Shown in pieces: positions 1 to 64,000 of a DNA stretch of 64,000 bases. The translations under genes and the position numbers were made by a program. Under the pieces are notes generated by a model. That model saw only the letters and a program-made list of their open reading frames with translations. It was not told the DNA's origin and made no database searches. Source of the DNA: Pseudomonas fulva 12-X (GTDB lineage Bacteria; Pseudomonadota; Gammaproteobacteria; Pseudomonadales; Pseudomonadaceae); NCBI RefSeq assembly GCF_000213805.1, contig NC_015556.1:1922001-1986000 (forward strand), read 5' to 3'. The first letter of the stretch is position 1, and each line of letters starts with the position of its first letter.

Positions 1-1301
1 AAGTGAAACGCCACGTCCTGCCGCTGTTCGTGGTCATGTTCATCGTCAACTACATCGACCGGGTGAACATCGGCTTCGTCCGTAGCCACCTGGAAACCGA
101 CCTGGGTATCGGCGCCGCTGCTTATGGTTTGGGCGCAGGCCTGTTCTTCATCGGCTACGCGCTGTTCGAGGTGCCCTCGAACATGCTGCTTCAGCGCTAC
201 GGCGCCAAGGTGTGGCTGACCCGCATCATGTTCACCTGGGGCATCGTCGCCACCGCCATGGCCTTTGTGCCCAACGAAACCTGGTTCTACATCCTGCGCT
301 TCTTGCTCGGCGTCGCCGAGGCCGGGTTCTTCCCGGGCGTGGTGTATTACTTCACCAAGTGGCTGCCGGCTGGCGAGCGCGGCAAGGCCATGGCGATCTT
401 CCTCAGTGGCTCGGCGATCGCCTCGATCATCTCCGGCCCGCTCTCGGGGGCGTTGCTGCAGATCGATGGCCTGGGGATGAAGGGCTGGCAGTGGATGTTC
501 TTCATCGAGGGCATGTTCTCGGTGGTGCTGTGCGGCTTCGTGTGGTTCTGGCTGGACTCGCTGCCCAAGGACGCCAAGTGGCTGAGCCGCGAGGAAAGTC
601 AGGCACTGACCGAGTGCATCGACGAAGAGCAGCGTCAGCGGCAACTGGCGGCGGGGGAGACCGGCGCGGTCAAGCACTCGGCCTTCAAGCTCTTGCGTGA
701 CCCGCAGATCATGCTGTTCTGCTTCCTGTACTTCTCCATCTCGCTGACCATCTACGGCTGCACCTTCTGGCTGCCGAGCATCATCCGCTCCATGGGCGGG
801 CTGGGCGATTTCGAGATCGGCCTGTTCAACTCCATTCCCTGGATCATCTCGGTGTTGGCCATGTACGCCTTCGCGGCCCTGGCGGCGCGCTACAAGTGGC
901 AGCAGGCCTGGGCCTCGGCGGCGTTCATCATTGCCGCGTTCGGGCTGTTCATGTCCACCACCGGCGGGCCGGTGTTCTCCTTTATCGCCATCTGCTTCGC
1001 GGCGATCGGCTTCAAGGCGGCGTCCTCGCTGTTCTGGCCGATTCCCCAGGCCTACCTGGATGCGCGCATCGCCGCGGCGGTGATCGCCCTGATCAACTCG
1101 GTGGGCAGCCTGGGCGGCTTCGTGGCGCCGGCCACCTTCGGCTATCTGGAAGAGCACACCGGCTCCATCGAAGGCGGGCTGATCGGCCTGGCCGTGGTCT
1201 CGCTGGTCGCCGGCATCCTGGTGTTCATGACCAAGACCAGCAAAAGCGCCAAGGGCAGCGGCAACGGGGTGAGCCCCAAGCCGGCCGTATCGCCGGCCTG
1301 A
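1..1301 (+). CDS. MFS transporter, anion:cation symporter family (5' end cut by window)
   Basis: Inner-membrane major facilitator protein, probably importing a sugar acid or similar organic anion by proton symport. The frame is open from the first bases; the earliest start in view is GTG at 3, but family members usually carry some 10-20 more residues before the VNYIDRVNIGF segment of helix 1, so the true start probably lies outside the window. The 432 residues in view hold about 12 hydrophobic segments, the RYGAK loop between helices 2 and 3 and a charged central loop near residues 180-220. A GC hairpin and then a glucarate-dehydratase-like gene follow 54 bases downstream, which suggests a shared catabolic operon for an aldarate-type acid. 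The substrate is inferred from this neighbour only. Confidence 0.85.
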   Translation, partial: VKRHVLPLFVVMFIVNYIDRVNIGFVRSHLETDLGIGAAAYGLGAGLFFIGYALFEVPSNMLLQRYGAKVWLTRIMFTWGIVATAMAFVPNETWFYILRFLLGVAEAGFFPGVVYYFTKWLPAGERGKAMAIFLSGSAIASIISGPLSGALLQIDGLGMKGWQWMFFIEGMFSVVLCGFVWFWLDSLPKDAKWLSREESQALTECIDEEQRQRQLAAGETGAVKHSAFKLLRDPQIMLFCFLYFSISLTIYGCTFWLPSIIRSMGGLGDFEIGLFNSIPWIISVLAMYAFAALAARYKWQQAWASAAFIIAAFGLFMSTTGGPVFSFIAICFAAIGFKAASSLFWPIPQAYLDARIAAAVIALINSVGSLGGFVAPATFGYLEEHTGSIEGGLIGLAVVSLVAGILVFMTKTSKSAKGSGNGVSPKPAVSPA

Positions 1302-1309
1302 CATGCATG

Positions 1310-1330
1310 GGCGCTGGCCGGGCCAGCGCC
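1310..1330 (+). other. intercistronic GC hairpin
   Basis: GGCGCTGGCC (1310-1319) is followed after one base by its exact complement GGCCAGCGCC (1321-1330). There is no T run, so it is more likely an mRNA-stabilising or partly attenuating structure between the transporter and dehydratase genes than a full terminator. Confidence 0.5.
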
Positions 1331-1355
1331 GTTATTACCAATACAAGGAATTTGA

Positions 1356-2633
1356 ATGATGAGGATCAAACAGGTACGCGTGACGCCGATTGCGTTCCGT
1401 GATGCACCGCTGCTCAACGCCAGCGGCATCCACGAACCCTACGCACTGCGTTCGATCATCGAGGTGGAAAGCGACAACGGTTATATCGGCCTGGGTGAGA
1501 GCTACGGCGATGCGCCGGTGCTCAGCGTGCTGCAGGCCATGCAGGAGTCGCTGGTCGGCCTGGACCCCTTCGACCTGAACGGCTTGCGCGCCCGTGTGGT
1601 GAAGACCGTGGCGGCGCTCAAGCCGGGCACCGCCGGCGCCGAACTGGCGCCGGGCTCGCACCCCAGCAAACAGGTGGCCAATGCCTATTCGGCTTTCGAG
1701 GTGGCCTTTCTCGATCTGCAGGCGCGTTCCCTAGGCATGCCGCTGGTGGATCTGCTCGGTGGTGCGGTGCGCGACCGCGTGCCGTTCAGCGCCTACCTGT
1801 TTCTCAAGTACGCCGAGCACGTGGGCTCGCCCTACAAGCCGGACCGCTGGGGCGAGGGCATCAGCCCCGAGCAGATGGTCGCCCAGGCGCGCACCATGAT
1901 CGAGGAGAACGGTTTCAAGAGCATCAAACTCAAGGCCGGCACCTTGCTTGGCCCTGAGCATGAAGTGGCGTGCATCAAGGCGCTGCGCCAGGCCTTCCCG
2001 GAGGCGCCGCTGCGTATCGACCCCAACGGCAACTGGTCGGTGGAAACTTCCCTGCGCATGGCCGAGCTGCTCGGTGATGACCTGGAGTATTACGAGGACC
2101 CTTGCCCCGGACTGGAAGGCATGGCCGAGGTGCACAAGCGCACCGGCATCCCGCTGGCGACCAATATGGTGGTGACCGACTTCGACGAGTTCCGTCGCAG
2201 CGTGGCGCTGGGTAGCGTGCAGATCGTGCTGGCCGACCATCATTACTGGGGCGGCCTGCGCGACACGCAGATCCTGGCGCGCATGTGCGACACCTTTGGC
2301 CTGGGCGTGTCGATGCACTCCAACTCGCACCTGGGCATCAGCCTGATGGCCATGACCCACGTGGCGGCGGCGGTGCCGAACCTGTCCTACGCCTGCGACA
2401 CCCACTATCCGTGGCAGGAACCGGACGAGGAAGTGATCAAGGGCGGCAAGCTGCCTATCGTCGACGGCTGCGTAGCACTGACCCGTACGCCGGGTCTGGG
2501 CGTCGAACTGGATTACGACCAGCTGGCCAAGCTCAACGATCAGTACCTGACCTGCGGCATCCGCTCGCGCAACGATGTGACCCAGATGCAGAAGTACGAT
2601 CCGAGCTGGAAGGCGCTGAAGCCGCGGTTCTGA
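1356..2633 (+). CDS. glucarate dehydratase-like enolase superfamily enzyme
   Basis: Member of the mandelate racemase/glucarate dehydratase group of the enolase superfamily (425 aa; E. coli GudD is about 446). Such enzymes abstract a proton alpha to a carboxylate and eliminate water from aldarates, giving a 5-keto-4-deoxy acid. The catalytic set is visible: KLK at 191-193, metal ligands D222 (RIDPNG), E247 (YYEDPC) and N270 (ATNM), and the D294/H321 pair (ADHHYW, SMHSNSH). The start is ATG 1356 (a second ATG is at 1359) behind AAGGA at 1345-1349. The protein diverges enough from GudD that another acid sugar is possible, so no symbol is given. It is probably cotranscribed with the upstream MFS transporter. 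Confidence 0.85.
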   Translation: MMRIKQVRVTPIAFRDAPLLNASGIHEPYALRSIIEVESDNGYIGLGESYGDAPVLSVLQAMQESLVGLDPFDLNGLRARVVKTVAALKPGTAGAELAPGSHPSKQVANAYSAFEVAFLDLQARSLGMPLVDLLGGAVRDRVPFSAYLFLKYAEHVGSPYKPDRWGEGISPEQMVAQARTMIEENGFKSIKLKAGTLLGPEHEVACIKALRQAFPEAPLRIDPNGNWSVETSLRMAELLGDDLEYYEDPCPGLEGMAEVHKRTGIPLATNMVVTDFDEFRRSVALGSVQIVLADHHYWGGLRDTQILARMCDTFGLGVSMHSNSHLGISLMAMTHVAAAVPNLSYACDTHYPWQEPDEEVIKGGKLPIVDGCVALTRTPGLGVELDYDQLAKLNDQYLTCGIRSRNDVTQMQKYDPSWKALKPRF

Positions 2634-2643
2634 TTCTCCTGCC

Positions 2644-2667
2644 GAGGCGGCCGTTCATGGCCGCCTC
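2644..2667. terminator. bidirectional terminator between convergent genes
   Basis: GAGGCGGCC (2644-2652) and GGCCGCCTC (2659-2667) form a 9-bp stem with loop GTTCAT. It sits 10 bases after the dehydratase stop and 9 bases before the end of the convergent hydrolase gene. The T tract is weak (CCTTTATT on the plus strand). Confidence 0.6.
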
Positions 2668-2676
2668 AGTCCTTTA

Positions 2677-3234
2677 TTACGCCTGTTCCAGCAATGCCAG
2701 CGCTGCCTGGCTTTCTATCACCTGCGCGTACTCATCCTGCAGATTGGCCAGGGCCATGGCATGTACCTCGTCGGCGCTGCGCCGCACGCCGTGGTAGTCG
2801 GTCTTGGCGAAGGTGAAGCAGCCATCGGCGACCACGTGGGTGGTGAACCCCAGGTTGCCTGCCGAACGCGCGGTCGCCTCCACAGAGTTGTTGGTGCTGA
2901 CGCCAACGATCACCAGCGACTGGATGTCCCGCACCCGCAGCCAGCGCTCCAGCCCGGAATGGATGAAGGCATCGGGCACGTTCTTCTCGACCACATGTTC
3001 ATGGGGCAGCGGTTGCAGCGCAGGCTGAAATTCCACGCCTGGCTGGCCAGGCGCGAACGGCGAGCCTGGCGAACGGGATATGTGCCGCACATGCACCAGC
3101 GGTGCGCCGGCCAGACGCCAGGCCTGGAGCAGTTCGGCGATGCGCGCCGGCGCGTCGGGGTTGTTGCGCTCGCCGGCGGCCCGCTCGAGCATGCCGCTTT
3201 GCATGTCGATGATGATCAGGGTGGGCTGAGTCAT
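2677..3234 (-). CDS. isochorismatase-fold hydrolase, Ser in place of catalytic Cys
   Basis: Small (185 aa) isochorismatase/nicotinamidase-fold protein. D10 (IIIDMQ) and K84 (VVEKNVPDAF) match the Asp and Lys of the family triad. The position that holds the nucleophilic Cys in cysteine-hydrolase members is S117 in the GVSTNNSVEATAR segment; the only Cys nearby is C139 (DGCFTF). Annotation as cysteine hydrolase would therefore be misleading. The C-terminal RSADEVHAMALANL segment is what I associate with a related subfamily of unknown substrate. It is a monocistronic minus-strand gene, convergent with the dehydratase; the substrate is unknown. Confidence 0.8.
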   Translation of the reverse strand: MTQPTLIIIDMQSGMLERAAGERNNPDAPARIAELLQAWRLAGAPLVHVRHISRSPGSPFAPGQPGVEFQPALQPLPHEHVVEKNVPDAFIHSGLERWLRVRDIQSLVIVGVSTNNSVEATARSAGNLGFTTHVVADGCFTFAKTDYHGVRRSADEVHAMALANLQDEYAQVIESQAALALLEQA

Positions 3235-3318
3235 GGATTACCTTGTGTCGGGAGGCAGGCACTTCTGCGTCAATTGCCTATCTATACAGTAATCCCTCTC
3301 CCATTCGACATTGCATCT

Positions 3319-3346
3319 TGCACGACCAGAATCTGGCTATCGTGCA
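3319..3346. promoter_or_regulatory. inverted repeat in the hydrolase / small gene intergenic region
   Basis: TGCACGA (3319-3325) and TCGTGCA (3340-3346) flank an inner CCAG/CTGG pair. It lies in the 240-base divergent spacer (3235-3475) upstream of the isochorismatase-fold gene and could be an operator or a small hairpin. No regulator can be assigned. Confidence 0.3.
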
Positions 3347-3418
3347 GGTTGCAAAGTTCATTTCTTTTTTTTATCTAAATAGTCCTTTTAAATCAGTCTC
3401 TTAGCTTTTCTTAATAGC

Positions 3419-3434
3419 TGGCATGCACTCTGCA
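3419..3434 (+). promoter_or_regulatory. sigma-54 (RpoN) promoter
   Basis: TGGCATGCACTCTGCA fits the -24/-12 consensus TGGCACG-N4-TTGCW, with the invariant GG (3420-3421) and GC (3432-3433) at the required 10-base separation. Two of the 12 specified bases differ. It lies 41 bases upstream of the ATG at 3476, giving a predicted transcript start near 3445. An enhancer-binding-protein site was not identified. Confidence 0.65.
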
Positions 3435-3475
3435 ATATCCCTCGTACAAGGAACACCACTCAGAGGGTACGAGCC

Positions 3476-3826
3476 ATGCAATACGCCATCCAGCACCTGA
3501 TCGAAAGCCTCCCGGACTACGCCATCGATTTCAAGAAGCGCCCCGACGGGATGTTGCTGATGACGTTGCGCAAGGATGGTGAAGTGGCTTTCGTCAAAGC
3601 CATCGACCGCCAGACCGTTTTCTGTGAAACCCGCGTGCAGGCACTGCTGCATGAGATCATGCGCGACAGCAAGCTGATCAGCGGCGAAATCAACTGGAAG
3701 GGGCAGGGCGCTCAGTGGATCGATCGCAGCCTGCCGACCTTCACCGGCGCGCCGATCAACCCGACTGCCGCCAAGATGATGTGGGCCCGTCGTGGCCGTG
3801 ATGGCAGTTACCGCGCCACCGCCTGA
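3476..3826 (+). CDS. conserved hypothetical protein (116 aa)
   Basis: Soluble 116-aa protein with no signal peptide or membrane segment and no catalytic motif that I recognise. It is basic, with a C-terminal KMMWARRGRDGSYRATA tail. It stands alone: a sigma-54 promoter lies 41 bases upstream and a strong terminator begins about 20 bases after the stop. An SD-like GAGGG precedes ATG 3476. RpoN control suggests a link to nitrogen, motility or stress physiology, but this is inference. Similar proteins occur in other pseudomonads as far as I recall. Confidence 0.7.
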   Translation: MQYAIQHLIESLPDYAIDFKKRPDGMLLMTLRKDGEVAFVKAIDRQTVFCETRVQALLHEIMRDSKLISGEINWKGQGAQWIDRSLPTFTGAPINPTAAKMMWARRGRDGSYRATA

Positions 3827-3846
3827 CTCTGATCCAGCGGCTCAAG

Positions 3847-3884
3847 AAAAGCCCCGCCCAGGTAACCTGGGCGGGGCTTTTTCG
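3847..3884. terminator. strong bidirectional terminator
   Basis: AAAAGCCCCGCCCAGGT and its complement ending GGGGCTTTTT form a near-perfect palindrome (GC stem 3851-3877) with A and T tracts outside. It ends the 3476 gene and insulates the pst operon. Confidence 0.85.
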
Positions 3885-3943
3885 TATCGGCGTGGCAGGC
3901 GTCTCAATGTTCAAAAAGCAATGCGCGGGCAATCAGCCAGTAC

Positions 3944-3961
3944 CTGTCACAAAAGCGTCAC
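3944..3961 (+). promoter_or_regulatory. Pho box (PhoB binding site) of the pst operon
   Basis: CTGTCAC (3944-3950), AAAA, GCGTCAC (3955-3961) form the two 7-base direct repeats spaced by an AT-rich 4-mer that PhoB binds. It lies 45 bases before the pstS ATG, where PhoB replaces a -35 element. It predicts induction by phosphate starvation. Confidence 0.85.
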
Positions 3962-4005
3962 AGGATTGATGCAAAGTGCGGACTCCCGCTCACAAGGAGT
4001 CCCTA

Positions 4006-5037
4006 ATGAAAAAGCTATTCAAGTCTGCCGCCATCGCCGTCACGGTTTCTCTTTGTGCCAGTTCCGTCTCCTTCGCCGCCGAGAACGTGCGCCTGACCGG
4101 CTCCGGTGCCAGCTTCCCGGCCCCGATCTACCTGAGCTGGTTCAAGGACTTCAGCAAGAACACTCCCGGCGTCACCGTCGACTACCAATCCAAGGGTAGC
4201 GGTGCCGGCGTACAGGACTTCCTGAACAAGACCGTCGACTTCGCTGCCAGCGATTCGGCGATGTCGGACGCCGATATCGCCAAGGTCGCCGAAGGCGTGC
4301 AGCTGCTGCCGATGACGGCGGGCGAAATCGTGCTGGCCTACAATCTGCCTGGCAATCCGAAGGGCGTTAAGCTGCCGCGCGACGTTTACTCGAACATCTT
4401 CCTGGGCAAGATCACCAAGTGGAACGATCCGCAGATCGCCGCGGCCAACCCTGAGCTGAAACTGCCCGACCTGCCGATCACCGTCGTTGTGCGCGCTGAC
4501 TCCAGCGGTACCACCGCCGTATTCACCAAGCACCTGTCGGCCATCAACGCCGACTTCAAGAAAGAGCTGGGCGAGGGCAACACCGTCAACTGGCCAGGCA
4601 GCGACAAGTTCATCAAGTCGCCGAAAAACGATGGCGTGACCGCCACCGTTCGCCAGACCCCGGGCTCCATCGGCTACATCGAATACGGCTTCGCCAAACT
4701 GGCCAAGGTCGACTTCGCCGTGCTGCAGAACAAGGCCGGTCAGTATGTGGTGCCGAACGCCGAAAGCGGTGCCGAAGCGCTCGCCGCCGTGAAGATGCCG
4801 GAAAACCTGGTGGCCTGGCTGCCGGATCCGGACGGTGCCAAGTCCTACCCGATCACCACCTACACCTGGATGATCTTCCGCAAGGACAACGGCAACCCGG
4901 CCAAGGCCAAGGCCCTGCGTGACATGGTCGAGTACAGCCTGACCGAAGGTCAGAAAATCGCCGACTCGATGGGCTACATCCCGCTGCCGCAATCGGTCGT
5001 CGATCAGGTTCGCAAAGCGTCTGCCAACATCAAGTAA
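4006..5037 (+). CDS. pstS: phosphate ABC transporter periplasmic binding protein PstS
   Basis: Periplasmic phosphate-binding component of the Pst transporter (343 aa). An Ala-rich signal peptide is followed by a likely cleavage at SFA|AENV. The mature start RLTGSGASFPAPIY and the SSGTTAVF segment are standard PstS phosphate-loop features. I choose ATG 4006 over the in-frame ATG at 3976 because AAGGAG (3994-3999) lies six bases before it and the signal peptide then begins with MKKLFK. First gene of pstSCAB, preceded by a Pho box. A strong hairpin separates it from pstC, as expected for a binding protein made in excess over its permease. Confidence 0.95.
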   Translation: MKKLFKSAAIAVTVSLCASSVSFAAENVRLTGSGASFPAPIYLSWFKDFSKNTPGVTVDYQSKGSGAGVQDFLNKTVDFAASDSAMSDADIAKVAEGVQLLPMTAGEIVLAYNLPGNPKGVKLPRDVYSNIFLGKITKWNDPQIAAANPELKLPDLPITVVVRADSSGTTAVFTKHLSAINADFKKELGEGNTVNWPGSDKFIKSPKNDGVTATVRQTPGSIGYIEYGFAKLAKVDFAVLQNKAGQYVVPNAESGAEALAAVKMPENLVAWLPDPDGAKSYPITTYTWMIFRKDNGNPAKAKALRDMVEYSLTEGQKIADSMGYIPLPQSVVDQVRKASANIK

Positions 5038-5045
5038 TGCTCGCC

Positions 5046-5077
5046 AGGCCCCTTGCGGTGCAAGCCGCAAGGGGCCT
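5046..5077 (+). other. intercistronic hairpin between pstS and pstC
   Basis: AGGCCCCTTGCGG (5046-5058) and CCGCAAGGGGCCT (5065-5077) form a perfect 13-bp stem with a 6-base loop and no T tract. It probably stabilises the pstS message and attenuates read-through to pstCAB. Confidence 0.7.
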
Positions 5078-5099
5078 GCAATTGCGTTGGAATTAGCCA

Positions 5100-6068
5100 A
5101 TGACCAGACCTTTCGTTGTTCCAGACAACCCCGACTCTGCCTGTCAGCCGCCTTCCACGAAGGACTTCCTGGTTGATCGCACCTTCCGCGCGCTCTCCCG
5201 AGTGGGCGTGGTTCTGATTCTGGCCGTGGTCTTCGCCCTGGTGTTCGAGGTCGGGCGCAAGGCACTGCCCGGCATGCAGGAATATGGTTTCGACGTACTG
5301 TTCGGCACCGTATGGGATGTCAATCAGAACAAGTACGGCATTCTTCCGGCCATTTGGGGCACGCTTTACAGCGCCTTTATCGCCTTGTTGATCGCCGGTT
5401 TTTTCGGCATCAGCATGGCCATTTTCCTGACCCAGGATTTTCTGCCTCCCAAGCTCGCGGCGGTATTTCGCACCATCGTCGAGTTGCTGGCGGCCATCCC
5501 CAGCGTCGTTTACGGCCTGTGGGGCATCTATGTGGTGATCCCGGCCATCCGCCCGCTGACCACCTGGCTGCACGCCGAACTCAGCTGGATCCCCTTTTTC
5601 GGCACCTCGCTGAGCGGCCCGGGCCTGCTGCCTGCCGCACTGGTGCTGGCGATCATGATTCTGCCGACCATCGCGGCGGTGTCTCAGGACGCGCTTTCCA
5701 GCGTGCCGATGAAGACCAAGCAGGCCGCCTACGGCATGGGCACCACCCACTGGGAAGCGATTCTCAAGGTGATGGTGCCGTCCGCCGCGACCGGCATCTT
5801 CGGCTCCCTGGTGCTCGGCCTTGGCCGTGCGCTGGGTGAAACCATGGCGCTGGCCATGCTGGTCGGTAATGCCAACAGCATCTCCCTGTCGCTGTTCGCC
5901 CCGGCCAATACCCTGGCCGCGCTGCTGGCCCTGAACTTCCCGGAAGCCGGGCCGCGCGAGGTCGAGGTACTGATGTACGCCGCCCTGGTGCTGATGTTGA
6001 TCACCCTGATCGTCAATATCATCGGCTCGATGCTGATGGTCTACGCCCAACGGGGCAATAAACAATGA
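5100..6068 (+). CDS. pstC: phosphate ABC transporter permease PstC
   Basis: Inner-membrane permease of the Pst system (322 aa), with about six transmembrane segments and the cytoplasmic EAA-type loop AAYGMGTTHWEAILKV (near residue 205) that contacts PstB. It is the short form of PstC; the main Pst system of P. aeruginosa uses a permease about twice as long. Second gene of pstSCAB. Its stop overlaps the pstA start by 4 bases (ATGA), indicating translational coupling. Confidence 0.92.
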   Translation: MTRPFVVPDNPDSACQPPSTKDFLVDRTFRALSRVGVVLILAVVFALVFEVGRKALPGMQEYGFDVLFGTVWDVNQNKYGILPAIWGTLYSAFIALLIAGFFGISMAIFLTQDFLPPKLAAVFRTIVELLAAIPSVVYGLWGIYVVIPAIRPLTTWLHAELSWIPFFGTSLSGPGLLPAALVLAIMILPTIAAVSQDALSSVPMKTKQAAYGMGTTHWEAILKVMVPSAATGIFGSLVLGLGRALGETMALAMLVGNANSISLSLFAPANTLAALLALNFPEAGPREVEVLMYAALVLMLITLIVNIIGSMLMVYAQRGNKQ

Positions 6069-6958
6069 CCAACCTGACTGCTCCTCCCGTTGAAATGCCG
6101 AGCCTGCAGCGCCGCTTCGAGGGCCGCGCGCTGCGCAGCCTGATGCTGACCAGCGTGGTCTGGGTCGTCGCGCTGCTGGCCAGTGTGCCGCTGCTCTCCG
6201 TGCTCTACATGCTGATCACCCGCGGCGGCGCGCGCCTGAGCCTGGAAGTGTTCACCGAACTGCCACCCACCGGTTTCGAGACCGGTGGCGGCTTTGGTAA
6301 CGCCATGGCCGGTACTTTCGTGATGGTCGGCATCGCGGCGGCCATCGCCGTGCCGGTCGGCATCCTAGCGGCGATCTTCCTGGCCGAACTGGGCCCGCAC
6401 AGCAAGCTCGCCAATGCCGCACGTTTTGCTGCCAAGATGCTCACCGGCCTGCCGTCGATTCTCGCCGGGGTATTCGCCTACGCGCTGGTGGTGGTCACCA
6501 CCGGCACCTACTCGGCGCCGGCCGGCGGTGTGGCTCTGGCGGTGCTGATGCTGCCCATCGTCGTGCTGACCGCCGAAGAGGCGATGAAGATGGTGCCCAA
6601 GGTCATGAAGGACGCCGCCTACGGCATGGGCTGCACCCGCTCCCAGGTGATCTGGAAGATCATCCTGCCGACCGGCCTGCCGGCGATCCTGACCGGTGTG
6701 ATGCTGGCCGTGGCCCGCGCCGCCGGTGAAACCGCACCGCTGCTGTTCACCGCGCTGTTCAGCAACTACTGGATCTATCACGACGGCGAACTGGCCGTGA
6801 TGAATCCCACGGCCTCGCTCGCCGTGCTCATCTACAACTTCTCCGGCATGCCGTTCGACAACCAGCTTGAGCTCGCCTGGGCCGCCTCGCTGGTCCTGGT
6901 GCTGATCGTGCTCATGGTGAATGTCATCAGCCGTATTTTCGGCAAGCCCAAGTATTGA
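6065..6958 (+). CDS. pstA: phosphate ABC transporter permease PstA
   Basis: Second Pst permease (297 aa), with about six membrane helices and the PstB-contact loop [16 protein letters not shown] near residue 180. It pairs with PstC to form the inner-membrane phosphate channel. It starts inside the pstC stop codon (ATGA overlap) and ends 19 bases before the pstB start. It is short like pstC here, unlike the roughly 500-residue PstA of the principal Pseudomonas system. Confidence 0.92.
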
Positions 6959-6977
6959 GAATGGGAGCACTCTGATA

Positions 6978-7796
6978 GTGAACCAGTTATCCGCACCAAT
7001 CGCTGCTCCGTCCGAAGCCCATGCCCCCGTGGTCATGGACTGCAAGCTGGACAAGATTTTCTACGGCAACTTCCTGGCCGTGCGCGACAGCCATGTGCCA
7101 ATCGAGAAGAACAAGATCACCGGTTTCATCGGCCCGTCCGGCTGCGGCAAGAGCACCGTGCTGCGCAGCCTCAACCGCATGAACGACTTGGTCAAGGGCT
7201 TCCGTTTCGAGGGCCACGTGCACTTCCTCGGTCAGGACGTCTACGGCAAGGGCGTCGATCCGGTGGTGGTGCGCCGCTACATCGGCATGGTGTTCCAGCA
7301 GCCCAACCCGTTCTCGATGAGCATCTTCGACAACGTCGCCTTCGGCCTGCGCCTCAACCGCTACAAGGGCGACCTGGGCGATCGCGTCAAACACGCCCTG
7401 CAAGGCGCCGCGCTGTGGGATGAGGTCAAGGACAAACTCAAGGTCAGCGGCCTGTCGCTGTCCGGCGGCCAGCAGCAGCGTCTGTGCATCGCCCGCGCCA
7501 TCGCCACCGAGCCGGAGGTACTGCTGCTCGACGAACCCTGCTCGGCGCTCGACCCGATCGCCACGCGCCGGGTCGAGGAGCTGATGGTCGAGCTGAAGAA
7601 GGACTACACCATCGCCCTGGTGACCCACAACATGCAGCAGGCCATCCGGGTGGCCGACACCACGGCGTTCTTCTCGGTGGATATCTCCCAAGGCACCCGC
7701 ACCGGTTACCTGGTGGAGATGGGCGCGACGGAGCAGATCTTCGGCAGCCCGAAACAGAAGATGACCGAGGATTACATCAGCGGCAAGTTCAGCTAA
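6978..7796 (+). CDS. pstB: phosphate ABC transporter ATP-binding protein PstB
   Basis: ATPase of the Pst importer (272 aa from the chosen start). Walker [10 protein letters not shown] (52-60), signature LSGGQQQR (161-168) and Walker B VLLLDEP (181-187) are intact, and THNMQQA marks the switch histidine. I choose GTG 6978 because GGGAG (6963-6967) lies 10 bases upstream and the longer in-frame start at 6921 would lie inside pstA; ATG 7038 is an alternative giving a shorter N-terminus. No phoU follows, unlike the usual pstSCAB-phoU order, which suggests a second Pst system whose signalling partner, if any, lies elsewhere. Confidence 0.92.
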
Positions 7797-7897
7797 GCGC
7801 CGCCAATCGTTGCAGGCCGAATGCCTGCACGAGCCCGAAAGGCTCGAACGGGTATCCGGCCGTTTTACCGTTTCAAGACTTTCTTTCAGGAATGCCA

Positions 7898-8599
7898 ATG
7901 CCTGCCAAGCGTCGCCTTGATTTACCTGCTGTGGAGCACGCCCTGCGCGAGGTGCAGAGCCGCTTCGCCGAGCTCAGCCGGCACTTCACCGAGCCCCGTG
8001 ATCCGCTGACCGACGAAGTGCTGGAAAACGTGCTTGAGGGCTACGCGCTGATTGACGATTATGTCGCCCGCGGTATCGATCTGTTCGAGTTGCAGAATCT
8101 GAACCTGATGCTGGAGCTCAATGCCACCGTGCTCTGCGGCCAGAACGCGGCACATCGGCAGGAGTTCGCCCAGCACTTGGCGGCGACTGAAGCGCACTTC
8201 TTCAACAACATCGAAGGCGGGATCAAAGACGTGTTCAACTGGTATTGCGCACACCGCAGCGAATCGGTCTGGAAGCGTGCCGCGGGCGTCTATGTGCGGA
8301 TTCTCAGCAAGCCGCAGCTTTTCATCGAGGGCAACAACCGCACCGGTTCGCTGATCGTCAGCTACCTGCTGATGCGCGATGGCCAGCCGCCTTTCGTGCT
8401 GACCCTGAAAAATGCCGAGGGCTACTTCAACCCTTCTTCGGTGATCCGCAATTCCGCCAAGCATGGGGTCAAAGCCTTGTACGAGCTGCCCAAGATCAAG
8501 AAGAAATACGCAGCCTTTCTGGAAGACCAGTCGCCCGAGCGCAAGAAGTTCTTCCTCAGCGAGAAGAAGCTCGCTGCCGAGCAGCGGTGGGAAGCGTAA
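7898..8599 (+). CDS. Fic-fold protein with degenerate catalytic motif
   Basis: 233-aa protein of the Fic/Doc type by its core helix-loop region. Active Fic enzymes transfer AMP or another phosphate-linked group to proteins using HPFx(D/E)GNGRxxR. Here the matching stretch is QLFIEGNNRTGS (140-151): the catalytic His is Gln, the second Gly is Asn and the last Arg is Ser, while the acidic residue, GN and RTG are kept. It is therefore either not an AMP transferase or uses different chemistry. The start is ATG 7898 after CAGGA (7887-7891); ATG 7892 is also possible. It follows pstB by 101 bases and overlaps the HAD-like gene by one base (TAATG). Confidence 0.7.
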   Translation: MPAKRRLDLPAVEHALREVQSRFAELSRHFTEPRDPLTDEVLENVLEGYALIDDYVARGIDLFELQNLNLMLELNATVLCGQNAAHRQEFAQHLAATEAHFFNNIEGGIKDVFNWYCAHRSESVWKRAAGVYVRILSKPQLFIEGNNRTGSLIVSYLLMRDGQPPFVLTLKNAEGYFNPSSVIRNSAKHGVKALYELPKIKKKYAAFLEDQSPERKKFFLSEKKLAAEQRWEA

Positions 8600-9222
8600 T
8601 GAACAAGCGTTTTGCAGCTCGCCTGTCTCACCTCACTGATCTGCCGACCTTGCAAAGCTTCAAAGCGCTGGTGCCGCTGGCTTCGCTCAAACGCCAGCGC
8701 CTGCGCATTTCCTTCGACATCGACGACACCCTGGCCTGCCAGGCCCTGCACAGCGAAGCAGAGCCGAGCAGGCTGCCGGCATTCATTCACCGCTGGCTCG
8801 GCGAGCCGCTGCGCATCGGCACCCGTTCTCTGATTCGCGAGCTGCGTCGGCAGAACTGCAGCGTGTGGATCTACACTTCCTCAGGGCGCACACCTGCTTA
8901 CATCCGGCGCTGGCTGATGCTGCATGGCATCCACGTCGATGGCGTGGTGAATAGCGTGCGTCACAAGCATGCGTTGACGGCGCGCGGGTTGTCCCACGCG
9001 CCCTCGAAACTGCCGTCGGCCTTCGATATCGACCTGCATGTCGATGACTCCGAAGGCGTGCAGATAGAGGGCCAGCATCATGGTTTTCGCGTGGTGGTGG
9101 TGCGCCCCGATGACCAGCAGTGGGCGCAGCAGGTGCTGGGCGCGGTGGCGCAGGTGCAGCGGCAGATGAGCCGGCAGCAGGCCGTGCGCCGGGTCAAGGT
9201 GGGGCAGGTGTATTCATCCTGA
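8599..9222 (+). CDS. HAD-superfamily-like hydrolase coupled to the Fic-like gene
   Basis: 207-aa protein with the HAD phosphatase signature: FDIDDTL (D40 nucleophile, D42 acid/base), a motif II Thr/Ser in IYTSSGRT (91-98), a possible motif III Lys at K137 and motif IV DD at 149-150 (LHVDDSEG). It is presumably a phosphohydrolase acting on an unknown substrate. Its ATG overlaps the stop of the Fic-like gene by one base, so the two are almost certainly translated together. A functional pair (group transfer and removal) is a tempting inference but is not shown by the sequence. The C-terminus (about 170-207) is Gln/Arg-rich. Confidence 0.7.
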   Translation: MNKRFAARLSHLTDLPTLQSFKALVPLASLKRQRLRISFDIDDTLACQALHSEAEPSRLPAFIHRWLGEPLRIGTRSLIRELRRQNCSVWIYTSSGRTPAYIRRWLMLHGIHVDGVVNSVRHKHALTARGLSHAPSKLPSAFDIDLHVDDSEGVQIEGQHHGFRVVVVRPDDQQWAQQVLGAVAQVQRQMSRQQAVRRVKVGQVYSS

Positions 9223-9244
9223 GTCCAGGCCCGCTGAAGCGACT

Positions 9245-9460
9245 TAGAACCTGCTCACGATCCTTATGCGCATGAAGCGGCAACTGCAAGGGAGAAGCAG
9301 CCGTCACTGATATATTGTGGGAGCGGGCCATGCCCGCGAAAAAATCACGGGCATGGACTGGGCGTCCCCGCCCGTTCCCACGGGATAGGGGAACGGCCGC
9401 TCCCGCCACTTCGCTGCCAAAATCGACGAGCCTGGGCTGAAAGATCATGAACAGGCTCTT
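9245..9460. repeat. composite REP/MITE-like repeat, copy 1
   Basis: About 216 bases bounded by imperfect inverted ends: AGAACCTGCTCACGATCCT (from 9246) and AAGATCATGAACAGGCTCTT (9441-9460). Inside is the Pseudomonas REP core TGTGGGAGCGGGCCATGCCC (9316-9335) and a partly inverted second copy around 9347-9385. The same layout recurs at 29414-29694 and, rearranged, at 50815-51229. Confidence 0.75.
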
Positions 9461-9496
9461 AAACAAAACGCCCGGCATCAGCCGGGCGTTTTGTTT
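9461..9496. terminator. bidirectional terminator between HAD-like gene and pgm
   Basis: AAACAAAACGCCCGGC (9461-9476) and GCCGGGCGTTTTGTTT (9481-9496) form a perfect 16-bp stem with loop ATCA. It abuts the end of repeat copy 1 and lies 11 bases before the pgm stop on the minus strand, so it can serve both converging transcripts. Confidence 0.85.
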
Positions 9497-9506
9497 GGTC
9501 TAGTGC

Positions 9507-11171
9507 TCAGCCAGCCAGCACGCTGTCGACCAGCGCCTTGGCCTCACTCTGGATACGCTTGAGGTGCGCATCACCCTCGAAGCTTTCCGCGTAGATCTTG
9601 TAGACGTCTTCGGTGCCGGATGGGCGGGCGGCGAACCAGCCGTTGTCGGTGACCACCTTGAGCCCGCCGATGGCCGCGCCGTTACCCGGCGCCTCGGTGA
9701 GAATCGCGGTGATCGGCTGGCCGGCCAGCTCGCTGGCGGTGACCTGGGACGCCGACAGCTTGCTCAGGCGCGCTTTCTGTTCGCGGTCCGCCGGGGCGTC
9801 GATACGCTGATAGACCGGCGCACCGAAACGCTCGGTCAGCGCCTGGTAGCGCTCGCCTGGGTCCTTGCCAGTAACGGCAGTGATTTCGGCAGCCAGCAGG
9901 CCGAGGATGATGCCGTCCTTATCGGTGGACCAGGCGCTGCCGTCCTTGCGCAGGAACGAGGCGCCGGCGGACTCTTCACCGCCAAAACCGAAGCGGCCTT
10001 CGATCAGGCCGTCGACGAACCACTTGAAGCCCACCGGCACTTCCACCACGTCGCGGCCGATGCCCTTGGCCACGCGATCGATCATCGAGGAGGACACCAG
10101 GGTCTTGCCGATGGCAGCCTGGGCCGCCCACTGGGGACGGTGGGTGAACAGGTACTCGATGGCCACGGCCAGGTAATGGTTGGGGTTGAGCAGGCCCACG
10201 GAGCGGGCGACGATGCCGTGACGGTCGTGGTCGGTATCGCAGGCGAAGGACACGTCGAAGCGGTCCTTGTTCTCGATCAGCCCGGCCATGGCGTGGGGCG
10301 AGCTGCAATCCATGCGGATCTTGCCGTCCCAGTCGACGCGCATGAAGCGGAAGGTCGGGTCGATACGGGTCGACAGCACCTCCAGCGGCAGGCCGAAGCG
10401 CTCGGCGATGCGCGTCCAGTAGTGCACACCCGCGCCGCCCAGCGGGTCGACCGCGAATTTCAGGCCCGAGCCGCGAATCGCCTGCATGTCGAGCACCTGC
10501 TCCAGATCGCCGACGTACTGCTCGATGAAGTCATGGCGCTGGGTGGTCGGGGCTTTCAGGGCGCTGGCGTAGTCGATGCGCTGCACGCCCTTGAGGCCGG
10601 CCACCAGCAGTTCGTTGGCGCGCTCCTGAATCCACTTGGTGACGCCGGTGTCGGCCGGGCCGCCATTGGTGGCGTTGTACTTGAAGCCGCCATCGGCCGG
10701 CGGATTGTGCGACGGGGTGATGACGATGCCATCGGCCAGGCCGCTGCTGCGGCCCTTGTTGTAGTCGAGGATCGCCTTGGAGATCGCCGGCGTCGGGGTG
10801 TAGCCCGGCTCACCGGCGGTTTCGCTGCAGCCGGCATCGATACGGGTTTCGATGCGGTTGGCGGCCAGCACTTCCAGGGCGGAAACGAAAGCGGGTTCGG
10901 ACAGCGCGTGGGTGTCCATGCCGATGTACAGCGGGCCGTCGATGCCCTGGCCGCGGCGGTAATCGCAGATCGCCTGGGTCACGGCGAGGATGTGCCATTC
11001 GTTGAAGCTGTTCTTCAGCGACGAACCGCGGTGGCCCGAGGTGCCGAAGGCGACCTGCTGAGCGGGATCGCTCGGATCCGGGCGTTCGCTGTAGTAGCGC
11101 GCCACCAGGCGTGGCAGGTTGACCAGGCTGTGCTCGTCGGGAAGTTGGCCCGCGGTGCTGTGGATGCTCAT
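9507..11171 (-). CDS. pgm: phosphoglucomutase (alpha-D-glucose)
   Basis: Interconverts glucose 1-phosphate and glucose 6-phosphate, linking glycogen/trehalose/exopolysaccharide precursors to central metabolism. It is 554 aa, like E. coli Pgm (546). The phosphoserine loop ITPSHNPP ([13 protein letters not shown]), the N-terminal FGTSGHRGS, the metal-binding DTDHDRHG and the sugar-binding GGEESAGAS are all visible. I choose ATG 11171 (MSIHSTAGQ) because it aligns with family N-termini and has AAAGGA just upstream; a longer open frame to 11333 is likely non-coding. It stands alone, divergent from a chemoreceptor gene 333 bases away. Confidence 0.93.
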
Positions 11172-11504
11172 CAATCGTTCCTTTGACGGGGTAGAAGGGC
11201 CGGGCGGCTGTGGTGGCACGCCTGACATCGGACTCGGGTTCGACATCAGGGCGGTGGGCTGGAGTTCCCCATACTCGCGCTCGCGGATGATAAAGATTGC
11301 ACGGCAAAGCGCCAGTACCCCGTTATTGGCCATTTGGTCAGGATCGATTGCAAATGTTCGAGATTTTGCTGGTCGGCGATAGATTTTTTTAACGCGTGAG
11401 TTGGTGGCGTTTTGATATTGTGTGGCTGTGTCTGCCAGAACATGAAAAGTGTGTGCTGGGCCAACAGGGAGTGGTTGGTAAAACGTTCTCTATAGGGTGC
11501 CGCC
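11172..11504. other. divergent intergenic region pgm / chemoreceptor
   Basis: 333 bases holding the promoters of both flanking genes. There are AT-rich stretches (11385-11393 and around 11400-11425) and a GGG-containing weak ribosome site before 11505. No sigma-28 promoter, operator or RNA could be recognised with confidence. Confidence 0.4.
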
Positions 11505-13139
11505 ATGAACCTCCGCAGTCTCAATATTGCCCCCCGTGCCGCTCTGTGCTTTGCGCTCATCACCCTGCTGGTGATGGCACTGGGCGTCTTCTCACTGTTC
11601 AAGCTCGCCGATCTCTACGACGCCGAGCAGGACATCGAAACCAACTGGATGGCCAGCATCCAGGCCTCCGGCGAAATGCAGAAGGACCTGCTCAATATCC
11701 GCCTGGAAACCCTGCGTATGCTCGCCGTGGTGGAAAACAGCGGGCAGGCCATCGACGAAAGCGTTGCCCAGCAATACCGCAGCGCATTGAAGGAAGTGCT
11801 CGGTCAGTATGATCGCCACATGGTGTCCACCGAAGCCGAGCGCGCGATGTTCAATCGAATCGACGCCAGTGCTCAGTCCTACCTCGACGGCCAACAGCAG
11901 ATCGTCCAGTTCCTGCATCAGAAGCAGCTGCCCCAGGCGCTGGAGCTGGCCAACGGCAAGGTGCGGGACGACGGCAATTCGCTGCAGCAGCAGCTCGACC
12001 AACTGACCGCCTATAACATGCAGGGCGCCAAGCAGGCGGGCCTCAATGCCAGCGCCATCTTCGACCATGGCCGTAACGGCGTACTGATCACCATCGGTAT
12101 CGCGGTGCTGCTGACCGTGCTGCTGGCGACCCTGCTGACCCGCTCCATCGCCGCGCCCATCAAGGAAGCGCTGCAGAGCGCCGAGACCATCGCGTCCGGC
12201 GACCTGACCCGCGCCGTGCTGGTCAGCGGTAACGACGAAGCCTCGCGCCTGCTGGCCGCCCAGGCGACCATGCAGAAGAACCTCAACGATGCGATCCGGC
12301 AGATCAGCGAGTCGTCCACTCAGCTGGCCGCTGCTGCCGAGGAAATGGCTTCGGTCACCGAGGAAAGCACTCGCAACCTGCAGAGCCAGAATGCCGAAAT
12401 CGACCAGGCCGCCACGGCAGTGACGCAGATGAGTTCGGCGGTCGATGAAGTGTCGCGCAACGCCAGCGGCGCCTCCGATGCGTCCCGCGAGTCGACGGTG
12501 TCGGCCAATGCCGGCAACCAGCATGTGGCCCGCACCGTAGCGGCAATCCGCAATCTGTCCGGTAACGTGATGGAGGCCTCCGATCAGGTGCAAGGCCTTG
12601 CCGACCAGGCGCGGGACATCAGCAAGGTGCTCGACGTGATCCGCAACGTCGCCGAGCAGACCAACCTGCTGGCGCTCAACGCCGCCATCGAGGCCGCTCG
12701 TGCCGGTGACCATGGCCGCGGTTTCGCCGTGGTGGCCGACGAAGTACGCGGGCTGGCCCATCGCACCTCGGCCTCGACCCAGGAAATCGAGCAGATGATC
12801 GCGGCGATCCAGGCCGGCACCGAGAAGGCCGTGCAGGCCATGCGCGGCAGCAGTCAGGAGGCGACCAACACCCTGCAGGTGGCCGACGAGGCGCGCGTCG
12901 CCCTGGGGCAGATCGTCGACTCCATCGGCATGATCAACGAGCGCAACCTGCAGATCGCCACGGCTTCGGAGCAGCAGGCCCATGTGGCCCGCGAGGTGGA
13001 CCGCAACCTGGTGAGCATCCGCGACCTGTCGATGCAGAGCGCGTCGGGCGCCAACCAGACCGCTTCGGCGTGCAGCGAGTTGGCGCACCTGGCCCAGGGC
13101 CTGAATACCCTGGTGGGTCGCTTCAAGCTCAGCGCCTGA
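11505..13139 (+). CDS. methyl-accepting chemotaxis protein (four-helix-bundle sensor)
   Basis: Inner-membrane chemoreceptor of 544 aa. TM1 lies near residues 12-33, a mostly helical periplasmic domain of about 155 aa follows (four-helix-bundle size), TM2 near 191-212, a HAMP segment, and a long cytoplasmic signalling helix pair with the conserved tip [20 protein letters not shown] and [17 protein letters not shown]. It lacks the C-terminal pentapeptide for CheR tethering (it ends GRFKLSA). The ligand is unknown. It is monocistronic, with a 34-base palindrome 16 bases after the stop. Confidence 0.92.
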
Positions 13140-13155
13140 TCGAGTACGCACTGAT

Positions 13156-13189
13156 CGGCGGCGCGTTGACCATGGTCAACGCGCCGCCG
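13156..13189. terminator. perfect 34-base palindrome after the chemoreceptor gene
   Basis: CGGCGGCGCGTTGACC and GGTCAACGCGCCGCCG are joined at ATG-containing centre CCATGG, giving a perfect palindrome. It lacks a clear T tract and is probably a hairpin terminator or 3' stabiliser for the chemoreceptor transcript. Confidence 0.55.
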
Positions 13190-13209
13190 GCGTGGCTATG
13201 ATGCAGGCC

Positions 13210-13611
13210 ATGAATTCCTCCCTGCCAATCCGTCATCCCTGCCCACCGGGCGCTTGCGACTGCGAGCGCGAGCAGCTGCTGGAGCAACCCGAGGCGGATC
13301 GGCGCATCCTGCTGCTGACCAAGGCCGAGGAAAAGCGCCTGCTCGAGCGCCTGGAAAACCTCGCCAGCTTGCAAGACCTCGAACGCATGCAGCAGCGCAT
13401 GTTCGAGCAACTGGGCATTCGCGTCGACGTGGCACCGGGCTTCAACGAAGTGCGCAGCATGCGCGGCATCGCCATCGAGGTGCGCAACTTTCCCGGCCTG
13501 TGCCGCAAGACCCGCCAGGCGATCCCCGCTGCCATCCGCCGCGGCCTGGAGCGACGCCCGGAAATCGCCTACGCGCTGCTCAACGCCCACGACCTGTTCC
13601 GCGATCTTTAG
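13210..13611 (+). CDS. conserved hypothetical protein with N-terminal Cys cluster
   Basis: About 133 aa from ATG 13210 (GTG 13192, ATG 13198 and ATG 13201 are alternatives; no good SD decides). The N-terminus has HPCPPGACDCERE, a C-x4-C-x-C pattern that could bind zinc or iron-sulfur, followed by a charged helical region rich in Glu/Arg/Leu and a C-terminal LCRKTRQAIPAAIRRGL segment. I do not recognise a function. The stop lies within the first bases of the inverted-repeat element at 13610. Confidence 0.65.
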   Translation: MNSSLPIRHPCPPGACDCEREQLLEQPEADRRILLLTKAEEKRLLERLENLASLQDLERMQQRMFEQLGIRVDVAPGFNEVRSMRGIAIEVRNFPGLCRKTRQAIPAAIRRGLERRPEIAYALLNAHDLFRDL

Positions 13612-13889
13612 GGTCTGTTCCCGTTTCACGCACGGCCGCGCCGGAGCCAGTTTTTGCGCGAGGCAAGGCACGAGATGCGAAGTTTGGCAGGCCAAATGAG
13701 CCATCGAGTAACGCCGCATCGCGCAAAAACTGGCCCGGCCCTCCGGATTGCGCGGGAAATGACCTCCGCTGTCGTTGCAGGACTTGGCAAGGGAAAACGC
13801 GGACGGCTAGTCCATTCCCTGCGTCCTGCGCCTAACCGGAGGCCATTTCTCGCGGCAACGCGGCTCGCGCTGAAACGGGAACAGACCCT
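13610..13889. repeat. MITE-like element with 19-bp perfect inverted ends and internal hairpins
   Basis: AGGGTCTGTTCCCGTTTCA (13610-13628) and its exact complement (13871-13889) bound 280 bases. Inside, GCCAGTTTTTGCGCG (13646-13660) pairs perfectly with 13720-13734, and 13752-13768 pairs with 13837-13853 at 15 of 17 positions. The single strand can therefore fold as a cross with a closing stem and two arms. It has no coding capacity of note and lies between the Cys-cluster gene, whose stop it supplies, and the rrf2 gene. Confidence 0.75.
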
Positions 13890-13904
13890 AGCGCGCTAAC
13901 GCAC

Positions 13905-14354
13905 TCAGTGCTTGTTGCACGGCACTTCGAGGGCCCGGTAACGCGCATCGAAATCTTCCGCCAGCGAGGCCACGCTGATCGACGCCAGCCGCTTTAGCAG
14001 CAGGGCCTGGGCCTCGTCGAACGCCTGGCCAAGGGCCTGGTTGACGGCCTGCTCGACCAGGCAGGTGGGATTATCGGTCGCCAGGCCGATGCTGAAGATC
14101 GATTGCGAGCCCAGCGCCTCGTGAATGTCCAGCAGGGTGATCTCGGCCAGCGGTCGTGCCAGCGACCAGCCACCATTGTGGCCCTTGTCGGAGGTCACGT
14201 AGCCCTTGTCGCGCAAGAGGCCCATAGTGCGCCGCACTACCACCGGGTTGGTTTCCAGCATGCGGGCGATGGTTTCCGAGGTGGCGCGCTCTTCGTGGCG
14301 ATCCATGTGGATCAGCACGTGCAGCATGCGCGATAGGCGGGTGTCGTTTCTCAT
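13905..14354 (-). CDS. Rrf2 family transcriptional regulator
   Basis: 149-aa winged-helix regulator of the Rrf2 group: an N-terminal HTH (TSETIARMLETNPVVVRRTM, about 25-44), the wing GYVTSDKGHNGGWSLARP, and a dimerisation helix. It does not have the three-Cys Fe-S pattern of IscR/NsrR; only one Cys lies in the loop (PTCLV) and one near the C-terminus. It resembles the YwnA-type single-Cys sensors of oxidative or electrophile stress. It is divergent from a thioredoxin-reductase-like gene, which it probably represses together with itself. Confidence 0.85.
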   Translation of the reverse strand: MRNDTRLSRMLHVLIHMDRHEERATSETIARMLETNPVVVRRTMGLLRDKGYVTSDKGHNGGWSLARPLAEITLLDIHEALGSQSIFSIGLATDNPTCLVEQAVNQALGQAFDEAQALLLKRLASISVASLAEDFDARYRALEVPCNKH

Positions 14355-14390
14355 GGGTGTCTCAGGCTGAAGGTAGTCGCGCCGAGTATG

Positions 14391-14447
14391 ATTCGTAATG
14401 AATAGAGTTACGAGAGGTTGACGTTTTTCTTATTCGTAACTTATGGT
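14391..14447. promoter_or_regulatory. candidate Rrf2 operator over the oxidoreductase promoter
   Basis: TCGTAA (14393-14398) and TTACGA (14408-14413) form an inverted repeat with a 9-base spacer, and a third TTCGTAA lies at 14433-14439. A plus-strand promoter is visible: TTGACG (14418-14423), 17 bases, TTATGG (14441-14446). The third half-site is inside the promoter spacer, the expected place for a repressor. The downstream gene starts at 14500. Confidence 0.5.
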
Positions 14448-14499
14448 GTTTCGTGATGGCTTGGCATTCCCCCGAGCCGTAAAGAAGAGGAATGACGCC

Positions 14500-15387
14500 A
14501 TGAGTTATGACGTAATCATCGTCGGTGGCAGCTACGCCGGCTTGTCCGCCGGCCTGCAGCTGGCCCGCGCCCGACGCCGGGTGCTGGTGATCGACGCCGG
14601 CGTGCGGCGCAATCGCTTCGCCAGCCATTCCCACGGCTTTCTCGGCCAAGACGGGCGTGCCCCCGACGAGATCGCTGCCGATGGCCGTGCCGAACTGATG
14701 GACTATCCGACCGTTACCTGGCAGGTAGGCGAGGCTGGCGAGGTGCAGCGTGACGGCGAGGGTTTCGTCGTGACGCTGTGCGGCGGTCAGCGTGTGGCCG
14801 CCCGTCGCCTGATCCTGGCCGGCGGCGTACGTGACGAACTGCCGGCCATCGATGGGCTGGCCGAGCGCTGGGGCCGTCAGGTGTTCCACTGCCCGTATTG
14901 CCATGGCTACGAGCTGGATCAGGGACGCATCGGCGTGCTGGCCGTCTCGCCCATGTCGATTCACCACGCGTTGATGCTGCCGGACTGGGGCAGTACCACC
15001 TTCTTTCTCAACGGCGTCTTCGTGCCTGATGCCGAGCAACTGCAGCAGCTGGCGCGCCGCGGCGTGGTGGTCGAGCCGGATCGCGTACAGTCGATCAGTG
15101 GCGAGTGCGTGGACGTCAATCTGGCCGACGGCCGCCGCGTGGCACTGGACGGGTTGTTCGTGATGCCGCGTACGCACCAGAACAATCCGCTGGCTACCCA
15201 GCTGGGTTGCGCGCTGCTGGAAGGGCCGATGGGACTGTATCTGCAAACCTCGGAAACCCAGGAAACCAGCGTGCCGGGCGTGTTCGCCTGCGGCGACGCG
15301 GCACTGGCTGCCGGTTCCGTAGCGCTCGCTGTCGGCACGGGGGCGAGGGCAGGGGCGGGGGTGCATCAGTCGCTGATCTTCCGCTAG
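14500..15387 (+). CDS. thioredoxin reductase-like FAD/NAD(P)H oxidoreductase
   Basis: 295-aa two-dinucleotide-domain flavoprotein. The FAD motif is VGGSYAGLSAG (8-18). The redox-active CPYC is C131-C134 (FHCPYCHGYEL), and GVFACGDAA near residue 265 is the second FAD-binding motif. It has the thioredoxin reductase layout, but the second nucleotide-binding GxGxxA motif is poorly conserved (AVSPMSIHHA at the equivalent place), so its electron donor or partner is uncertain. AGAGG precedes ATG 14500. It is divergently arranged with an Rrf2 regulator, a common pairing for stress-responsive reductases. Confidence 0.85.
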   Translation: MSYDVIIVGGSYAGLSAGLQLARARRRVLVIDAGVRRNRFASHSHGFLGQDGRAPDEIAADGRAELMDYPTVTWQVGEAGEVQRDGEGFVVTLCGGQRVAARRLILAGGVRDELPAIDGLAERWGRQVFHCPYCHGYELDQGRIGVLAVSPMSIHHALMLPDWGSTTFFLNGVFVPDAEQLQQLARRGVVVEPDRVQSISGECVDVNLADGRRVALDGLFVMPRTHQNNPLATQLGCALLEGPMGLYLQTSETQETSVPGVFACGDAALAAGSVALAVGTGARAGAGVHQSLIFR

Positions 15388-15527
15388 GCTCTGTACGAAA
15401 AGTGCCTGCGCTCGGTGATGCTTCGTTAAAAATCGGTTCGGAATGCTCATTTACAACTCGTAAACTCCGCATCCTCACCGATTTTTGCCTCGCCTGACCT
15501 TCGCTCGGAGACTTCTCGTACAGACCC
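15388..15527. repeat. 140-bp hairpin repeat, family A copy 1
   Basis: The ends GCTCTGTACGAAAAGT and ACTTCTCGTACAGACC are imperfect inverted repeats. The centre carries TCATTTACAACTCGTAAACT and flanking AAAAATCGGTTCGG / CACCGATTTTTGC, so the whole unit folds into one long hairpin. An inverted copy is at 18221-18361 and a relative at 27176-27320. It begins directly after the oxidoreductase stop. Confidence 0.8.
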
Positions 15528-15601
15528 ACGCGCAGATCAATGAATCGGTACGGGTGCTGGGGCATACTGGCGGCCCCTTTGCATCGACCCTCTGCGTGCC
15601 A

Positions 15602-16018
15602 ATGACCGTTTCTGTACTGATTCATCTGCCTAGCCGGCGTCTCCTGCGTCACGGCTTGCTCATCGTGGCGAGCGCGCTGTTCACTCAAACGGCCCTGGCC
15701 GAAGCCGACATCGCTGCCGGCGAGGCATTGTTCAAGCGCGTCTGTGGCAACTGCCACAACGTTGGGCCGGGCGCGCGGGCGGCTTTCGGGCCGCAGCTCA
15801 ACGGCATCTTCGGGCGCCATGCCGGCGCCACCCGGGACTACAAGTATTCGCCCGCCATGCAGCAGGCGGAGGTGGTCTGGGATCACGACACCCTGAGCGC
15901 CTTCATCAAGGATTCCGACAGCGTGGTGCCGGGCAACAAGATGCGCTTCTGGGGCATTGGCGATCAGGACAAGATCGATGGCCTGCTGCTGTATCTGAAG
16001 GCTCAGCAGGATCACTGA
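15602..16018 (+). CDS. class I c-type cytochrome (periplasmic)
   Basis: 138-aa exported cytochrome with a signal peptide (hydrophobic stretch about 14-33, cleavage near ALA|EAD) followed by a mitochondrial-type cytochrome c fold. The haem site is CGNCH (48-52) and the axial Met is probably M114 in GNKMRFWGI. It is presumably a soluble periplasmic electron carrier; the partner is unknown. The longer open frame from 15485 would run through the repeat, so ATG 15602 is chosen, although its ribosome site is weak. treS starts 104 bases downstream. Confidence 0.85.
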   Translation: MTVSVLIHLPSRRLLRHGLLIVASALFTQTALAEADIAAGEALFKRVCGNCHNVGPGARAAFGPQLNGIFGRHAGATRDYKYSPAMQQAEVVWDHDTLSAFIKDSDSVVPGNKMRFWGIGDQDKIDGLLLYLKAQQDH

Positions 16019-16122
16019 GCGCCAGCAATCAATCTGAACGAAGGCCCAGCAGCTGGCTCTGAAATTGAACCAGCGGACGGCTTGCCCGTTCGCGATCCTT
16101 TTCTCAGCACCCCGGGATCGCT

Positions 16123-18198
16123 ATGGCAGATGAACAACAGATCAACTGGCTGGTCGAGCAGTCCATGCTGCACACGGCCCGTCAGCGCATGCGCCTGTAT
16201 TCGGGCCAGGCCCGACTCTGGCAGCAACCCTACGCACTGGCCCGGCCGCGCAGCGTCACCGCGGTAGCTTCGGTGTGGCTGGCGGTGTATCCCGCCTCGA
16301 TCATCACCTCGCCCGATGGTTCGGTGCTGCAGGCGCTCGGTGATGAGCGCCTTTGGGCGGCGCTTTCCGAGCTGGGCGTGCAGGGCATCCACACCGGGCC
16401 GCTGCGCCGCGCCGGCGGCCTGCAGGGACGTGAGTACACGCCCACCGTAGACGGCAACTTCGACCGCATCAGCCTGGAGATCGACCCGCGCTTCGGCAGC
16501 GAGGAAGAGCTGGTGCACCTGAGCCGCGTGGCGGCCGCCCATAACGCGGTGACCATCGACGACTCGATCCCGTCGCACACCGGCAAGGGTGCGGATTTCC
16601 GCCTGGCGGAAATGGCTTATGGCGACTATCCCGGCCTTTACCACATGGTGGAAATCGCCGAGGCCGACTGGGAGTTGCTGCCGCCGCTGCCCGAGGGGCG
16701 CGATTCGGTGAACCTGTCGCCGGCCACCGTCGATGCGCTGCGCGACAAGCACTACATCGTCGGCCAGCTGCAGCGGGTGATCTTCTTCGAGCCTGGCGTC
16801 AAGGAAACCGACTGGAGCGCCACCGGCGAGATCACCGGCGTCGACGGCAAGGTGCGGCGCTGGGTGTACCTGCATTACTTCAAGGAAGGCCAGCCGTCGC
16901 TGAACTGGCTGGATCCGACCTTTGCCGCCCAGCAACTGGTCACCGGTGAGTCGCTGCACGCCATCGACGTGATCGGCTCGCGGGTGCTGCGCCTGGATGC
17001 CAACGGGTTCCTCGGTGTCGAGCGACGCAGCCAGGGCAATGCCTGGTCGGAGAGCCACCCGCTGTCGCTGACCGGCAACCAGTTGCTCGCCGGGATGATC
17101 CGCAAGGCCGGCGCCTTCAGCTTCCAGGAACTGAACCTGACGCTGGACGATATCGCCTCGATGTCCCAAGGCGGTGCGGATCTGTCCTACGACTTCATCA
17201 CCCGCCCGGCCTACCAGCATGCGCTGCTGACTGGCGAGGTGGAGTTCCTGCGCCTGATGCTGCAGCAGATGCACGATTTCGGCATCGACCCGGCGTCGCT
17301 GATCCACGCCCTGCAGAACCACGACGAGCTGACCCTGGAACTGGTGCACTTCTGGACCCTGCATGCCAACGACACCTACGTGTTCCGCGGCCAGAGCCTG
17401 CCGGGCAGCATTCTTCGCGAGCACATTCGCGGCGAGATGTACGAGCGCCTGACCGGCGAGCACGCGCCGTACAACCTCAAGTTCGTCACCAACGGCGTGG
17501 CCTGCACCACGGTGAGCATCATCACCGCGGCATTGGGCATCCGTGATCTGAGCGCCATCACCGATGCCGATATCGAGCAGATTCGCCGTGCGCACCTGCT
17601 ACTGCTGATGTTCAACGCCATGCAGCCCGGCGTGGTGGCGTTGTCGGGCTGGGATCTGGTCGGCGCTTTGCCGCTGGACGCCGAGCAGGTGGCCGAGCTG
17701 ATCGCCGACGGCGACACGCGCTGGATCAACCGTGGCGGCTACGACCTGGTGGATCTCGACCCCGACGCGTTGTTATCCGCCGAAGGCCTGCCGCGTTCCC
17801 GGCAGCTGTACGGCAGCCTCACCGAGCAGTTGCAGGATCCGCACTCCTTCGCCTCCCAGGCGCGCCGGCTGTTCGCGGCGCGGCGCTCCCACGGTGTGGC
17901 CTCCAGCCGGCAGATCGCCGTGCCGGTCACCGAGCATCCGGCGCTGCTGGTCATGGTCCACGAGTTGCCGGCCGGGCGCGGTATTCAGGTCACGGCCCTG
18001 AATTTCGGCGCCGAGCCGCTTAGCGAGGTGATCACCCTGGAGCACGTCGAGCCGGGGCCGGTGGTGGATATCATCCACGAGCGGCTGATGGGCGATCTGT
18101 CCGCCGATGGCGAGTTGCACATCCAGCTCGAACCCTATGAAGGGCTGGCGCTGCGTATCGCTAGCATGGCGCCCGGCATCGCGCCGCTGGAGGGCTGA
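16123..18198 (+). CDS. treS: trehalose synthase (maltose alpha-D-glucosyltransferase), GH13
   Basis: Intramolecular transglucosylase interconverting maltose and trehalose (691 aa), closely resembling the remembered P. stutzeri TreS sequence. The GH13 catalytic residues are present: nucleophile D292 (LRLDANG), acid/base E336 (FQELNL) and the transition-state Asp D401 (QNHDE). The C-terminal beta domain (about 600-691) is retained. There is no fused or adjacent maltokinase or GlgE. The start is ATG 16123. The gene and the cytochrome c gene are bracketed by inverted copies of the family A repeat. Confidence 0.92.
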
Positions 18199-18220
18199 GC
18201 GTTATGCCTTTTGCGCACTA

Positions 18221-18361
18221 GGGTCTGTACGAGAAGTTTCCGAGCGAAGGTCAGGCGAGGCAAAAAGCGGTGAGGAAGCGGAGTTTACAAGTTGTAAATG
18301 AGCATTCCGAACCGATTTTTAACGAAGCATCACCGAGCGCAGGTACTTCTCGTACAGAGCC
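18221..18361. repeat. 140-bp hairpin repeat, family A copy 2 (inverted)
   Basis: Opposite orientation to the copy at 15388-15527. It has ends GGTCTGTACGAGAAGT and ACTTCTCGTACAGAGCC and the shared core GGAGTTTACAAGTTGTAAAT. It starts 22 bases after the treS stop. Confidence 0.8.
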
Positions 18362-18466
18362 TAAGCTTATAACTGTCGAGTAGTTGAGCGCGCCCTCGGG
18401 CGCGCCGTATTGTCCCCATCCAGGCCGGCCAGTGGCGCCGGCTGTTTTTTTCGAGTCGAGGTGTCG

Positions 18467-19429
18467 ATGAACGGCGAGTTTGTTATCCGCAGCGAGGATG
18501 GCGCCGAAACTGATTACTGCTCCCGCCCCATCAACTGGGAGCTGGAGCAAACCGTGGCCGGTCTGCGTGCGGCACGCGCAGAATGGCGCAACCGTTCGAA
18601 CCGTCACCCGGAGCTGGGTGGCCGCGAGCTGCCTTCGCGTCAGGCCATGGCAGCGATTCTCACGGGCCTGTGCGGGGCGCTGTTTCCCATGCGCCTGGGG
18701 CCTGCCGAGCTTCGCGAGGAAAGCGAGGATTACTACGTCGGCCATACCCTGGACCGCGCGCTGAACGCCCTGGTGGCCCAGGTGCGCATGGAGCTGCGCT
18801 ATGCAGCGCGCCAGCGCGGTGAGTCGTGTGATGACGTCGACGGCCAGGCGGTGGCCATCGTGCGTGACTTCGCCGCCGCGCTGCCAGGCTTGCGCCGCCT
18901 GCTCGACCAGGATGTGGTGGCCGCCTACAACGGCGACCCGGCGGCGCGCAGCATGGATGAAGTGCTGCTCTGCTACCCTGGCGTGTTGGCGGTGATCTAT
19001 CACCGCCTGGCCCATCATCTGTACCGCGCAGGGCTACCGCTGCTGGCGCGCATCGCGGCAGAGACCGCCCATGGCGCCACCGGTATCGATATTCACCCCG
19101 GTGCGCAGATCGGCCACAGCTTCTTCATCGATCACGGCACCGGCGTGGTGATTGGCGAGACGGCGATCATCGGCAACCACGTGCGCATCTACCAGGCCGT
19201 CACCCTGGGCGCCAAGCGTTTCACCAGCGACGAGAGCGGCCAGTTGCACAAGGGCCAGCCGCGCCACCCGATCGTCGAGGACGATGTGGTGATCTATGCC
19301 GGCGCGACCATCCTGGGGCGCATCACCATCGGCAAGGGCTCTGTCATCGGCGGTAACGTCTGGTTGACGCGCAGCGTCGAGCCGGGGAGTAATGTGTCCC
19401 AGGCGAGCGCTGAACGCAGCGGTTGCTGA
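18467..19429 (+). CDS. epsC: serine O-acetyltransferase
   Basis: Transfers acetyl from acetyl-CoA to L-serine, the first step of cysteine synthesis. It is 320 aa, with an alpha-helical N-terminal domain and a C-terminal left-handed beta-helix of hexapeptide repeats (from about 215: GIDIHPGAQIGHSFFIDHG, GVVIGETAIIGNHV). The catalytic His/Asp segment DIHPGAQIGH and the LGAKRF loop are visible. ATG 18467 follows GAGG (18458-18461). It is a longer EpsC-like form than the standard CysE. Its C-terminal tail QASAERSGC is atypical and may weaken cysteine feedback. Confidence 0.88.
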   Translation: MNGEFVIRSEDGAETDYCSRPINWELEQTVAGLRAARAEWRNRSNRHPELGGRELPSRQAMAAILTGLCGALFPMRLGPAELREESEDYYVGHTLDRALNALVAQVRMELRYAARQRGESCDDVDGQAVAIVRDFAAALPGLRRLLDQDVVAAYNGDPAARSMDEVLLCYPGVLAVIYHRLAHHLYRAGLPLLARIAAETAHGATGIDIHPGAQIGHSFFIDHGTGVVIGETAIIGNHVRIYQAVTLGAKRFTSDESGQLHKGQPRHPIVEDDVVIYAGATILGRITIGKGSVIGGNVWLTRSVEPGSNVSQASAERSGC

Positions 19430-19501
19430 TCCCTGTCATAGGAAGGTCACGGGGATTCATTAGACTCGGTACGAGACCGAAGAGAAAGAAAGGAGAAAGC
19501 G

Positions 19502-19588
19502 ATGGACGATTATCAGGAAGAGCTGCTCGAGTCCCGTGCCCTGGAACAGGACGTGCCCGAGTTCGCCGAAGACGCCACCGAGCTCTAG
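19502..19588 (+). CDS. small acidic protein, 28 aa
   Basis: ATG 19502 to TAG 19588 encodes 28 residues beginning MDDYQEELLESRALEQDVP, with 11 acidic and 1 basic residue. A textbook ribosome site, AGGAG (19490-19494), lies 7 bases before the ATG, and a terminator follows at 19632. I see no similar sequence elsewhere in the window. I recall comparable short acidic ORFs in other pseudomonads, but the function is unknown. Confidence 0.55.
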   Translation: MDDYQEELLESRALEQDVPEFAEDATEL

Positions 19589-19631
19589 GCTCGCTGAAAG
19601 GCTGGGGGCGAACCCTGGCCACGATCAAAAC

Positions 19632-19664
19632 AAAAGGCCCGATGCACATGCATCGGGCCTTTTT
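19632..19664. terminator. bidirectional terminator
   Basis: AAAAGGCCCGATGCA (19632-19646) and TGCATCGGGCCTTTT (19649-19663) form a perfect stem flanked by A and T tracts. It ends the small acidic gene and, on the other strand, the fpv operon. Confidence 0.88.
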
Positions 19665-19684
19665 CGTTACGACGGCTGAAATGC

Positions 19685-20572
19685 TTACTGGCTCAGCGCC
19701 TTGACCAGCGCATCGACGTTGCCTTCCAGCTCAGCCACCGGGTCGTCGCTGTCGGTGGTCAGCACCAGCAGCGACACGCCGGCGGCCTGCACGGCATCAG
19801 CTACCGGTTTGGGCGGGGTGCGATGGGCCAGCACCAGGGCCACGTCATCGGCTTGCAGAGCGCCGGTCAGGGACTTCAGGGCGTCGGCGTCCCAGTCGCG
19901 GTCATCGCGGCTGTCGCTGCTCACCAGATCCAGGTTGAGGCCGCTGATCAGGTAGTCCAGGCGGTCGCTTAGGCTGTACACCGACAGGTTGTCGGCCTTG
20001 GCCAGCTCGCGCTCGCTGTGGGCGTTGAGCTTGAGCAGGCGCTGCTTGAGGGCAGCCAGATTCTGCTCGACCTTGCCCTTGGCGTCCGGCGCCAGGCGCA
20101 CCAGGTCGGCAGCCATCACGTCGGCCATGCGCCCCATGTTGTTGATCGCCAGCCACGGGTGGCTGGCCAGGTCGTTGTCACCGGCACTTTCGGCCTGGAT
20201 GGCGATACCCGGCAGGGCGCCATCCACCGGGCGGGCGGCATCGATCTCGACGATGCGGATGTTGCTGCGCCGGGCCATGGGGTACAGCGGGTCTTCCGAC
20301 CATAGCGAGCGCAGGGCGATGGCCGCGTCGGCCTCGACGGCGACCTTCTGCAGCGCGGCGGCGCCACGCCCGGCGAAATACGATACCTGGCGGCTGGCCG
20401 GCAGGTTGGCCGGCGCGGCGCGCTCGATGTGCACCTGGGTGCCGTCGAGCAGGTCACTGGCCAGGCCAAAGGTGATCGGCTGCGAAACCAGCACGCTGAC
20501 GTCCTTGGCGAGGGCCAGGCCCGGCAGGCTGAGGAGCAGGGCAAGGCCCAGTTGGTGGAGTCGATGGGTCAT
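19685..20572 (-). CDS. fpvF: FpvF-like periplasmic binding protein
   Basis: 295-aa exported protein (signal peptide, cleavage near ALA|KDV) related to the cluster A-I metal-binding proteins but lacking their His-rich ligand set. In P. aeruginosa FpvF works with FpvC as a periplasmic protein that binds pyoverdine and iron during iron release. It is the last gene of the eight-gene operon, with its ATG inside the stop of the fpvE permease gene (4-base overlap). The assignment rests on gene order and general similarity. Confidence 0.75.
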   Translation of the reverse strand: MTHRLHQLGLALLLSLPGLALAKDVSVLVSQPITFGLASDLLDGTQVHIERAAPANLPASRQVSYFAGRGAAALQKVAVEADAAIALRSLWSEDPLYPMARRSNIRIVEIDAARPVDGALPGIAIQAESAGDNDLASHPWLAINNMGRMADVMAADLVRLAPDAKGKVEQNLAALKQRLLKLNAHSERELAKADNLSVYSLSDRLDYLISGLNLDLVSSDSRDDRDWDADALKSLTGALQADDVALVLAHRTPPKPVADAVQAAGVSLLVLTTDSDDPVAELEGNVDALVKALSQ

Positions 20573-21471
20573 CCCAGGTTCCCTTTCAAGCTTGGTACGA
20601 CGCCGCGCGCGATGGCGGCGAGGGCGAAGGCGATACCAGCGATCATGATGATCGCGGCGCCGGAGGGGATCGGCAGATCCAGCACGATGGGCAACAGGAT
20701 GCCGAGCAGCGTGCTGACGGTGGCGATCAGCACCGAAAGCCAGAAGAAGCCTTTCAGCGACTGGCTGAGCAGACGCGCGGCGGCGGCTGGAATTACCAGC
20801 AGGGCGCCGACCAGAATCGCGCCGATGACCTTGACCGCGGCCACGGTGATCAACGTCACCAAGATAACGAACAGATAATCCAGGGTCTTCACGGCAACGC
20901 CGCGCACGGCGGCCAGCTGCGGGTTAAAGCTGGCCAGCATGATGCGGTTGTAGAGCGGCAGCGCCAGGCCCATGACCAGGCCACCGACCACCAGCAGCAC
21001 CAGCAGGTCGGTGCCGTTGACGGTGAGCACCGAGCCGAACAGCACGTTTTCCAGAATGTGCACGTTGATGCGCCCGGCCAGCACCAGCAGCAGGCTGGCG
21101 CCCATGGCCAGGGACACCGACAGGAACACGCCGATCAGCGTGTCCGGCGCCAGGCCCGTGCGGTTGCGCAGGTAGTTGAGCAGAATGCCGAACAACAGCG
21201 CGTAGCCGAACAACGCGCCGTAGGGGCCGGTGTAGGGCTCGCCGAGCAGGATGCCGATGGCCACGCCGGTCAGCGCGGCGTGGCCTACCGCCTCGGAGAA
21301 GAAGGCGAAGCGCTTGACCACCACCAGAGTACCCAGGCCGCCCAGTACCGGGCCGATCAGCAGGCCGGCGAGCAGGGCGTTGACCACGAAGCCGTAGGCC
21401 AGCGCGGCGGGCAGGTAGCCAGCCGAGGCCCAGCCCTGGATCAACAGACGGAACTGTTCATAGTCGATCAT
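20569..21471 (-). CDS. fpvE: metal ABC transporter permease FpvE
   Basis: 300-aa ABC-3 family permease (ZnuB/TroC type) with about eight membrane helices and the family segment KRFAFFSEAVGHAALTGVAIG (about 53-73). It forms the inner-membrane channel through which iron enters after release from pyoverdine. It overlaps fpvF and fpvD by 4 bases on either side, showing tight coupling. On sequence alone a Zn or Mn importer could not be excluded; the fpvGHJK genes upstream decide for iron. Confidence 0.85.
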   Translation of the reverse strand: MIDYEQFRLLIQGWASAGYLPAALAYGFVVNALLAGLLIGPVLGGLGTLVVVKRFAFFSEAVGHAALTGVAIGILLGEPYTGPYGALFGYALLFGILLNYLRNRTGLAPDTLIGVFLSVSLAMGASLLLVLAGRINVHILENVLFGSVLTVNGTDLLVLLVVGGLVMGLALPLYNRIMLASFNPQLAAVRGVAVKTLDYLFVILVTLITVAAVKVIGAILVGALLVIPAAAARLLSQSLKGFFWLSVLIATVSTLLGILLPIVLDLPIPSGAAIIMIAGIAFALAAIARGVVPSLKGNLG

Positions 21472-22223
21472 GGCTGGGCGGCCTCCACGGTGCGGGCATG
21501 GGTGGAGAACAGGCTGAGCAGGCGCTCCGGGGTCAGGGCTTCACCTGGCGGCGCATCGAACAGCACGCGACGGCTCAGGCCGGTGACGCGATCGGCCAGG
21601 CGCTTGACCGCTTCCAGGTCGTGCTCGATCCACAGCACGGTCATGCCGGCACGCCGCCAGTCGCCGAGCAGGCGTTCGAACACCTGGATGCCGGCTTCGT
21701 CGAGGGCCGACATCGGCTCGTCGAGCACCAGCAATTGCGGCGCGGGAATCAGCCCCTGGGCCAGCAGCACACGCTGGCGCTCACCGCCGGACAGCGCGCC
21801 CATGCGCCGTTTGCGCTTCTCCAGCATGCCGACGCGGGCCAGGGCCTCGTCGATGGCCTTGGCGTAATGCTTCGACAGGCCAAGAAAGGCTGGTCGGCGC
21901 TGGCACATGGCAGCCATGAAGTCGTCCACGGTCATCGGCAGGCCGCGGTCGAACTCCAGCGCCTGAGGCGCGTAGCCGATAGTGCCGACTTCGCCCTGCC
22001 AGGCCAGGCTGAGCGTGCCCTGATGGGGCATCTGGCCAAGCAGGGTCTTGATCAGCGAGCTCTTGCCGCCACCGTTGGGGCCGACCAGCGCATGCACGCT
22101 GCCCGGGCGCACCTGGAAGCTGACGTTGTCGAGGATCTGCGTGCGCCCCAGCACCAGGCTGACCTGCTGGAAATCGAGGGTCGGGCCGATGGCCGCCACG
22201 CTCAGGTTTTCGGCTGCGGTCAT
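21468..22223 (-). CDS. fpvD: metal ABC transporter ATPase FpvD
   Basis: 251-aa ABC ATPase. Walker A GPNGGGKSS (48-56), signature LSGGERQR (144-151) and Walker B LLVLDEP (164-170) are intact. The N-terminus is extended by about 15 residues before the beta strand LDFQQVSLVLG. It overlaps fpvE (downstream) and fpvC (upstream) by 4 bases each. It energises iron import with FpvE. Confidence 0.88.
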   Translation of the reverse strand: MTAAENLSVAAIGPTLDFQQVSLVLGRTQILDNVSFQVRPGSVHALVGPNGGGKSSLIKTLLGQMPHQGTLSLAWQGEVGTIGYAPQALEFDRGLPMTVDDFMAAMCQRRPAFLGLSKHYAKAIDEALARVGMLEKRKRRMGALSGGERQRVLLAQGLIPAPQLLVLDEPMSALDEAGIQVFERLLGDWRRAGMTVLWIEHDLEAVKRLADRVTGLSRRVLFDAPPGEALTPERLLSLFSTHARTVEAAQP

Positions 22224-23146
22224 TGGCCGGCGTCCTGGATGGCGCGCACCACGGTGTTCATGTTGTCCGCCATTTCCTTCTCGTACTTCTCGGCGCTGTA
22301 TTCGCCGTAGGAAATGTGCGACAGCGGGTAGAGCTTGACGCCCGACTCGCGCTGGATGGTGTCGACGTAGGTGGACGGGAAGTCCAGCTCGGAGAAGATC
22401 ACCTTGACGTCCAGCTCGCGCAACTGGTCGATGGTTTTCTTCAACTGGCTCGGGCTCGGCTCGATGCCGTGGGCTGGCTCTACCACCGCGGTGACTTCCA
22501 GGCCGAATTCGCGCAGCAGGTAATCGTAGGCCGCATGCACGGTGGCCACGCGCAGGTCGGCGTCTGGCGCTTCGGTGAGCTGGGCGAGGGCGTCGGCGCG
22601 CAGCTTGCGCAGGCGCTTGCCGTACGCACGGGCATTCTGGGTGTAGGTCTTGGCGTTGTCCGGGTCGAGCTTGCCGAGTTCGCGGGCGATGTTGTTGACC
22701 TGGGCGATGGAGGCGCTGATCGACAGGAAGGTGTGTGGGTTGACCACCTTGCCGGCGCCACGGGCAGCAATGCCGGTTGCGGCCAGCAGCGGCACGTTGG
22801 CATTGGCCTCGATCACTTCGATATCCGGCTTCTCGCTGGCGGCGATCATGCGGTCGGCGAAATCATCATGGCCCACGCCGTTGAGCACCACCACGTCCAG
22901 CGAGCCGATGCGCTTGATGTCCTCGGCCCGCGGCTCGTAGGCGTGGGGGTTGAAGCCGGCCGGAATCAGCGGCACCACCTCGGCCTTGTCGCCAACGATG
23001 TTGGCCACGTAGCTGTAATAGGGGTGCAGGGTGATGCCGATGCGCAGCTTGGCATCGGCCGCGCCGGCCAGGCCGAGCAACAGCAGGGCGCCGATGCTCA
23101 GGCGTGACAGCAGGTGGCGTGCGCGGAAAAGGCGGGAAATGGGCAT
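22220..23146 (-). CDS. fpvC: periplasmic metal-binding protein FpvC
   Basis: 308-aa cluster A-I solute-binding protein with signal peptide (cleavage near ADA|KLR). Candidate metal ligands are H68 (FNPHAYEP), H138 (VNPHTF) and H204 (TVHAAYDY), plus an acidic residue in SELDFPSTY; H93 (GVGHDD) is also conserved. There is no long His-rich loop as in ZnuA. In P. aeruginosa FpvC binds iron during release from pyoverdine. ATG 23146 starts a good signal peptide; an open frame reaching 23305 upstream overlaps fpvK and is rejected. Confidence 0.85.
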   Translation of the reverse strand: MPISRLFRARHLLSRLSIGALLLLGLAGAADAKLRIGITLHPYYSYVANIVGDKAEVVPLIPAGFNPHAYEPRAEDIKRIGSLDVVVLNGVGHDDFADRMIAASEKPDIEVIEANANVPLLAATGIAARGAGKVVNPHTFLSISASIAQVNNIARELGKLDPDNAKTYTQNARAYGKRLRKLRADALAQLTEAPDADLRVATVHAAYDYLLREFGLEVTAVVEPAHGIEPSPSQLKKTIDQLRELDVKVIFSELDFPSTYVDTIQRESGVKLYPLSHISYGEYSAEKYEKEMADNMNTVVRAIQDAGQ

Positions 23147-23181
23147 GGGCGGGCGGTCTTCTGTCGGGTGAGTCAAAGGTG

Positions 23182-23748
23182 TCAGTGGCGATGTTGCCGG
23201 GTGACACCTGCGTCGTACTGGGAGGCGATCTGCTGCCAGCCGGCAGCGATCAGGCTTTGCTCGTCCAGGCTGGCGGGCGCGCTGGCGGTGCTGCGGTTGA
23301 GCCACACATCGGCCTGCTCACCCTCGGCGTCGAGGCGCATGAGCAGGGAACCGGCGACGTCCAGCGCCTGGCTGGCACCGAAGTAGGCGGCCTCGTCGCC
23401 AGGCAGCAATTGCCACTGGTGGCCGCCACGGCTGGTGGCGCTGGCATCGTTCACGAACGGCGGGAAGCCTTCGTCGGCCAGCTCGGCGGGACTCAGCAGG
23501 GTCTGCTCTTCGTCGCGGCGGATGCGGATTTCGTCGGCGGCCACCCGCAGGTCGGCGTAGATGCCCTGTTCGGCGGCGGTCAGATCGCGGCGGGCATCGA
23601 TCTGATGGCTGGCAATGGCGGTTTCGCTGTCGGTCTCGCCGTGCCAGGCGACCACCGAGCCGGCCACCAGCACGATGACCAGGCACAGGACGAGCACATA
23701 GAGGGTTTCATGGCCGGCGCCGGCCGGCCGTACGACCTGAACTGTCAT
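23182..23748 (-). CDS. fpvK: FpvK-like membrane-anchored protein
   Basis: 188-aa protein with one N-terminal transmembrane helix (about 14-34, LYVLVLCLVIVLVAGSVVAW) and a periplasmic domain without cysteines. In P. aeruginosa FpvK is part of the FpvGHJK inner-membrane complex that helps FpvG reduce ferric iron bound to pyoverdine. It overlaps fpvJ by 4 bases and ends 35 bases before fpvC, the largest gap in the operon. Confidence 0.75.
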   Translation of the reverse strand: MTVQVVRPAGAGHETLYVLVLCLVIVLVAGSVVAWHGETDSETAIASHQIDARRDLTAAEQGIYADLRVAADEIRIRRDEEQTLLSPAELADEGFPPFVNDASATSRGGHQWQLLPGDEAAYFGASQALDVAGSLLMRLDAEGEQADVWLNRSTASAPASLDEQSLIAAGWQQIASQYDAGVTRQHRH

Positions 23749-24065
23749 TCGATTTCCGTGTGGTCGATTTCGACGATATGGCCAGGGCCGGCATCGAACA
23801 GCACGTAGAACTCACCTTCGGGCTTCTTGAAGGTCAGGGTCGAGTCTTCAGCCAGCTTGCCGGGCACCAGAATGCTTTCGTCGTAGCCGATAACATCCAG
23901 GGTCACGCCTGCGGCGCCGCTGCCATCGGAGAAACCGCCGGTGCAGCGGATGTTCTCGGCGTCGACTTCCTCGCACTGGCACATCGGGTTGTGGGCCATC
24001 GCCAGGCCGCTGAGCGACAGCAGGGCGATGCCTGCGGCGCCGCGCAGGATGGTGGGCTTGATCAT
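23745..24065 (-). CDS. fpvJ: FpvJ-like small exported protein
   Basis: 106-aa exported protein: signal peptide (GIALLSLSGLAMA|HNP), then a small beta-rich domain with C-x-C (MCQCEE) and a third Cys (NIRCTGG). The cysteines may form a disulfide or take part in redox or metal handling. It starts inside the fpvH stop (ATGA at 24062-24065). Longer frames upstream overlap fpvH and are rejected. The role is as a helper of FpvG, by operon analogy. Confidence 0.75.
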   Translation of the reverse strand: MIKPTILRGAAGIALLSLSGLAMAHNPMCQCEEVDAENIRCTGGFSDGSGAAGVTLDVIGYDESILVPGKLAEDSTLTFKKPEGEFYVLFDAGPGHIVEIDHTEIE

Positions 24066-24607
24066 GGTTTGCCTCCTTGTTGTTTCTGCAGCCACGCGAC
24101 GGTGGCCGGGGATGCCTGTTCGAGCGGTACGGCGGCCTGGTGCACGGAGCCGTCCCAGCCCTCCATGGTGATCCACAGTTCGGCGTCGGCTTTGGTGCGC
24201 GGCGGCAGCGGCACGGTGGCTCCCATGCGGTAGGCGCTGCCGAAGAAGATGCCACCGGCGGCGCGCAGGCTGCGGGGCTTGCCGATGCGCAGGTAGGTGG
24301 CCTTGACCTGGCTGATGCATTCTTTGCACAGCGCGCCGGTGAAGGTCTTCATGTAGCCGGCCGGGCCGTCGAGCTCAGGTGGCGCGGCGCGAAATTCGGC
24401 CAGGGTGATCGACCAGGGCCCGACCGGCACTTCGCCGACCGTACGCTCGCCCAGGCCGCTGGTGCCGCGAAACAGTGCCACGTCGTGGAAATAGCGGGGC
24501 ATGAAGCCCAGCGGAATCAGCACCAGCAGAATGTTGATGTGGAAGCGCCACTTGTGCCAGAAGCGGCTCAGCGGCGAGGCGGGTTGTGCTGCCATGGCCT
24601 TGCTCAT
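24062..24607 (-). CDS. fpvH: FpvH-like membrane-anchored protein
   Basis: 181-aa protein with one N-terminal membrane helix (about 23-38, INILLVLIPLGFMP) and a periplasmic domain containing CKEC (94-97). Homologues are sometimes labelled thiamine pyrophosphate-binding, but no such motif is visible. In the P. aeruginosa system FpvH assists the FpvG reductase. It overlaps fpvG by 4 bases upstream and fpvJ by 4 downstream. Confidence 0.75.
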   Translation of the reverse strand: MSKAMAAQPASPLSRFWHKWRFHINILLVLIPLGFMPRYFHDVALFRGTSGLGERTVGEVPVGPWSITLAEFRAAPPELDGPAGYMKTFTGALCKECISQVKATYLRIGKPRSLRAAGGIFFGSAYRMGATVPLPPRTKADAELWITMEGWDGSVHQAAVPLEQASPATVAWLQKQQGGKP

Positions 24608-25791
24608 GCCTGAACCTCCCCGTTGTCGCTTGCGGTTTGCTGCTCACGCACCCGCGCCGGGCGCTTGATCACCTTGGCGGTGGCCTGGGCGGTGCGCTTG
24701 GTCCAGATCAGCAGGCCACTGAGCACCATCATGCTCAGCACCAGGCCGAAGAAGAACCAGATCATCTTCACCCACAGCCCGCCGAAGTCGCCGGTGTGCA
24801 GCGGGCGCATGGATTCGGTGACGAACTCCAGCTTGGAGCGGTCCTCGAGCAGGCGCTGCTGAGCCACTTCGCCGGTGTAGGGGTTGATCGAGGCGCTCTG
24901 CATCATCAGTGGGTACCAGCCGCGGCCGCCCACGGAGATATGGTCGTAGGCGTTGCTGGGCAGGCGGGTGAAGCTGACATCCAGGCTCGGCACCTTGCCG
25001 ATGGCGATGCGCGCCGCTTCGTCGACGTCGAGCATCGGGATCGGCTCGCCAGGCCGCACGATGGGCACGTCTTCGCGGGCGACCACGGCGGGCACGCCTT
25101 CGGTGGAGATGGAAATCTGGTTGTCGAACAGGATCGCCTGGATCAGGAACCAGATGCCGGTGATCGACACCACGGCGATGAACCAGATCGACCAGATGCC
25201 GCTCAGGCGGTGGAAGTCGCCCCAGAAGATCCGTGCGCCCTGGTTGAAACGCAGGCGCGGTTTGAAGAAGCCCTTCCAGAATTTCTTGTAGACCACGAGG
25301 CCGGTGATCAACGACAGCAGCATCGGGATGCCCATCATCGACACCAGGTACCAGCCCCAGCTGAAGCCGTTGGTGAAGGGCACCAGCCACCAGCCGTGCA
25401 GGGCACGGGTGAACTGGCGGAAGTCGAACTCGGGGCTCACGCCCTGAATGGCGCCGGTATACGGGTTGACGTAGATGGTCGGGTTGCTGCCGTCCGGGTA
25501 GCTGACCCGCGCGGTGAGGGCGAAGTGCGATTCGTCCGGGCGGGTGATGGATTGCACCACCAGATCCGGCTCGGCCTTCTTGATCTCGGCCAGCACCTGA
25601 CCGAAGGTCAGCAGCTCGGCATCGTCGGAGGGCTTGCTGGCGCGTACGTCGGGGTTGGCGAGCCAGACGATTTCCTGGCTTACCACCGCCAGGGTGCCGG
25701 TGACGCAGACGATCAGCACGAAGAACCAGATCGGCAGGGCGAGCCAGCTGTGCACCAGGAACCAGATTTTTGAACGCGACTTCTTGGACAT
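24604..25791 (-). CDS. fpvG: FpvG-like PepSY-domain iron reductase
   Basis: 395-aa inner-membrane protein of the PepSY-associated TM family. It has four hydrophobic segments (about 9-40, 140-175, 190-225, 345-375) and PepSY-like periplasmic stretches between them. His residues near membrane faces (LVHSWLAL, ALHGWWLV) could ligate haem. FpvG of P. aeruginosa reduces pyoverdine-bound ferric iron in the periplasm so that iron is released. First gene of the operon. ATG 25791 (MSKKSRSKIWFLVHSW) is chosen over the longer frame to 25917. Confidence 0.85.
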   Translation of the reverse strand: MSKKSRSKIWFLVHSWLALPIWFFVLIVCVTGTLAVVSQEIVWLANPDVRASKPSDDAELLTFGQVLAEIKKAEPDLVVQSITRPDESHFALTARVSYPDGSNPTIYVNPYTGAIQGVSPEFDFRQFTRALHGWWLVPFTNGFSWGWYLVSMMGIPMLLSLITGLVVYKKFWKGFFKPRLRFNQGARIFWGDFHRLSGIWSIWFIAVVSITGIWFLIQAILFDNQISISTEGVPAVVAREDVPIVRPGEPIPMLDVDEAARIAIGKVPSLDVSFTRLPSNAYDHISVGGRGWYPLMMQSASINPYTGEVAQQRLLEDRSKLEFVTESMRPLHTGDFGGLWVKMIWFFFGLVLSMMVLSGLLIWTKRTAQATAKVIKRPARVREQQTASDNGEVQA

Positions 25792-25969
25792 GAATATCAG
25801 TCTTGTCTGAGCGCCGCCGGCAGTAGCGCGGCAGGGCGATTTTGGTACGAACGACGCCTCGCCAGCCGTACGGCAGCGAGGCGCGTAAACCGTCAGGCCA
25901 CGGCCAATGGCACGCACCTGACGATCAGCTACTTGGTTAAGACGGATGAGAAGCCTAAAACCCGCAGCT

Positions 25970-25988
25970 GCAAATGAAAATAGTTATT
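25970..25988. promoter_or_regulatory. possible Fur box upstream of the fpv operon
   Basis: The 19 bases GCAAATGAAAATAGTTATT match GATAATGATAATCATTATC at 13 positions by my count. They lie about 180 bases upstream of fpvG, at the end of the araC gene. Iron repression of such operons is expected, but this match is modest and the distance is long. Confidence 0.3.
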
Positions 25989-27045
25989 TAATAGATTCAG
26001 ATGTGCTGCTGCCGGTTTGCCGATAGGCGCGACGCATTTCCCCTGGCGTTCGCTGGAGCCAACGTTTAAAGGCGCGTTGGAAGGCTTCGGCGGACGCGAA
26101 GCCGAGCAGGTAGGCGATTTCTCCGAACCACAGCTCGGTGTCGCGCACGTAGGCGACGGCCAGATCACGCCGGGTTTCATTGACGATCACGCTGAAACGC
26201 GTGCCTTCTTCGGCCAATCGGCGCCGCAAGGTCCAGTTCGGCAGCTGCAATTGGCGGGCGATATCGTCCATGTCCGGCTCGCGGCCGTGCAGGCGCGGAC
26301 CGATCAATTGAATTACCCGATCACGCATGCTTTTTGGCTGCGTCAGACCCTCGAGCGCCTGCTCGCAAAGTTGTAACAATTCATGCCAGGTGCCGGAGCA
26401 ATGCAGGGGATTGCGCAGATTGAGGGTCTGCTGATCGAGGCGCAGGCCGTTGAAGTCGGCTTCGAAGAGAGGAGGGCAGCCAAACTCCAGCGGGTAGCGT
26501 TCGGCGTAATCCGGTGCGCTGAATTCCAGCTGCAGCGCCTGGGCGGTCAGTGGCGTGCGCACCAGGGCGCCCAGCTGCTGCAGCCAGGCGGCCAGCACGG
26601 TGTCGACCACGAAGCGGTTGTAGGCGTTGTAAGGGCCGATGGAGTGAAATCGTAGCCAGGCGCCGCCACTGTCCTCGGCCAGGCTGGAGCGGCCCCGGTA
26701 GTTGGCGGCGTACAGCGCCTCGAAGCGGATCAGCGTGCGCGCCGCTTCGCGTACCGTCGGCGCCTGGCTCGCGGTGATACCGGCCAGCCCCAGGCGATGC
26801 AGGTAGGCGAAGCGGCCCATCACCAGGCCCAGGGCTGGCTCGCCGGTCTGCACGATGGCGGCGTGGCCCAGGTGCATGTAGCGCGGAATCGACAACCGCG
26901 CCCGCGGTTCGGCCAGCCGCGCGGCGTCGAAACCGTAGTGCTCGAGCAGCGGCTGCGCGGCGTGGCCGAGATGCGCGACGGCATCGGCCAGACTGTGCAG
27001 ATAACCGACGGAGAGATCGCCCAGGCGGATGGCAGCAGGTTTCAT
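25984..27045 (-). CDS. AraC family transcriptional regulator (arabinose-binding-like N domain)
   Basis: 353-aa regulator. The large N-terminal ligand domain is of the type found in OruR/ArgR-like and lipid-related Pseudomonas AraC proteins. The C-terminal AraC HTH pair lies in residues about 255-340, with GEIAYLLGFASAEAFQRAFKR as the second helix-turn-helix. It lies divergent from fadH, so control of fatty-acid or enal metabolism is more likely than control of the fpv operon downstream. The start is ATG 27045. Confidence 0.85.
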   Translation of the reverse strand: MKPAAIRLGDLSVGYLHSLADAVAHLGHAAQPLLEHYGFDAARLAEPRARLSIPRYMHLGHAAIVQTGEPALGLVMGRFAYLHRLGLAGITASQAPTVREAARTLIRFEALYAANYRGRSSLAEDSGGAWLRFHSIGPYNAYNRFVVDTVLAAWLQQLGALVRTPLTAQALQLEFSAPDYAERYPLEFGCPPLFEADFNGLRLDQQTLNLRNPLHCSGTWHELLQLCEQALEGLTQPKSMRDRVIQLIGPRLHGREPDMDDIARQLQLPNWTLRRRLAEEGTRFSVIVNETRRDLAVAYVRDTELWFGEIAYLLGFASAEAFQRAFKRWLQRTPGEMRRAYRQTGSSTSESIK

Positions 27046-27175
27046 CGAGTGCGTCGTTGGAAGAGATACGCCAGCCTAGCTCGGCCACTGTCGGTGCGCC
27101 AGATGCGCTGTCACTTATGATCATTGATTTGTTATTTACGATCATTGAGCAGGTGCATCTGCTTCACTATCGTCT

Positions 27176-29413
<2,238 letters not shown>

Positions 29414-29415
<2 letters not shown>

Positions 29416-29694
29416 GAATCTGTTCATTACCTCTATGCGCATGAAGCGGTAACTACAAGGCAAAAGAGGTCAGTGACCGTAGGATGGATGAAACCCATCA
29501 ATTGCGATGGGTTTCACCCATCCTACGGTCTGCTACAAGGCAGAAGCGGCCATTGATGCAGTACCTGTGGGAGCGGGCCATGCCCGCGAAAAAACACGGG
29601 CATGGCCCGTTCCCACAGGATAGGGGGAACGGCCGCTTTCGCCACTTTGCAGTCAAAGCGCTGCAGCCGAGCCGAAGATGGTGAGCAGGCTCTA
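29414..29694. repeat. composite REP/MITE-like repeat, copy 2, with nested hairpin
   Basis: It has the same ends and internal order as the copy at 9245-9460: start AAGAATCTGTTCATTACCTC, REP core TGTGGGAGCGGGCCATGCCC (29566-29585), end GATGGTGAGCAGGCTCT. It is interrupted by an extra hairpin at 29478-29527, whose 22-base arms differ at one position. The flanks of the hairpin (ACTACAAGGCAAAAGAGG and GCTACAAGGCAGAAGCGG) look like a duplicated target segment. Confidence 0.75.
29478..29527. repeat. hairpin inserted within the composite repeat
   Basis: The arm CGTAGGATGGATGAAACCC (from 29478) pairs with GGGTTTCACCCATCCTACG (to 29527) across loop AATTGC. This is a known type of dispersed Pseudomonas hairpin. 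It can act as a strong RNA hairpin after fadH. Confidence 0.65.
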
Positions 29695-29873
29695 GTTCGC
29701 ATTTTCGGCTGATCTCTACCGAACCGGTCACAGTTCGGTCGTACCGTTCGTCCTGTGGCCGAATGACTGCCAACCGGGTCACATAGCCTGTCACAGGTTC
29801 TCACCTAGACTTGCCTGGCTGCCGCTGCGTTGTGGCAGCCACCGAGAACCGTCATTAGCTGTGGAGAACATCG

Positions 29874-31160
29874 ATGAGCAAGCCGCAACTGATCGAGGCC
29901 GTGATGTTCTTCGCCCCGGACGGCAGCATCGGCAAGCAGATGTTCTACACCGAATTCGAGACCCTGCTCGATGGCCTGGTGAAGATGCCGACCCTGGCCG
30001 ACGAGCAGGTGCGTGCGGTCTACGTGGTGATCAGCGGCCGCCTGCAGATTCGCTCGGCGGTGTTCTTCTACCTGGATTTCGACGAACACGGCGCCCCGGA
30101 CAGTGGCTGGAACATTCCCCTGCAGCAGATGGCCGAGCGTGCCGGCCGTGGCCCCGACCTGGGCGGCGGACCGATTCGCCTGGCCTGCCGCAGCCAGTGC
30201 CCGGTGTCCTGGCACCAGATGCACCTTTGGGACCCGAGCCTGGTGCCTGGCAATAACGACCTGGCCACCCTGCGCGACACGGTACGCGCCAACAGCCTCG
30301 GCATCCTCATGCAGGAAGAGGAAGCTCCCGCGGTCACGCCGGAACGCCTGCAGGTGGCGTCCGAGGATCAGTGGTACGCCGTCGACCCCGCCCGCGACAT
30401 GGCCGAAAAACTGGCCGAGCGCCTCTCCCACGATTACCGGCAGAAGGCCGCGCAGCTGGTTCGCCAACAGCGTGAGCGGCTAGCGGCCCTGGCTACCGAA
30501 CACCAGGCCGAGCTGGCCCGCGCCACCGCCCGCAGCGAGGCGCAACTGGTCGAGCTGCAGGGGCAGATGCAGGCACTGCGTCAGGCGTTGCGCCAGCAGG
30601 AAGGGCTCAATCAGAACCTCAAAGCTCAGCTGGCCGAGCAGCTGGAAGTGCAGCAGAGCGAGCGCGAGGAGATGGCGGTGCGGGTGCGCGCCGCCGAGCG
30701 TCACGCCCGCACCGAGCGGGAGATTCTGCGCGAGCAGTTCGACGAGGAACTGCGCGCCCGCATTCTGTCCACCCAGGCCGTTGCTGAGGAACAGGCGCGC
30801 CGCCGTGAGAGCGAAGCCGCCCAGCGCGGCGCCAGTCAGGTGCTCGAGCGCCTGGCCGCCCAGGGCGTGGTGTTCGTGGTGTTCCATCCAGGCGCCGGGC
30901 ACCTGACCGTGCCGCTGCAGGATGTCGACCGCTACCTGGCCAGCCCGCTGGCTTACGCCGCGAGCAAATGCTTCGTGCCGGAGAGCCAGTACCGCCAGTG
31001 GCTGGAGCACTACCAGCGCCCGCGCTGCGAAGGTTTGCAAGCCAATGGTGAGCGTTGCGGCGTGGCCCTCGAACGGGTCGAGACACCCGGGCGTTTCGTG
31101 GCCGGTGACTCCAACTGCTGCACGCTGCATAAGAGCGCGCTGCTGCGCACCGTGGGGTAA
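29874..31160 (+). CDS. hypothetical protein: N-terminal domain, long coiled coil, C-terminal Cys cluster
   Basis: 428-aa soluble protein. Residues 1-150 form an unrecognised domain. About 170-330 is a continuous Gln/Glu/Arg-rich coiled coil (AARATARSEAQLVELQ type heptads). Residues 330-425 include a compact C-terminal region with RCEGL-x6-C, NCC and TLHK that looks like a small zinc site. ATG 29874 follows GGAG. It is preceded by repeat-rich DNA and followed 29 bases later by the PLP enzyme gene. I know a homologue in the same place in P. aeruginosa but no function. Confidence 0.7.
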   Translation: MSKPQLIEAVMFFAPDGSIGKQMFYTEFETLLDGLVKMPTLADEQVRAVYVVISGRLQIRSAVFFYLDFDEHGAPDSGWNIPLQQMAERAGRGPDLGGGPIRLACRSQCPVSWHQMHLWDPSLVPGNNDLATLRDTVRANSLGILMQEEEAPAVTPERLQVASEDQWYAVDPARDMAEKLAERLSHDYRQKAAQLVRQQRERLAALATEHQAELARATARSEAQLVELQGQMQALRQALRQQEGLNQNLKAQLAEQLEVQQSEREEMAVRVRAAERHARTEREILREQFDEELRARILSTQAVAEEQARRRESEAAQRGASQVLERLAAQGVVFVVFHPGAGHLTVPLQDVDRYLASPLAYAASKCFVPESQYRQWLEHYQRPRCEGLQANGERCGVALERVETPGRFVAGDSNCCTLHKSALLRTVG

Positions 31161-31189
31161 ACTCGCGGCCTTTTCCGGGCCGCTGCTCT

Positions 31190-32131
31190 ATGACCTCGAT
31201 TCCACTCTCCGCCATCAGCGCCTGGCATCCCCAGGCGCCGCTGCAGCGCCTGCATTTCGACTGGCTGGCAGGCGTCGAGCTGGCGGTGCTGCGTCTGGAT
31301 CTGATCGATCCGCTGATCAGCGGCAACAAGTGGTTCAAGCTCGCGCCCTATCTGCACCTTGCCGCTGAGCAGGGCGCCTACGGCATCATCAGTCTCGGCG
31401 GTGCCCACTCCAATCACCTGCATGCACTGGCGGCCGCTGGGCAGCGGTTTTCCTTCGCCACGGTCGGTCTGCTGCGCGGCCACCCTCAGGACACACCCAC
31501 TGTTCAGGATCTGAAGCGCTTCGGCATGCAGCTGCACTGGCTGGGCTATGGCGGCTACCGCGAGCGGCATCGGGCCGATTTCTGGGAACCCTGGCAGGCG
31601 CATTATCTCGGTTTTATGCCGGTGCCCGAGGGTGGCGGCGGGTTAGCAGGGGCGCTGGGCTGCGCGGATTTGCCCAGCATGGCGGCTGCGCAATTGCTTG
31701 CGCTGGGTTGGGACGACTATCACGGTTGGTGGCTGGCGGCGGGGACCGGCACCACCCTGGCCGGGCTGGTGATCGGCGAAAGCGGGCGGCGTACCGTGCA
31801 CGGTACCTTGGCCGTGCCGCTGGACCATGGCGTGCCTGAACAGGTGCGTAGGCTGCTGGCCGAGGCGGGGCGCGACGATGACGGATACCAGTTGATGGAC
31901 GCTTGCCGCGGCGGCTTCGCGCGTCAGAATGCCGAGTTGCTGGCCTTTATGGCGCAGTGCGAGGTGCAGAGCGGTTTGCCGCTGGAACCGCTGTATACCG
32001 CCAAGGCGCTGCTGGCTCTGCGTGACGCCATCGGGCGAGGCGAGGTCGAGGCGGGTAGGCGGTTGATTTTCGTGCACACCGGCGGCCTGCAGGGCCGTCG
32101 CGCCGCTCTTGTGACAGATTCAGCGCGCTGA
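31190..32131 (+). CDS. PLP-dependent deaminase/desulfhydrase-like protein (ACC deaminase family)
   Basis: 313-aa fold-type II PLP enzyme of the 1-aminocyclopropane-1-carboxylate deaminase / D-cysteine desulfhydrase group. The PLP lysine is in SGNKWFKL (44-51), the substrate loop is GGAHSNH (70-76), the phosphate-binding loop is GTGTTLAG and VHTGGLQG is near the C-terminus. It is slightly short for the family (about 330). D-cysteine or another small amino acid may be its substrate. Its last 12 bases overlap the end of the convergent DUF1853 gene. Confidence 0.83.
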   Translation: MTSIPLSAISAWHPQAPLQRLHFDWLAGVELAVLRLDLIDPLISGNKWFKLAPYLHLAAEQGAYGIISLGGAHSNHLHALAAAGQRFSFATVGLLRGHPQDTPTVQDLKRFGMQLHWLGYGGYRERHRADFWEPWQAHYLGFMPVPEGGGGLAGALGCADLPSMAAAQLLALGWDDYHGWWLAAGTGTTLAGLVIGESGRRTVHGTLAVPLDHGVPEQVRRLLAEAGRDDDGYQLMDACRGGFARQNAELLAFMAQCEVQSGLPLEPLYTAKALLALRDAIGRGEVEAGRRLIFVHTGGLQGRRAALVTDSAR

Positions 32132-33085
32132 AGGCGGCGCGCCACTGGGTTCGGTGCCGCTGGCCGGCCATTCATCGGCGACCAGAAAAATGCGCTGGCG
32201 CTCGGCAAGCGCGCCATTGCCATCAGGCTGCAGATCGACCAGCAACTGCGCACCGGCATCAGGGGGCAGCGCTTGCAGCCAGTTCTGCAACTGAAGGTCG
32301 GACCAGCCCTGCGCCTCCGGCAGTTTGGCCTGCGCCAGCCATTCACTGCGCGGCAGCGGTTGCCAGTGGGCATCATCATGCTCGGCCTGCAGCGCCGCCC
32401 ATTGCCGACGATGCAGCCAGCGCCCGCGCAGATGCGTGGTCTCGGCGCCGGGCGGCGGCGGATGATCCAGACCGTGGGGATAGAATAGATAGCCACCCAG
32501 CCACATCGAGGCCTGGATCGGCGCGTCGGTCAGCGCCTGCAGGGTTTGCCGCGCTTCGGGCGAAGCCGACAGGGGCAATTGGTGAGTGGCCAGATGATCG
32601 AGCTTGAGATCCAGACGATCCCGGCCACCCGGGCCGATCCAGCGCTCGGCTGCGCCCGGCGGCTGGCCCAGGTACAGCTTGATCGCCAGCTCGACGTGGT
32701 GTACGCCGCTGGCATCGCGCAGTAGCAGATCCAGCTCGCCCAGGGTGTGGCCGCCCTGACGAATCGGCAGATTGGCCGCCAGCACTTCGATACCGGGCGC
32801 CGCCTGCAGGGCGAACTGCCACAGGCGCTCGTAATAGAGGCCCAGGCGCCTTACCGAACTGCGCGACAGCCATTCGTGCAGCGCATGCGAGTCTTGATCC
32901 TGGCGCTTCAACCAGTCGGCCAGCAGCTCCGGCTCGGCCGCCCAGGCGCTGTCGATCAGTGGGTGGCGTTGCGGCCAGGGCGTATGGGCGAGCAGGGGCG
33001 GCGAAAGCAGCGTCCAGGCCAGGTCGCGCACGGCAGGTTCGCTGAGATGGTGAGGCAGGTCGACAAACGAGGCGAAGGGGCTCAT
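32120..33085 (-). CDS. DUF1853 family protein
   Basis: 321-aa cytoplasmic protein of unknown function. The central segment has LGELDLLLRD and HHVELAIKLYLG, a pattern of acidic and Lys residues (E-x-D...E-x-K) reminiscent of restriction-endonuclease-like (PD-(D/E)xK) folds; this resemblance is my inference. ATG 33085 is chosen because longer starts approach the divergent nadK promoter. It overlaps the PLP enzyme gene tail to tail by 12 bases and is divergent from nadK. Confidence 0.72.
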   Translation of the reverse strand: MSPFASFVDLPHHLSEPAVRDLAWTLLSPPLLAHTPWPQRHPLIDSAWAAEPELLADWLKRQDQDSHALHEWLSRSSVRRLGLYYERLWQFALQAAPGIEVLAANLPIRQGGHTLGELDLLLRDASGVHHVELAIKLYLGQPPGAAERWIGPGGRDRLDLKLDHLATHQLPLSASPEARQTLQALTDAPIQASMWLGGYLFYPHGLDHPPPPGAETTHLRGRWLHRRQWAALQAEHDDAHWQPLPRSEWLAQAKLPEAQGWSDLQLQNWLQALPPDAGAQLLVDLQPDGNGALAERQRIFLVADEWPASGTEPSGAPPSAR

Positions 33086-33189
33086 CGCTGCAGCATAGGC
33101 CTTTAGGCCGACTAGCGTCAGGGTTTGCTGGCGCAGGGTACCTTCGCCCATAATCCAGGCCACTAGAGCCAGAGCCTCGCGGGAGCCCC

Positions 33190-34077
33190 ATGGAGCAGTT
33201 TCGTAACATCGGCATCATCGGCCGCCTGGGCAGCACCCAGGTGCTCGACACCATCCGCCGCCTGAAGAAGTTCTTGCTCGACCGCCAGCTGCACGTGATT
33301 CTCGACGACACCATCGCCGAAGTACTGCCGGGCCACGGCCTGCAGACCTCGGCGCGCAAGCACCTGGGCGAGTTCTGCGATCTGGTGATCGTGGTCGGCG
33401 GTGACGGCAGCATGCTTGGCGCCGGCCGCGCCCTGGCGCGCCACAAGGTGCCGGTGCTGGGCATCAACCGTGGCAACCTGGGCTTTCTCACCGACATCCG
33501 CCCCGACGAGCTGGAATCCAAGGTCGCCGAGGTGCTGGAAGGCAACTACCTGACCGAGCACCGCTTTCTGCTGGAAGCCGAAGTGCGCCGCCACTCCGAG
33601 GCGATCGGCCAGGGCGATGCGCTCAACGACGTGGTGCTGCACCCGGGCAAGTCGAACCGGATGATCGAGTTCGAGCTGTATATCGATGGCCAGTTCGTCT
33701 GCAGCCAGAAGGCCGACGGCCTGATCGTCGCCACGCCAACCGGCTCCACGGCCTACGCGCTGTCCGCCGGCGGGCCGATCATGCACCCCAAGCTCGATGC
33801 CATAGTCGTGGTACCCATGTACCCGCATACGCTGTCCAGCCGGCCCATCGTTGTGGACGGCAACAGCGAGCTGAAGATCGTCGTCTCCAAGGACCTGCAG
33901 CTCTATCCGCAGGTGTCGTGCGACGGCCAGAACCATTTCACCTGCGCGCCCGGCGATACCATCACGGTGCGTAAGAAATCCCAGAAGCTGTGCCTGATCC
34001 ATCCCCTGGATCACAACTACTACGAGGTCTGCCGTACCAAACTGGGTTGGGGTAGCCGACTCGGCGGAGGCGACTGA
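33190..34077 (+). CDS. nadK: NAD kinase
   Basis: Phosphorylates NAD to NADP using ATP or polyphosphate (295 aa). The catalytic GGDGS is at 70-74, NRGNLGFL at 93-100, and the TPTGSTAYALSAGGPI glycine-rich motif follows. First gene of nadK - metallophosphatase - rhomboid, joined by 1-base (TGATG) and 4-base (ATGA) overlaps. The promoter must lie in the 104-base divergent gap to DUF1853. Confidence 0.95.
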   Translation: MEQFRNIGIIGRLGSTQVLDTIRRLKKFLLDRQLHVILDDTIAEVLPGHGLQTSARKHLGEFCDLVIVVGGDGSMLGAGRALARHKVPVLGINRGNLGFLTDIRPDELESKVAEVLEGNYLTEHRFLLEAEVRRHSEAIGQGDALNDVVLHPGKSNRMIEFELYIDGQFVCSQKADGLIVATPTGSTAYALSAGGPIMHPKLDAIVVVPMYPHTLSSRPIVVDGNSELKIVVSKDLQLYPQVSCDGQNHFTCAPGDTITVRKKSQKLCLIHPLDHNYYEVCRTKLGWGSRLGGGD

Positions 34078-35051
34078 TGCTGCTCGATCCGTCCCGCGGT
34101 TACGACCTGATCGGTGATGTGCACGGATGCGCCAACACCCTGGTGCGCCTGCTCGAACTCATGGGTTATCGCCGCCAGGACGGCGTGTGGCGGCATCCGC
34201 AGCGCATGGCGATCTTCCTCGGCGACCTGATCGACCGTGGTCCGCGCATTCGTGAGGCCGTGCACCTGGTGCACGACATGGTTCGCGCCGGCGAGGCGCT
34301 GTGCATCATGGGCAACCACGAATTCAACGCCCTGGGCTGGATGACCCCGGCACCGCCAGGCAGCGGGCGCGCCTTCGTGCGTGAGCACACCGCGCGCCAC
34401 GAGCGGCTGATCGGCGACACGCTGCGGCAGTTCGAGGCCTATCCGCACGAATGGCGCGACATGCTGGCGTGGTTCTACGAGATGCCGCTGTTTCTCGATG
34501 CCGGCCATTTCCGCGTGGTGCACGCCTGCTGGGACGAGGCCATGATCGCCGCTCTGCGCGGGCAGTTCCCCAGCGGCTGCATCGACGAGCACTTCCTGCA
34601 GGCTTCCGCGATACCCGGCAGCTTCGCCTGCAACGTGCTCGACCGCCTGCTGCGCGGTACCGACATGCGCCTGCCAGGCGGGCTGACCATGACCAGCAGC
34701 GATGGCTTCACCCGCTCGTTCTTCCGCACCAAGTTCTGGGCCGGCAACCCGCTGACCTACGGCGATGTGCAGTTCCAGCCCGACCCGCTGCCCGAGCAGG
34801 TGGCCTGCCTGCCCCTCAGCGAAGAGGACAAGGCGCAGCTGCTGACCTACGGCCCCGAGCAGCCGCCGCTGTTCGTCGGCCACTACTGGCGCAGCGGCAC
34901 GCCGGCGCCGATCTGCCCGAACATTGCCTGCCTGGACTACAGCGCGGTGATGTACGGCAAGCTGGTGGCCTACCGGCTGGATCAGGAAAAGCGTCTGGAC
35001 CCCGCCAAATTCGTTTGGGTGGAAGTGGAACGACCGGGGCCGGCCCGATGA
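34077..35051 (+). CDS. calcineurin-like metallophosphoesterase
   Basis: 324-aa dinuclear metallophosphatase of the PrpA/ApaH-like group. Metal and catalytic motifs are GDVHG (13-17), GDLIDRGP (49-56) and GNHE (79-82), with a later GHYWRSG His motif. The substrate is unknown; protein phosphatase or nucleotide phosphatase activity is possible. It is coupled to nadK by a one-base overlap and to the rhomboid gene by ATGA. Confidence 0.87.
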   Translation: MLLDPSRGYDLIGDVHGCANTLVRLLELMGYRRQDGVWRHPQRMAIFLGDLIDRGPRIREAVHLVHDMVRAGEALCIMGNHEFNALGWMTPAPPGSGRAFVREHTARHERLIGDTLRQFEAYPHEWRDMLAWFYEMPLFLDAGHFRVVHACWDEAMIAALRGQFPSGCIDEHFLQASAIPGSFACNVLDRLLRGTDMRLPGGLTMTSSDGFTRSFFRTKFWAGNPLTYGDVQFQPDPLPEQVACLPLSEEDKAQLLTYGPEQPPLFVGHYWRSGTPAPICPNIACLDYSAVMYGKLVAYRLDQEKRLDPAKFVWVEVERPGPAR

Positions 35052-35917
35052 GCCCGGAAATCGCCCTGCGTGCGCCGCTCGACAAAGACCTCGCGGCATT
35101 CATCACCCTGCTTGGCAGGCTGGGCGTGCCGCACCGGGTGGCCGAGCAGGGCAACGAGCAGGTGCTCTGGGTGCCGAATGAGGAAATCGCCGCCCAGGTG
35201 CGCGAGTTGTATGCACGGGCGCCGGAAGGTGATCCCAACCTGCAGCCGCTGCGCGCAACGGTTGCCAGCTCGCGTCCGGGCATCGCCGCCCAGGCCAGGC
35301 GCAGCCCGCTGACCCTAGTCGTGCTGGCACTGACCCTGCTGGTCGCGGTGTTGACCTGGGGCGGCGAAGACTACGAGGTGGTGCGCTGGCTGAGTTTCGT
35401 CGACTTCCATATCGACGGGCAGTACATCTATTTCGCGACCTTCGCCCAGGCCATGGACAGCGGCCAGTGGTGGCGCCTGCTGACGCCCATGCTGTTGCAC
35501 TTCGGCATTCTGCACCTGGCGATGAACAGCCTGTGGTACTGGGAACTGGGGCGGCGTATCGAGGCCCGCCAGGGCGCGCTGATGCTGTTGCTGCTGACGC
35601 TTTGGTTCGGGCTTGCCGCCAACGTGGCGCAATACGTCTACGGCGGGCCGGCGCTGTTCGGCGGTTTGTCCGGCGTGCTCTACGGGCTGCTCGGCCATTG
35701 CTGGCTGTTCCAGTGGCTGGCGCCGAATGCAGCGTACCGGCTGCCGCGTGGCGTGCTGGTGAGCATGTTGATCTGGCTGCTGATCTGCATGACCGGCGTC
35801 TTCGAGCTGCTGCAGTTCGGCGCCATCGCCAACGCCGCCCACGTCGGAGGGCTAATCGCCGGCTGCCTCACCGGCGCCATCGGTGGGCTGCTGGCTCGCC
35901 AGCTGGCGCGGTGCTGA
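35048..35917 (+). CDS. glpG: rhomboid intramembrane serine protease (GlpG-like)
   Basis: 289-aa membrane protease. The soluble N-terminal domain (about 1-85) matches the GlpG cytoplasmic domain in size. Six or so membrane helices follow, with the nucleophile in GGLSGVLYG (S208) and the catalytic His in ANAAHVGG (H265). The oxyanion-region HxxxN is visible as HLAMN. It cleaves transmembrane helices of unknown targets. Last gene of the nadK cluster. ATG 35048 overlaps the phosphatase stop. Confidence 0.88.
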   Translation: MSPEIALRAPLDKDLAAFITLLGRLGVPHRVAEQGNEQVLWVPNEEIAAQVRELYARAPEGDPNLQPLRATVASSRPGIAAQARRSPLTLVVLALTLLVAVLTWGGEDYEVVRWLSFVDFHIDGQYIYFATFAQAMDSGQWWRLLTPMLLHFGILHLAMNSLWYWELGRRIEARQGALMLLLLTLWFGLAANVAQYVYGGPALFGGLSGVLYGLLGHCWLFQWLAPNAAYRLPRGVLVSMLIWLLICMTGVFELLQFGAIANAAHVGGLIAGCLTGAIGGLLARQLARC

Positions 35918-35988
35918 GCGTCGCCAGCGCCTCGGCTTGGCGCGGCAGATAGGGTAGAATCGGGGCTTTTCCAGCCCCGGAGTCAGCC

Positions 35989-36252
35989 ATGTCCTCCTTC
36001 GTCGAACTGATCCGCAACATCACCCCGGACGTGTATGAAAGCCTCAAGCTGGCCGTGGAGATCGGCAAGTGGCCGGACGGCCGCAAGCTCACCCAGGAGC
36101 AGAAGGAGCTGAGCCTGCAGGCGATGATCGCCTGGGAGATCGAGAACCTGCCCGAGGATCAGCGCACCGGCTACATGGGCACTTCCGAATGTGCCTCCAA
36201 GTCCGCGCCCATTCCCAACATCCTGTTCAAGTCTTCGGAAACCCTGCACTGA
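35989..36252 (+). CDS. DUF1315 family protein
   Basis: 87-aa acidic protein with no membrane segment: helix-rich N-terminus (FVELIRNITPDVYESLKLAVEIG) and SECASKSAPIPN near the end. The function is unknown. A small hairpin (35962-35978) lies just before its GGAG ribosome site and could modulate translation. It overlaps DUF2797 by one base, so the two are made together; the pair also precedes pepN in P. aeruginosa. Confidence 0.8.
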   Translation: MSSFVELIRNITPDVYESLKLAVEIGKWPDGRKLTQEQKELSLQAMIAWEIENLPEDQRTGYMGTSECASKSAPIPNILFKSSETLH

Positions 36253-37085
36253 TGTTCGAAGTAGCCCGCGGCGCCCTGAGCAAGATGGCCACCCAGCTCG
36301 ATGCGCCGGTGCAGTACGCGTTTCGCCTGGGTGACGAGCAGGTCGCCGTCAACCCGATGATCGGCAAGACCGTGCGCCTGGAGTTTCTCGGCGCCATTCA
36401 TTGCAGCCATTGCGGCCGCAAGACCAAGTCCAGCTACAGCCAGGGCTATTGCTACCCCTGCATGCAGAAGCTCGCCCAGTGCGACCTGTGCATCATGAGC
36501 CCCGAGCGCTGCCACTATGACGCCGGCACCTGCCGCGAACCCAGCTGGGGCGAGCAGTTCTGCATGACCGATCACGTGGTCTATCTGGCCAATTCGTCAG
36601 GCATCAAGGTCGGTATCACCCGCGCCACGCAGATTCCCACCCGCTGGATCGACCAGGGCGCCACCCAGGCGTTGCCGATCATGCGCGTGGCCACCCGTCA
36701 GCAGTCGGGCTTCGTCGAAGACCTGCTGCGCAGCCAGGTGGCGGACAAGACCAATTGGCGTGCCTTGCTCAAGGGCGACGCGGCGCCGGTCGACCTGCTG
36801 CACGTGCGCGAGCAGATCTTCGATGCCTGCGCCAGTGGCATCACCGCGCTGCAGGAGCGTTTCGGCCTGCAGGCCGTGCAGCCGCTCAACGAACAGAGCG
36901 TGGTGGAAATCCGCTATCCGATCGAGGCGTATCCGGCGAAGATCACCAGCTTCAACCTGGACAAGAACCCCATCGCCGAAGGCACGCTGCTCGGCATCAA
37001 GGGCCAGTACCTGATGTTCGACACGGGCGTCATCAATATTCGCAAGTACACCGCGTACCAGATCGCCGCCAGCTGCGCCGCCTGA
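36252..37085 (+). CDS. DUF2797 family protein with zinc-finger-like Cys pairs
   Basis: 277-aa protein. Residues about 55-100 carry CSHCGRKTKSSYSQGYCYPC and further Cys/His pairs (QCDLC, RCHYDAGTCRE), typical of zinc ribbons. It continues with VVYLANSSGIKVGITRATQIPTRW, which resembles a GIY-YIG-type module (T5orf172-like) by pattern of V-Y-x-A...K-V-G-I-T. Nucleic-acid binding or nicking is an inference. It starts within the DUF1315 stop codon. Confidence 0.78.
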   Translation: MFEVARGALSKMATQLDAPVQYAFRLGDEQVAVNPMIGKTVRLEFLGAIHCSHCGRKTKSSYSQGYCYPCMQKLAQCDLCIMSPERCHYDAGTCREPSWGEQFCMTDHVVYLANSSGIKVGITRATQIPTRWIDQGATQALPIMRVATRQQSGFVEDLLRSQVADKTNWRALLKGDAAPVDLLHVREQIFDACASGITALQERFGLQAVQPLNEQSVVEIRYPIEAYPAKITSFNLDKNPIAEGTLLGIKGQYLMFDTGVINIRKYTAYQIAASCAA

Positions 37086-37153
37086 CCGGCAGGCGCGGCC
37101 GACACCATTCACCTGTTTGCCGCGCCCGCTGGCGTGGCATCGAAGAGGTCCCC

Positions 37154-39817
37154 ATGCGCACTGAGCAATCGAAGACCATCTACCTCAAGGACTATCAGGC
37201 GCCGGATTACCTGATCGACGAAACCCACCTGACCTTCGAGCTGTTCGAGGATCACACCCTGGTGCACGCCCAACTGGTGATGCGCCGCAACCCGGCGTTG
37301 TCCGCCGAACTGCCGGCGCTGGTGCTGGACGGCCAGCAGCTCGAGCTGTTGCACCTCAAGCTCGACGACCGCGAGCTGAGCACCGGCGATTATCAGCTGA
37401 CCGACAGTCACCTGACCCTGCAGCCAACCCAGGCCAGTTTCGTCATCGACAGCACCGTGCGCATCCACCCGGAAAGCAACACCGCGCTGGAAGGCCTGTA
37501 CAAGTCCAGCGGCATGTTCTGCACCCAGTGCGAGGCCGAGGGTTTTCGCAAGATCACCTATTACCTCGACCGCCCGGACGTGATGAGCGGCTTCACCACC
37601 ACGCTCAGCGGCGACAAGCAGAAGTACCCGATCCTGCTGTCCAACGGCAACCCGATCGCCAGTGGCGAGGAAGACGACGGCCGCCACTGGGCAACCTGGG
37701 AAGACCCGTTCAAGAAACCGGCCTACCTGTTCGCCCTGGTGGCCGGTGACCTGTGGTGCGTGGAAGACAAGTTCACCACCATGAGTGCCCGCGAAGTGAC
37801 GCTGCGTATCTATGTCGAGCCGGAAAACATCGACAAGGTGCAGCACGCCATGGACAGCCTGAAGAAGTCCATGAAGTGGGACGAAGAGGTGTATGGCCGC
37901 GAGTACGATCTGGACATCTTCATGATCGTCGCGGTCAACGACTTCAACATGGGCGCCATGGAGAACAAGGGCCTCAACATCTTCAACTCCAGCGCCGTGC
38001 TGGCCCGCGCCGAAACCGCCACCGATGCCGCCCACCAGCGCGTCGAGGCGATCGTCGCCCACGAGTACTTCCACAACTGGTCGGGCAACCGAGTGACCTG
38101 CCGCGACTGGTTCCAGCTGTCGCTCAAGGAAGGCTTCACGGTATTTCGTGACGCCGCCTTCTCGGCGGACATGAACTCGGCGACGGTCAAGCGCATCCAG
38201 GATGTCGCCTACCTGCGCACCCACCAGTTCGCCGAGGACGCCGGCCCCATGGCCCACCCGGTGCGCCCGGATGCGTACATGGAAATCTCCAACTTCTACA
38301 CCCTGACCATCTACGAGAAGGGTGCCGAGGTGCTGCGCATGATCCACACCCTGCTGGGCGCCGAAGCGTTCCGCAAGGGCTCGGACCTTTACTTCGAGCG
38401 CCACGACGGCCAGGCCGTGACCTGCGACGACTTCGTCAAGGCCATGGAGGATGCCAGCGGCGTCGACCTGACCCAGTTCAAGCGCTGGTACACCCAGGCC
38501 GGCACGCCGCGCCTGGCGGTGACCGAGCAGTACGATGCCGCCGCCAAGACCTACACCCTGACCTTCACCCAGAGCTGCCCGGCCACGCCGGGGCAGAGCG
38601 AGAGCAGCAAGCTGCCGTTCGTGATTCCGGTGGAGCTGGGCCTGCTGGACGGGCAGGGCAATGACCTGCCGCTGCGCCTGCAGGGCGAGGCCGCTGCGGT
38701 GGGCAGCAACCGCGTGTTGTCGGTGACCGAGGCGCAGCAGTCGTTCACCTTCGTCAACGTTGCCGAGAAGCCGCTGCCGTCGCTGCTGCGCGGCTTCAGT
38801 GCGCCGGTGAAGCTCAGCTTCGCCTACGACCGCGACCAGCTGATGTTCCTGATGCAGCACGACAGCGACGGTTTCAACCGCTGGGAAGCCGGCCAGCAGC
38901 TCAGCGTGCAGGTGCTGCAGGAGCTGATCGGCCAGTACCAGCGCGGCGAGAAGCTGGTGCTCGACCAGCGCCTGGTCGCTGCACTGCGCACCTTGCTGCA
39001 GGATGATTCGCTGGATCAGGCTATGGTGGCGGAGATGCTGTCGCTGCCGGGCGAGGCCTACCTCACCGAAATCAGCGCAGTGGCCGATGTCGACGCCATC
39101 CACAGTGCCCGCGAGTTCGCCCGTCAGCAGTTAGCCGACGCGCTTTTCGAGCCGCTGTGGCAGCGTTACCAGGCCAACCGCGAGGTGTCGCGCGCCACGC
39201 CGTACGTAGCCGAAGCCGAGCACTTCGCCCGCCGCGCGCTGCAGAACATCGCGCTGTCCTACCTGATGCTCAGCGACAAGCCCGAGGTACTGGCCGCGGC
39301 GCTGGACCAGTTCGAGACCAGCGACAACATGACCGAGCGCCTGACGGCCCTGGCGGTACTGGTCAACTCACCGTTCGAGGCCGAGCGCAGCAAGGCCCTC
39401 GACGCCTTCGCCGAGCACTTCAAGGACAATGCCCTGGTCATGGATCAGTGGTTCAGCGTGCAGGCCGCCAGCACCTTGCCGGGCGGTCTGGCCCGTGTGC
39501 AGGCATTGATGCAGCACCCGGCGTTCACCCTGAAGAACCCCAACAAGGTGCGCGCATTGATCAGCGCCTTCGCCAGCCAGAACCTGGTGAACTTCCATGC
39601 CATCGACGGCAGCGGCTACCGCTTCCTGGCCGACCAGGTGATCGCGCTCAACGCGCTCAACCCGCAAATCGCCTCGCGCCTACTGGCGCCGCTGACCCGC
39701 TGGCGCAAATACGGCGCCGAACGCCAGGCGCTGATGAAGGCCGAGCTGGAGCGCATTCTCGCCTCCGGTGAGCTGTCGCCCGACGTGTACGAAGTAGTCA
39801 GCAAGAGCCTGGCCTGA
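37154..39817 (+). CDS. pepN: aminopeptidase N (M1 family)
   Basis: 887-aa zinc aminopeptidase (E. coli PepN 870). Substrate recognition GAMEN is at 267-271, HEYFH at 303-307 with third ligand E326 (LKEGF), and the all-alpha C-terminal domains are complete. It cleaves N-terminal residues from peptides in the cytoplasm. ATG 37154 follows GAAGAGG. It is 68 bases after DUF2797 and ends before two hairpins. Confidence 0.95.
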   Translation: MRTEQSKTIYLKDYQAPDYLIDETHLTFELFEDHTLVHAQLVMRRNPALSAELPALVLDGQQLELLHLKLDDRELSTGDYQLTDSHLTLQPTQASFVIDSTVRIHPESNTALEGLYKSSGMFCTQCEAEGFRKITYYLDRPDVMSGFTTTLSGDKQKYPILLSNGNPIASGEEDDGRHWATWEDPFKKPAYLFALVAGDLWCVEDKFTTMSAREVTLRIYVEPENIDKVQHAMDSLKKSMKWDEEVYGREYDLDIFMIVAVNDFNMGAMENKGLNIFNSSAVLARAETATDAAHQRVEAIVAHEYFHNWSGNRVTCRDWFQLSLKEGFTVFRDAAFSADMNSATVKRIQDVAYLRTHQFAEDAGPMAHPVRPDAYMEISNFYTLTIYEKGAEVLRMIHTLLGAEAFRKGSDLYFERHDGQAVTCDDFVKAMEDASGVDLTQFKRWYTQAGTPRLAVTEQYDAAAKTYTLTFTQSCPATPGQSESSKLPFVIPVELGLLDGQGNDLPLRLQGEAAAVGSNRVLSVTEAQQSFTFVNVAEKPLPSLLRGFSAPVKLSFAYDRDQLMFLMQHDSDGFNRWEAGQQLSVQVLQELIGQYQRGEKLVLDQRLVAALRTLLQDDSLDQAMVAEMLSLPGEAYLTEISAVADVDAIHSAREFARQQLADALFEPLWQRYQANREVSRATPYVAEAEHFARRALQNIALSYLMLSDKPEVLAAALDQFETSDNMTERLTALAVLVNSPFEAERSKALDAFAEHFKDNALVMDQWFSVQAASTLPGGLARVQALMQHPAFTLKNPNKVRALISAFASQNLVNFHAIDGSGYRFLADQVIALNALNPQIASRLLAPLTRWRKYGAERQALMKAELERILASGELSPDVYEVVSKSLA

Positions 39818-39822
39818 GCCCA

Positions 39823-39852
39823 TGCCTGAGGCGGTGGTCACCGCCTCAGGCA
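39823..39852 (+). other. hairpin after pepN
   Basis: TGCCTGAGGCGG (39823-39834) and CCGCCTCAGGCA (39841-39852) form a perfect 12-bp stem with a 6-base loop and no T tract. It precedes the true terminator. Confidence 0.6.
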
Positions 39853-39871
39853 ACAAGGCTGATGTTTCCCT

Positions 39872-39898
39872 ACGGCGTCCGTTCTGGACGCCGTTTTT
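39872..39898 (+). terminator. rho-independent terminator of pepN
   Basis: ACGGCGTCC (39872-39880) and GGACGCCGT (39886-39894) with loop GTTCT, followed by TTTTT. Confidence 0.85.
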
Positions 39899-40120
39899 AT
39901 TCCTGCCAAATCGCCTGTTCGCTGTTACCAGCGGCCCTGGTGGTAACAATTTTTTGTTACTTCGGGGAATGAAAAGCTACCGCCACGCTTGGCGACGCCC
40001 TTACTATCGCCGCCGCTGTCGCGATGCTGGCATTTAGCCGTGATTTTTTTCCGTCACTGATGCGTTTCGACAGCCTGCTGAAAGTGTTTCTGAGCCATTC
40101 TGGGTCGCTAATCGGCTGCT

Positions 40121-40141
40121 ACTGGTCAGTGGCCGACCAGT
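40121..40141. promoter_or_regulatory. possible activator site (UAS) upstream of the sigma-54 promoter
   Basis: ACTGGTC (40121-40127) and GACCAGT (40135-40141) form a perfect 7-bp inverted repeat with 7-base spacer. It lies 63 bases upstream of the -24 element, in the usual range for a sigma-54 enhancer-binding protein. Confidence 0.45.
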
Positions 40142-40203
40142 CACAAAGAGACGCTACGGAGCTGCTCTAGAAAAGCGCTTTCAGCTAATACGACCGTTTG
40201 AAT

Positions 40204-40219
40204 TGGCACCAAGGTTGCA
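40204..40219 (+). promoter_or_regulatory. sigma-54 (RpoN) promoter of the DUF1302 operon
   Basis: TGGCACCAAGGTTGCA matches TGGCACG-N4-TTGCA at all but one specified base with exact spacing. It lies about 125 bases before the DUF1302 start. It is one of the two RpoN promoters I see in the window. The rest of the intergenic stretch (39900-40344) shows nothing else recognisable. Confidence 0.8.
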
Positions 40220-40344
40220 CTGCAGTGAGCAGTGACGCCAGCCAGTCCAAGGTCATCGCCGGGTACCAAGTCGGGTACCCGTAAGGCCCGCTACAAAAAT
40301 GGGCCGCACGAACAATGACTGTCTGTCTGCGGAGTAAGTATTCA

Positions 40345-42252
40345 ATGCGTATCAAGTCCCTCGAGCAGGCCCCGCGGGCAAGAGCCGGCTTCGCCCTGGC
40401 CGGCATGTTGCCGCTGCTGGCGGCGGCGCCTGCCCAGGCCGCGGAGTTCAGCTTCGCCGATAACGAGATCAGCGGCTCGCTGGACACCACCCTGTCCTAC
40501 GGGCAGCTGTGGCGCGTGCAGGGGCAGAGCAGGGACAACGACGACGTCAACGTCAACGACGGCAACCGCAATTTCGACACCGGCCTGGCCTCCGAAGTGT
40601 TCAAGATCACCTCGGACCTCGAGATGAACTACCAGAACTACGGCCTGTTCGTGCGCGGCACCGCGTTCTACGACACGCAGATCATGGACAAGCGCAATGA
40701 CTTCTACAGCGGCGACCGTGCCGCCCAGCCCAGCCAGAACACCCCCAACGACGATCGGTTCACCCGCGACACGCGGCACACTGCCGGCCGCGATGCGCAG
40801 ATTCTCGACGCCTACGTTTATGGCAACTGGGACGTTGCCGAGCGCCCGGTCACTGCGCGCCTGGGCCGCCAGGTATTCAACTGGGGCGAGGGCCTGTTCT
40901 ACCGCGGTGGCGTGAACACCAGCAACCCCGTGGACGGCGCGCGCTTCCGTCTGCCGGGCGCGGAACTCAAGGAAGTGCTGATTCCCGTTGAGGCGGTCAG
41001 CTTCAATATCGGCCTGACCGACAACCTGTCGATGGAAACCTTCTACCAGTTCAAATGGAAGGAAACCGCCATCGATCCGGTGGGCAGCTATTTCTCCGAG
41101 ACCGATCTGTTCGCCGAGGGTGGCAGCACCGCTTACTCGCGGCAACCGGATCTGATCCCGCTGGCAGGGCTCTACAGCAACCTTGGCTCAACCGGCGGCC
41201 TGCAGGGCGGGCGCAATGTGGATGCGAACGGCTACATCAAGGTGGCGTCCATCGGCAGCGACATCAATGCGCGCAATGACGGGCAGTTCGGCGTGGCCTT
41301 CCGGTATATCGCCGAGCAGTTGAATTCCACCGAATTCGGCTTCTATTTCGTCAATTACCACTCCAAAGAGCCGACGCTGGCGGCGGATCTGGGCGATTAT
41401 TCCGGTCTGGATCTGAATGCCATTGCGGCGGCGTGCGCGGCCCAGGGGCCGGCATGCCCAAACCCTGCACTTGCTGCAGGCGGCCTAGCCACCATGGATG
41501 TGGCCAACAGCGTCAACGCCCGCCGCCAGTATGTCGAAGACATCCGCATGTACGGCTTCAGCTTCAACACCACCCTGGGCGATGCCTCGCTGTTCGGTGA
41601 GCTGACCTACCGGCCGAACCTGCCGATCGGCGTTGCCGCCACCAACGATCTGCTCGGCGATCTGCTGCGTCAGGCGCCGCAAGTGGTGCAGGGCCAGCAG
41701 GTGAACATTGGCGGCCAGCCGCTACAGCTCGGTGATCAAATCCATAACTACGAGCGCGTCGAGGCTTACGACGCGTCGCTAGGCACCATTTACAACTTCG
41801 GCCCGTCCCTGGGTTTCGATGCGCTAACCGGGGTGGCCGAGCTGGCCTCCGAGCACCTGCGCGGCAGCGACCTGAAATACACCGCCTTCGATGGCTCGAC
41901 CCGCTATTACTCGGGCCGCGGCGACTCGTCCTACACCTTCGGCTACGGGCGCAGCTACCAGGTCAACCGCAATGCCTATGGCTACACCCTGGTGCTGTCC
42001 GGCACCTGGAACGACGTGTTCGCCGGCGTGAACCTGTCGCCCTACGTCGTCTATCGTGACGATTTCGAAGGCAACTCCTACCAGACCGGGCGTTTCGTCG
42101 AGGGCCGCAAGGCCTACACCCTCGGCATGAAGGCGGCGTACATGAACAGCCTGGAAGCCGAACTGCAATACACCGAGTTTTCCGGCGGTGGCAATAACAA
42201 CGCCGTGCGCGACCGCGACAACATCGGCGTCAACGTCAAATACTCCTTCTGA
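40345..42252 (+). CDS. DUF1302 family outer-membrane protein
   Basis: 635-aa exported protein: signal peptide with likely cleavage at AQA|AEF, then many alternating beta strands and a C-terminal VNVKYSF ending in Phe, the usual signature of outer-membrane barrels. Relatives occur in Pseudomonas with a DUF1329 protein and RND pump in pathways for terpenes, sterols and other hydrophobic substrates, so it may be an outer-membrane channel for lipophilic molecules (inference). ATG 40345 follows GGAG (40331-40334). First gene of a four-gene operon. Confidence 0.82.
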   Translation: MRIKSLEQAPRARAGFALAGMLPLLAAAPAQAAEFSFADNEISGSLDTTLSYGQLWRVQGQSRDNDDVNVNDGNRNFDTGLASEVFKITSDLEMNYQNYGLFVRGTAFYDTQIMDKRNDFYSGDRAAQPSQNTPNDDRFTRDTRHTAGRDAQILDAYVYGNWDVAERPVTARLGRQVFNWGEGLFYRGGVNTSNPVDGARFRLPGAELKEVLIPVEAVSFNIGLTDNLSMETFYQFKWKETAIDPVGSYFSETDLFAEGGSTAYSRQPDLIPLAGLYSNLGSTGGLQGGRNVDANGYIKVASIGSDINARNDGQFGVAFRYIAEQLNSTEFGFYFVNYHSKEPTLAADLGDYSGLDLNAIAAACAAQGPACPNPALAAGGLATMDVANSVNARRQYVEDIRMYGFSFNTTLGDASLFGELTYRPNLPIGVAATNDLLGDLLRQAPQVVQGQQVNIGGQPLQLGDQIHNYERVEAYDASLGTIYNFGPSLGFDALTGVAELASEHLRGSDLKYTAFDGSTRYYSGRGDSSYTFGYGRSYQVNRNAYGYTLVLSGTWNDVFAGVNLSPYVVYRDDFEGNSYQTGRFVEGRKAYTLGMKAAYMNSLEAELQYTEFSGGGNNNAVRDRDNIGVNVKYSF

Positions 42253-42267
42253 TCACGGGGATAGAGC

Positions 42268-43629
42268 ATGCTGAACATCAAGGGTGTCGCCGTCGCGCTG
42301 GTACTGCTGGCCGGCAACAGCATGGCGGCCGTATCGCCGCAGGACGCCGCCAAGCTGGGCACCAGCCTCACGCCGCTGGGCGCCGAGAAGGCCGGCAACG
42401 CTGCCGGCACCATCCCGGCCTGGACCGGTGGCATCACCCAGGCGCCGGCCGGTTACAAGGGCTCGGGTACTCACCATATCGACCCGTTCGCCGCCGACAA
42501 GCCGCTGTTCACCATCACCAAGGCCAACCTGGCTCAGTACCGTGACCAACTGACACCTGGGCAGGTGGCGTTGTTCGAGACCTACCCGGACAGCTTCCAG
42601 ATGCCGGTCTACCCCAGCCGTCGTTCGGGCTCGGCACCGCAGTGGGTGTATGCCAATACCGCCGAGAACGCGGTCAGCGCCAAGCTGCTCGACGGCGGCA
42701 ATGGTTTTGCCGATGCCTACGGCGGCATCCCGTTCCCGATTCCGCAGAACGGCGTGGAAGCGCTGTGGAACCACATCGCCCGCTACCGCGGCACCTACGT
42801 GGTGCGCCGCGCCTCGGAAGTGGCGGTGCAGCGCAACGGCTCCTTCTCGCTGGTCACCTCGCAGCAGGAAGCGCTGTTCAAGTTCTATGACCCCAAGGGC
42901 AGCTACGCCAACCTGAACAACATCCTGTTCTATTACCTGTCGTTCACCCGCAGCCCGGCGCGTCTGGCCGGCGGCGCGGTGCTGGTCCACGAGACCCTGG
43001 ATCAGGTCAAGGAGCCCCGCCAGGCCTGGGGTTACAACGCCGGCCAGCGCCGGGTGCGTCGTGCGCCGAACCTGGCCTACGACACGCCGATTTCCACGGC
43101 CGATGGCCTGCGTACCGCCGACGACACCGACATGTTCAACGGCGCGCCGGATCGCTACGACTGGAAGCTGCTCGGCAAGCGCGAGATCTACATCCCCTAC
43201 AACAGCTACAAGCTCACCAGCCCAGAGGTGAAATACAAGGACCTGCTGCAGGTCGGCCACCTCAACCCGGCCTACACGCGCTATGAGCTGCACCGCGTGT
43301 GGGTGGTGGAGGGCACGCTCAAGCCGGGCCAGCGACACATCTATTCCAAGCGCACCCTGTATCTCGATGAAGACAGCTGGCAGGCCGCCGTGGTCGATCA
43401 GTACGATGGTCGCGGCGAGCTGTGGCGCGTGTCCATGGCCTACCTGAAGAACTACTACGAGCTGCCGACCACCTGGTCTGCGCTGGACGTGTTCCATGAT
43501 CTGCAGGCGCGTCGCTACCACGTGCAGAACCTGGACAACGAGGAAGCCAACACCATCGACTTCAGCCAGCCGATGGCCGAAGACAGTTACTTCACACCGG
43601 CAGCATTGCGTCGTCGTGGCACCCGATAG
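42268..43629 (+). CDS. DUF1329 family periplasmic protein
   Basis: 453-aa exported protein (signal peptide, cleavage near SMA|AVS). DUF1329 proteins have a LolB/LolA-like beta fold and are thought to carry hydrophobic molecules or lipoproteins across the periplasm. Conserved Trp/Tyr-rich segments (RVWVVEGTLKPGQRHIYSKR) are visible. It is 15 bases after the DUF1302 gene; a long-loop hairpin follows, and the YCF48 gene begins about 160 bases later, probably by read-through. Confidence 0.82.
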   Translation: MLNIKGVAVALVLLAGNSMAAVSPQDAAKLGTSLTPLGAEKAGNAAGTIPAWTGGITQAPAGYKGSGTHHIDPFAADKPLFTITKANLAQYRDQLTPGQVALFETYPDSFQMPVYPSRRSGSAPQWVYANTAENAVSAKLLDGGNGFADAYGGIPFPIPQNGVEALWNHIARYRGTYVVRRASEVAVQRNGSFSLVTSQQEALFKFYDPKGSYANLNNILFYYLSFTRSPARLAGGAVLVHETLDQVKEPRQAWGYNAGQRRVRRAPNLAYDTPISTADGLRTADDTDMFNGAPDRYDWKLLGKREIYIPYNSYKLTSPEVKYKDLLQVGHLNPAYTRYELHRVWVVEGTLKPGQRHIYSKRTLYLDEDSWQAAVVDQYDGRGELWRVSMAYLKNYYELPTTWSALDVFHDLQARRYHVQNLDNEEANTIDFSQPMAEDSYFTPAALRRRGTR

Positions 43630-43637
43630 AGGAGAAG

Positions 43638-43688
43638 GCCCGCCTGTTGTGCCACAGGCATTCGCGCGGTCGATAACGCGGGCTTTTT
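43638..43688 (+). terminator. weak or partial terminator inside the operon
   Basis: GCCCGC (43638-43643) and GCGGGC (43678-43683) followed by TTTTTC, enclosing a smaller CCTGT/ACAGG hairpin. It would reduce but perhaps not stop transcription into the next two genes. Confidence 0.45.
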
Positions 43689-43793
43689 CTTACAAAACAG
43701 CGGATCGTGGCGGCTACCATGTTCCGCAAAGGCCGATAGCATAGGCAGCGCTTTCAAGGCGCTGGATATAACAAGAACAAGGGGGAGTTGTGT

Positions 43794-44837
43794 ATGAGTG
43801 AGCCCATGGTGCGGCGCACCCGAAGCGGTAAGAAACCGCGGCCCGTGCTGCAGGCCCTGGCACTGTGCTCGTTGCTGGTGGCGGGCGTGCCGGTGCTGCA
43901 GGCCCAGGCTGCCGACGCAGCGACCTTCTCGGTGCCGTCGACGCGGGCCGTCTCCAGTCTCCTGCTCGATGTAGCCCATGCCGGCAAGCGCCTGGTGGCG
44001 GTCGGCGAGCGCGGCCACGTACTGTACTCCGACGACGGCGGCGCCAACTGGACCCAGGCCAAGGTGCCGACCCGCCAGATGCTCACCGCCGTGTATTTCG
44101 TCGACGACCAGCACGGCTGGGCGGTCGGCCACGATGCGCTGATTCTGGCCAGCAGCGACGGCGGCGCCACCTGGACCAAGCAGTTCGAGGACCTGCAGCG
44201 CGAAGCGCCGCTGCTCGACGTGTGGTTCAAGGACGCCCAGCACGGCTTCGCCATCGGCGCCTACGGTGCGCTGCTGGAAACCAGCGATGGCGGCGCCACC
44301 TGGGACGACGTCAGCGACCGCCTCGACAACGAAGACACCTATCACCTCAACGCCATCGCCGATGTACCGGGCGCCGGTCTGTTCATCGTCGGCGAGGCGG
44401 GTAGCGTATTTCGCTCCACCGACGGCGGGCAAAGCTGGGAAACCCTGGAAAGCCCCTATCAGGGCTCGCTGTTCGGCGTGATCGCCAGCGGCGAGGCCAA
44501 TGGCCTGGTGATGTTCGGCCTGCGCGGCCACCTGTTCCATTCCAAGGACGCCGGTGAAACCTGGCAGCAGGTTGCGCTGACCACAGCCGGTGGCGGCGAC
44601 CTGGAGTTCGGGCTGGCCAGTGCGGCGACCCTGGAAGACGGCAGCATCGTGGTGGTCGGCCATGGCGGCAGCGTGCTGCGCAGCACCGACCACGGCAACA
44701 GCTTCAGCGTGTTCAACCGCCCGGATCGTTTGTCCGTGGCGGGCGTCACCGCCGGTGCAGACGGCAAATTGGTACTGGTCGGGCAGGGCGGCGTACGCCT
44801 GACCACCGAGACCGGTGCCAATCCAGGCCAACAATAA
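43794..44837 (+). CDS. YCF48-related beta-propeller protein
   Basis: 347-aa exported protein with a hydrophobic signal stretch (about 20-38, cleavage near AQA|ADA) and repeated Asp-box motifs (SDDGGANW, SSDGGATW, TSDGGATW, STDGGQSW, SKDAGETW), which build a seven-bladed propeller. YCF48-like proteins beside RND transporters probably act as periplasmic partners. GGGGGAG (43781-43787) supports ATG 43794. It is 19 bases before the RND gene. Confidence 0.82.
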   Translation: MSEPMVRRTRSGKKPRPVLQALALCSLLVAGVPVLQAQAADAATFSVPSTRAVSSLLLDVAHAGKRLVAVGERGHVLYSDDGGANWTQAKVPTRQMLTAVYFVDDQHGWAVGHDALILASSDGGATWTKQFEDLQREAPLLDVWFKDAQHGFAIGAYGALLETSDGGATWDDVSDRLDNEDTYHLNAIADVPGAGLFIVGEAGSVFRSTDGGQSWETLESPYQGSLFGVIASGEANGLVMFGLRGHLFHSKDAGETWQQVALTTAGGGDLEFGLASAATLEDGSIVVVGHGGSVLRSTDHGNSFSVFNRPDRLSVAGVTAGADGKLVLVGQGGVRLTTETGANPGQQ

Positions 44838-44856
44838 CAAGCTGGGGTAGTGTTCG

Positions 44857-47235
44857 ATGAGTAACCTTGATCAAGACAAGGCCAGCCTGCTGGAGCGCCT
44901 GATCTTCAACAACCGACCGGCAGTGATCCTGATCTGCCTGCTGGTCAGCCTCTTCCTGTTCTTCCAGGCCACCCAGGTGCGCCCCTCGACCAGCTTCGAG
45001 AAGATGATCCCGCTGAGCCATCCGTTCATCCAGAACATGATGGAGCACCGCAACGACCTGGCGAACCTCGGCAATACCGTGCGTATTTCCGTGGAGGCCA
45101 AGGACGGCGACATCTTCAGCAAGTCCTACATGGAAACCCTGCGCCAGATCCACGACGAGGTGTTCTACATCCCGGGCGTCGAGCGCTCCGGGCTGAAGTC
45201 GTTGTGGAGCCCCAGCGTGCGCTGGACCGAGGTGACCGAGGAAGGCTTCGCCGGTGGCGAGGTGATTCCGCAAACCTACGACGGCAGCGCGCAGAGCCTC
45301 GAAGAGCTGCGCGGCAATGTGCTCAAGTCCGGGCAGATCGGCCGCCTGGTGGCCAACAACTTCAAGTCCAGCATCATCGACGTGCCGCTGCTCGAGTCCT
45401 ACCCGGACCCAGAGGACCAGGGCCGCCTGATCAAGCTCGACTACCAGCAGTTCTCCCACCAGCTCGAAGAGAAGATCCGCAACAAGTACCAGGTGCAGAA
45501 CCCGGACGTGCAGATCCACATCATCGGTTTCGCCAAGAAGGTCGGTGACCTGATCGACGGCCTGGTGATGGTCGCGCTGTTCTTCGGCGTGGCGCTGCTG
45601 GTCACCTTCGTGCTGCTGTACTGGTTCACCTGGTGCATCCGCAGCACCATCGCCGTGCTGATCACCACCCTGGTGGCGGTGGGCTGGCAGCTGGGCCTGA
45701 TGCACACGGTGGGCTTCGGGCTCGATCCGTATTCGATGCTGGTGCCGTTTTTGATCTTTGCCATCGGCATTTCCCATGGCGTGCAGAAGATCAACGGCAT
45801 CGCCCTGCAATCCGGTGGCTGCGACAACTCGCTGACCGCCGCGCGGCTGACCTTCCGCCAACTGTTCCTGCCGGGGATGATCGCCATCCTCGCCGACGCC
45901 GTGGGCTTCATCACCCTGCTGCTGATCGATATCGGCGTGATCCGCGAGCTGGCCATCGGCGCCTCCATCGGTGTGGCGGTCATCGTGTTCACCAACCTGA
46001 TCCTGCTGCCGGTGGCGATTTCCTATATCGGCATCAGCAAGAAGGCGGTGGAGCGCAGCAAGCGCGATGCGGTCAGCGAACATCCGTTCTGGCGCCGCCT
46101 GTCAAACTTCGCCAGTGGCCGTGTGGCACCAATCTCCGTGAGCCTGGCGCTGATCGCCGCGGTCGGCGGCTTCTGGTACCAGCACCAGCACCTGCAGGTC
46201 GGCGACCTCGACCAGGGCGCGCCGGAGCTGCGCCCGGACTCGCGCTACAACCTGGATAACGACTTCGTGATCCGCAACTACTCCACCAGCTCCGACGTGC
46301 TGGTGGTGATGGTCAAGACCGCGCCCGAAGGCTGCTCGACCTACGAGGCCATGGCGGCCATGGACGAGCTGATGTGGACCATGGACAACACGCCGGGCGT
46401 GCAGTCGGCGATCTCCATGGTCAGCGTGTCGCGCCAGGTGATCAAGGGCATGAACGAGGGCAACCTGAAGTGGGAAACCCTGTCGCGCAACCCGGATGTA
46501 CTCAACAACTCTATCGCCCGTGCCGATGGCCTGTATAACGGCGACTGCTCGGTAGCGCCGGTGCTGGTGTTCCTCGAAGACCACAAAGCGGAAACGCTCA
46601 AGCGTGCGGTGAGGGCGGTCGAAGGTTTCGTCGCCGAGCATCAGTCCGAGAACGTGCAGTTCCTGCTGGCCGCCGGTAACGCCGGCATCGAGGCGGCCAC
46701 CAACGAAGTGATCAGCACATCGGAGCTGCTGATTCTGGTGCTGGTCTACCTGTGCGTTGGCATCATGTGCATGATCACCTTCCGCTCCTTCGCCGCCACC
46801 GTGTGCATCGTGCTGCCGCTGATCCTTACCTCGATCCTCGGCAACGCCCTGATGGCCTTCCTGGGCATCGGCGTGAAGGTCGCGACCCTGCCGGTGATCG
46901 CCCTGGGCGTCGGCATCGGCGTGGACTACGGCATCTACATCTACAGCCGCCTGGAAACCTTCCTGCGCGCCGGCCTGCCGCTGCAGGAAGCCTACTACCA
47001 GACCCTGCGCTCGACCGGTAAAGCCGTGCTGTTCACCGGCCTGTGCCTGGCCATCGGCGTGGCGACCTGGATGTTCTCGGCGATCAAATTCCAGGCCGAT
47101 ATGGGCCTGATGCTGACCTTCATGTTCATCGTCAACATGTTCGGCGCACTGTGGCTGCTACCGGCCCTGGCCCACTACTTGATCAAGCCCGAGAAACTGG
47201 CGGGCAAGAAAGGTGGTTCGCTGCTGGCGCACTGA
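44857..47235 (+). CDS. RND/MMPL family transporter
   Basis: 792-aa inner-membrane protein with two repeats, each one TM helix, a large periplasmic loop and a bundle of about five TM helices, as in MMPL/HpnN exporters. The sterol-sensing-domain-like segment LGVGIGVDYGIYIYSR (about 685-700) carries the conserved Asp. It is likely to export lipids or other hydrophobic compounds, together with the upstream three proteins. Last gene of the operon; a strong terminator follows 21 bases after the stop. Confidence 0.85.
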   Translation: MSNLDQDKASLLERLIFNNRPAVILICLLVSLFLFFQATQVRPSTSFEKMIPLSHPFIQNMMEHRNDLANLGNTVRISVEAKDGDIFSKSYMETLRQIHDEVFYIPGVERSGLKSLWSPSVRWTEVTEEGFAGGEVIPQTYDGSAQSLEELRGNVLKSGQIGRLVANNFKSSIIDVPLLESYPDPEDQGRLIKLDYQQFSHQLEEKIRNKYQVQNPDVQIHIIGFAKKVGDLIDGLVMVALFFGVALLVTFVLLYWFTWCIRSTIAVLITTLVAVGWQLGLMHTVGFGLDPYSMLVPFLIFAIGISHGVQKINGIALQSGGCDNSLTAARLTFRQLFLPGMIAILADAVGFITLLLIDIGVIRELAIGASIGVAVIVFTNLILLPVAISYIGISKKAVERSKRDAVSEHPFWRRLSNFASGRVAPISVSLALIAAVGGFWYQHQHLQVGDLDQGAPELRPDSRYNLDNDFVIRNYSTSSDVLVVMVKTAPEGCSTYEAMAAMDELMWTMDNTPGVQSAISMVSVSRQVIKGMNEGNLKWETLSRNPDVLNNSIARADGLYNGDCSVAPVLVFLEDHKAETLKRAVRAVEGFVAEHQSENVQFLLAAGNAGIEAATNEVISTSELLILVLVYLCVGIMCMITFRSFAATVCIVLPLILTSILGNALMAFLGIGVKVATLPVIALGVGIGVDYGIYIYSRLETFLRAGLPLQEAYYQTLRSTGKAVLFTGLCLAIGVATWMFSAIKFQADMGLMLTFMFIVNMFGALWLLPALAHYLIKPEKLAGKKGGSLLAH

Positions 47236-47256
47236 CGGGTTGGCTCGGTAAAGGCG

Positions 47257-47294
47257 CGCCCTCTACGGCATTTACATGCCGTAGAGGGCGTTTT
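47257..47294 (+). terminator. terminator of the RND operon
   Basis: CGCCCTCTACGGCAT (47257-47271) and ATGCCGTAGAGGGCG (47276-47290) form a perfect 15-bp stem with loop TTAC, followed by TTTT. It isolates the operon from the cassette array. Confidence 0.88.
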
Positions 47295-47498
47295 GCTACT
47301 GCGCGCAAAGTAGGACTGATTTTTATAGGGCAGTGATGGTTGTGAAGGTGCGGAATTCAGGCGAATACGGTGGGCATCTCGCTGTAGCTTGATAAACTGC
47401 TGATTGATATGGAATTTAAATTTTGCGGACACGTGTGTGGGGCACGCTTATACAGAACGCTTTACTATTGCGTTAACGCAGAGTTCTGTCTAATCACT

Positions 47499-47505
47499 GT
47501 TAGGC
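47499..47505 (+). other. left boundary recombination core of the cassette array (attI-like or half attC)
   Basis: GTTAGGC matches the GTTRRRY core of integron recombination sites and lies six bases before the first cassette gene. No partner GCCTAAC box is found upstream back to the RND terminator, so it is either an attI-type site that has lost its integrase or the right half of a truncated attC. The 200 bases before it are non-coding. Confidence 0.55.
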
Positions 47506-47510
47506 TAAAA

Positions 47511-47897
47511 ATGAGTCTCGAGATTAACCTTGAAGCCGATGAGCGACTTTTAATAACCACTGTCTCTACGACATTGAGCGAACTCAGCGCACTGGATACA
47601 GACAATGACGACCATACGGTGGAAGGAATTTTCGAGTCCGGATTATCAGTGAGCGCCGCATGCGAACTAAATGACCATACGCTATACGCAGAAGACACTA
47701 AAGACATGAACTTCCCTGTGGCCATTCGCTGTTACATGCGAATAAAAGGGCCGGAGCCAGAAGGTTTTTCTGCACTTGGTGATTTAGAGCGTTTTGTAAA
47801 ACTCCTTACAGCCAAAACCGATGCTAATTTTGTGGTTTCATTCCAGTACGAATCAACGTTGTATTGGAGAAATAGTGATGGTTTGCAGACTGCCTAA
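47511..47897 (+). CDS. cassette gene 1, hypothetical (128 aa)
   Basis: ATG 47511, just inside the left cassette boundary, encodes a soluble acidic 128-aa protein without recognised motifs. The stop codon lies within the GCCTAAC box of attC1, a normal cassette arrangement. The open frame can be extended to 47409, but this would cross the recombination core. Base composition is clearly lower in GC than the flanking genes, consistent with transfer. Confidence 0.7.
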   Translation: MSLEINLEADERLLITTVSTTLSELSALDTDNDDHTVEGIFESGLSVSAACELNDHTLYAEDTKDMNFPVAIRCYMRIKGPEPEGFSALGDLERFVKLLTAKTDANFVVSFQYESTLYWRNSDGLQTA

Positions 47898-47967
47898 CTA
47901 GCGGATCAAAACGTTCGCTTCGCTCACAGGGACGGGCTAAAGCCCGCCCCTTAACCAAACGTTAGGC
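47892..47967. repeat. attC site 1
   Basis: GCCTAAC (47892-47898) and GTTAGGC (47961-47967) are exact complements at the ends of a 76-base imperfect palindrome. Inside are TTCGCTTCGCTC, the hairpin GGGCTAAAGCCC and TTAACCAAACG before the right core, matching Pseudomonas-type attC sites. Confidence 0.88.
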
Positions 47968-47977
47968 AAGCAGAGAA

Positions 47978-48439
47978 ATGGAAAACGCATTAATATTTTT
48001 AGAGAATTATTGGCTCGAAGCTATTGGCCTGATTGCGTCGCTGTTTGGGATATATGAGTTTATAAAAATAAGAGCAAGCAAGAAAAGAATTCCGGCTTAC
48101 AGCGGGGCTCTTGATGAGAATTTTGCCAAATTCGTCTACAAAAATGAAAGCTCTGTGTTTCTTCTTGAGGCGTTCCTTGATGAAGAGAAAAGCAGGGAGC
48201 TAGCGAATTGGATACAGGAAAATAATTCAGAGCAGACTATTTGGTTTGGCGTCGCTCATGACGAATCTGGAACTGAGTTTGGCTTTTTCAAAGACGACCC
48301 TGAAATCCACTGGAATACTCGTTTTTGGGACAGTATTCATACAAAAGGCTATTTCAAAGTTCATAGCATACAAGGCCCTTATCAAGGCTGGATGTCGGTC
48401 ACTTTGAGAGGGGTTGGCAAGGAACATATAAATGCCTAA
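47978..48439 (+). CDS. cassette gene 2, hypothetical membrane-anchored protein (153 aa)
   Basis: N-terminal hydrophobic helix (about 12-31, YWLEAIGLIASLFGIYEFI) followed by a soluble domain rich in aromatic and acidic residues (EIHWNTRFWDSI, GPYQGWMSVTLRG). It begins 10 bases after the attC1 right core and ends in the left box of attC2. It is AT-rich. I do not recognise a family. Confidence 0.7.
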   Translation: MENALIFLENYWLEAIGLIASLFGIYEFIKIRASKKRIPAYSGALDENFAKFVYKNESSVFLLEAFLDEEKSRELANWIQENNSEQTIWFGVAHDESGTEFGFFKDDPEIHWNTRFWDSIHTKGYFKVHSIQGPYQGWMSVTLRGVGKEHINA

Positions 48440-48571
48440 CAAGTGGTTCAAATCGGAAAAGGCGATAGATTTATTTATGGCACAGTGCTGTTGGTCTAAA
48501 ATAAATCTGTCCCCTTATCGTCGGTCCCTTTATCGTCTTGTCCCTTACCGTCTTTTAACCAAACGTTAGGC
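48434..48571. repeat. attC site 2 (long, 138 bp)
   Basis: GCCTAAC (48434-48440), AAGTGGTTCAAATCG and TTAACCAAACGTTAGGC (48555-48571) are the same arms as in the other sites. TGGTTCAA pairs with TTAACCA leaving the extra C expected as an extrahelical base. The loop region is enlarged and contains its own inverted repeat, GATTTATTT-type (48466-) against AAATAAATC (48499-). Confidence 0.85.
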
Positions 48572-48578
48572 ATTCATA

Positions 48579-48944
48579 ATGGAAGAATCACCATTCCGGG
48601 AAGTGTGGATCGAGATCCCGGACGGCCAGTCCATGTGCGCACTTATCAACGGTGAGTGGGGATGGTTGATGTACCTAAGGTATAACGGGGACGCGGGCTT
48701 TAGCTCACGCAGCACTAATTATAAAGGGCCGACAGAATCAACTATTGAATATCGGCTTAATAATGGTCAGCACGACGAGTACCCAGCATCGTGGGCTTAC
48801 CCTGTTGATGTAATTGAGCGCGCACTGCATTTTTTCCAAGCGCAGCAAACGCCACCCGCGTTTATTCATTGGCACAATGATTCAGAAGATGGCGTTGAAT
48901 TGGAATACAAAAAGCTAACAGCCAACTATAACTATATAGCCTGA
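48579..48944 (+). CDS. cassette gene 3, Imm1-like immunity protein
   Basis: 121-aa protein beginning MEESPFREVWIEI. It resembles the Imm1 immunity family by layout: a GWLMYLRY strand, a YRLNNGQHDEYP segment, then VIERALHFFQAQQTPPAFIHW with an acidic tail. Imm1 proteins neutralise secreted polymorphic or CDI toxins. No toxin gene is next to it, so it may be an orphan immunity gene carried as a cassette. The family call is by eye. It ends within attC3. Confidence 0.55.
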   Translation: MEESPFREVWIEIPDGQSMCALINGEWGWLMYLRYNGDAGFSSRSTNYKGPTESTIEYRLNNGQHDEYPASWAYPVDVIERALHFFQAQQTPPAFIHWHNDSEDGVELEYKKLTANYNYIA

Positions 48945-49013
48945 CAAGTGGTTCAAATCGTTCGCTTCTTTCAAGGGACGGGCTAAATCCCGCCCTTTAA
49001 CCAAACGTTAGGG
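48939..49013. repeat. attC site 3
   Basis: GCCTGAC (48939-48945, one base from RYYYAAC), AAGTGGTTCAAATCG, hairpin GGGCTAAATCCC, and TTAACCAAACGTTAGGG ending 49013 (GTTAGGG instead of GTTAGGC). It is 75 bases long and slightly degenerate at both outer boxes. Confidence 0.82.
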
Positions 49014-49021
49014 TAATGCTC

Positions 49022-49228
49022 ATGACCCTTGATTGCCCAAGGTGTCAGCAAGGACACATAAGGCCAATGCGCATCATAAGTACGCAAGAATTAATTTGGG
49101 TTTGTGAAGAATGCGAAGCAAGCTGGGTAAGTCAAAACGCCATTAGTAAAAATAGTTTTGAGGACTACGGAACAGTAATGGAATCAAAGGGGCTAAAGCC
49201 TCTTTGGTCTGAACTGGAGCCACAATAA
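49022..49228 (+). CDS. cassette gene 4, small zinc-ribbon-like protein (68 aa)
   Basis: Short protein with CPRC near the N-terminus and CEEC about 20 residues later (WVCEECEASW), a two-pair pattern typical of small zinc ribbons. ATG 49022 is used; ATG 49016 gives two more residues. It starts 8 bases after attC3. The function is unknown. Confidence 0.65.
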   Translation: MTLDCPRCQQGHIRPMRIISTQELIWVCEECEASWVSQNAISKNSFEDYGTVMESKGLKPLWSELEPQ

Positions 49229-49241
49229 CAAGTAGCGCTTT

Positions 49242-49310
49242 ACCTCTAACAAGTCGCTCACTTCGTTCGCTGAGACGGACTAAAGCCCGCCTTGTAATCA
49301 AACATTAGGT
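49242..49310. repeat. attC site 4 (degenerate)
   Basis: Left box ACCTCTAAC (ending 49250), AAGTCGCTCACTTCGTTCGC, hairpin GGACTAAAGCCCGCC and right arm AATCAAACATTAGGT ending 49310. The right core reads ATTAGGT, so the invariant first G of GTT is lost and the site may be inactive. Confidence 0.65.
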
Positions 49311-49320
49311 GAAATGATAA

Positions 49321-49674
49321 ATGGCTGTCGGATACGAACTCGTAAATTTCACTCGTCGCGAGGTGCTCACATTCACGCACATACCGGCGTCCACGAAATT
49401 AGAGCTTGCAGGCAATGCTGTAGCAGCAGCGATGAGCACCTGGTTCATGCTGGAATATGCAGGCGATCAGATGGCATTTGTGTCGGACACTTACGGAGAA
49501 TGGCCATTTCCCGGCGGAAGCTCGTCTGATGTTGCGTCCTATGTGGACGTTACCGATCGAGTAGTAGCTGAGTTGGTCGGTGCCGGTATTCTCAAAGATC
49601 TTGGGCGGAAGTACTACTCCGATGACCTGACCGAATATACGAGAGTCTTAGAGAATGTCTGGTTGCAGAGCTAA
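49321..49674 (+). CDS. cassette gene 5, hypothetical (117 aa)
   Basis: Soluble 117-aa protein starting MAVGYELVNFTRREV, with a GEWPFPGGSSSDVASYVDVTDRV-like middle and C-terminal helices. No family is recognised. It starts 11 bases after attC4. The region after its stop (49675-49728) contains ATCTAAC (49681-49687) and AATTCGTCCAAG, the left half of a different attC type, without a right half. Confidence 0.65.
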   Translation: MAVGYELVNFTRREVLTFTHIPASTKLELAGNAVAAAMSTWFMLEYAGDQMAFVSDTYGEWPFPGGSSSDVASYVDVTDRVVAELVGAGILKDLGRKYYSDDLTEYTRVLENVWLQS

Positions 49675-49680
49675 CACCCC

Positions 49681-49728
49681 ATCTAACAATTCGTCCAAGT
49701 CCTGTTCTCGATTAAATTCAACGAAGTC
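49681..49728. repeat. truncated attC-like left half between cassettes 5 and 6
   Basis: ATCTAAC followed by AATTCGTCCAAGTCC fits the left arm of a non-Pseudomonas attC type. No GTTRRRY core follows before the next ATG at 49729, so only half of a site remains. Confidence 0.4.
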
Positions 49729-49989
49729 ATGCCAAACATATTTGACTCAGCTGACATAAAAGAAACCCACAAATATTCCATTCGGCACCGCGGCGAGCTC
49801 AAAAATAGCGAGACCTGTGGCTGCTTTTATTGTCTTGATATTTTTGACTACAAAAACATCGAAGACTGGATCGGTGATGGAGATACTGCTTTATGCCCCA
49901 GTTGCGGAATTGATTCGGTAATTGGGTCTGTTTCTGGCTTTCAGATTAACCGCGAATTTCTTTCTGCCATGAAGAAACATTGGTTCTAG
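49729..49989 (+). CDS. cassette gene 6, small CxxC protein (86 aa)
   Basis: 86-aa cytoplasmic protein with CGCFYC and CPSC (about residues 30-35 and 62-65), probably a zinc ribbon. It resembles a family of small bacterial cytoplasmic proteins of unknown function that I recall from enterobacteria. It is the last gene of the array and ends before attC5. Confidence 0.65.
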   Translation: MPNIFDSADIKETHKYSIRHRGELKNSETCGCFYCLDIFDYKNIEDWIGDGDTALCPSCGIDSVIGSVSGFQINREFLSAMKKHWF

Positions 49990-50004
49990 CTATGGCGCAA
50001 AGCG

Positions 50005-50077
50005 AGCAATTGGCTCCAAATCGTTCGCTTCCCTCGCTGGGACGGGCTAAAGCCCGCCTTTTAACCAAACGTTATGT
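50005..50077. repeat. attC site 5 (degenerate left arm), right end of the array
   Basis: TTGGCTCCAAATCGTTCGCT, hairpin GGGCTAAAGCCC (50043-50054) and TTAACCAAACGTTATGT ending 50077. The right core is GTTATGT. No clear RYYYAAC left box pairs with it. Chromosomal single-copy DNA (terminator and lysE) follows. Confidence 0.7.
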
Positions 50078-50105
50078 GGACCCATTGAGATGATCGGTAA
50101 ATGGA

Positions 50106-50128
50106 AAACCGCGGCCTAGCCGCGGTTT
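50106..50128. terminator. hairpin terminator at the array/lysE boundary
   Basis: AAACCGCGGC (50106-50115) and GCCGCGGTTT (50119-50128) with loop CTA, flanked by A and T residues. It could end transcription coming from the cassettes. Confidence 0.7.
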
Positions 50129-50215
50129 CCGTTTCAGAGCATGCAAATTTTCTTCAATACGCCCGAACTGGTGCTGCGTAACGTGCCTCACTCGATCAGC
50201 AGTGAGGTAGGCGTG

Positions 50216-50806
50216 ATGATGAGTTTGTATTTGTCCATGGCAGCGTTCGCGCTGGCCGCTTCCATTTCTCCCGGGCCGGTCAATCTGGTGTCGCTGAGCG
50301 CGGGGGCTCGCCATGGCTTGCGGGTGGCGATGCGGCATGTTGCTGGGGCGACCCTGGGCTTTACGTTGCTGCTGGTGCTGATCGGCCTGGGGCTGCATCA
50401 GTTGCTGGTGCTGTTGCCCTGGTTGACGGCGGCGATCCAGTGGGCTGGCGTGGCCTTTCTGCTGTATCTGGCCTGGCGCTTGGCTATCGATAACGGCGCG
50501 TTGCACAGCACTGAAGGTGGGGCGGTTGCGTCCTTTGCTGGCGGTGCGCTGATGCAGTGGCTTAACCCCAAGGCGTGGTTGGCAGCGATTGCCGGCACGG
50601 GTGCCTTTGCCGCCGATGGTGATGCGGGGCGGGTTTGGTTGTTTGCGGCAATCTACTGCGTGGTCTGTTATTTGTCGCTGGCTTGCTGGGCTATCGCCGG
50701 GACTTGTTTGCAGCCTTACCTGCAGGCGCCGCAGCGGGTGAGGGTTTTCAATCGGGTGCTGGCGGGGTTGCTGGTGGTTAGTGCGGGGTATTTGGTGTTG
50801 GCGTAA
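50216..50806 (+). CDS. LysE family translocator
   Basis: 196-aa inner-membrane exporter of the LysE/RhtB group: about six hydrophobic helices, the N-terminal ASISPGPVNLVSLSAGARHG signature and the mid-protein NPKAWLA motif. It probably exports an amino acid or derivative. ATG 50216 is chosen with GAGG (50204-50207) 8 bases upstream; ATG 50219 or a longer form from 50141 are alternatives. The AraC gene downstream on the other strand may be its regulator. Confidence 0.85.
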   Translation: MMSLYLSMAAFALAASISPGPVNLVSLSAGARHGLRVAMRHVAGATLGFTLLLVLIGLGLHQLLVLLPWLTAAIQWAGVAFLLYLAWRLAIDNGALHSTEGGAVASFAGGALMQWLNPKAWLAAIAGTGAFAADGDAGRVWLFAAIYCVVCYLSLACWAIAGTCLQPYLQAPQRVRVFNRVLAGLLVVSAGYLVLA

Positions 50807-50814
50807 GCCAGTTA

Positions 50815-51229
50815 AAGACTGTTCACGATCTCTATGTTCGTGAAGCTGCAACTACAAGGCGGAAACGGACTTTCACCCGTGGGAGAGGCTTTAGCCTCGA
50901 GTTTTTTATTCAGGCAAACAAAGAGCTCGGGGCTAAAGCCCCTCCCACGAGATCGCGAACAGTACGGTAGGGCGTACTCGCGAAGCAGTACGCCGTTGCG
51001 GCGGTGTCAGGATCGACATGAATTGGCGGACTGTTCGCTTCGCTCCTGAGTCCGCCCTACGAGCTGAGCGCGCAAACAACTCGGTAATTCTGGTGGAGTC
51101 ATTGTGGGCCCCAGCCCATGACCGTGATTTTTCGCGGGCATGGCCCGCTCCCACAGTGAGAGCGCGCGCGTCCGCTGCGACCACTTAACGGCGGCCAAGA
51201 TCGACGAACCTGAGCTGAAAGATTATTAG
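50815..51229. repeat. composite REP/MITE-like repeat, copy 3, rearranged
   Basis: Starts with AAAGACTGTTCACGATCTCT and ends with AATATTCTAAG-like GAGCTGAAAGATTATTAGG, corresponding to the ends of copies 1 and 2. It contains two inverted REPs around GTGGGAGAGGCTTTAGCCTC (50880-50899) and GGCTAAAGCCCCTCCCAC (50932-50949), another hairpin at 51026-51057, and an inverted REP core at 51131-51155. It fills most of the 562-base lysE/araC spacer (50807-51368). Confidence 0.65.
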
Positions 51230-51254
51230 GCGGACCCTAAAGCGCCACAGAGCC

Positions 51255-51338
51255 GTAGCCCGTGGTTGAGCGTAGCGATACCCGGGGCACCTTCGCGCGA
51301 GTGATTCCTGGGTATCGCTGCGCTTAACGCCAGGCTAC
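51255..51338. repeat. long dispersed hairpin
   Basis: GTAGCCCGTGGTTGAGCG continuing to 51283 pairs imperfectly with 51310-51338 (GGGTATCGCTGCGCTTAAC onward). Arms are about 29 bases and the loop 26. It lies between repeat copy 3 and the end of the araC gene and may also act as its terminator. Confidence 0.6.
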
Positions 51339-51368
51339 CGGCCTGGGTCAGGCTACGGGTGGTCGTCG

Positions 51369-52187
51369 TTAGCCGCGGTATTGGCCGGGGGTGGCGGCGA
51401 GGAGTTGTTTGAAGGTGCGCTGGAAGTGTGCCTGGTCGGCGAAGCCGGCTTCTTGGGCGACTTCGGCCAGGGCTGCGCCGCTTTTCAGGCGCGCGTGGGC
51501 GAACTGGATGCGGCGGTTGAGCAGGTAGGCGTGGGGCGTCAGGCCATAGCGTTGTTTGAAGCCGCGGATCAATTGCGACGGAGACAGTTGCGCCGCTTCG
51601 CACAGGGTATCGAGACGTAGCGGCTCGCCGCAGTGCTGCTCGATCAGCTCGGCGGCCAGTTCCAGGCGCGGGTTCAGGCTGTCGTCACGCTCGCCTTCAA
51701 GTACCAGCCGCTGCAACGCCAGGCTGAAGAATGCTTCGGCTTGGGTGCGCTTCTCGGCGGTGCTGGCCGATGGATCGAGCAGGCTGCGCCGCAATGCCAG
51801 CAGGCCCTGGTACAGCTCGGCATCGTCGCTGGCGATGGAGGCGAAGCGCTGGAAAGCGGGTGTGTCGGTAAAGCCCCGGGCATGCTGCAGCTCGCCCAGC
51901 CACTGCGGGTCGACGTAGCACATCAGATATGACCAGGGCTCGCCGTCGATGGGGTTGCAGGCGTGCACATCGCCGGGGTTCATCAGCACCACAGTGCCCT
52001 GGCTCACCTGACGATCCACCTCGCGGTTGCTGTAGGTGCTTTGGCCGCTGGTGATCGCGCCGATGGAAAAGAACGCGTGGCTGTGCCGTCCGTAGCAGAC
52101 CTGGCGGCCATCCTCGATGGAGCGCAGCTCGATAAAGGGCAGGGCGGCGTCGCGCCAGAACTGGGGGCAAGCGGGGCGAGCGTCCAT
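51369..52187 (-). CDS. AraC family regulator with cupin N-terminal domain
   Basis: 272-aa regulator: cupin-like sensor domain (about 20-110, HSHAFFSIGAITSG and VLMNPGDVHACNP) and C-terminal AraC DNA-binding pair (about 175-270, LCEAAQLSPSQLIRGFKQRYG and EVAQEAGFADQAHFQRTFKQ). Such proteins commonly stand next to LysE exporters and regulate them. Its ATG (52187) is only 11 bases after the batD stop, so it may be partly cotranscribed with the bat operon. Confidence 0.88.
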   Translation of the reverse strand: MDARPACPQFWRDAALPFIELRSIEDGRQVCYGRHSHAFFSIGAITSGQSTYSNREVDRQVSQGTVVLMNPGDVHACNPIDGEPWSYLMCYVDPQWLGELQHARGFTDTPAFQRFASIASDDAELYQGLLALRRSLLDPSASTAEKRTQAEAFFSLALQRLVLEGERDDSLNPRLELAAELIEQHCGEPLRLDTLCEAAQLSPSQLIRGFKQRYGLTPHAYLLNRRIQFAHARLKSGAALAEVAQEAGFADQAHFQRTFKQLLAATPGQYRG

Positions 52188-52198
52188 GCAGTCTCCGT

Positions 52199-53839
52199 TC
52201 AGCGCGGGTAGAGCGGCGGCAGCTGGCCGCCGTCCTGGCCGTTGTCCTGGGTTTTCTCCGCCGCCGGCAGTTCGCCGATAGCCTGCCACAACTGCTTGCC
52301 TTGCCAATGCTGGCCGGCTTCGCTGTACAGCGCGCCGTTGAGGCCGTCCAGCGCGTCGGACAGCGGCGCGAAGCGCGCGGCCATGTCGGCAAGGGTTTCC
52401 GGTTGCTGGCGCGCCCAGGCGTCGAGGGCCTGGCGGGTGGCCTGGCTGTCGTTGGCCAGGCAGGCGCGCTTGAGGTCGTCGAGCAGGGTGCGCGGGCTGG
52501 GCCCGACTTGTGCGCTGCGCTGCACGGCCGGCTGGCTGCGCGCGTGCCACCAGAGGCCGAAGCCGAGCAGGGTGGTCAGCGCCAGCAGCACGGTGCTCAG
52601 CTGCCAGGGCCACAGCAATACGTCGCTGGCGTCGCTCTCGCGCGGGCGGGTTTCCACCGGTTGCTCGACGCTCAGTGCCGGGTCGGCGGCCACTTTCAGA
52701 GTGCGCGCCGGCAAACTGCTGTGCTCCAGGCGATCCTCGTGGGTGTTCCACCACACCAGGTCCACCGCCGGCAGCTCCAGATTGCCGGCCTTGCTGGCGA
52801 CCAGCGCCTCGCGCTCTTCACGGCTACCGATCACACCGCGGTCGCTGCTCTCGTTGGTCAGCTGCGGCTGATCGGGGTAGCGGCGCAGACCTTCCACCTC
52901 GGTGGCCGGCAATGGCGGCAGCTGGGCGCTGGACAGCCCGTCGGCCTTGAGCATCAGGCTGCGGGTCAGCGAATCACCGACCTTGATTTCGCCCGGCTCC
53001 GGGCTCCAGGCTTCGGCCAGGCTCAGGGCGCGGGCCGGCAGCCAGGGCGCATCGGCCGGGTAGTCGGCGGGCTTGGCCTTGACCGTCAGCGGGATCTCCG
53101 GGGAGCGCACGCGGGTGACCTTGCCCGGGCGCGGGCCGAACGGCGTGTAGCCGTTGCGGCTGCTGCGGTCGGCCAGGGTGGCGCTGAACACCTGGCTGGG
53201 GATGGTCAGCTGGCCGCTCTTCTGCGGGAAGATGGCGTAGCGCAGCTCGATCACGCCGTGGCGCACGCCGCCGATGTCCTGCTCGTAAGTGCGTGGCTCG
53301 CCGAGGGATTCGACCCGCGCATCGGGGATTTCCAGCTGGGTGAGGCTGCTGTCGTCGTACAGCGACACCGAGTGGTAGATGCGCAGGGTCAGCACGCTCT
53401 GCGCCTGCACGTAGACGCTCTCGTGATCCAGGCTGGCGTCGATGAAGATCGGCGCCATCTGCTCGTCGCTGTTCTGGCTGGTGGCCTCTACCACATGCAG
53501 GCTGACCGGTTGGCTCTGGGCGTCGCCCAGGCGCAGCGGCGGAATCACCACGAAGCCGCTGTGGCGCGGTTTGAGGGTGACGATCCAGCGGGTGCTGGCG
53601 CGCGCCTGGCCTTCCAGGCTGGTCAGGCGGTTGACCTGGCGTGTACCGAGCACATCGAACAGCTCGTTGAGTGGCGTGAGGTCGGGTTTGCCGAATTCGG
53701 TGGCGTCCGTGGATTCGAGGGTCAGGTCGAGGCTTTCGCCCAGGTTCAGCCGGCTGCGGTCGACGCTGGCGGTAAAGTCTTGCGCGCTGGCCTGCCATGC
53801 CAGCAAACAGAAGAGCAGGGTGCAGAGCAGGCGGGTCAT
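52199..53839 (-). CDS. batD: BatD-like protein
   Basis: 546-aa exported and membrane-anchored protein: signal peptide (WQASA|QDF), a long periplasmic beta-rich region of about 380 aa, one TM helix (about 415-435, LLWPWQLSTVLLALTTLLGFG) and a helical cytoplasmic tail. BatD proteins accompany MoxR/VWA systems and are linked to envelope-stress tolerance. Last gene of the MoxR - Bat operon. It overlaps batB/C by 4 bases. Confidence 0.85.
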   Translation of the reverse strand: MTRLLCTLLFCLLAWQASAQDFTASVDRSRLNLGESLDLTLESTDATEFGKPDLTPLNELFDVLGTRQVNRLTSLEGQARASTRWIVTLKPRHSGFVVIPPLRLGDAQSQPVSLHVVEATSQNSDEQMAPIFIDASLDHESVYVQAQSVLTLRIYHSVSLYDDSSLTQLEIPDARVESLGEPRTYEQDIGGVRHGVIELRYAIFPQKSGQLTIPSQVFSATLADRSSRNGYTPFGPRPGKVTRVRSPEIPLTVKAKPADYPADAPWLPARALSLAEAWSPEPGEIKVGDSLTRSLMLKADGLSSAQLPPLPATEVEGLRRYPDQPQLTNESSDRGVIGSREEREALVASKAGNLELPAVDLVWWNTHEDRLEHSSLPARTLKVAADPALSVEQPVETRPRESDASDVLLWPWQLSTVLLALTTLLGFGLWWHARSQPAVQRSAQVGPSPRTLLDDLKRACLANDSQATRQALDAWARQQPETLADMAARFAPLSDALDGLNGALYSEAGQHWQGKQLWQAIGELPAAEKTQDNGQDGGQLPPLYPR

Positions 53840-55587
53840 CGGGCTTGTTCCTGACGCTGTTGCTGTTCGTACCAGAATTTGCGGCGCAGCAATTCGCCCG
53901 GGTCATCGGGAATCTGCCGCAGCCATTGTTCCAGAGCCTGGCGCCGCTCGCCATCGAGGGGCGTATCGGCTTCGGGGGCTGCTTTTTCAGACGGTGCGTT
54001 CTGCGTCGGCTCGGCCTTGTCCGCAGGTTCACCTTCGCCGGTCGGGTTCGGCTGCGGCTGTTCCTGGGTAGGCGGCTGCTGCTCCTGGGCGGTCGCTGGC
54101 TGGCCCTGGCCTTTGGGCGGTTGGTCTTCGCCGGACGCCGAGGATTGGCCGGGCGGTTGTTGCTCGTCGGGCTTGTCGTCGGGTTGCTGGTCTTCGCCTT
54201 CGTCCGGTTGCTCGGCCTGCTCTTGGCGCTGGCGCAGCAGTTCCTCGACCAGGGCCTTGTTCTTCGCGGCCTGCTGCAGCTGCGGATCGATTTCCAGGGC
54301 GCGGTCGTAGGCATCGATGGCCGCTTCCAGCTCGTTGCTGCGCGCCAGAGCATTGCCGCGGTTGTAGAGCGACGGTGCGCTGTCGTCTTTGCCGAACTGT
54401 TCGGCGGCCGCCGCGTAATCGCCGGCCTGGTAGAGCGCCATGCCGCGCCAGTGCGGGTCCTCGAAGCGCTCGGCGGCTTCCTTGGGGCGGCCGGCTTCGA
54501 GCAGGCGCTGGCCCTGCTGGTCGGCGCGCAGCCAGAGGTCGTCGAAGCTCATCGCCATGCCGGTTTGCGGAGTACCGAGCAACAGCAGTGGCAGGCACAG
54601 CAGCCAGCCGCGGCGGCCGGCGCAGGCGGCCAGCAGCAACAGCGGCAATAGCAGCCAGTAACCCTGGTCGGCCCAGCTGCGCAGCTGGGTCTTGTGGCCG
54701 TTGTCGCGCAGCGCTTTGGGGCCATTGAGCAGGCCCAGGCTGCGCAGGTCGCGGTCATCGAGGCTGATGCTGCGGTACTGGCCTTTGACGCTCGCCGCGA
54801 ACTGCCGCAACCCGCTGACATCCAGGCGCGGGATGAGGATGGCGCCTTGCTCGTCTTTCATGAAGGTGCCGTCTTCCTGCACGATCGGCGCGCCTTCGCT
54901 GCTGCCCACGCCGAGGATGCGCAGGCGCGTGCCGCGGCTGCCGAGCAGTTTGGCGATGGCGCTGCGTTCGCCTTCGTCCAGGCTGCTGGTGATCAGCAGC
55001 AGGCGGCCCTGGCCTTGGGCGCCGTTCTTGAGCAGCTCCAGCGCTCTGGCTACCGCCAGGTCGGCGCGCTTGCCGGGTTCGGGCATGATCGACGGCTTGA
55101 GGGCTTCGAGCAGGTTGCGGCTGGTGCTCAGGTCATCGGATAGCGGCACCAGGGTGTGAGCGCTGCCGGCGTACACCACGATGGCGGTCTGCGCGTCGCC
55201 GCGCGCCTTCAGCAGGTCGAGCAATTTGCGACGGGCCTGGGCCAGGCGATTGGGCGAGGCGTCGCCGGCCAGCATCTGCGGGGTCAGTTCGAGCATCACC
55301 ACCAGCGGGTCGGCCGGCTTGGCGTCATTCTGTTCGATGCGCTGCCAGCTGGGGCCGACCAGCGCTAGGGTGGTCAGCAGCCAGGCCAGGGCCAGAATGA
55401 TCAGCGGCAGGCGGCTGCGCCGGCCGCGGCCGCCGCGCAGCAGGGCAGCGTGAAAGGCCGGCGGCAGCAGGGTTTGCCAGCGGCCGCTGCGGGTTTCCCG
55501 GTGCGCCAGCAACCACAGCAGCCAGGCCAGCACGGGCAACGCCAGCAGCCACCAGGGGCGCAACAGGTGGGGCAGATAGTCGCTCAT
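53836..55587 (-). CDS. batB: BatB/BatC fusion: VWA domain with TPR repeats
   Basis: 583-aa inner-membrane protein. Two N-terminal TM helices (about 12-28 and 60-78), a VWA domain (about 93-280), a third TM region (about 325-345), TPR repeats (about 370-460) and a Gln/Pro/Glu-rich tail with low complexity to about 545. The metal-site motif DxSxS of VWA domains reads E100-L-T-P-Q104 here, so it probably does not bind Mg in the normal way; the partner BatA keeps DVSGS. The fusion of BatB and BatC is common in gammaproteobacteria. Confidence 0.87.
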   Translation of the reverse strand: MSDYLPHLLRPWWLLALPVLAWLLWLLAHRETRSGRWQTLLPPAFHAALLRGGRGRRSRLPLIILALAWLLTTLALVGPSWQRIEQNDAKPADPLVVMLELTPQMLAGDASPNRLAQARRKLLDLLKARGDAQTAIVVYAGSAHTLVPLSDDLSTSRNLLEALKPSIMPEPGKRADLAVARALELLKNGAQGQGRLLLITSSLDEGERSAIAKLLGSRGTRLRILGVGSSEGAPIVQEDGTFMKDEQGAILIPRLDVSGLRQFAASVKGQYRSISLDDRDLRSLGLLNGPKALRDNGHKTQLRSWADQGYWLLLPLLLLAACAGRRGWLLCLPLLLLGTPQTGMAMSFDDLWLRADQQGQRLLEAGRPKEAAERFEDPHWRGMALYQAGDYAAAAEQFGKDDSAPSLYNRGNALARSNELEAAIDAYDRALEIDPQLQQAAKNKALVEELLRQRQEQAEQPDEGEDQQPDDKPDEQQPPGQSSASGEDQPPKGQGQPATAQEQQPPTQEQPQPNPTGEGEPADKAEPTQNAPSEKAAPEADTPLDGERRQALEQWLRQIPDDPGELLRRKFWYEQQQRQEQAR

Positions 55588-56615
55588 GGTGCCTTGCGCC
55601 CCACACGTTGCGCAGCGCTCAAGGCCTGCTGGCGCAGTTGCGGCCATAGGCTGCGAACCACCAGCAGCAGGCTCAGCAGCAACGCGGCGGTCAGCGGCCA
55701 GGCGTACAGCGCCTGGGCCGGGCGCGCCAGGGTCGGTTGCTGGGCTACCGGCTCCAGGCGGTCGAGGGTCGCTTCGATGTGCTGCAGCTCGCGCTGATCA
55801 CGGGCGCGGAAGTATTCGCCGCCGGTCAGCTCGGCGATGGCGCGCAGGCTCGGCTCGTCCAGATCCAGGCTGGGATTCATGCCGAAGGCGGCGAAGTTGC
55901 CGGCCTGCTGCGGGTCGGAACCGATACCGATGGGGTAGATGGTCACGCCTTCCTCGGCGGCCAGGCGGGCGGCGGTTATCGGTTCGATCTGCCCGCCGTT
56001 GTTGGCGCCGTCGGTGATCAGCACCAGTACGCGGCTGTCGGCGGGGCGCTGACGCAGGCGTTTGACCGCCAGGCCGATGGCATCGCCGAGAGCGGTGTTC
56101 TGCCCGGCGATGCCGATCACCGCCTCGTCAAGCCAGGTGCGTACGGTCTGCCGGTCGAAGGTCAGCGGCGCCTGTAGGTAGGCCTGGCTGCCGAACAGGA
56201 TCAAGCCGACGCGGTCGCCGGTGCGGCCATCGATGAACTCGCCGATCAGCTGCTTGACCAGCGTCAGGCGGCTGACGTCCTCTTCGCCCAGGCGCATGTC
56301 GGCGTAATCCATGGAGCCGGACACGTCCACGGCGATCAGCAGGTCGCGGCCACTGGCCGGCAGTGGCAGTGGCTCGCCGACCCATTCCGGACGCGCCGCA
56401 GCGATCAGCAGCAGCAACCAGAGCAGGGCGAAGTGCACCTGTTTCTTCCAGGGCGGCAACTGCAGGCGGGCGCGGCGGCCGGAGAGATTTTCAAGCTCGC
56501 CGAGAAAACTCACCTGCAGCGCCGCTTCACCGCTGTCGGCGGCCGGCAGCCACAGGCGCAGCAGCCAGGGCAGCGGCGCGAGCAGGAAGATCCACGGCCA
56601 GGCGAACTCAAACAT
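55584..56615 (-). CDS. batA: BatA-like VWA domain protein
   Basis: 343-aa inner-membrane protein with TM helices at about 8-24 and 60-76, a VWA domain carrying an intact MIDAS motif DVSGS (97-101) and a C-terminal TM helix (about 310-330). It is the metal-ion-dependent adhesion partner in the MoxR - Bat system. It overlaps DUF4381 by 8 bases and batB/C by 4. ATG 56615 is chosen over the longer frame to 56669. Confidence 0.9.
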   Translation of the reverse strand: MFEFAWPWIFLLAPLPWLLRLWLPAADSGEAALQVSFLGELENLSGRRARLQLPPWKKQVHFALLWLLLLIAAARPEWVGEPLPLPASGRDLLIAVDVSGSMDYADMRLGEEDVSRLTLVKQLIGEFIDGRTGDRVGLILFGSQAYLQAPLTFDRQTVRTWLDEAVIGIAGQNTALGDAIGLAVKRLRQRPADSRVLVLITDGANNGGQIEPITAARLAAEEGVTIYPIGIGSDPQQAGNFAAFGMNPSLDLDEPSLRAIAELTGGEYFRARDQRELQHIEATLDRLEPVAQQPTLARPAQALYAWPLTAALLLSLLLVVRSLWPQLRQQALSAAQRVGRKAP

Positions 56616-57102
56616 GCTTGCGGATCCAGGTGGCGACAGCCTGGTGCAGGCCTTCGATGGCCTTGTCATCCAGGGCGCAATGCGGCTTGTAGGCGCCTTC
56701 GACGAGGATCATCCAGCGCGTCAGGCCGGCGGCCGGGCAGCGGTTATCGAGAAACGCCAGCCAGGCGCGGCTGCTCAGGGTATGGCTGTGGCTGTCCGGG
56801 TAACGCTCGCGGCACAGGCGCTTGAGCAGCCCGTTGAGCTGCTGCAGCCAGGGGCCGGCCGGGGCGCCGTCATAGGGTTTGCTCAGGCGTTGCAGTTCCT
56901 GCAAGGCGGCCTCGCGCATCGGGTCCAGAGGCTGTTCGGCAGCCTGCTTACGGCGTGGCCGCGGCAAGCGCGGCGCCAGGCGCCAGGCGCCCCACAGCAG
57001 CACCGGGAGCAGGGCGGCGAGCAGCCACCAGCCGGGCGCCGGCGGCCACCAGCTGATGGCAGCCGGTTCGATCAGCGGTTCGAGCTGATCCAGCGGGTTC
57101 AT
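56608..57102 (-). CDS. DUF4381 family protein
   Basis: 164-aa protein with one N-terminal TM helix (about 22-42, GWWLLAALLPVLLWGAWRL) and a cytoplasmic helical domain. It is always found between the DUF58 and BatA genes of MoxR operons. The function is unknown but presumably structural. Its start overlaps DUF58 by 4 bases. Confidence 0.85.
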   Translation of the reverse strand: MNPLDQLEPLIEPAAISWWPPAPGWWLLAALLPVLLWGAWRLAPRLPRPRRKQAAEQPLDPMREAALQELQRLSKPYDGAPAGPWLQQLNGLLKRLCRERYPDSHSHTLSSRAWLAFLDNRCPAAGLTRWMILVEGAYKPHCALDDKAIEGLHQAVATWIRKHV

Positions 57103-58051
57103 GCGGACCTGCCGGGGCGCAGGTTGTTGAGGTGCTCGTGCAACTGCTCGACCAGCTCCTGGCCGGTGGACAGCGACAGCAGCGGCACGCCGAGCTTGTT
57201 GGCCAGACGCTGCCAGCGGGCGCGGCGCGCCTGGGCCTGGTCGCGGTAGCTGTGCTGAAGGTTGGCGTCCTCGGTATCCACGTCCAGCTGGGCATCGCCT
57301 TCGCCAAAGCGCAGCAGGCCGGAGGCGGGCAGGGCGTGATCGAGGGGGTCGGAGACCGGCAGCAACAACAGGTCGGTATGCCGGGCGAGCAGCATCAGTT
57401 GCTGCTCGCTGCTGTCGCCCAGGGTGCGTTCGTCGCAGAGGATCACCACCAGGCTGCCGGGGCGCAGCACTTCCCGGGCACGGCGTAGGGCCTGGCCGAA
57501 GCTGTCGCGCACCAGCGGCGTGTCGGCGGACAGCGCCTGGTTGGCGCGGGCCAGGCGGCTGAGCAGCTGCAGCAGGCTCTGCTTGCTGCGCCGCGGTTTG
57601 ATTTCGTGATTGTCCTGGCCGCCGAACACCAGCCCGCCGATGCGGTCGTTGTGGCCCAGGGCAGCCCAGCCGATCAGCCCGGCGGCGCGGGCGGCGAGTA
57701 CCGACTTGAACATCAGCCCGGTGCCAAAGAACAGCTGCCGGCTCTGCTCGACGAGCAGGTAGATGGGCCGCTCGCGTTCTTCGTGGAACAGCTTGGTGTG
57801 CGGCTCCTGGGTGCGTGCGGTGACGCGCCAGTCGATGGTGCGCACGTCGTCGCCCGGCTGGTAGACACGCACCTGGTCGAAGTCCACGCCGCGCCCGCGA
57901 AGCTTGGAATGGTGCAGGCCGATCAGCGGGCTGCGCCGGCCCGGCGTGGAGAACAGCTGCACCTCGCGCACCCGGTGGCGCATGTCGATCAGTTGCTTGA
58001 GATCGGTACGGATGCCCGCCTGCAGCTCAGGGTTATCCGCGTGCGAAAGCA

Positions 58052-58052
<1 letters not shown>
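57099..58052 (-). CDS. DUF58 domain protein (VWA-like)
   Basis: 317-aa soluble protein of the DUF58 family: RGRGVDFDQVRVYQPGDDVRTIDW (about 53-76) is the diagnostic segment, followed by a VWA-like Rossmann region. It acts with MoxR ATPases in assembly or chaperoning of protein complexes. ATG 58052 overlaps the moxR stop by one base. A longer frame to 58277 lies in shadow of moxR and is rejected. Confidence 0.88.
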
Positions 58053-59011
<959 letters not shown>

Positions 59012-59159
59012 GGGGCTGTCCAGATGCGAATCGCGAGCGACGAACCCCGCTCGTCAGGGCCGCCCATGATAATCGAAGGCAGGGGCGTAAGCCATGCGGG
59101 CCTGCCCGCCCTGTGACCGGGTTGCCAGCCAGCCAGCGCCGCGCGCGGCTGGCACCGCC

Positions 59160-61043
59160 TCAGACGATACGGAACTGGCCGGCGCTGTGGTTGAGCGCCT
59201 CGACCTGGCGCGACAGGCCCTGGGTGTGTTCGTCCAGGCTCAGGCGCAGGGTCTTGGTCTTGCCGGTGTGCAGGTTGATGTCCTCGACCTTGGCGGCGAT
59301 TTCCTCGGTGGTGCAGGAAATCTGCTCGATGGCCACCACCACCTGGCTCATCTCGGCGCTGAGATGCTCCATGGAACCGGTGATGCCGTCGATGGCCTGG
59401 GCCACTTCGCCGGAGCTGCGCTCGCCCTGGGTGGCGAGGTTCAGGCCGCTGGTCATCAGTTGGTCCATCTGCTGGGTCTGCTCGCGCAGCTCGTTGACGA
59501 TCACCGCGATATCAGTGGTGGCCGCCACGGTTTTCTGGGCCAGGGAGCGCACTTCATCGGCGACCACCGAGAAGCCGCGGCCGGCCTCGCCAGCACGGGC
59601 TGCTTCGATGGCGGCGTTCAGTGCCAGCAGGTTGGTCTGGTCGGCCAGGCCGTTGATCACGTCGATGATGCTGGTGACCTTGGTGCTCGACTGGGTGAGG
59701 GCGCTGACCTGGGCGTGGGTGTCCTGGATCAGCTGCGAGAGGCGGCGCATGTTGTCGGCGCTGGCGTTGATCACCGAAGCGCCGTCGCGCGCCGACTGGT
59801 AGGCCGCCTGGGTGGCGTTGCCGACATCGGTGGTGCGCTGGGCCATTTCATGGACCGTGGCGGAGATCTGCTGGGAGGCCGAGGCGGCCTGTTCGGTCTG
59901 CATTTCCACCTGGGTGCTGTTTTCCTCAAGGCGGCGCATGGCGTCGTTGAGGTAGTGGTGCAGCTGGTTGAGTTCCTTGTTGCCATCCAGAACCTGGCGA
60001 ATCACCCCGGCGATGCCCTGGGTCATCTGGTTGGACGCGCTGCCGAGCTGGTTGAATTCGTCGCGGTGGTTCGCGCCAACGTCGATCCGCGCCGTCAGGT
60101 TGCCCGCCGCGACCTGGGCGAGCAGGCGGTTGACCCGGTCCAACTGCGCCATCAGCAGGCGCGAGGCGCGGCCCAGGGTCAGCAGCATGAAGGCCGAGAC
60201 CAGCACGAAGGTCAGGCCCATCATCCAGCGCGCGGTGCTGCGCGCCTGCTCGGCCTGGCGGGTAGCGCCCGTCAGTACGGTGTCCTGCAGGTGATGGTTC
60301 TGCGCCTCGATGCTGGCCTCGATCTGCTGGCCCTGCTGCTGCAGCTGTTTCTCGCTGGTCACGATCTGCTGGATCAGCGTATCGGCCGCGGTGAAATTGT
60401 CGGTGAAGGCGCTGGCTGCCTTGCCCACCCGGCTTTCCTGCCATTCCAGATCGACGATCTGGGCCTGCAATTTGCCCAGTGCCGCGCGTACGCCGTCGGC
60501 GTACCTGGCATCGAAGGTGGACAGGTAATCACGCTGGTTGCTCAGCGCCTCGGCAATCGCTGCCTGGATCAGGCTGATGCTGACCCGCTCCAGCTCCTTG
60601 CCGCTTTCCGCCAGCTTGGCGCGCAGGCCGTTGAAGGGTGTCAGGCCCAGTGCCTGGGATTGCTTGAGCCAGTTCTGCTGCACGGCGATGTCCTGCTGCA
60701 GCAACTCGTCCAGGCGCCGGGAACTGTCGAGCAACGTGGCATCGTCGAGCAGTTCGGCGCGTTGAACATATTGACGGGACAGCTCGCCCAGCGCGGTCAA
60801 CCCGGTCTGGAATTCGGCCTCGCCATCGGGGCTGAGCTGGCGGCGTTCGGCGTTCAGCTTCAGCCACTGGTTCATCAGCGTGGCCGAGTCGCCGGCGTAA
60901 GCCGTGGCGCGCTCGCGTGCCTGCAGGGCGTTGTCGAGGGTCTGGCTGGCCCAGAACGAGGCCGCCGTCATCAGCGCCAGGCTGGACAAGGTGATGAGGA
61001 TAAGAAGACGAAACTTCTGCTTCCAGGAAAGGAACAGTGACAT
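59160..61043 (-). CDS. methyl-accepting chemotaxis protein (large helical sensor domain)
   Basis: 627-aa chemoreceptor. TM1 is at about 12-32, the periplasmic domain of about 240 residues is entirely helical (size of the helical bimodular HBM type), TM2 at about 273-292, then HAMP and signalling domain with tip [23 protein letters not shown] receptors sense TCA-cycle acids in other Pseudomonas, but the ligand cannot be read from the sequence. No C-terminal pentapeptide is present. It is a single gene, divergent from gdhB. Confidence 0.9.
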
Positions 61044-61326
61044 GGCGGATGTCCAGGTTGGCTTTATTTTTATTGACGCCAGACTTTAGGCGTTGTGCCA
61101 GTACAGTGCAAGAGGGTTGTACGATGTCTGCCATGGAGCGGGCAGCGTGAACGAAAATGTCGCTGCACCGCAAGCGTGCACTGCCACGGCCTCGTTAAGC
61201 TCGTGCGGCGCCTGTGACCGGCGCGTCATTTGTACAACGGGTAGCGTTTGCAGGTAGCCGGTCTAAGGTTGAACTACGTACGGAAACAACAATCGCACCT
61301 ACCAAGCCTACAGACGGAGTACAAGC
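61044..61326. other. divergent intergenic region chemoreceptor / gdhB
   Basis: 283 bases. GGAGT (61315-61319) is the gdhB ribosome site. GTGCGGCGCCTGTGACCGGC contains small GC inverted repeats near 61203-61222. No certain promoter is identified. Confidence 0.35.
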
Positions 61327-64000
61327 ATGGCGTTCTTCACCGCGGCCAGCAAAGCCGACTTCCAGCATCAACTGCAAGCGGCCCTGGCGCAGCACGTCAG
61401 CGAGCAGGACCTGCCACAAGTGGCCCTGTTCGCTGAACAGTTCTTTGGCATCATCGCACTCGAAGAGCTGACGCAGCGGCGACTGTCCGACCTCGTTGGT
61501 TGCACCCTCTCGGCCTGGCGCCTGCTGGCCCAGTTCGACCCGAGCCAACCGCAGGTCCGCGTCTTCAACCCCGATTATGAAAAGCACGGCTGGCAGAGCA
61601 CCCACACCGGCATCGAGGTGCTGCACCCGGACATTCCGTTCCTGGTCGATTCCGTACGTATCGAACTCAAGCGCCGCGGCTACAGCATTCACACCCTGCA
61701 GAACAGCGTGCTCAGCGTGCGCCGCGATGCCCAGGGCGCGCTGCTCGAACTACTGCCCAAGGGCAGCACGGGCGAGGGCGTCAGCCTCGAATCGCTGATG
61801 TTCCTGGAGATCAACCGCTGCGCCAGCAACGCCGAGATCAAGTCGCTGCAGAAGACCCTGCTCGACGTGCTCGAGGAAGTGCGCCTGAGCGTCGCCGACT
61901 TCCAGCCGATGAAGGCCAAGGCCCAGGAACTGCTGGGCAAGCTCGGCGACGGCAGCTTCGGCCACGGCACCACCGACCCGGCCGAAGTGGAAGAGATCAA
62001 GGTGTTTCTCTCCTGGCTGCAGGACAACCACTTCACCTTCCTTGGCTACGAAGAATTCACCGTTCATGACGCGGCCGACGGCGGTCACCTGCAGTACGAC
62101 GAAAGCTCGCTGCTGGGCCTGTCCAAGCGTCTGCGCAGCGGCCTGAGCCAGGACGAGCTGCACATCGAACCCTATGCGCTGGCCTACCTGCGCGAGCCGA
62201 CCCTGCTGTCGTTCGCCAAGGCCGCGCAGCCGAGCCGCGTGCATCGCCCGGCTTACCCGGATTTCGTCTCCATCCGCGAAATCGATGCCACGGGCAAGGT
62301 GGTCAAGGAGTGCCGCTTCCTCGGCATCTACACCTCGACCGCCTACAGCGAGAGCGTGCGCGAGATCCCCTATATCCGCCGCAAGGTCGCCGAGGTCGAG
62401 AAGCGCTCCGGCTTCATCGCCCAAGGCCACCTGAGCAAGGAGCTGGTCAAGGTTCTCGAAGTGCTGCCGCGCGACGACCTGTTCCAGACGCCGGTCGACG
62501 AGCTGGCCAGCACTGCGCTGTCGATCGTGCAGATTCAGGAGCGCAACAAGGTCCGCCTGTTCCTGCGCTTCGACCCCTACGGCCGTTTCGTCTATGCGTT
62601 GGCTTACGTGCCGCGCGACATCTATTCCACCGAAACCCGCCTGCGTATCCAGCAGGTGCTGGTCGATCGCCTGCAGGCCAGCGATTGCGAGTTCTGGACC
62701 TACTTCTCCGAATCCGTGCTGGCCCGCGTTCAGTTCATCCTGCGCGTCGATCCGAAGAACAAGCTGGACATCGACCCGCAGCAGCTCGAGCGCGAAGTCG
62801 TTCAGGCCTGCCGTTCCTGGACCGATGACTACGCCGCCCTGGCCGTGGAGAACTTCGGCGAAGCCAAGGGCACCCGCGTGCTCACCGACTTCCCGAAAAG
62901 CTTCCCGGCCGGCTACCGCGAGCGCTTCGCACCGCACTCGGCAGTGGTCGACATGCAGCATCTGCGCAGCCTCTCCGAGGAGCGCCCGCTGGTCATGAGT
63001 TTCTACCAGCCACTGGTGCCCGGTGAGCGTCAGCTGCACTGCAAGCTGTACCACGCCGACACGCCGCTGGCGCTGTCTGACGTGCTGCCGGTGCTGGAGA
63101 ACCTCGGTCTGCGCGTGCTGGGCGAGTTCCCGTATCGCCTGCAGCACCAGAGCGGCCGTGAGTTCTGGATTCACGATTTCGCCTTTACCTATGCCGAAGG
63201 CGTCAATCTCGACATCCAGCAGCTCAACGACACCCTGCAGGACGCCTTCGTGCACATCGTGCGCGGCGACGCCGAGAACGATTCCTTCAACCGTCTGGTG
63301 CTGACCGCCGGCCTGGCCTGGCGTGACGTGGCGCTGCTGCGTGCCTACGCCCGCTACCTCAAGCAGATTCGTCTGGGCTTCGACCTGGGCTACATCGCCA
63401 ACACGCTGCTCAACCATGCCGACATCGCCCGCGAGCTGGTGCGTTTGTTCCGCACGCGCTTCTATCTGGCCCGCAAGCTCAGCGCCAATGACCTTAACGA
63501 CAAGCAGCACAAGCTCGAGCAGGCCATTCTCGGCGCTCTGGACAACGTCGCGGTGCTCAACGAAGACCGCATCCTGCGTCGCTACCTGGACCTGATCAAG
63601 GCCACCCTGCGCACCAACTTCTACCAGCCGGACGCCCTGGGTGAGGTGAAGAGCTACTTCAGCTTCAAGTTCAACCCCAGCGCGATTCCCGAGCTGCCAC
63701 GCCCGGTGCCGAAGTTCGAGATCTTCGTCTACTCGCCGCGTGTCGAAGGCGTGCACCTGCGCTTCGGCAACGTGGCCCGTGGTGGCCTGCGCTGGTCGGA
63801 CCGCGAAGAGGACTTCCGTACCGAAGTGCTCGGCCTGGTCAAGGCCCAGCAGGTCAAGAACGCGGTGATCGTGCCGGTCGGCGCCAAGGGCGGTTTCGTG
63901 CCGCGTCGCCTGCCGCTGGGTGGTGGCCGTGACGAGATCCAGGCCGAGGCCATCGCCTGCTACCGCATTTTCATCAGCGGCCTGCTGGACATCACCGACA
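61327..64000 (+). CDS. gdhB: NAD-specific glutamate dehydrogenase, large type (3' end cut by window)
   Basis: First 891 residues of the roughly 1600-aa NAD-dependent glutamate dehydrogenase (P. aeruginosa GdhB type), which deaminates glutamate to 2-oxoglutarate. The N-terminal regulatory region begins MAFFTAASKADF. The catalytic domain starts around residue 800 with ARGGLRWSDREEDFRTEVLGL and KNAVIVPVGAKGGF, including the substrate-binding Lys region. ATG 61327 follows GGAGT by 7 bases. The frame is open to the last base; the stop is outside the window. Confidence 0.95.
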   Translation, partial: MAFFTAASKADFQHQLQAALAQHVSEQDLPQVALFAEQFFGIIALEELTQRRLSDLVGCTLSAWRLLAQFDPSQPQVRVFNPDYEKHGWQSTHTGIEVLHPDIPFLVDSVRIELKRRGYSIHTLQNSVLSVRRDAQGALLELLPKGSTGEGVSLESLMFLEINRCASNAEIKSLQKTLLDVLEEVRLSVADFQPMKAKAQELLGKLGDGSFGHGTTDPAEVEEIKVFLSWLQDNHFTFLGYEEFTVHDAADGGHLQYDESSLLGLSKRLRSGLSQDELHIEPYALAYLREPTLLSFAKAAQPSRVHRPAYPDFVSIREIDATGKVVKECRFLGIYTSTAYSESVREIPYIRRKVAEVEKRSGFIAQGHLSKELVKVLEVLPRDDLFQTPVDELASTALSIVQIQERNKVRLFLRFDPYGRFVYALAYVPRDIYSTETRLRIQQVLVDRLQASDCEFWTYFSESVLARVQFILRVDPKNKLDIDPQQLEREVVQACRSWTDDYAALAVENFGEAKGTRVLTDFPKSFPAGYRERFAPHSAVVDMQHLRSLSEERPLVMSFYQPLVPGERQLHCKLYHADTPLALSDVLPVLENLGLRVLGEFPYRLQHQSGREFWIHDFAFTYAEGVNLDIQQLNDTLQDAFVHIVRGDAENDSFNRLVLTAGLAWRDVALLRAYARYLKQIRLGFDLGYIANTLLNHADIARELVRLFRTRFYLARKLSANDLNDKQHKLEQAILGALDNVAVLNEDRILRRYLDLIKATLRTNFYQPDALGEVKSYFSFKFNPSAIPELPRPVPKFEIFVYSPRVEGVHLRFGNVARGGLRWSDREEDFRTEVLGLVKAQQVKNAVIVPVGAKGGFVPRRLPLGGGRDEIQAEAIACYRIFISGLLDITD

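Follow-up and report, generated by a model that had tools for sequence, protein, structure and literature searches.

An attI-headed gene-cassette array without an integrase gene in Pseudomonas fulva 12-X

The window analyzed here, a stretch of 64 kb of Pseudomonas fulva 12-X DNA, carries on its plus strand (47499-50077) an integron cassette array that lacks an integrase and is headed by an attI site. This attI-headed array was probably, with a likelihood of about three in four, filled by an integrase that acted in trans from another locus and is now lost from this genome. A preliminary description had proposed a cassette array without an integrase, of the CALIN type, and by attC content this identification holds: where at least two clustered attC define a CALIN, four are present at E <=7e-13 together with the ends of a fifth, and no integron integrase lies nearby. 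Because a real attI and an upstream platform stand at its head, the array is, judged by its sequence, more than a loose attC cluster.

Results

An attC HMM independent of the window, made from 16 attC of relatives with the window's own four sites in alignment A2 excluded, was run over the 64 kb and recovered attC1 (47892-47967, plus strand, as are all sites and genes of the array; E 7.5e-23), attC3 (48939-49013; E 3.4e-18), attC4 (49244-49310; E 7e-13), and attC5 (50001-50077; E 2.5e-19), and of attC2 (48434-48571) the two ends only (E ~0.06 each). The covariance-model check that had been proposed gave a concordant result, with 98, 83, 66, and 83 bits for attC1, attC3, attC4, and attC5 under model R1, which includes window sites and so is not independent of the window. 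The earlier picture of five attC with a GGGCTAAAGCCC hairpin is right for these four insofar as they score; the center of attC2 (48456-48549), on the other hand, is a different, foreign palindrome and not GGGCTAAAGCCC, enclosed by outer boxes that are kept, and the hairpins of attC3 and attC4 are one-base variants of GGGCTAAAGCCC. Palindromes like the attC2 center occur at loci L036, L038, and L040. One left box is missing from attC4, and the outer boxes of attC5, the last site, are degenerate. Compared with dinucleotide shuffles, bottom-strand folding (z of -3.1, -3.7, -1.7, 0.2, and -1.0 for attC1 to attC5) clearly exceeds expectation for attC1 and attC2 but not convincingly for attC3, attC4, and attC5. 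By eye, the R''/R' ends with their GTT core agree exactly in cassettes 1 and 2 and with one mismatch in cassettes 3 and 4, those of the last being degenerate. A possible relic attC in the gap between genes 5 and 6 (49681-49732) reached a non-significant 9.8 bits with R1 (E 0.74). Rfam gave no attC family match in 45000-53000 at E up to 1; three microRNA matches in the same region, all on a repeat near 50.9 kb, are due to chance.

The ORF list of the window places six plus-strand ORFs within 47511-49989, and their positions relative to the attC sites bear out the cassette layout described earlier. Cassette 1 (47511-47897) encodes 128 amino acids of unassigned function, matches one cassette of the P. 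argentinensis home array at 90% DNA identity across 366 bp, and has 29 homologues, of which the named ones belong to Pseudomonas or Pseudomonadaceae apart from one in Xanthomonas. The products of cassette 2 (47978-48439; 153 amino acids) and cassette 5 (49321-49674; 117 amino acids) have no family match in Pfam, NCBIfam, or PADLOC. Cassette 3 (48579-48944; 121 amino acids) encodes a member of the Imm1 immunity protein family (PF14430 in Pfam; E 1.4e-8, 36 bits against a cut-off of 22.4), and cassette 4 (49022-49228; 68 amino acids) shows a zinc-ribbon-like trace below cut-off and shares 203 bp at 88% identity with a home array, that of strain URMO17WK12:I2. Cassette 6 (49729-49989; 86 amino acids) belongs to a widespread small protein family, matching phrog_30788, a PHROG without assigned function, at E 1.5e-30, with 199 homologues that include several phyla among the best 120. 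PADLOC, NCBIfam, and PHROGs provided no function for any window cassette. A search of 47200-50200 for a cassette promoter (Pc) returned no sigma-70-like site on the forward strand and three on the reverse strand, below the shuffle mean of 4.2.

At its left edge, where the preliminary description had placed the terminator of the RND operon, the array begins with an attI (47442-47505) preceded by an integron platform, about 190 bp in total, and the terminator is absent from three relatives that are empty at this junction. An intI-attI spacer plus attI, without intI (47319-47505), aligned by blastn with intI-linked regions, namely the intI-adjoining region of G082 (L164; 190 columns, 68% identity) and that of G164 (L165; 72.7% identity over 110), and the window attI shares 56 bp at 91% with the intI-linked attI of strain G34 (L158). 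The attI core of about 63 bp was located by alignment and by model R2 (E 1.6e-17), which includes the window attI, and crossover is expected from its sequence between G47499 and T47500. A conserved upstream block (GGAAGTCAAGCGAATACG-like, two mismatches; 47352-47369) lies 153 nt before the attI end; with at most five mismatches it is found at all 12 intI-linked and 52 of 58 unlinked attI of the genus survey described below, the best control having 6. Two roles were weighed for this block, Pc and the -35 element of the intI promoter; its persistence in orphans that lack intI makes it probable that it belongs to the platform. At 47393-47405 we placed by eye a motif with one mismatch to what we take to be the IHF consensus, and such IHF-like motifs, with up to one mismatch, accompany 12/12 linked and 46/58 unlinked attI, as against 0/12 and 1/58 in each of two control stretches. 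The position at which intI-linked attI carry a CTGT-N8-ACAG LexA box holds, by eye, a decayed one in the window (47316-47331). A perfect LexA box is present at 11/12 intI-linked sites versus 1/54 orphans without intI remnant, and attI and upstream block persist in orphans despite its loss. Of the parts of a complete integron, the window array has the attI at its head, and it has neither an intI beside it nor an intact LexA-box intI promoter.

The search of the whole genome with TIGR02249 gave no match over cut-off and five weak matches, none inside the window, in agreement with the earlier statement that the 64 kb contain no integrase. A hidden intI elsewhere in the genome, where it had been suggested to look, was rejected, the two best matches being XerD and XerC, each above the cut-off of its own family. 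The fifth weak match (L005, 22 bits) falls in an ORF of 443 amino acids outside the window. An intI fragment at the window locus was sought by tblastn across the whole window, with a best E of 0.57. At the home locus of this genome the flanks are present and intI is gone, and two further attI-headed arrays occur in the genome; strain G34 has an intact intI at its home site (321 amino acids, 404.8 bits).

The same platform lies 3' of the RND gene in six of nine named relatives and is absent from the other three. In the named relatives that have it, the cassette content is unlike that of the window, and among six survey genomes with the platform the sequence directly 3' of attI matched in 0/15 pairs; one pattern that had been named as incompatible with a cassette array, an identical set of six genes in every relative, does not occur at these junctions. 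One cassette is common to the RND platforms of L037 and L038, but its rank differs between them. The hairpin that adjoins the 3' end of the RND gene in the empty relatives (L041, L043, and L044) stands in the window after the array, at 50107-50127.

Our survey of 398 genomes of the genus retained 70 attI matches, after removal of opposite-strand shadows of the near-palindromic attI and of six weak matches (E 9e-6 to 6e-4; G242, G264, G344, G096, G082:C52, and G216), which drops five of 38 matching genomes. It covers one attI type, to the exclusion of the second intI family of the genus and the attI belonging to it, and a single attC type, compares one genome per species, and relies on an attI model seeded by sites found with the window attI, which biases it to similar sites. 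Twelve attI adjoin an intI match (two of them partial genes) and 58 are unlinked, 4 of the latter retaining an intI 5' end of 29-72 codons and 54 being without any remnant; about 39 codons are left at L172. Three loci within the 54 (L222, L224, and L252) have flanking DNA in common with intI-linked sites. Sites of the attC type lie downstream of 11/12 linked attI, 39/58 unlinked attI, and 37/54 of those without remnant, and upstream or on the opposite strand of 0/70. The 19 unlinked attI with no attC of the model used in the stretch examined (<=5 kb, several shorter) may be empty or dead. Own R''/R' ends match in 102/129 cassettes (shuffle mean 12.4, maximum 25); where the comparison was informative (112 cassettes), the match was with the cassette's own 5' end in 88 and with that of the following cassette in 2, and the first cassette behind orphans without remnant has matching own ends in 13 of 17 testable cases. 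At seven orphan loci common to several species (flanks 85-95%), the first cassette matched in 0/64 pairs. A single genome can carry several orphan attI; the largest number is five, in G113, where two lie 1.6 kb apart. Of the 32 orphan-bearing genomes, 15 gave no intI match at E 1e-40, two gave partial matches only, and five of the other 15 possess integrases solely of the other family, so that the cassettes in orphan genomes without matching intI may today lack a cognate integrase in their cell. Stop codons interrupt 2/15 full-length intI matches (G063 and G082).

Discussion

The preliminary description had offered two origins for the island, a remnant of a chromosomal integron or an array filled in trans, and the evidence favors loading in trans in the past by an integrase since lost; we infer both this action in trans and the origin of the platform. 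The window island would belong to a family of attI platforms dispersed in Pseudomonas. Its cassettes would have arrived as circles and been inserted at G47499/T47500, where attI would recombine with attC, the integron integrase being supplied from elsewhere in the cell. In relatives, this enzyme would be that of the home integron at another locus, under SOS control as judged by its promoter. With the integrase gone from this genome, the array would now be frozen and its attC sites decaying.

A complete integron may instead once have stood here, with intI deleted in place in the ancestor of the clade and the differences between species reflecting piecemeal loss of an old, longer array. The homology upstream of attI, which extends to about 50 bp from the intI start in G082, and the decayed LexA region are consistent with such a history, and the intI 5' remnants at four unlinked attI elsewhere, with the flanks common to intI-linked sites at three more, indicate that at least part of the platforms go back to intI loss in place, which is also a possible origin of the window platform. 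As an account of the whole locus we find it rather unlikely, since the window locus yielded no intI fragment in the tblastn search, first cassettes match neither at the RND locus nor across the orphan clusters while the joints between attI and cassette are precise, and each of several orphan attI per genome, five in G113, would require a former complete integron.

Two further readings are far less probable than loss in place. A distant integrase might have built the array by off-target insertion at a chance attG-type site without attI, one of the proposed origins of CALINs (PMC8618304); the window has an attI of about 63 bp with its upstream block, both of them conserved across species, and because of this attI a purely off-target array is ruled out and the reading as a whole appears very improbable. 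Ordinary small genes between hairpins could also imitate an array, and an inverted repeat with a related GGGCTAAAGCCC core, presumably REP-like, follows lysE at 50877-50950, but the attC model matches, the attI, the own R''/R' ends, and the cassettes common with home arrays contradict this explanation and leave it a negligible chance.

The recurrence of attI-headed, intI-free arrays at many sites in related species suggests that one integrase may serve several docking sites at a distance. Extended to the genus, and with the odds about even, this could mean that Pseudomonas integrons are multi-platform systems, in which a single integrase under SOS control acts on several dispersed attI modules passed on by vertical inheritance. 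Each module (upstream block, IHF-like site, and attI at fixed spacing) would gather a cassette set of its own behind another chromosomal gene and would be kept by selection even after loss of intI and the LexA box, and many CALINs would be orphan platforms, not debris. If many integrase-free arrays are attI-headed and loaded in trans, counts of intI underestimate the gene-capture sites of a genome, the picture of an integron as one attI in cis falls short, and there is a simple explanation for why integrase-free arrays occupy conserved positions. Among the matches listed for open-licence PMC literature no paper concerned orphan attI platforms, which is weak evidence of absence.

The window array shares its attC type with the sedentary chromosomal integrons of Pseudomonas, for example that of G34, has an attI close to theirs, and has cassettes in common with the home arrays of relatives; the G34 home integron, however, has intI and keeps the LexA box next to its attI intact, whereas the window platform has neither. 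Off-target insertion at attG sites is a known process that, as in the window array, places cassettes away from intI. In contrast to an array standing behind an attI, attG insertion uses consensus targets that are neither attC nor attI, and PMC12444791 gives their positions as broadly distributed. Xanthomonas CALINs are likewise integrase-free, with several loci conserved across species and intI at one home locus, and their conserved positions have been read as a sign of ancestral integron activity, but no attI is described for these loci in the available part of PMC12444791, whereas the window array is attI-headed. Sites of the attI type outside class 1 are, according to PMC9024848, poorly described and undetected by the program. 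Like the CALINs defined there by at least two attC with no intI nearby, the window array is a cluster of attC without an integrase, and it differs from them in having a recognizable attI head and a conserved upstream module.

Results

The P. fulva 12-X genome is a single contig of 4.92 Mb in which the window occupies 1.92-1.99 Mb, and, judged by its RND protein (97% identical to that of P. straminea and 94-96% identical to those of P. argentinensis, P. punonensis, P. daroniae, P. seleniipraecipitans and P. flavescens), it is a member of the P. straminea group. Six small plus-strand ORFs lie between the MMPL/RND gene (44857-47235) and the lysE-type gene (50141-50806); the product of cassette 3 is a member of the Imm1 immunity family, that of cassette 6 falls in a widespread family of small proteins with no known function, and cassettes 1, 2, 4 and 5 gave no family match above cut-off. 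The preliminary description had proposed attC sites between these genes, and an HMM trained on 16 attC of relatives, with the window's own sites left out, agrees for four of them at E 7e-13 or better: attC1 (7.5e-23), attC3 (3.4e-18), attC4 (7e-13) and attC5 (2.5e-19). Only the two ends of attC2 were matched (E ~0.06 each), its outer boxes being retained around a centre formed by another palindrome (48456-48549), and the interval between genes 5 and 6 holds only a non-significant attC relic. The GGGGACAGATTTATTT-type palindrome that replaces the attC2 centre recurs inside other arrays (L036 13491, 15044; L038 13706, 14519, 14966; L040 13981); a strict pattern for it matches the complete P. fulva 12-X genome once, and the window copy itself fails that pattern. 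A long inverted repeat 3' of lysE (50877-50950) shares its GGGCTAAAGCCC core with the attC centres, so that REP-like repeats and attC of this type may be connected. The window also matched 79 plasmid records, including 25 from Pseudomonas, 24 from Escherichia, 13 from Klebsiella and 11 from Shigella; the best 20 of the 79 cover 7-8% in three pieces each, which we take to be the pattern expected of related attC sites.

The 217 bases preceding the first cassette (47290-47506), searched in 398 genomes of the genus, found matches in 18, several of them adjoining integron integrase genes. In one survey genome (G082) a 190-column alignment of 68% identity starts ~50 bp from the intI match, and a 56-bp stretch of the window matches, at 91% identity, the attI of a complete integron in the related strain G34. 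The integrase gene of that integron is open over 321 aa, and its product scores 404.8 bits with the integron integrase model TIGR02249 (cut-off 265). On these alignments, the left edge of the array is an attI. Linked sites, which stand beside intI, and orphan sites, which do not, align over a common attI core with a terminal TCTAATCACTGTTA; a GGAAGTCAAGCGAATACG-like block usually precedes the attI end by 147-159 nt (the exceptions being cut attI sites and locus L270, at 254), with an IHF-like motif between block and core, and in intI-linked sites a LexA box lies upstream of both block and motif.

Comparison of the RND-lysE junction in nine named relatives, a check proposed in the preliminary description, bore out a variable array. 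The attI segment is followed by differing content in six (P. straminea, URMO17WK12:I2, P. argentinensis, G34, P. punonensis, whose contig stops short of lysE, and P. seleniipraecipitans) and is absent in three (P. flavescens, and P. daroniae and UBA2684, neither of which showed a lysE close to the RND gene); in these three a hairpin directly follows the RND gene, and the same hairpin follows the array in the window. The first cassette was common to none of 15 pairs among six survey genomes with the RND platform, and the one cassette common to the platforms of URMO17WK12:I2 and P. argentinensis differs in rank. Cassette 1 has a counterpart in the P. argentinensis home array (90% identity over 366 bp), and 203 bp of the cassette 4 region match the URMO17WK12:I2 home array at 88% identity, so these cassettes are not restricted to one place.

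An integrase elsewhere in the genome had also been suggested as a check, and the TIGR02249 search found no intI above cut-off; the two best matches were XerD and XerC, each above its own cut-off. The integrase of relatives sits elsewhere, at a 'home' locus whose flanks are conserved, and P. fulva 12-X retains flanks of that locus with the integrase absent. At E 1e-30 it was matched in five of the nine relatives, intact in G34 and partial or with stop codons in P. argentinensis, P. seleniipraecipitans, P. daroniae and URMO17WK12:I2, and was found in none of P. straminea, P. punonensis, P. flavescens and UBA2684. Two different integron types occupy the home locus among close relatives (L158, that of G34, versus L159-L162), the G34 intI region aligning to other Pseudomonas integrons but not to the ones that its neighbours carry at this locus. 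Besides the window's array, the own genome has two attI-headed arrays without intI: one at ~527 kb (L272), with an orphan attI of the window's type (E 3.7e-8), attC downstream and orthologous sites in four other genomes, and one at ~3.07 Mb (L170 7219-9260, about 3.071 Mb), with three attC and a left end matching over 68 bp, at 85%, a second attI type found beside the broken home integrases of relatives.

A sequence-only attI model built from 23 linked and orphan sites matched 38 of the 398 genomes; an integrase model matched 48 of 398 drawn likewise (E 1e-40). With opposite-strand shadows and six weak matches removed, 70 attI in 33 genomes were retained, 12 of them no more than 700 bp from an integrase match (in two cases a partial gene, G064 and G177:C22) and 58 unlinked. 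An intI 5' end of 29-72 codons persists at four of the 58, and tblastn of the 2 kb upstream gave no intI match for the other 54, in 32 genomes. Contig ends do not explain these orphans, since the full 2 kb was examined for all 54 and 23 sit in 14 single-contig genomes. Three of the 54 (L222, L224 and L252) nonetheless have flanking DNA in common with intI-linked sites and may once have been home sites. Fourteen genomes carry at least two such orphans, and G113 has five orphan attI and no integrase match; two attI in G113 lie 1.6 kb apart in the same orientation (L223, L252). Among the 32 genomes, a full-length integrase match lies elsewhere in 15 (two containing a stop codon), a partial one in two and none in 15; in 10 of the 15 genomes with a full-length match it is of the 404-417-bit kind, by score the kind adjoining this attI type.

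These sites head cassette arrays. Downstream attC on the correct strand were found for 11 of the 12 linked attI and for 39 of the 58 unlinked ones (37 of 54 without remnant), upstream or opposite-strand attC for 0 of 70, and a separate search of the attI stretches with R1, an attC model that includes the window's sites, gave 157 matches. Since cassettes insert as circles, the R'' box should match R' at the start of its own cassette and not that of the next. In 129 cassettes of 150-1500 bp with both cores recognisable (a few double-counted through the L223/L252 overlap), 102 matched their own start, against a mean of 12.4 and a maximum of 25 in shuffles; where own and next start differ (n=112), 88 matched their own and two the next. 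In arrays of unlinked attI the figures were 42 of 56 and 7 of 56, and 13 of 17 testable first cassettes behind orphans without remnant matched their own start. The joints at orphan attI therefore look like products of site-specific recombination. By chromosomal position, orphans form seven shared-site clusters (8, 6, 5, 4, 3, 2 and 2 sites; flanks 85-95% identical), within which none of 64 pairs matched directly behind attI (at least 200 bp of similarity starting within 400 bp); the linked-site cluster likewise had no first-cassette match. In the largest orphan cluster the common right flank starts at varying distance from attI, hence array length differs between the same flanks. A repeated element of up to ~1.4 kb occurs within cassette arrays (L039 14190-14967; also L037, L160, L172, L218, L222, L237), and its ORFs in L039 presumably resemble an IS110-family transposase.

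A perfect LexA box is present at 11 of 12 linked and 3 of 58 unlinked sites; among the 54 orphans that lack an intI remnant one has it, as does one of 70 control stretches taken from all sites. The upstream block (at most five mismatches) is kept at 12 of 12 and 52 of 58 (best control, six mismatches), and the IHF-like motif (at most one mismatch) at 12 of 12 and 46 of 58 (two control stretches, each 0 of 12 and 1 of 58). The integrase promoter thus decays while the docking module persists.

Discussion

From what was observed directly, namely the component parts with their homology, the recombination footprints and the differing cargo, we infer that an integrase from the home locus recombined circular cassettes into the window attI in trans and that the array would have frozen after integrase loss. 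This agrees with the state of the array, in which attC2 is altered, attC4 and attC5 are degenerate and a site between genes 5 and 6 is missing. The platform itself may have lost its intI in place or may be a copy of an integron's left end; intI 5' fragments persist at four other sites and at L172, and the window platform has none. G008 is a telling case: its integrase gene, without stops, adjoins an attI cut to 39 of 63 model positions and followed by unrelated sequence (L278), and of the four orphan attI at other places in that genome three have attC.

As a CALIN, the array is of a known kind; in the open-licence literature, we found no description of an attI heading a CALIN or of an orphan attI family, and attI detection in IntegronFinder 2.0 is limited to class 1 (PMC9024848). 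In class 1 integrons, IHF sites have been reported near intI1 and Pc (PMC8876359); the IHF-like motif at the present sites may have a role in attI recombination. Integrase inactivation has been linked with loss of LexA control (PMC3108266). In Xanthomonas, CALINs have been reported at seven distinct loci, for which the available part of the report mentions no attI (PMC12444791), whereas the array in the window is headed by one.
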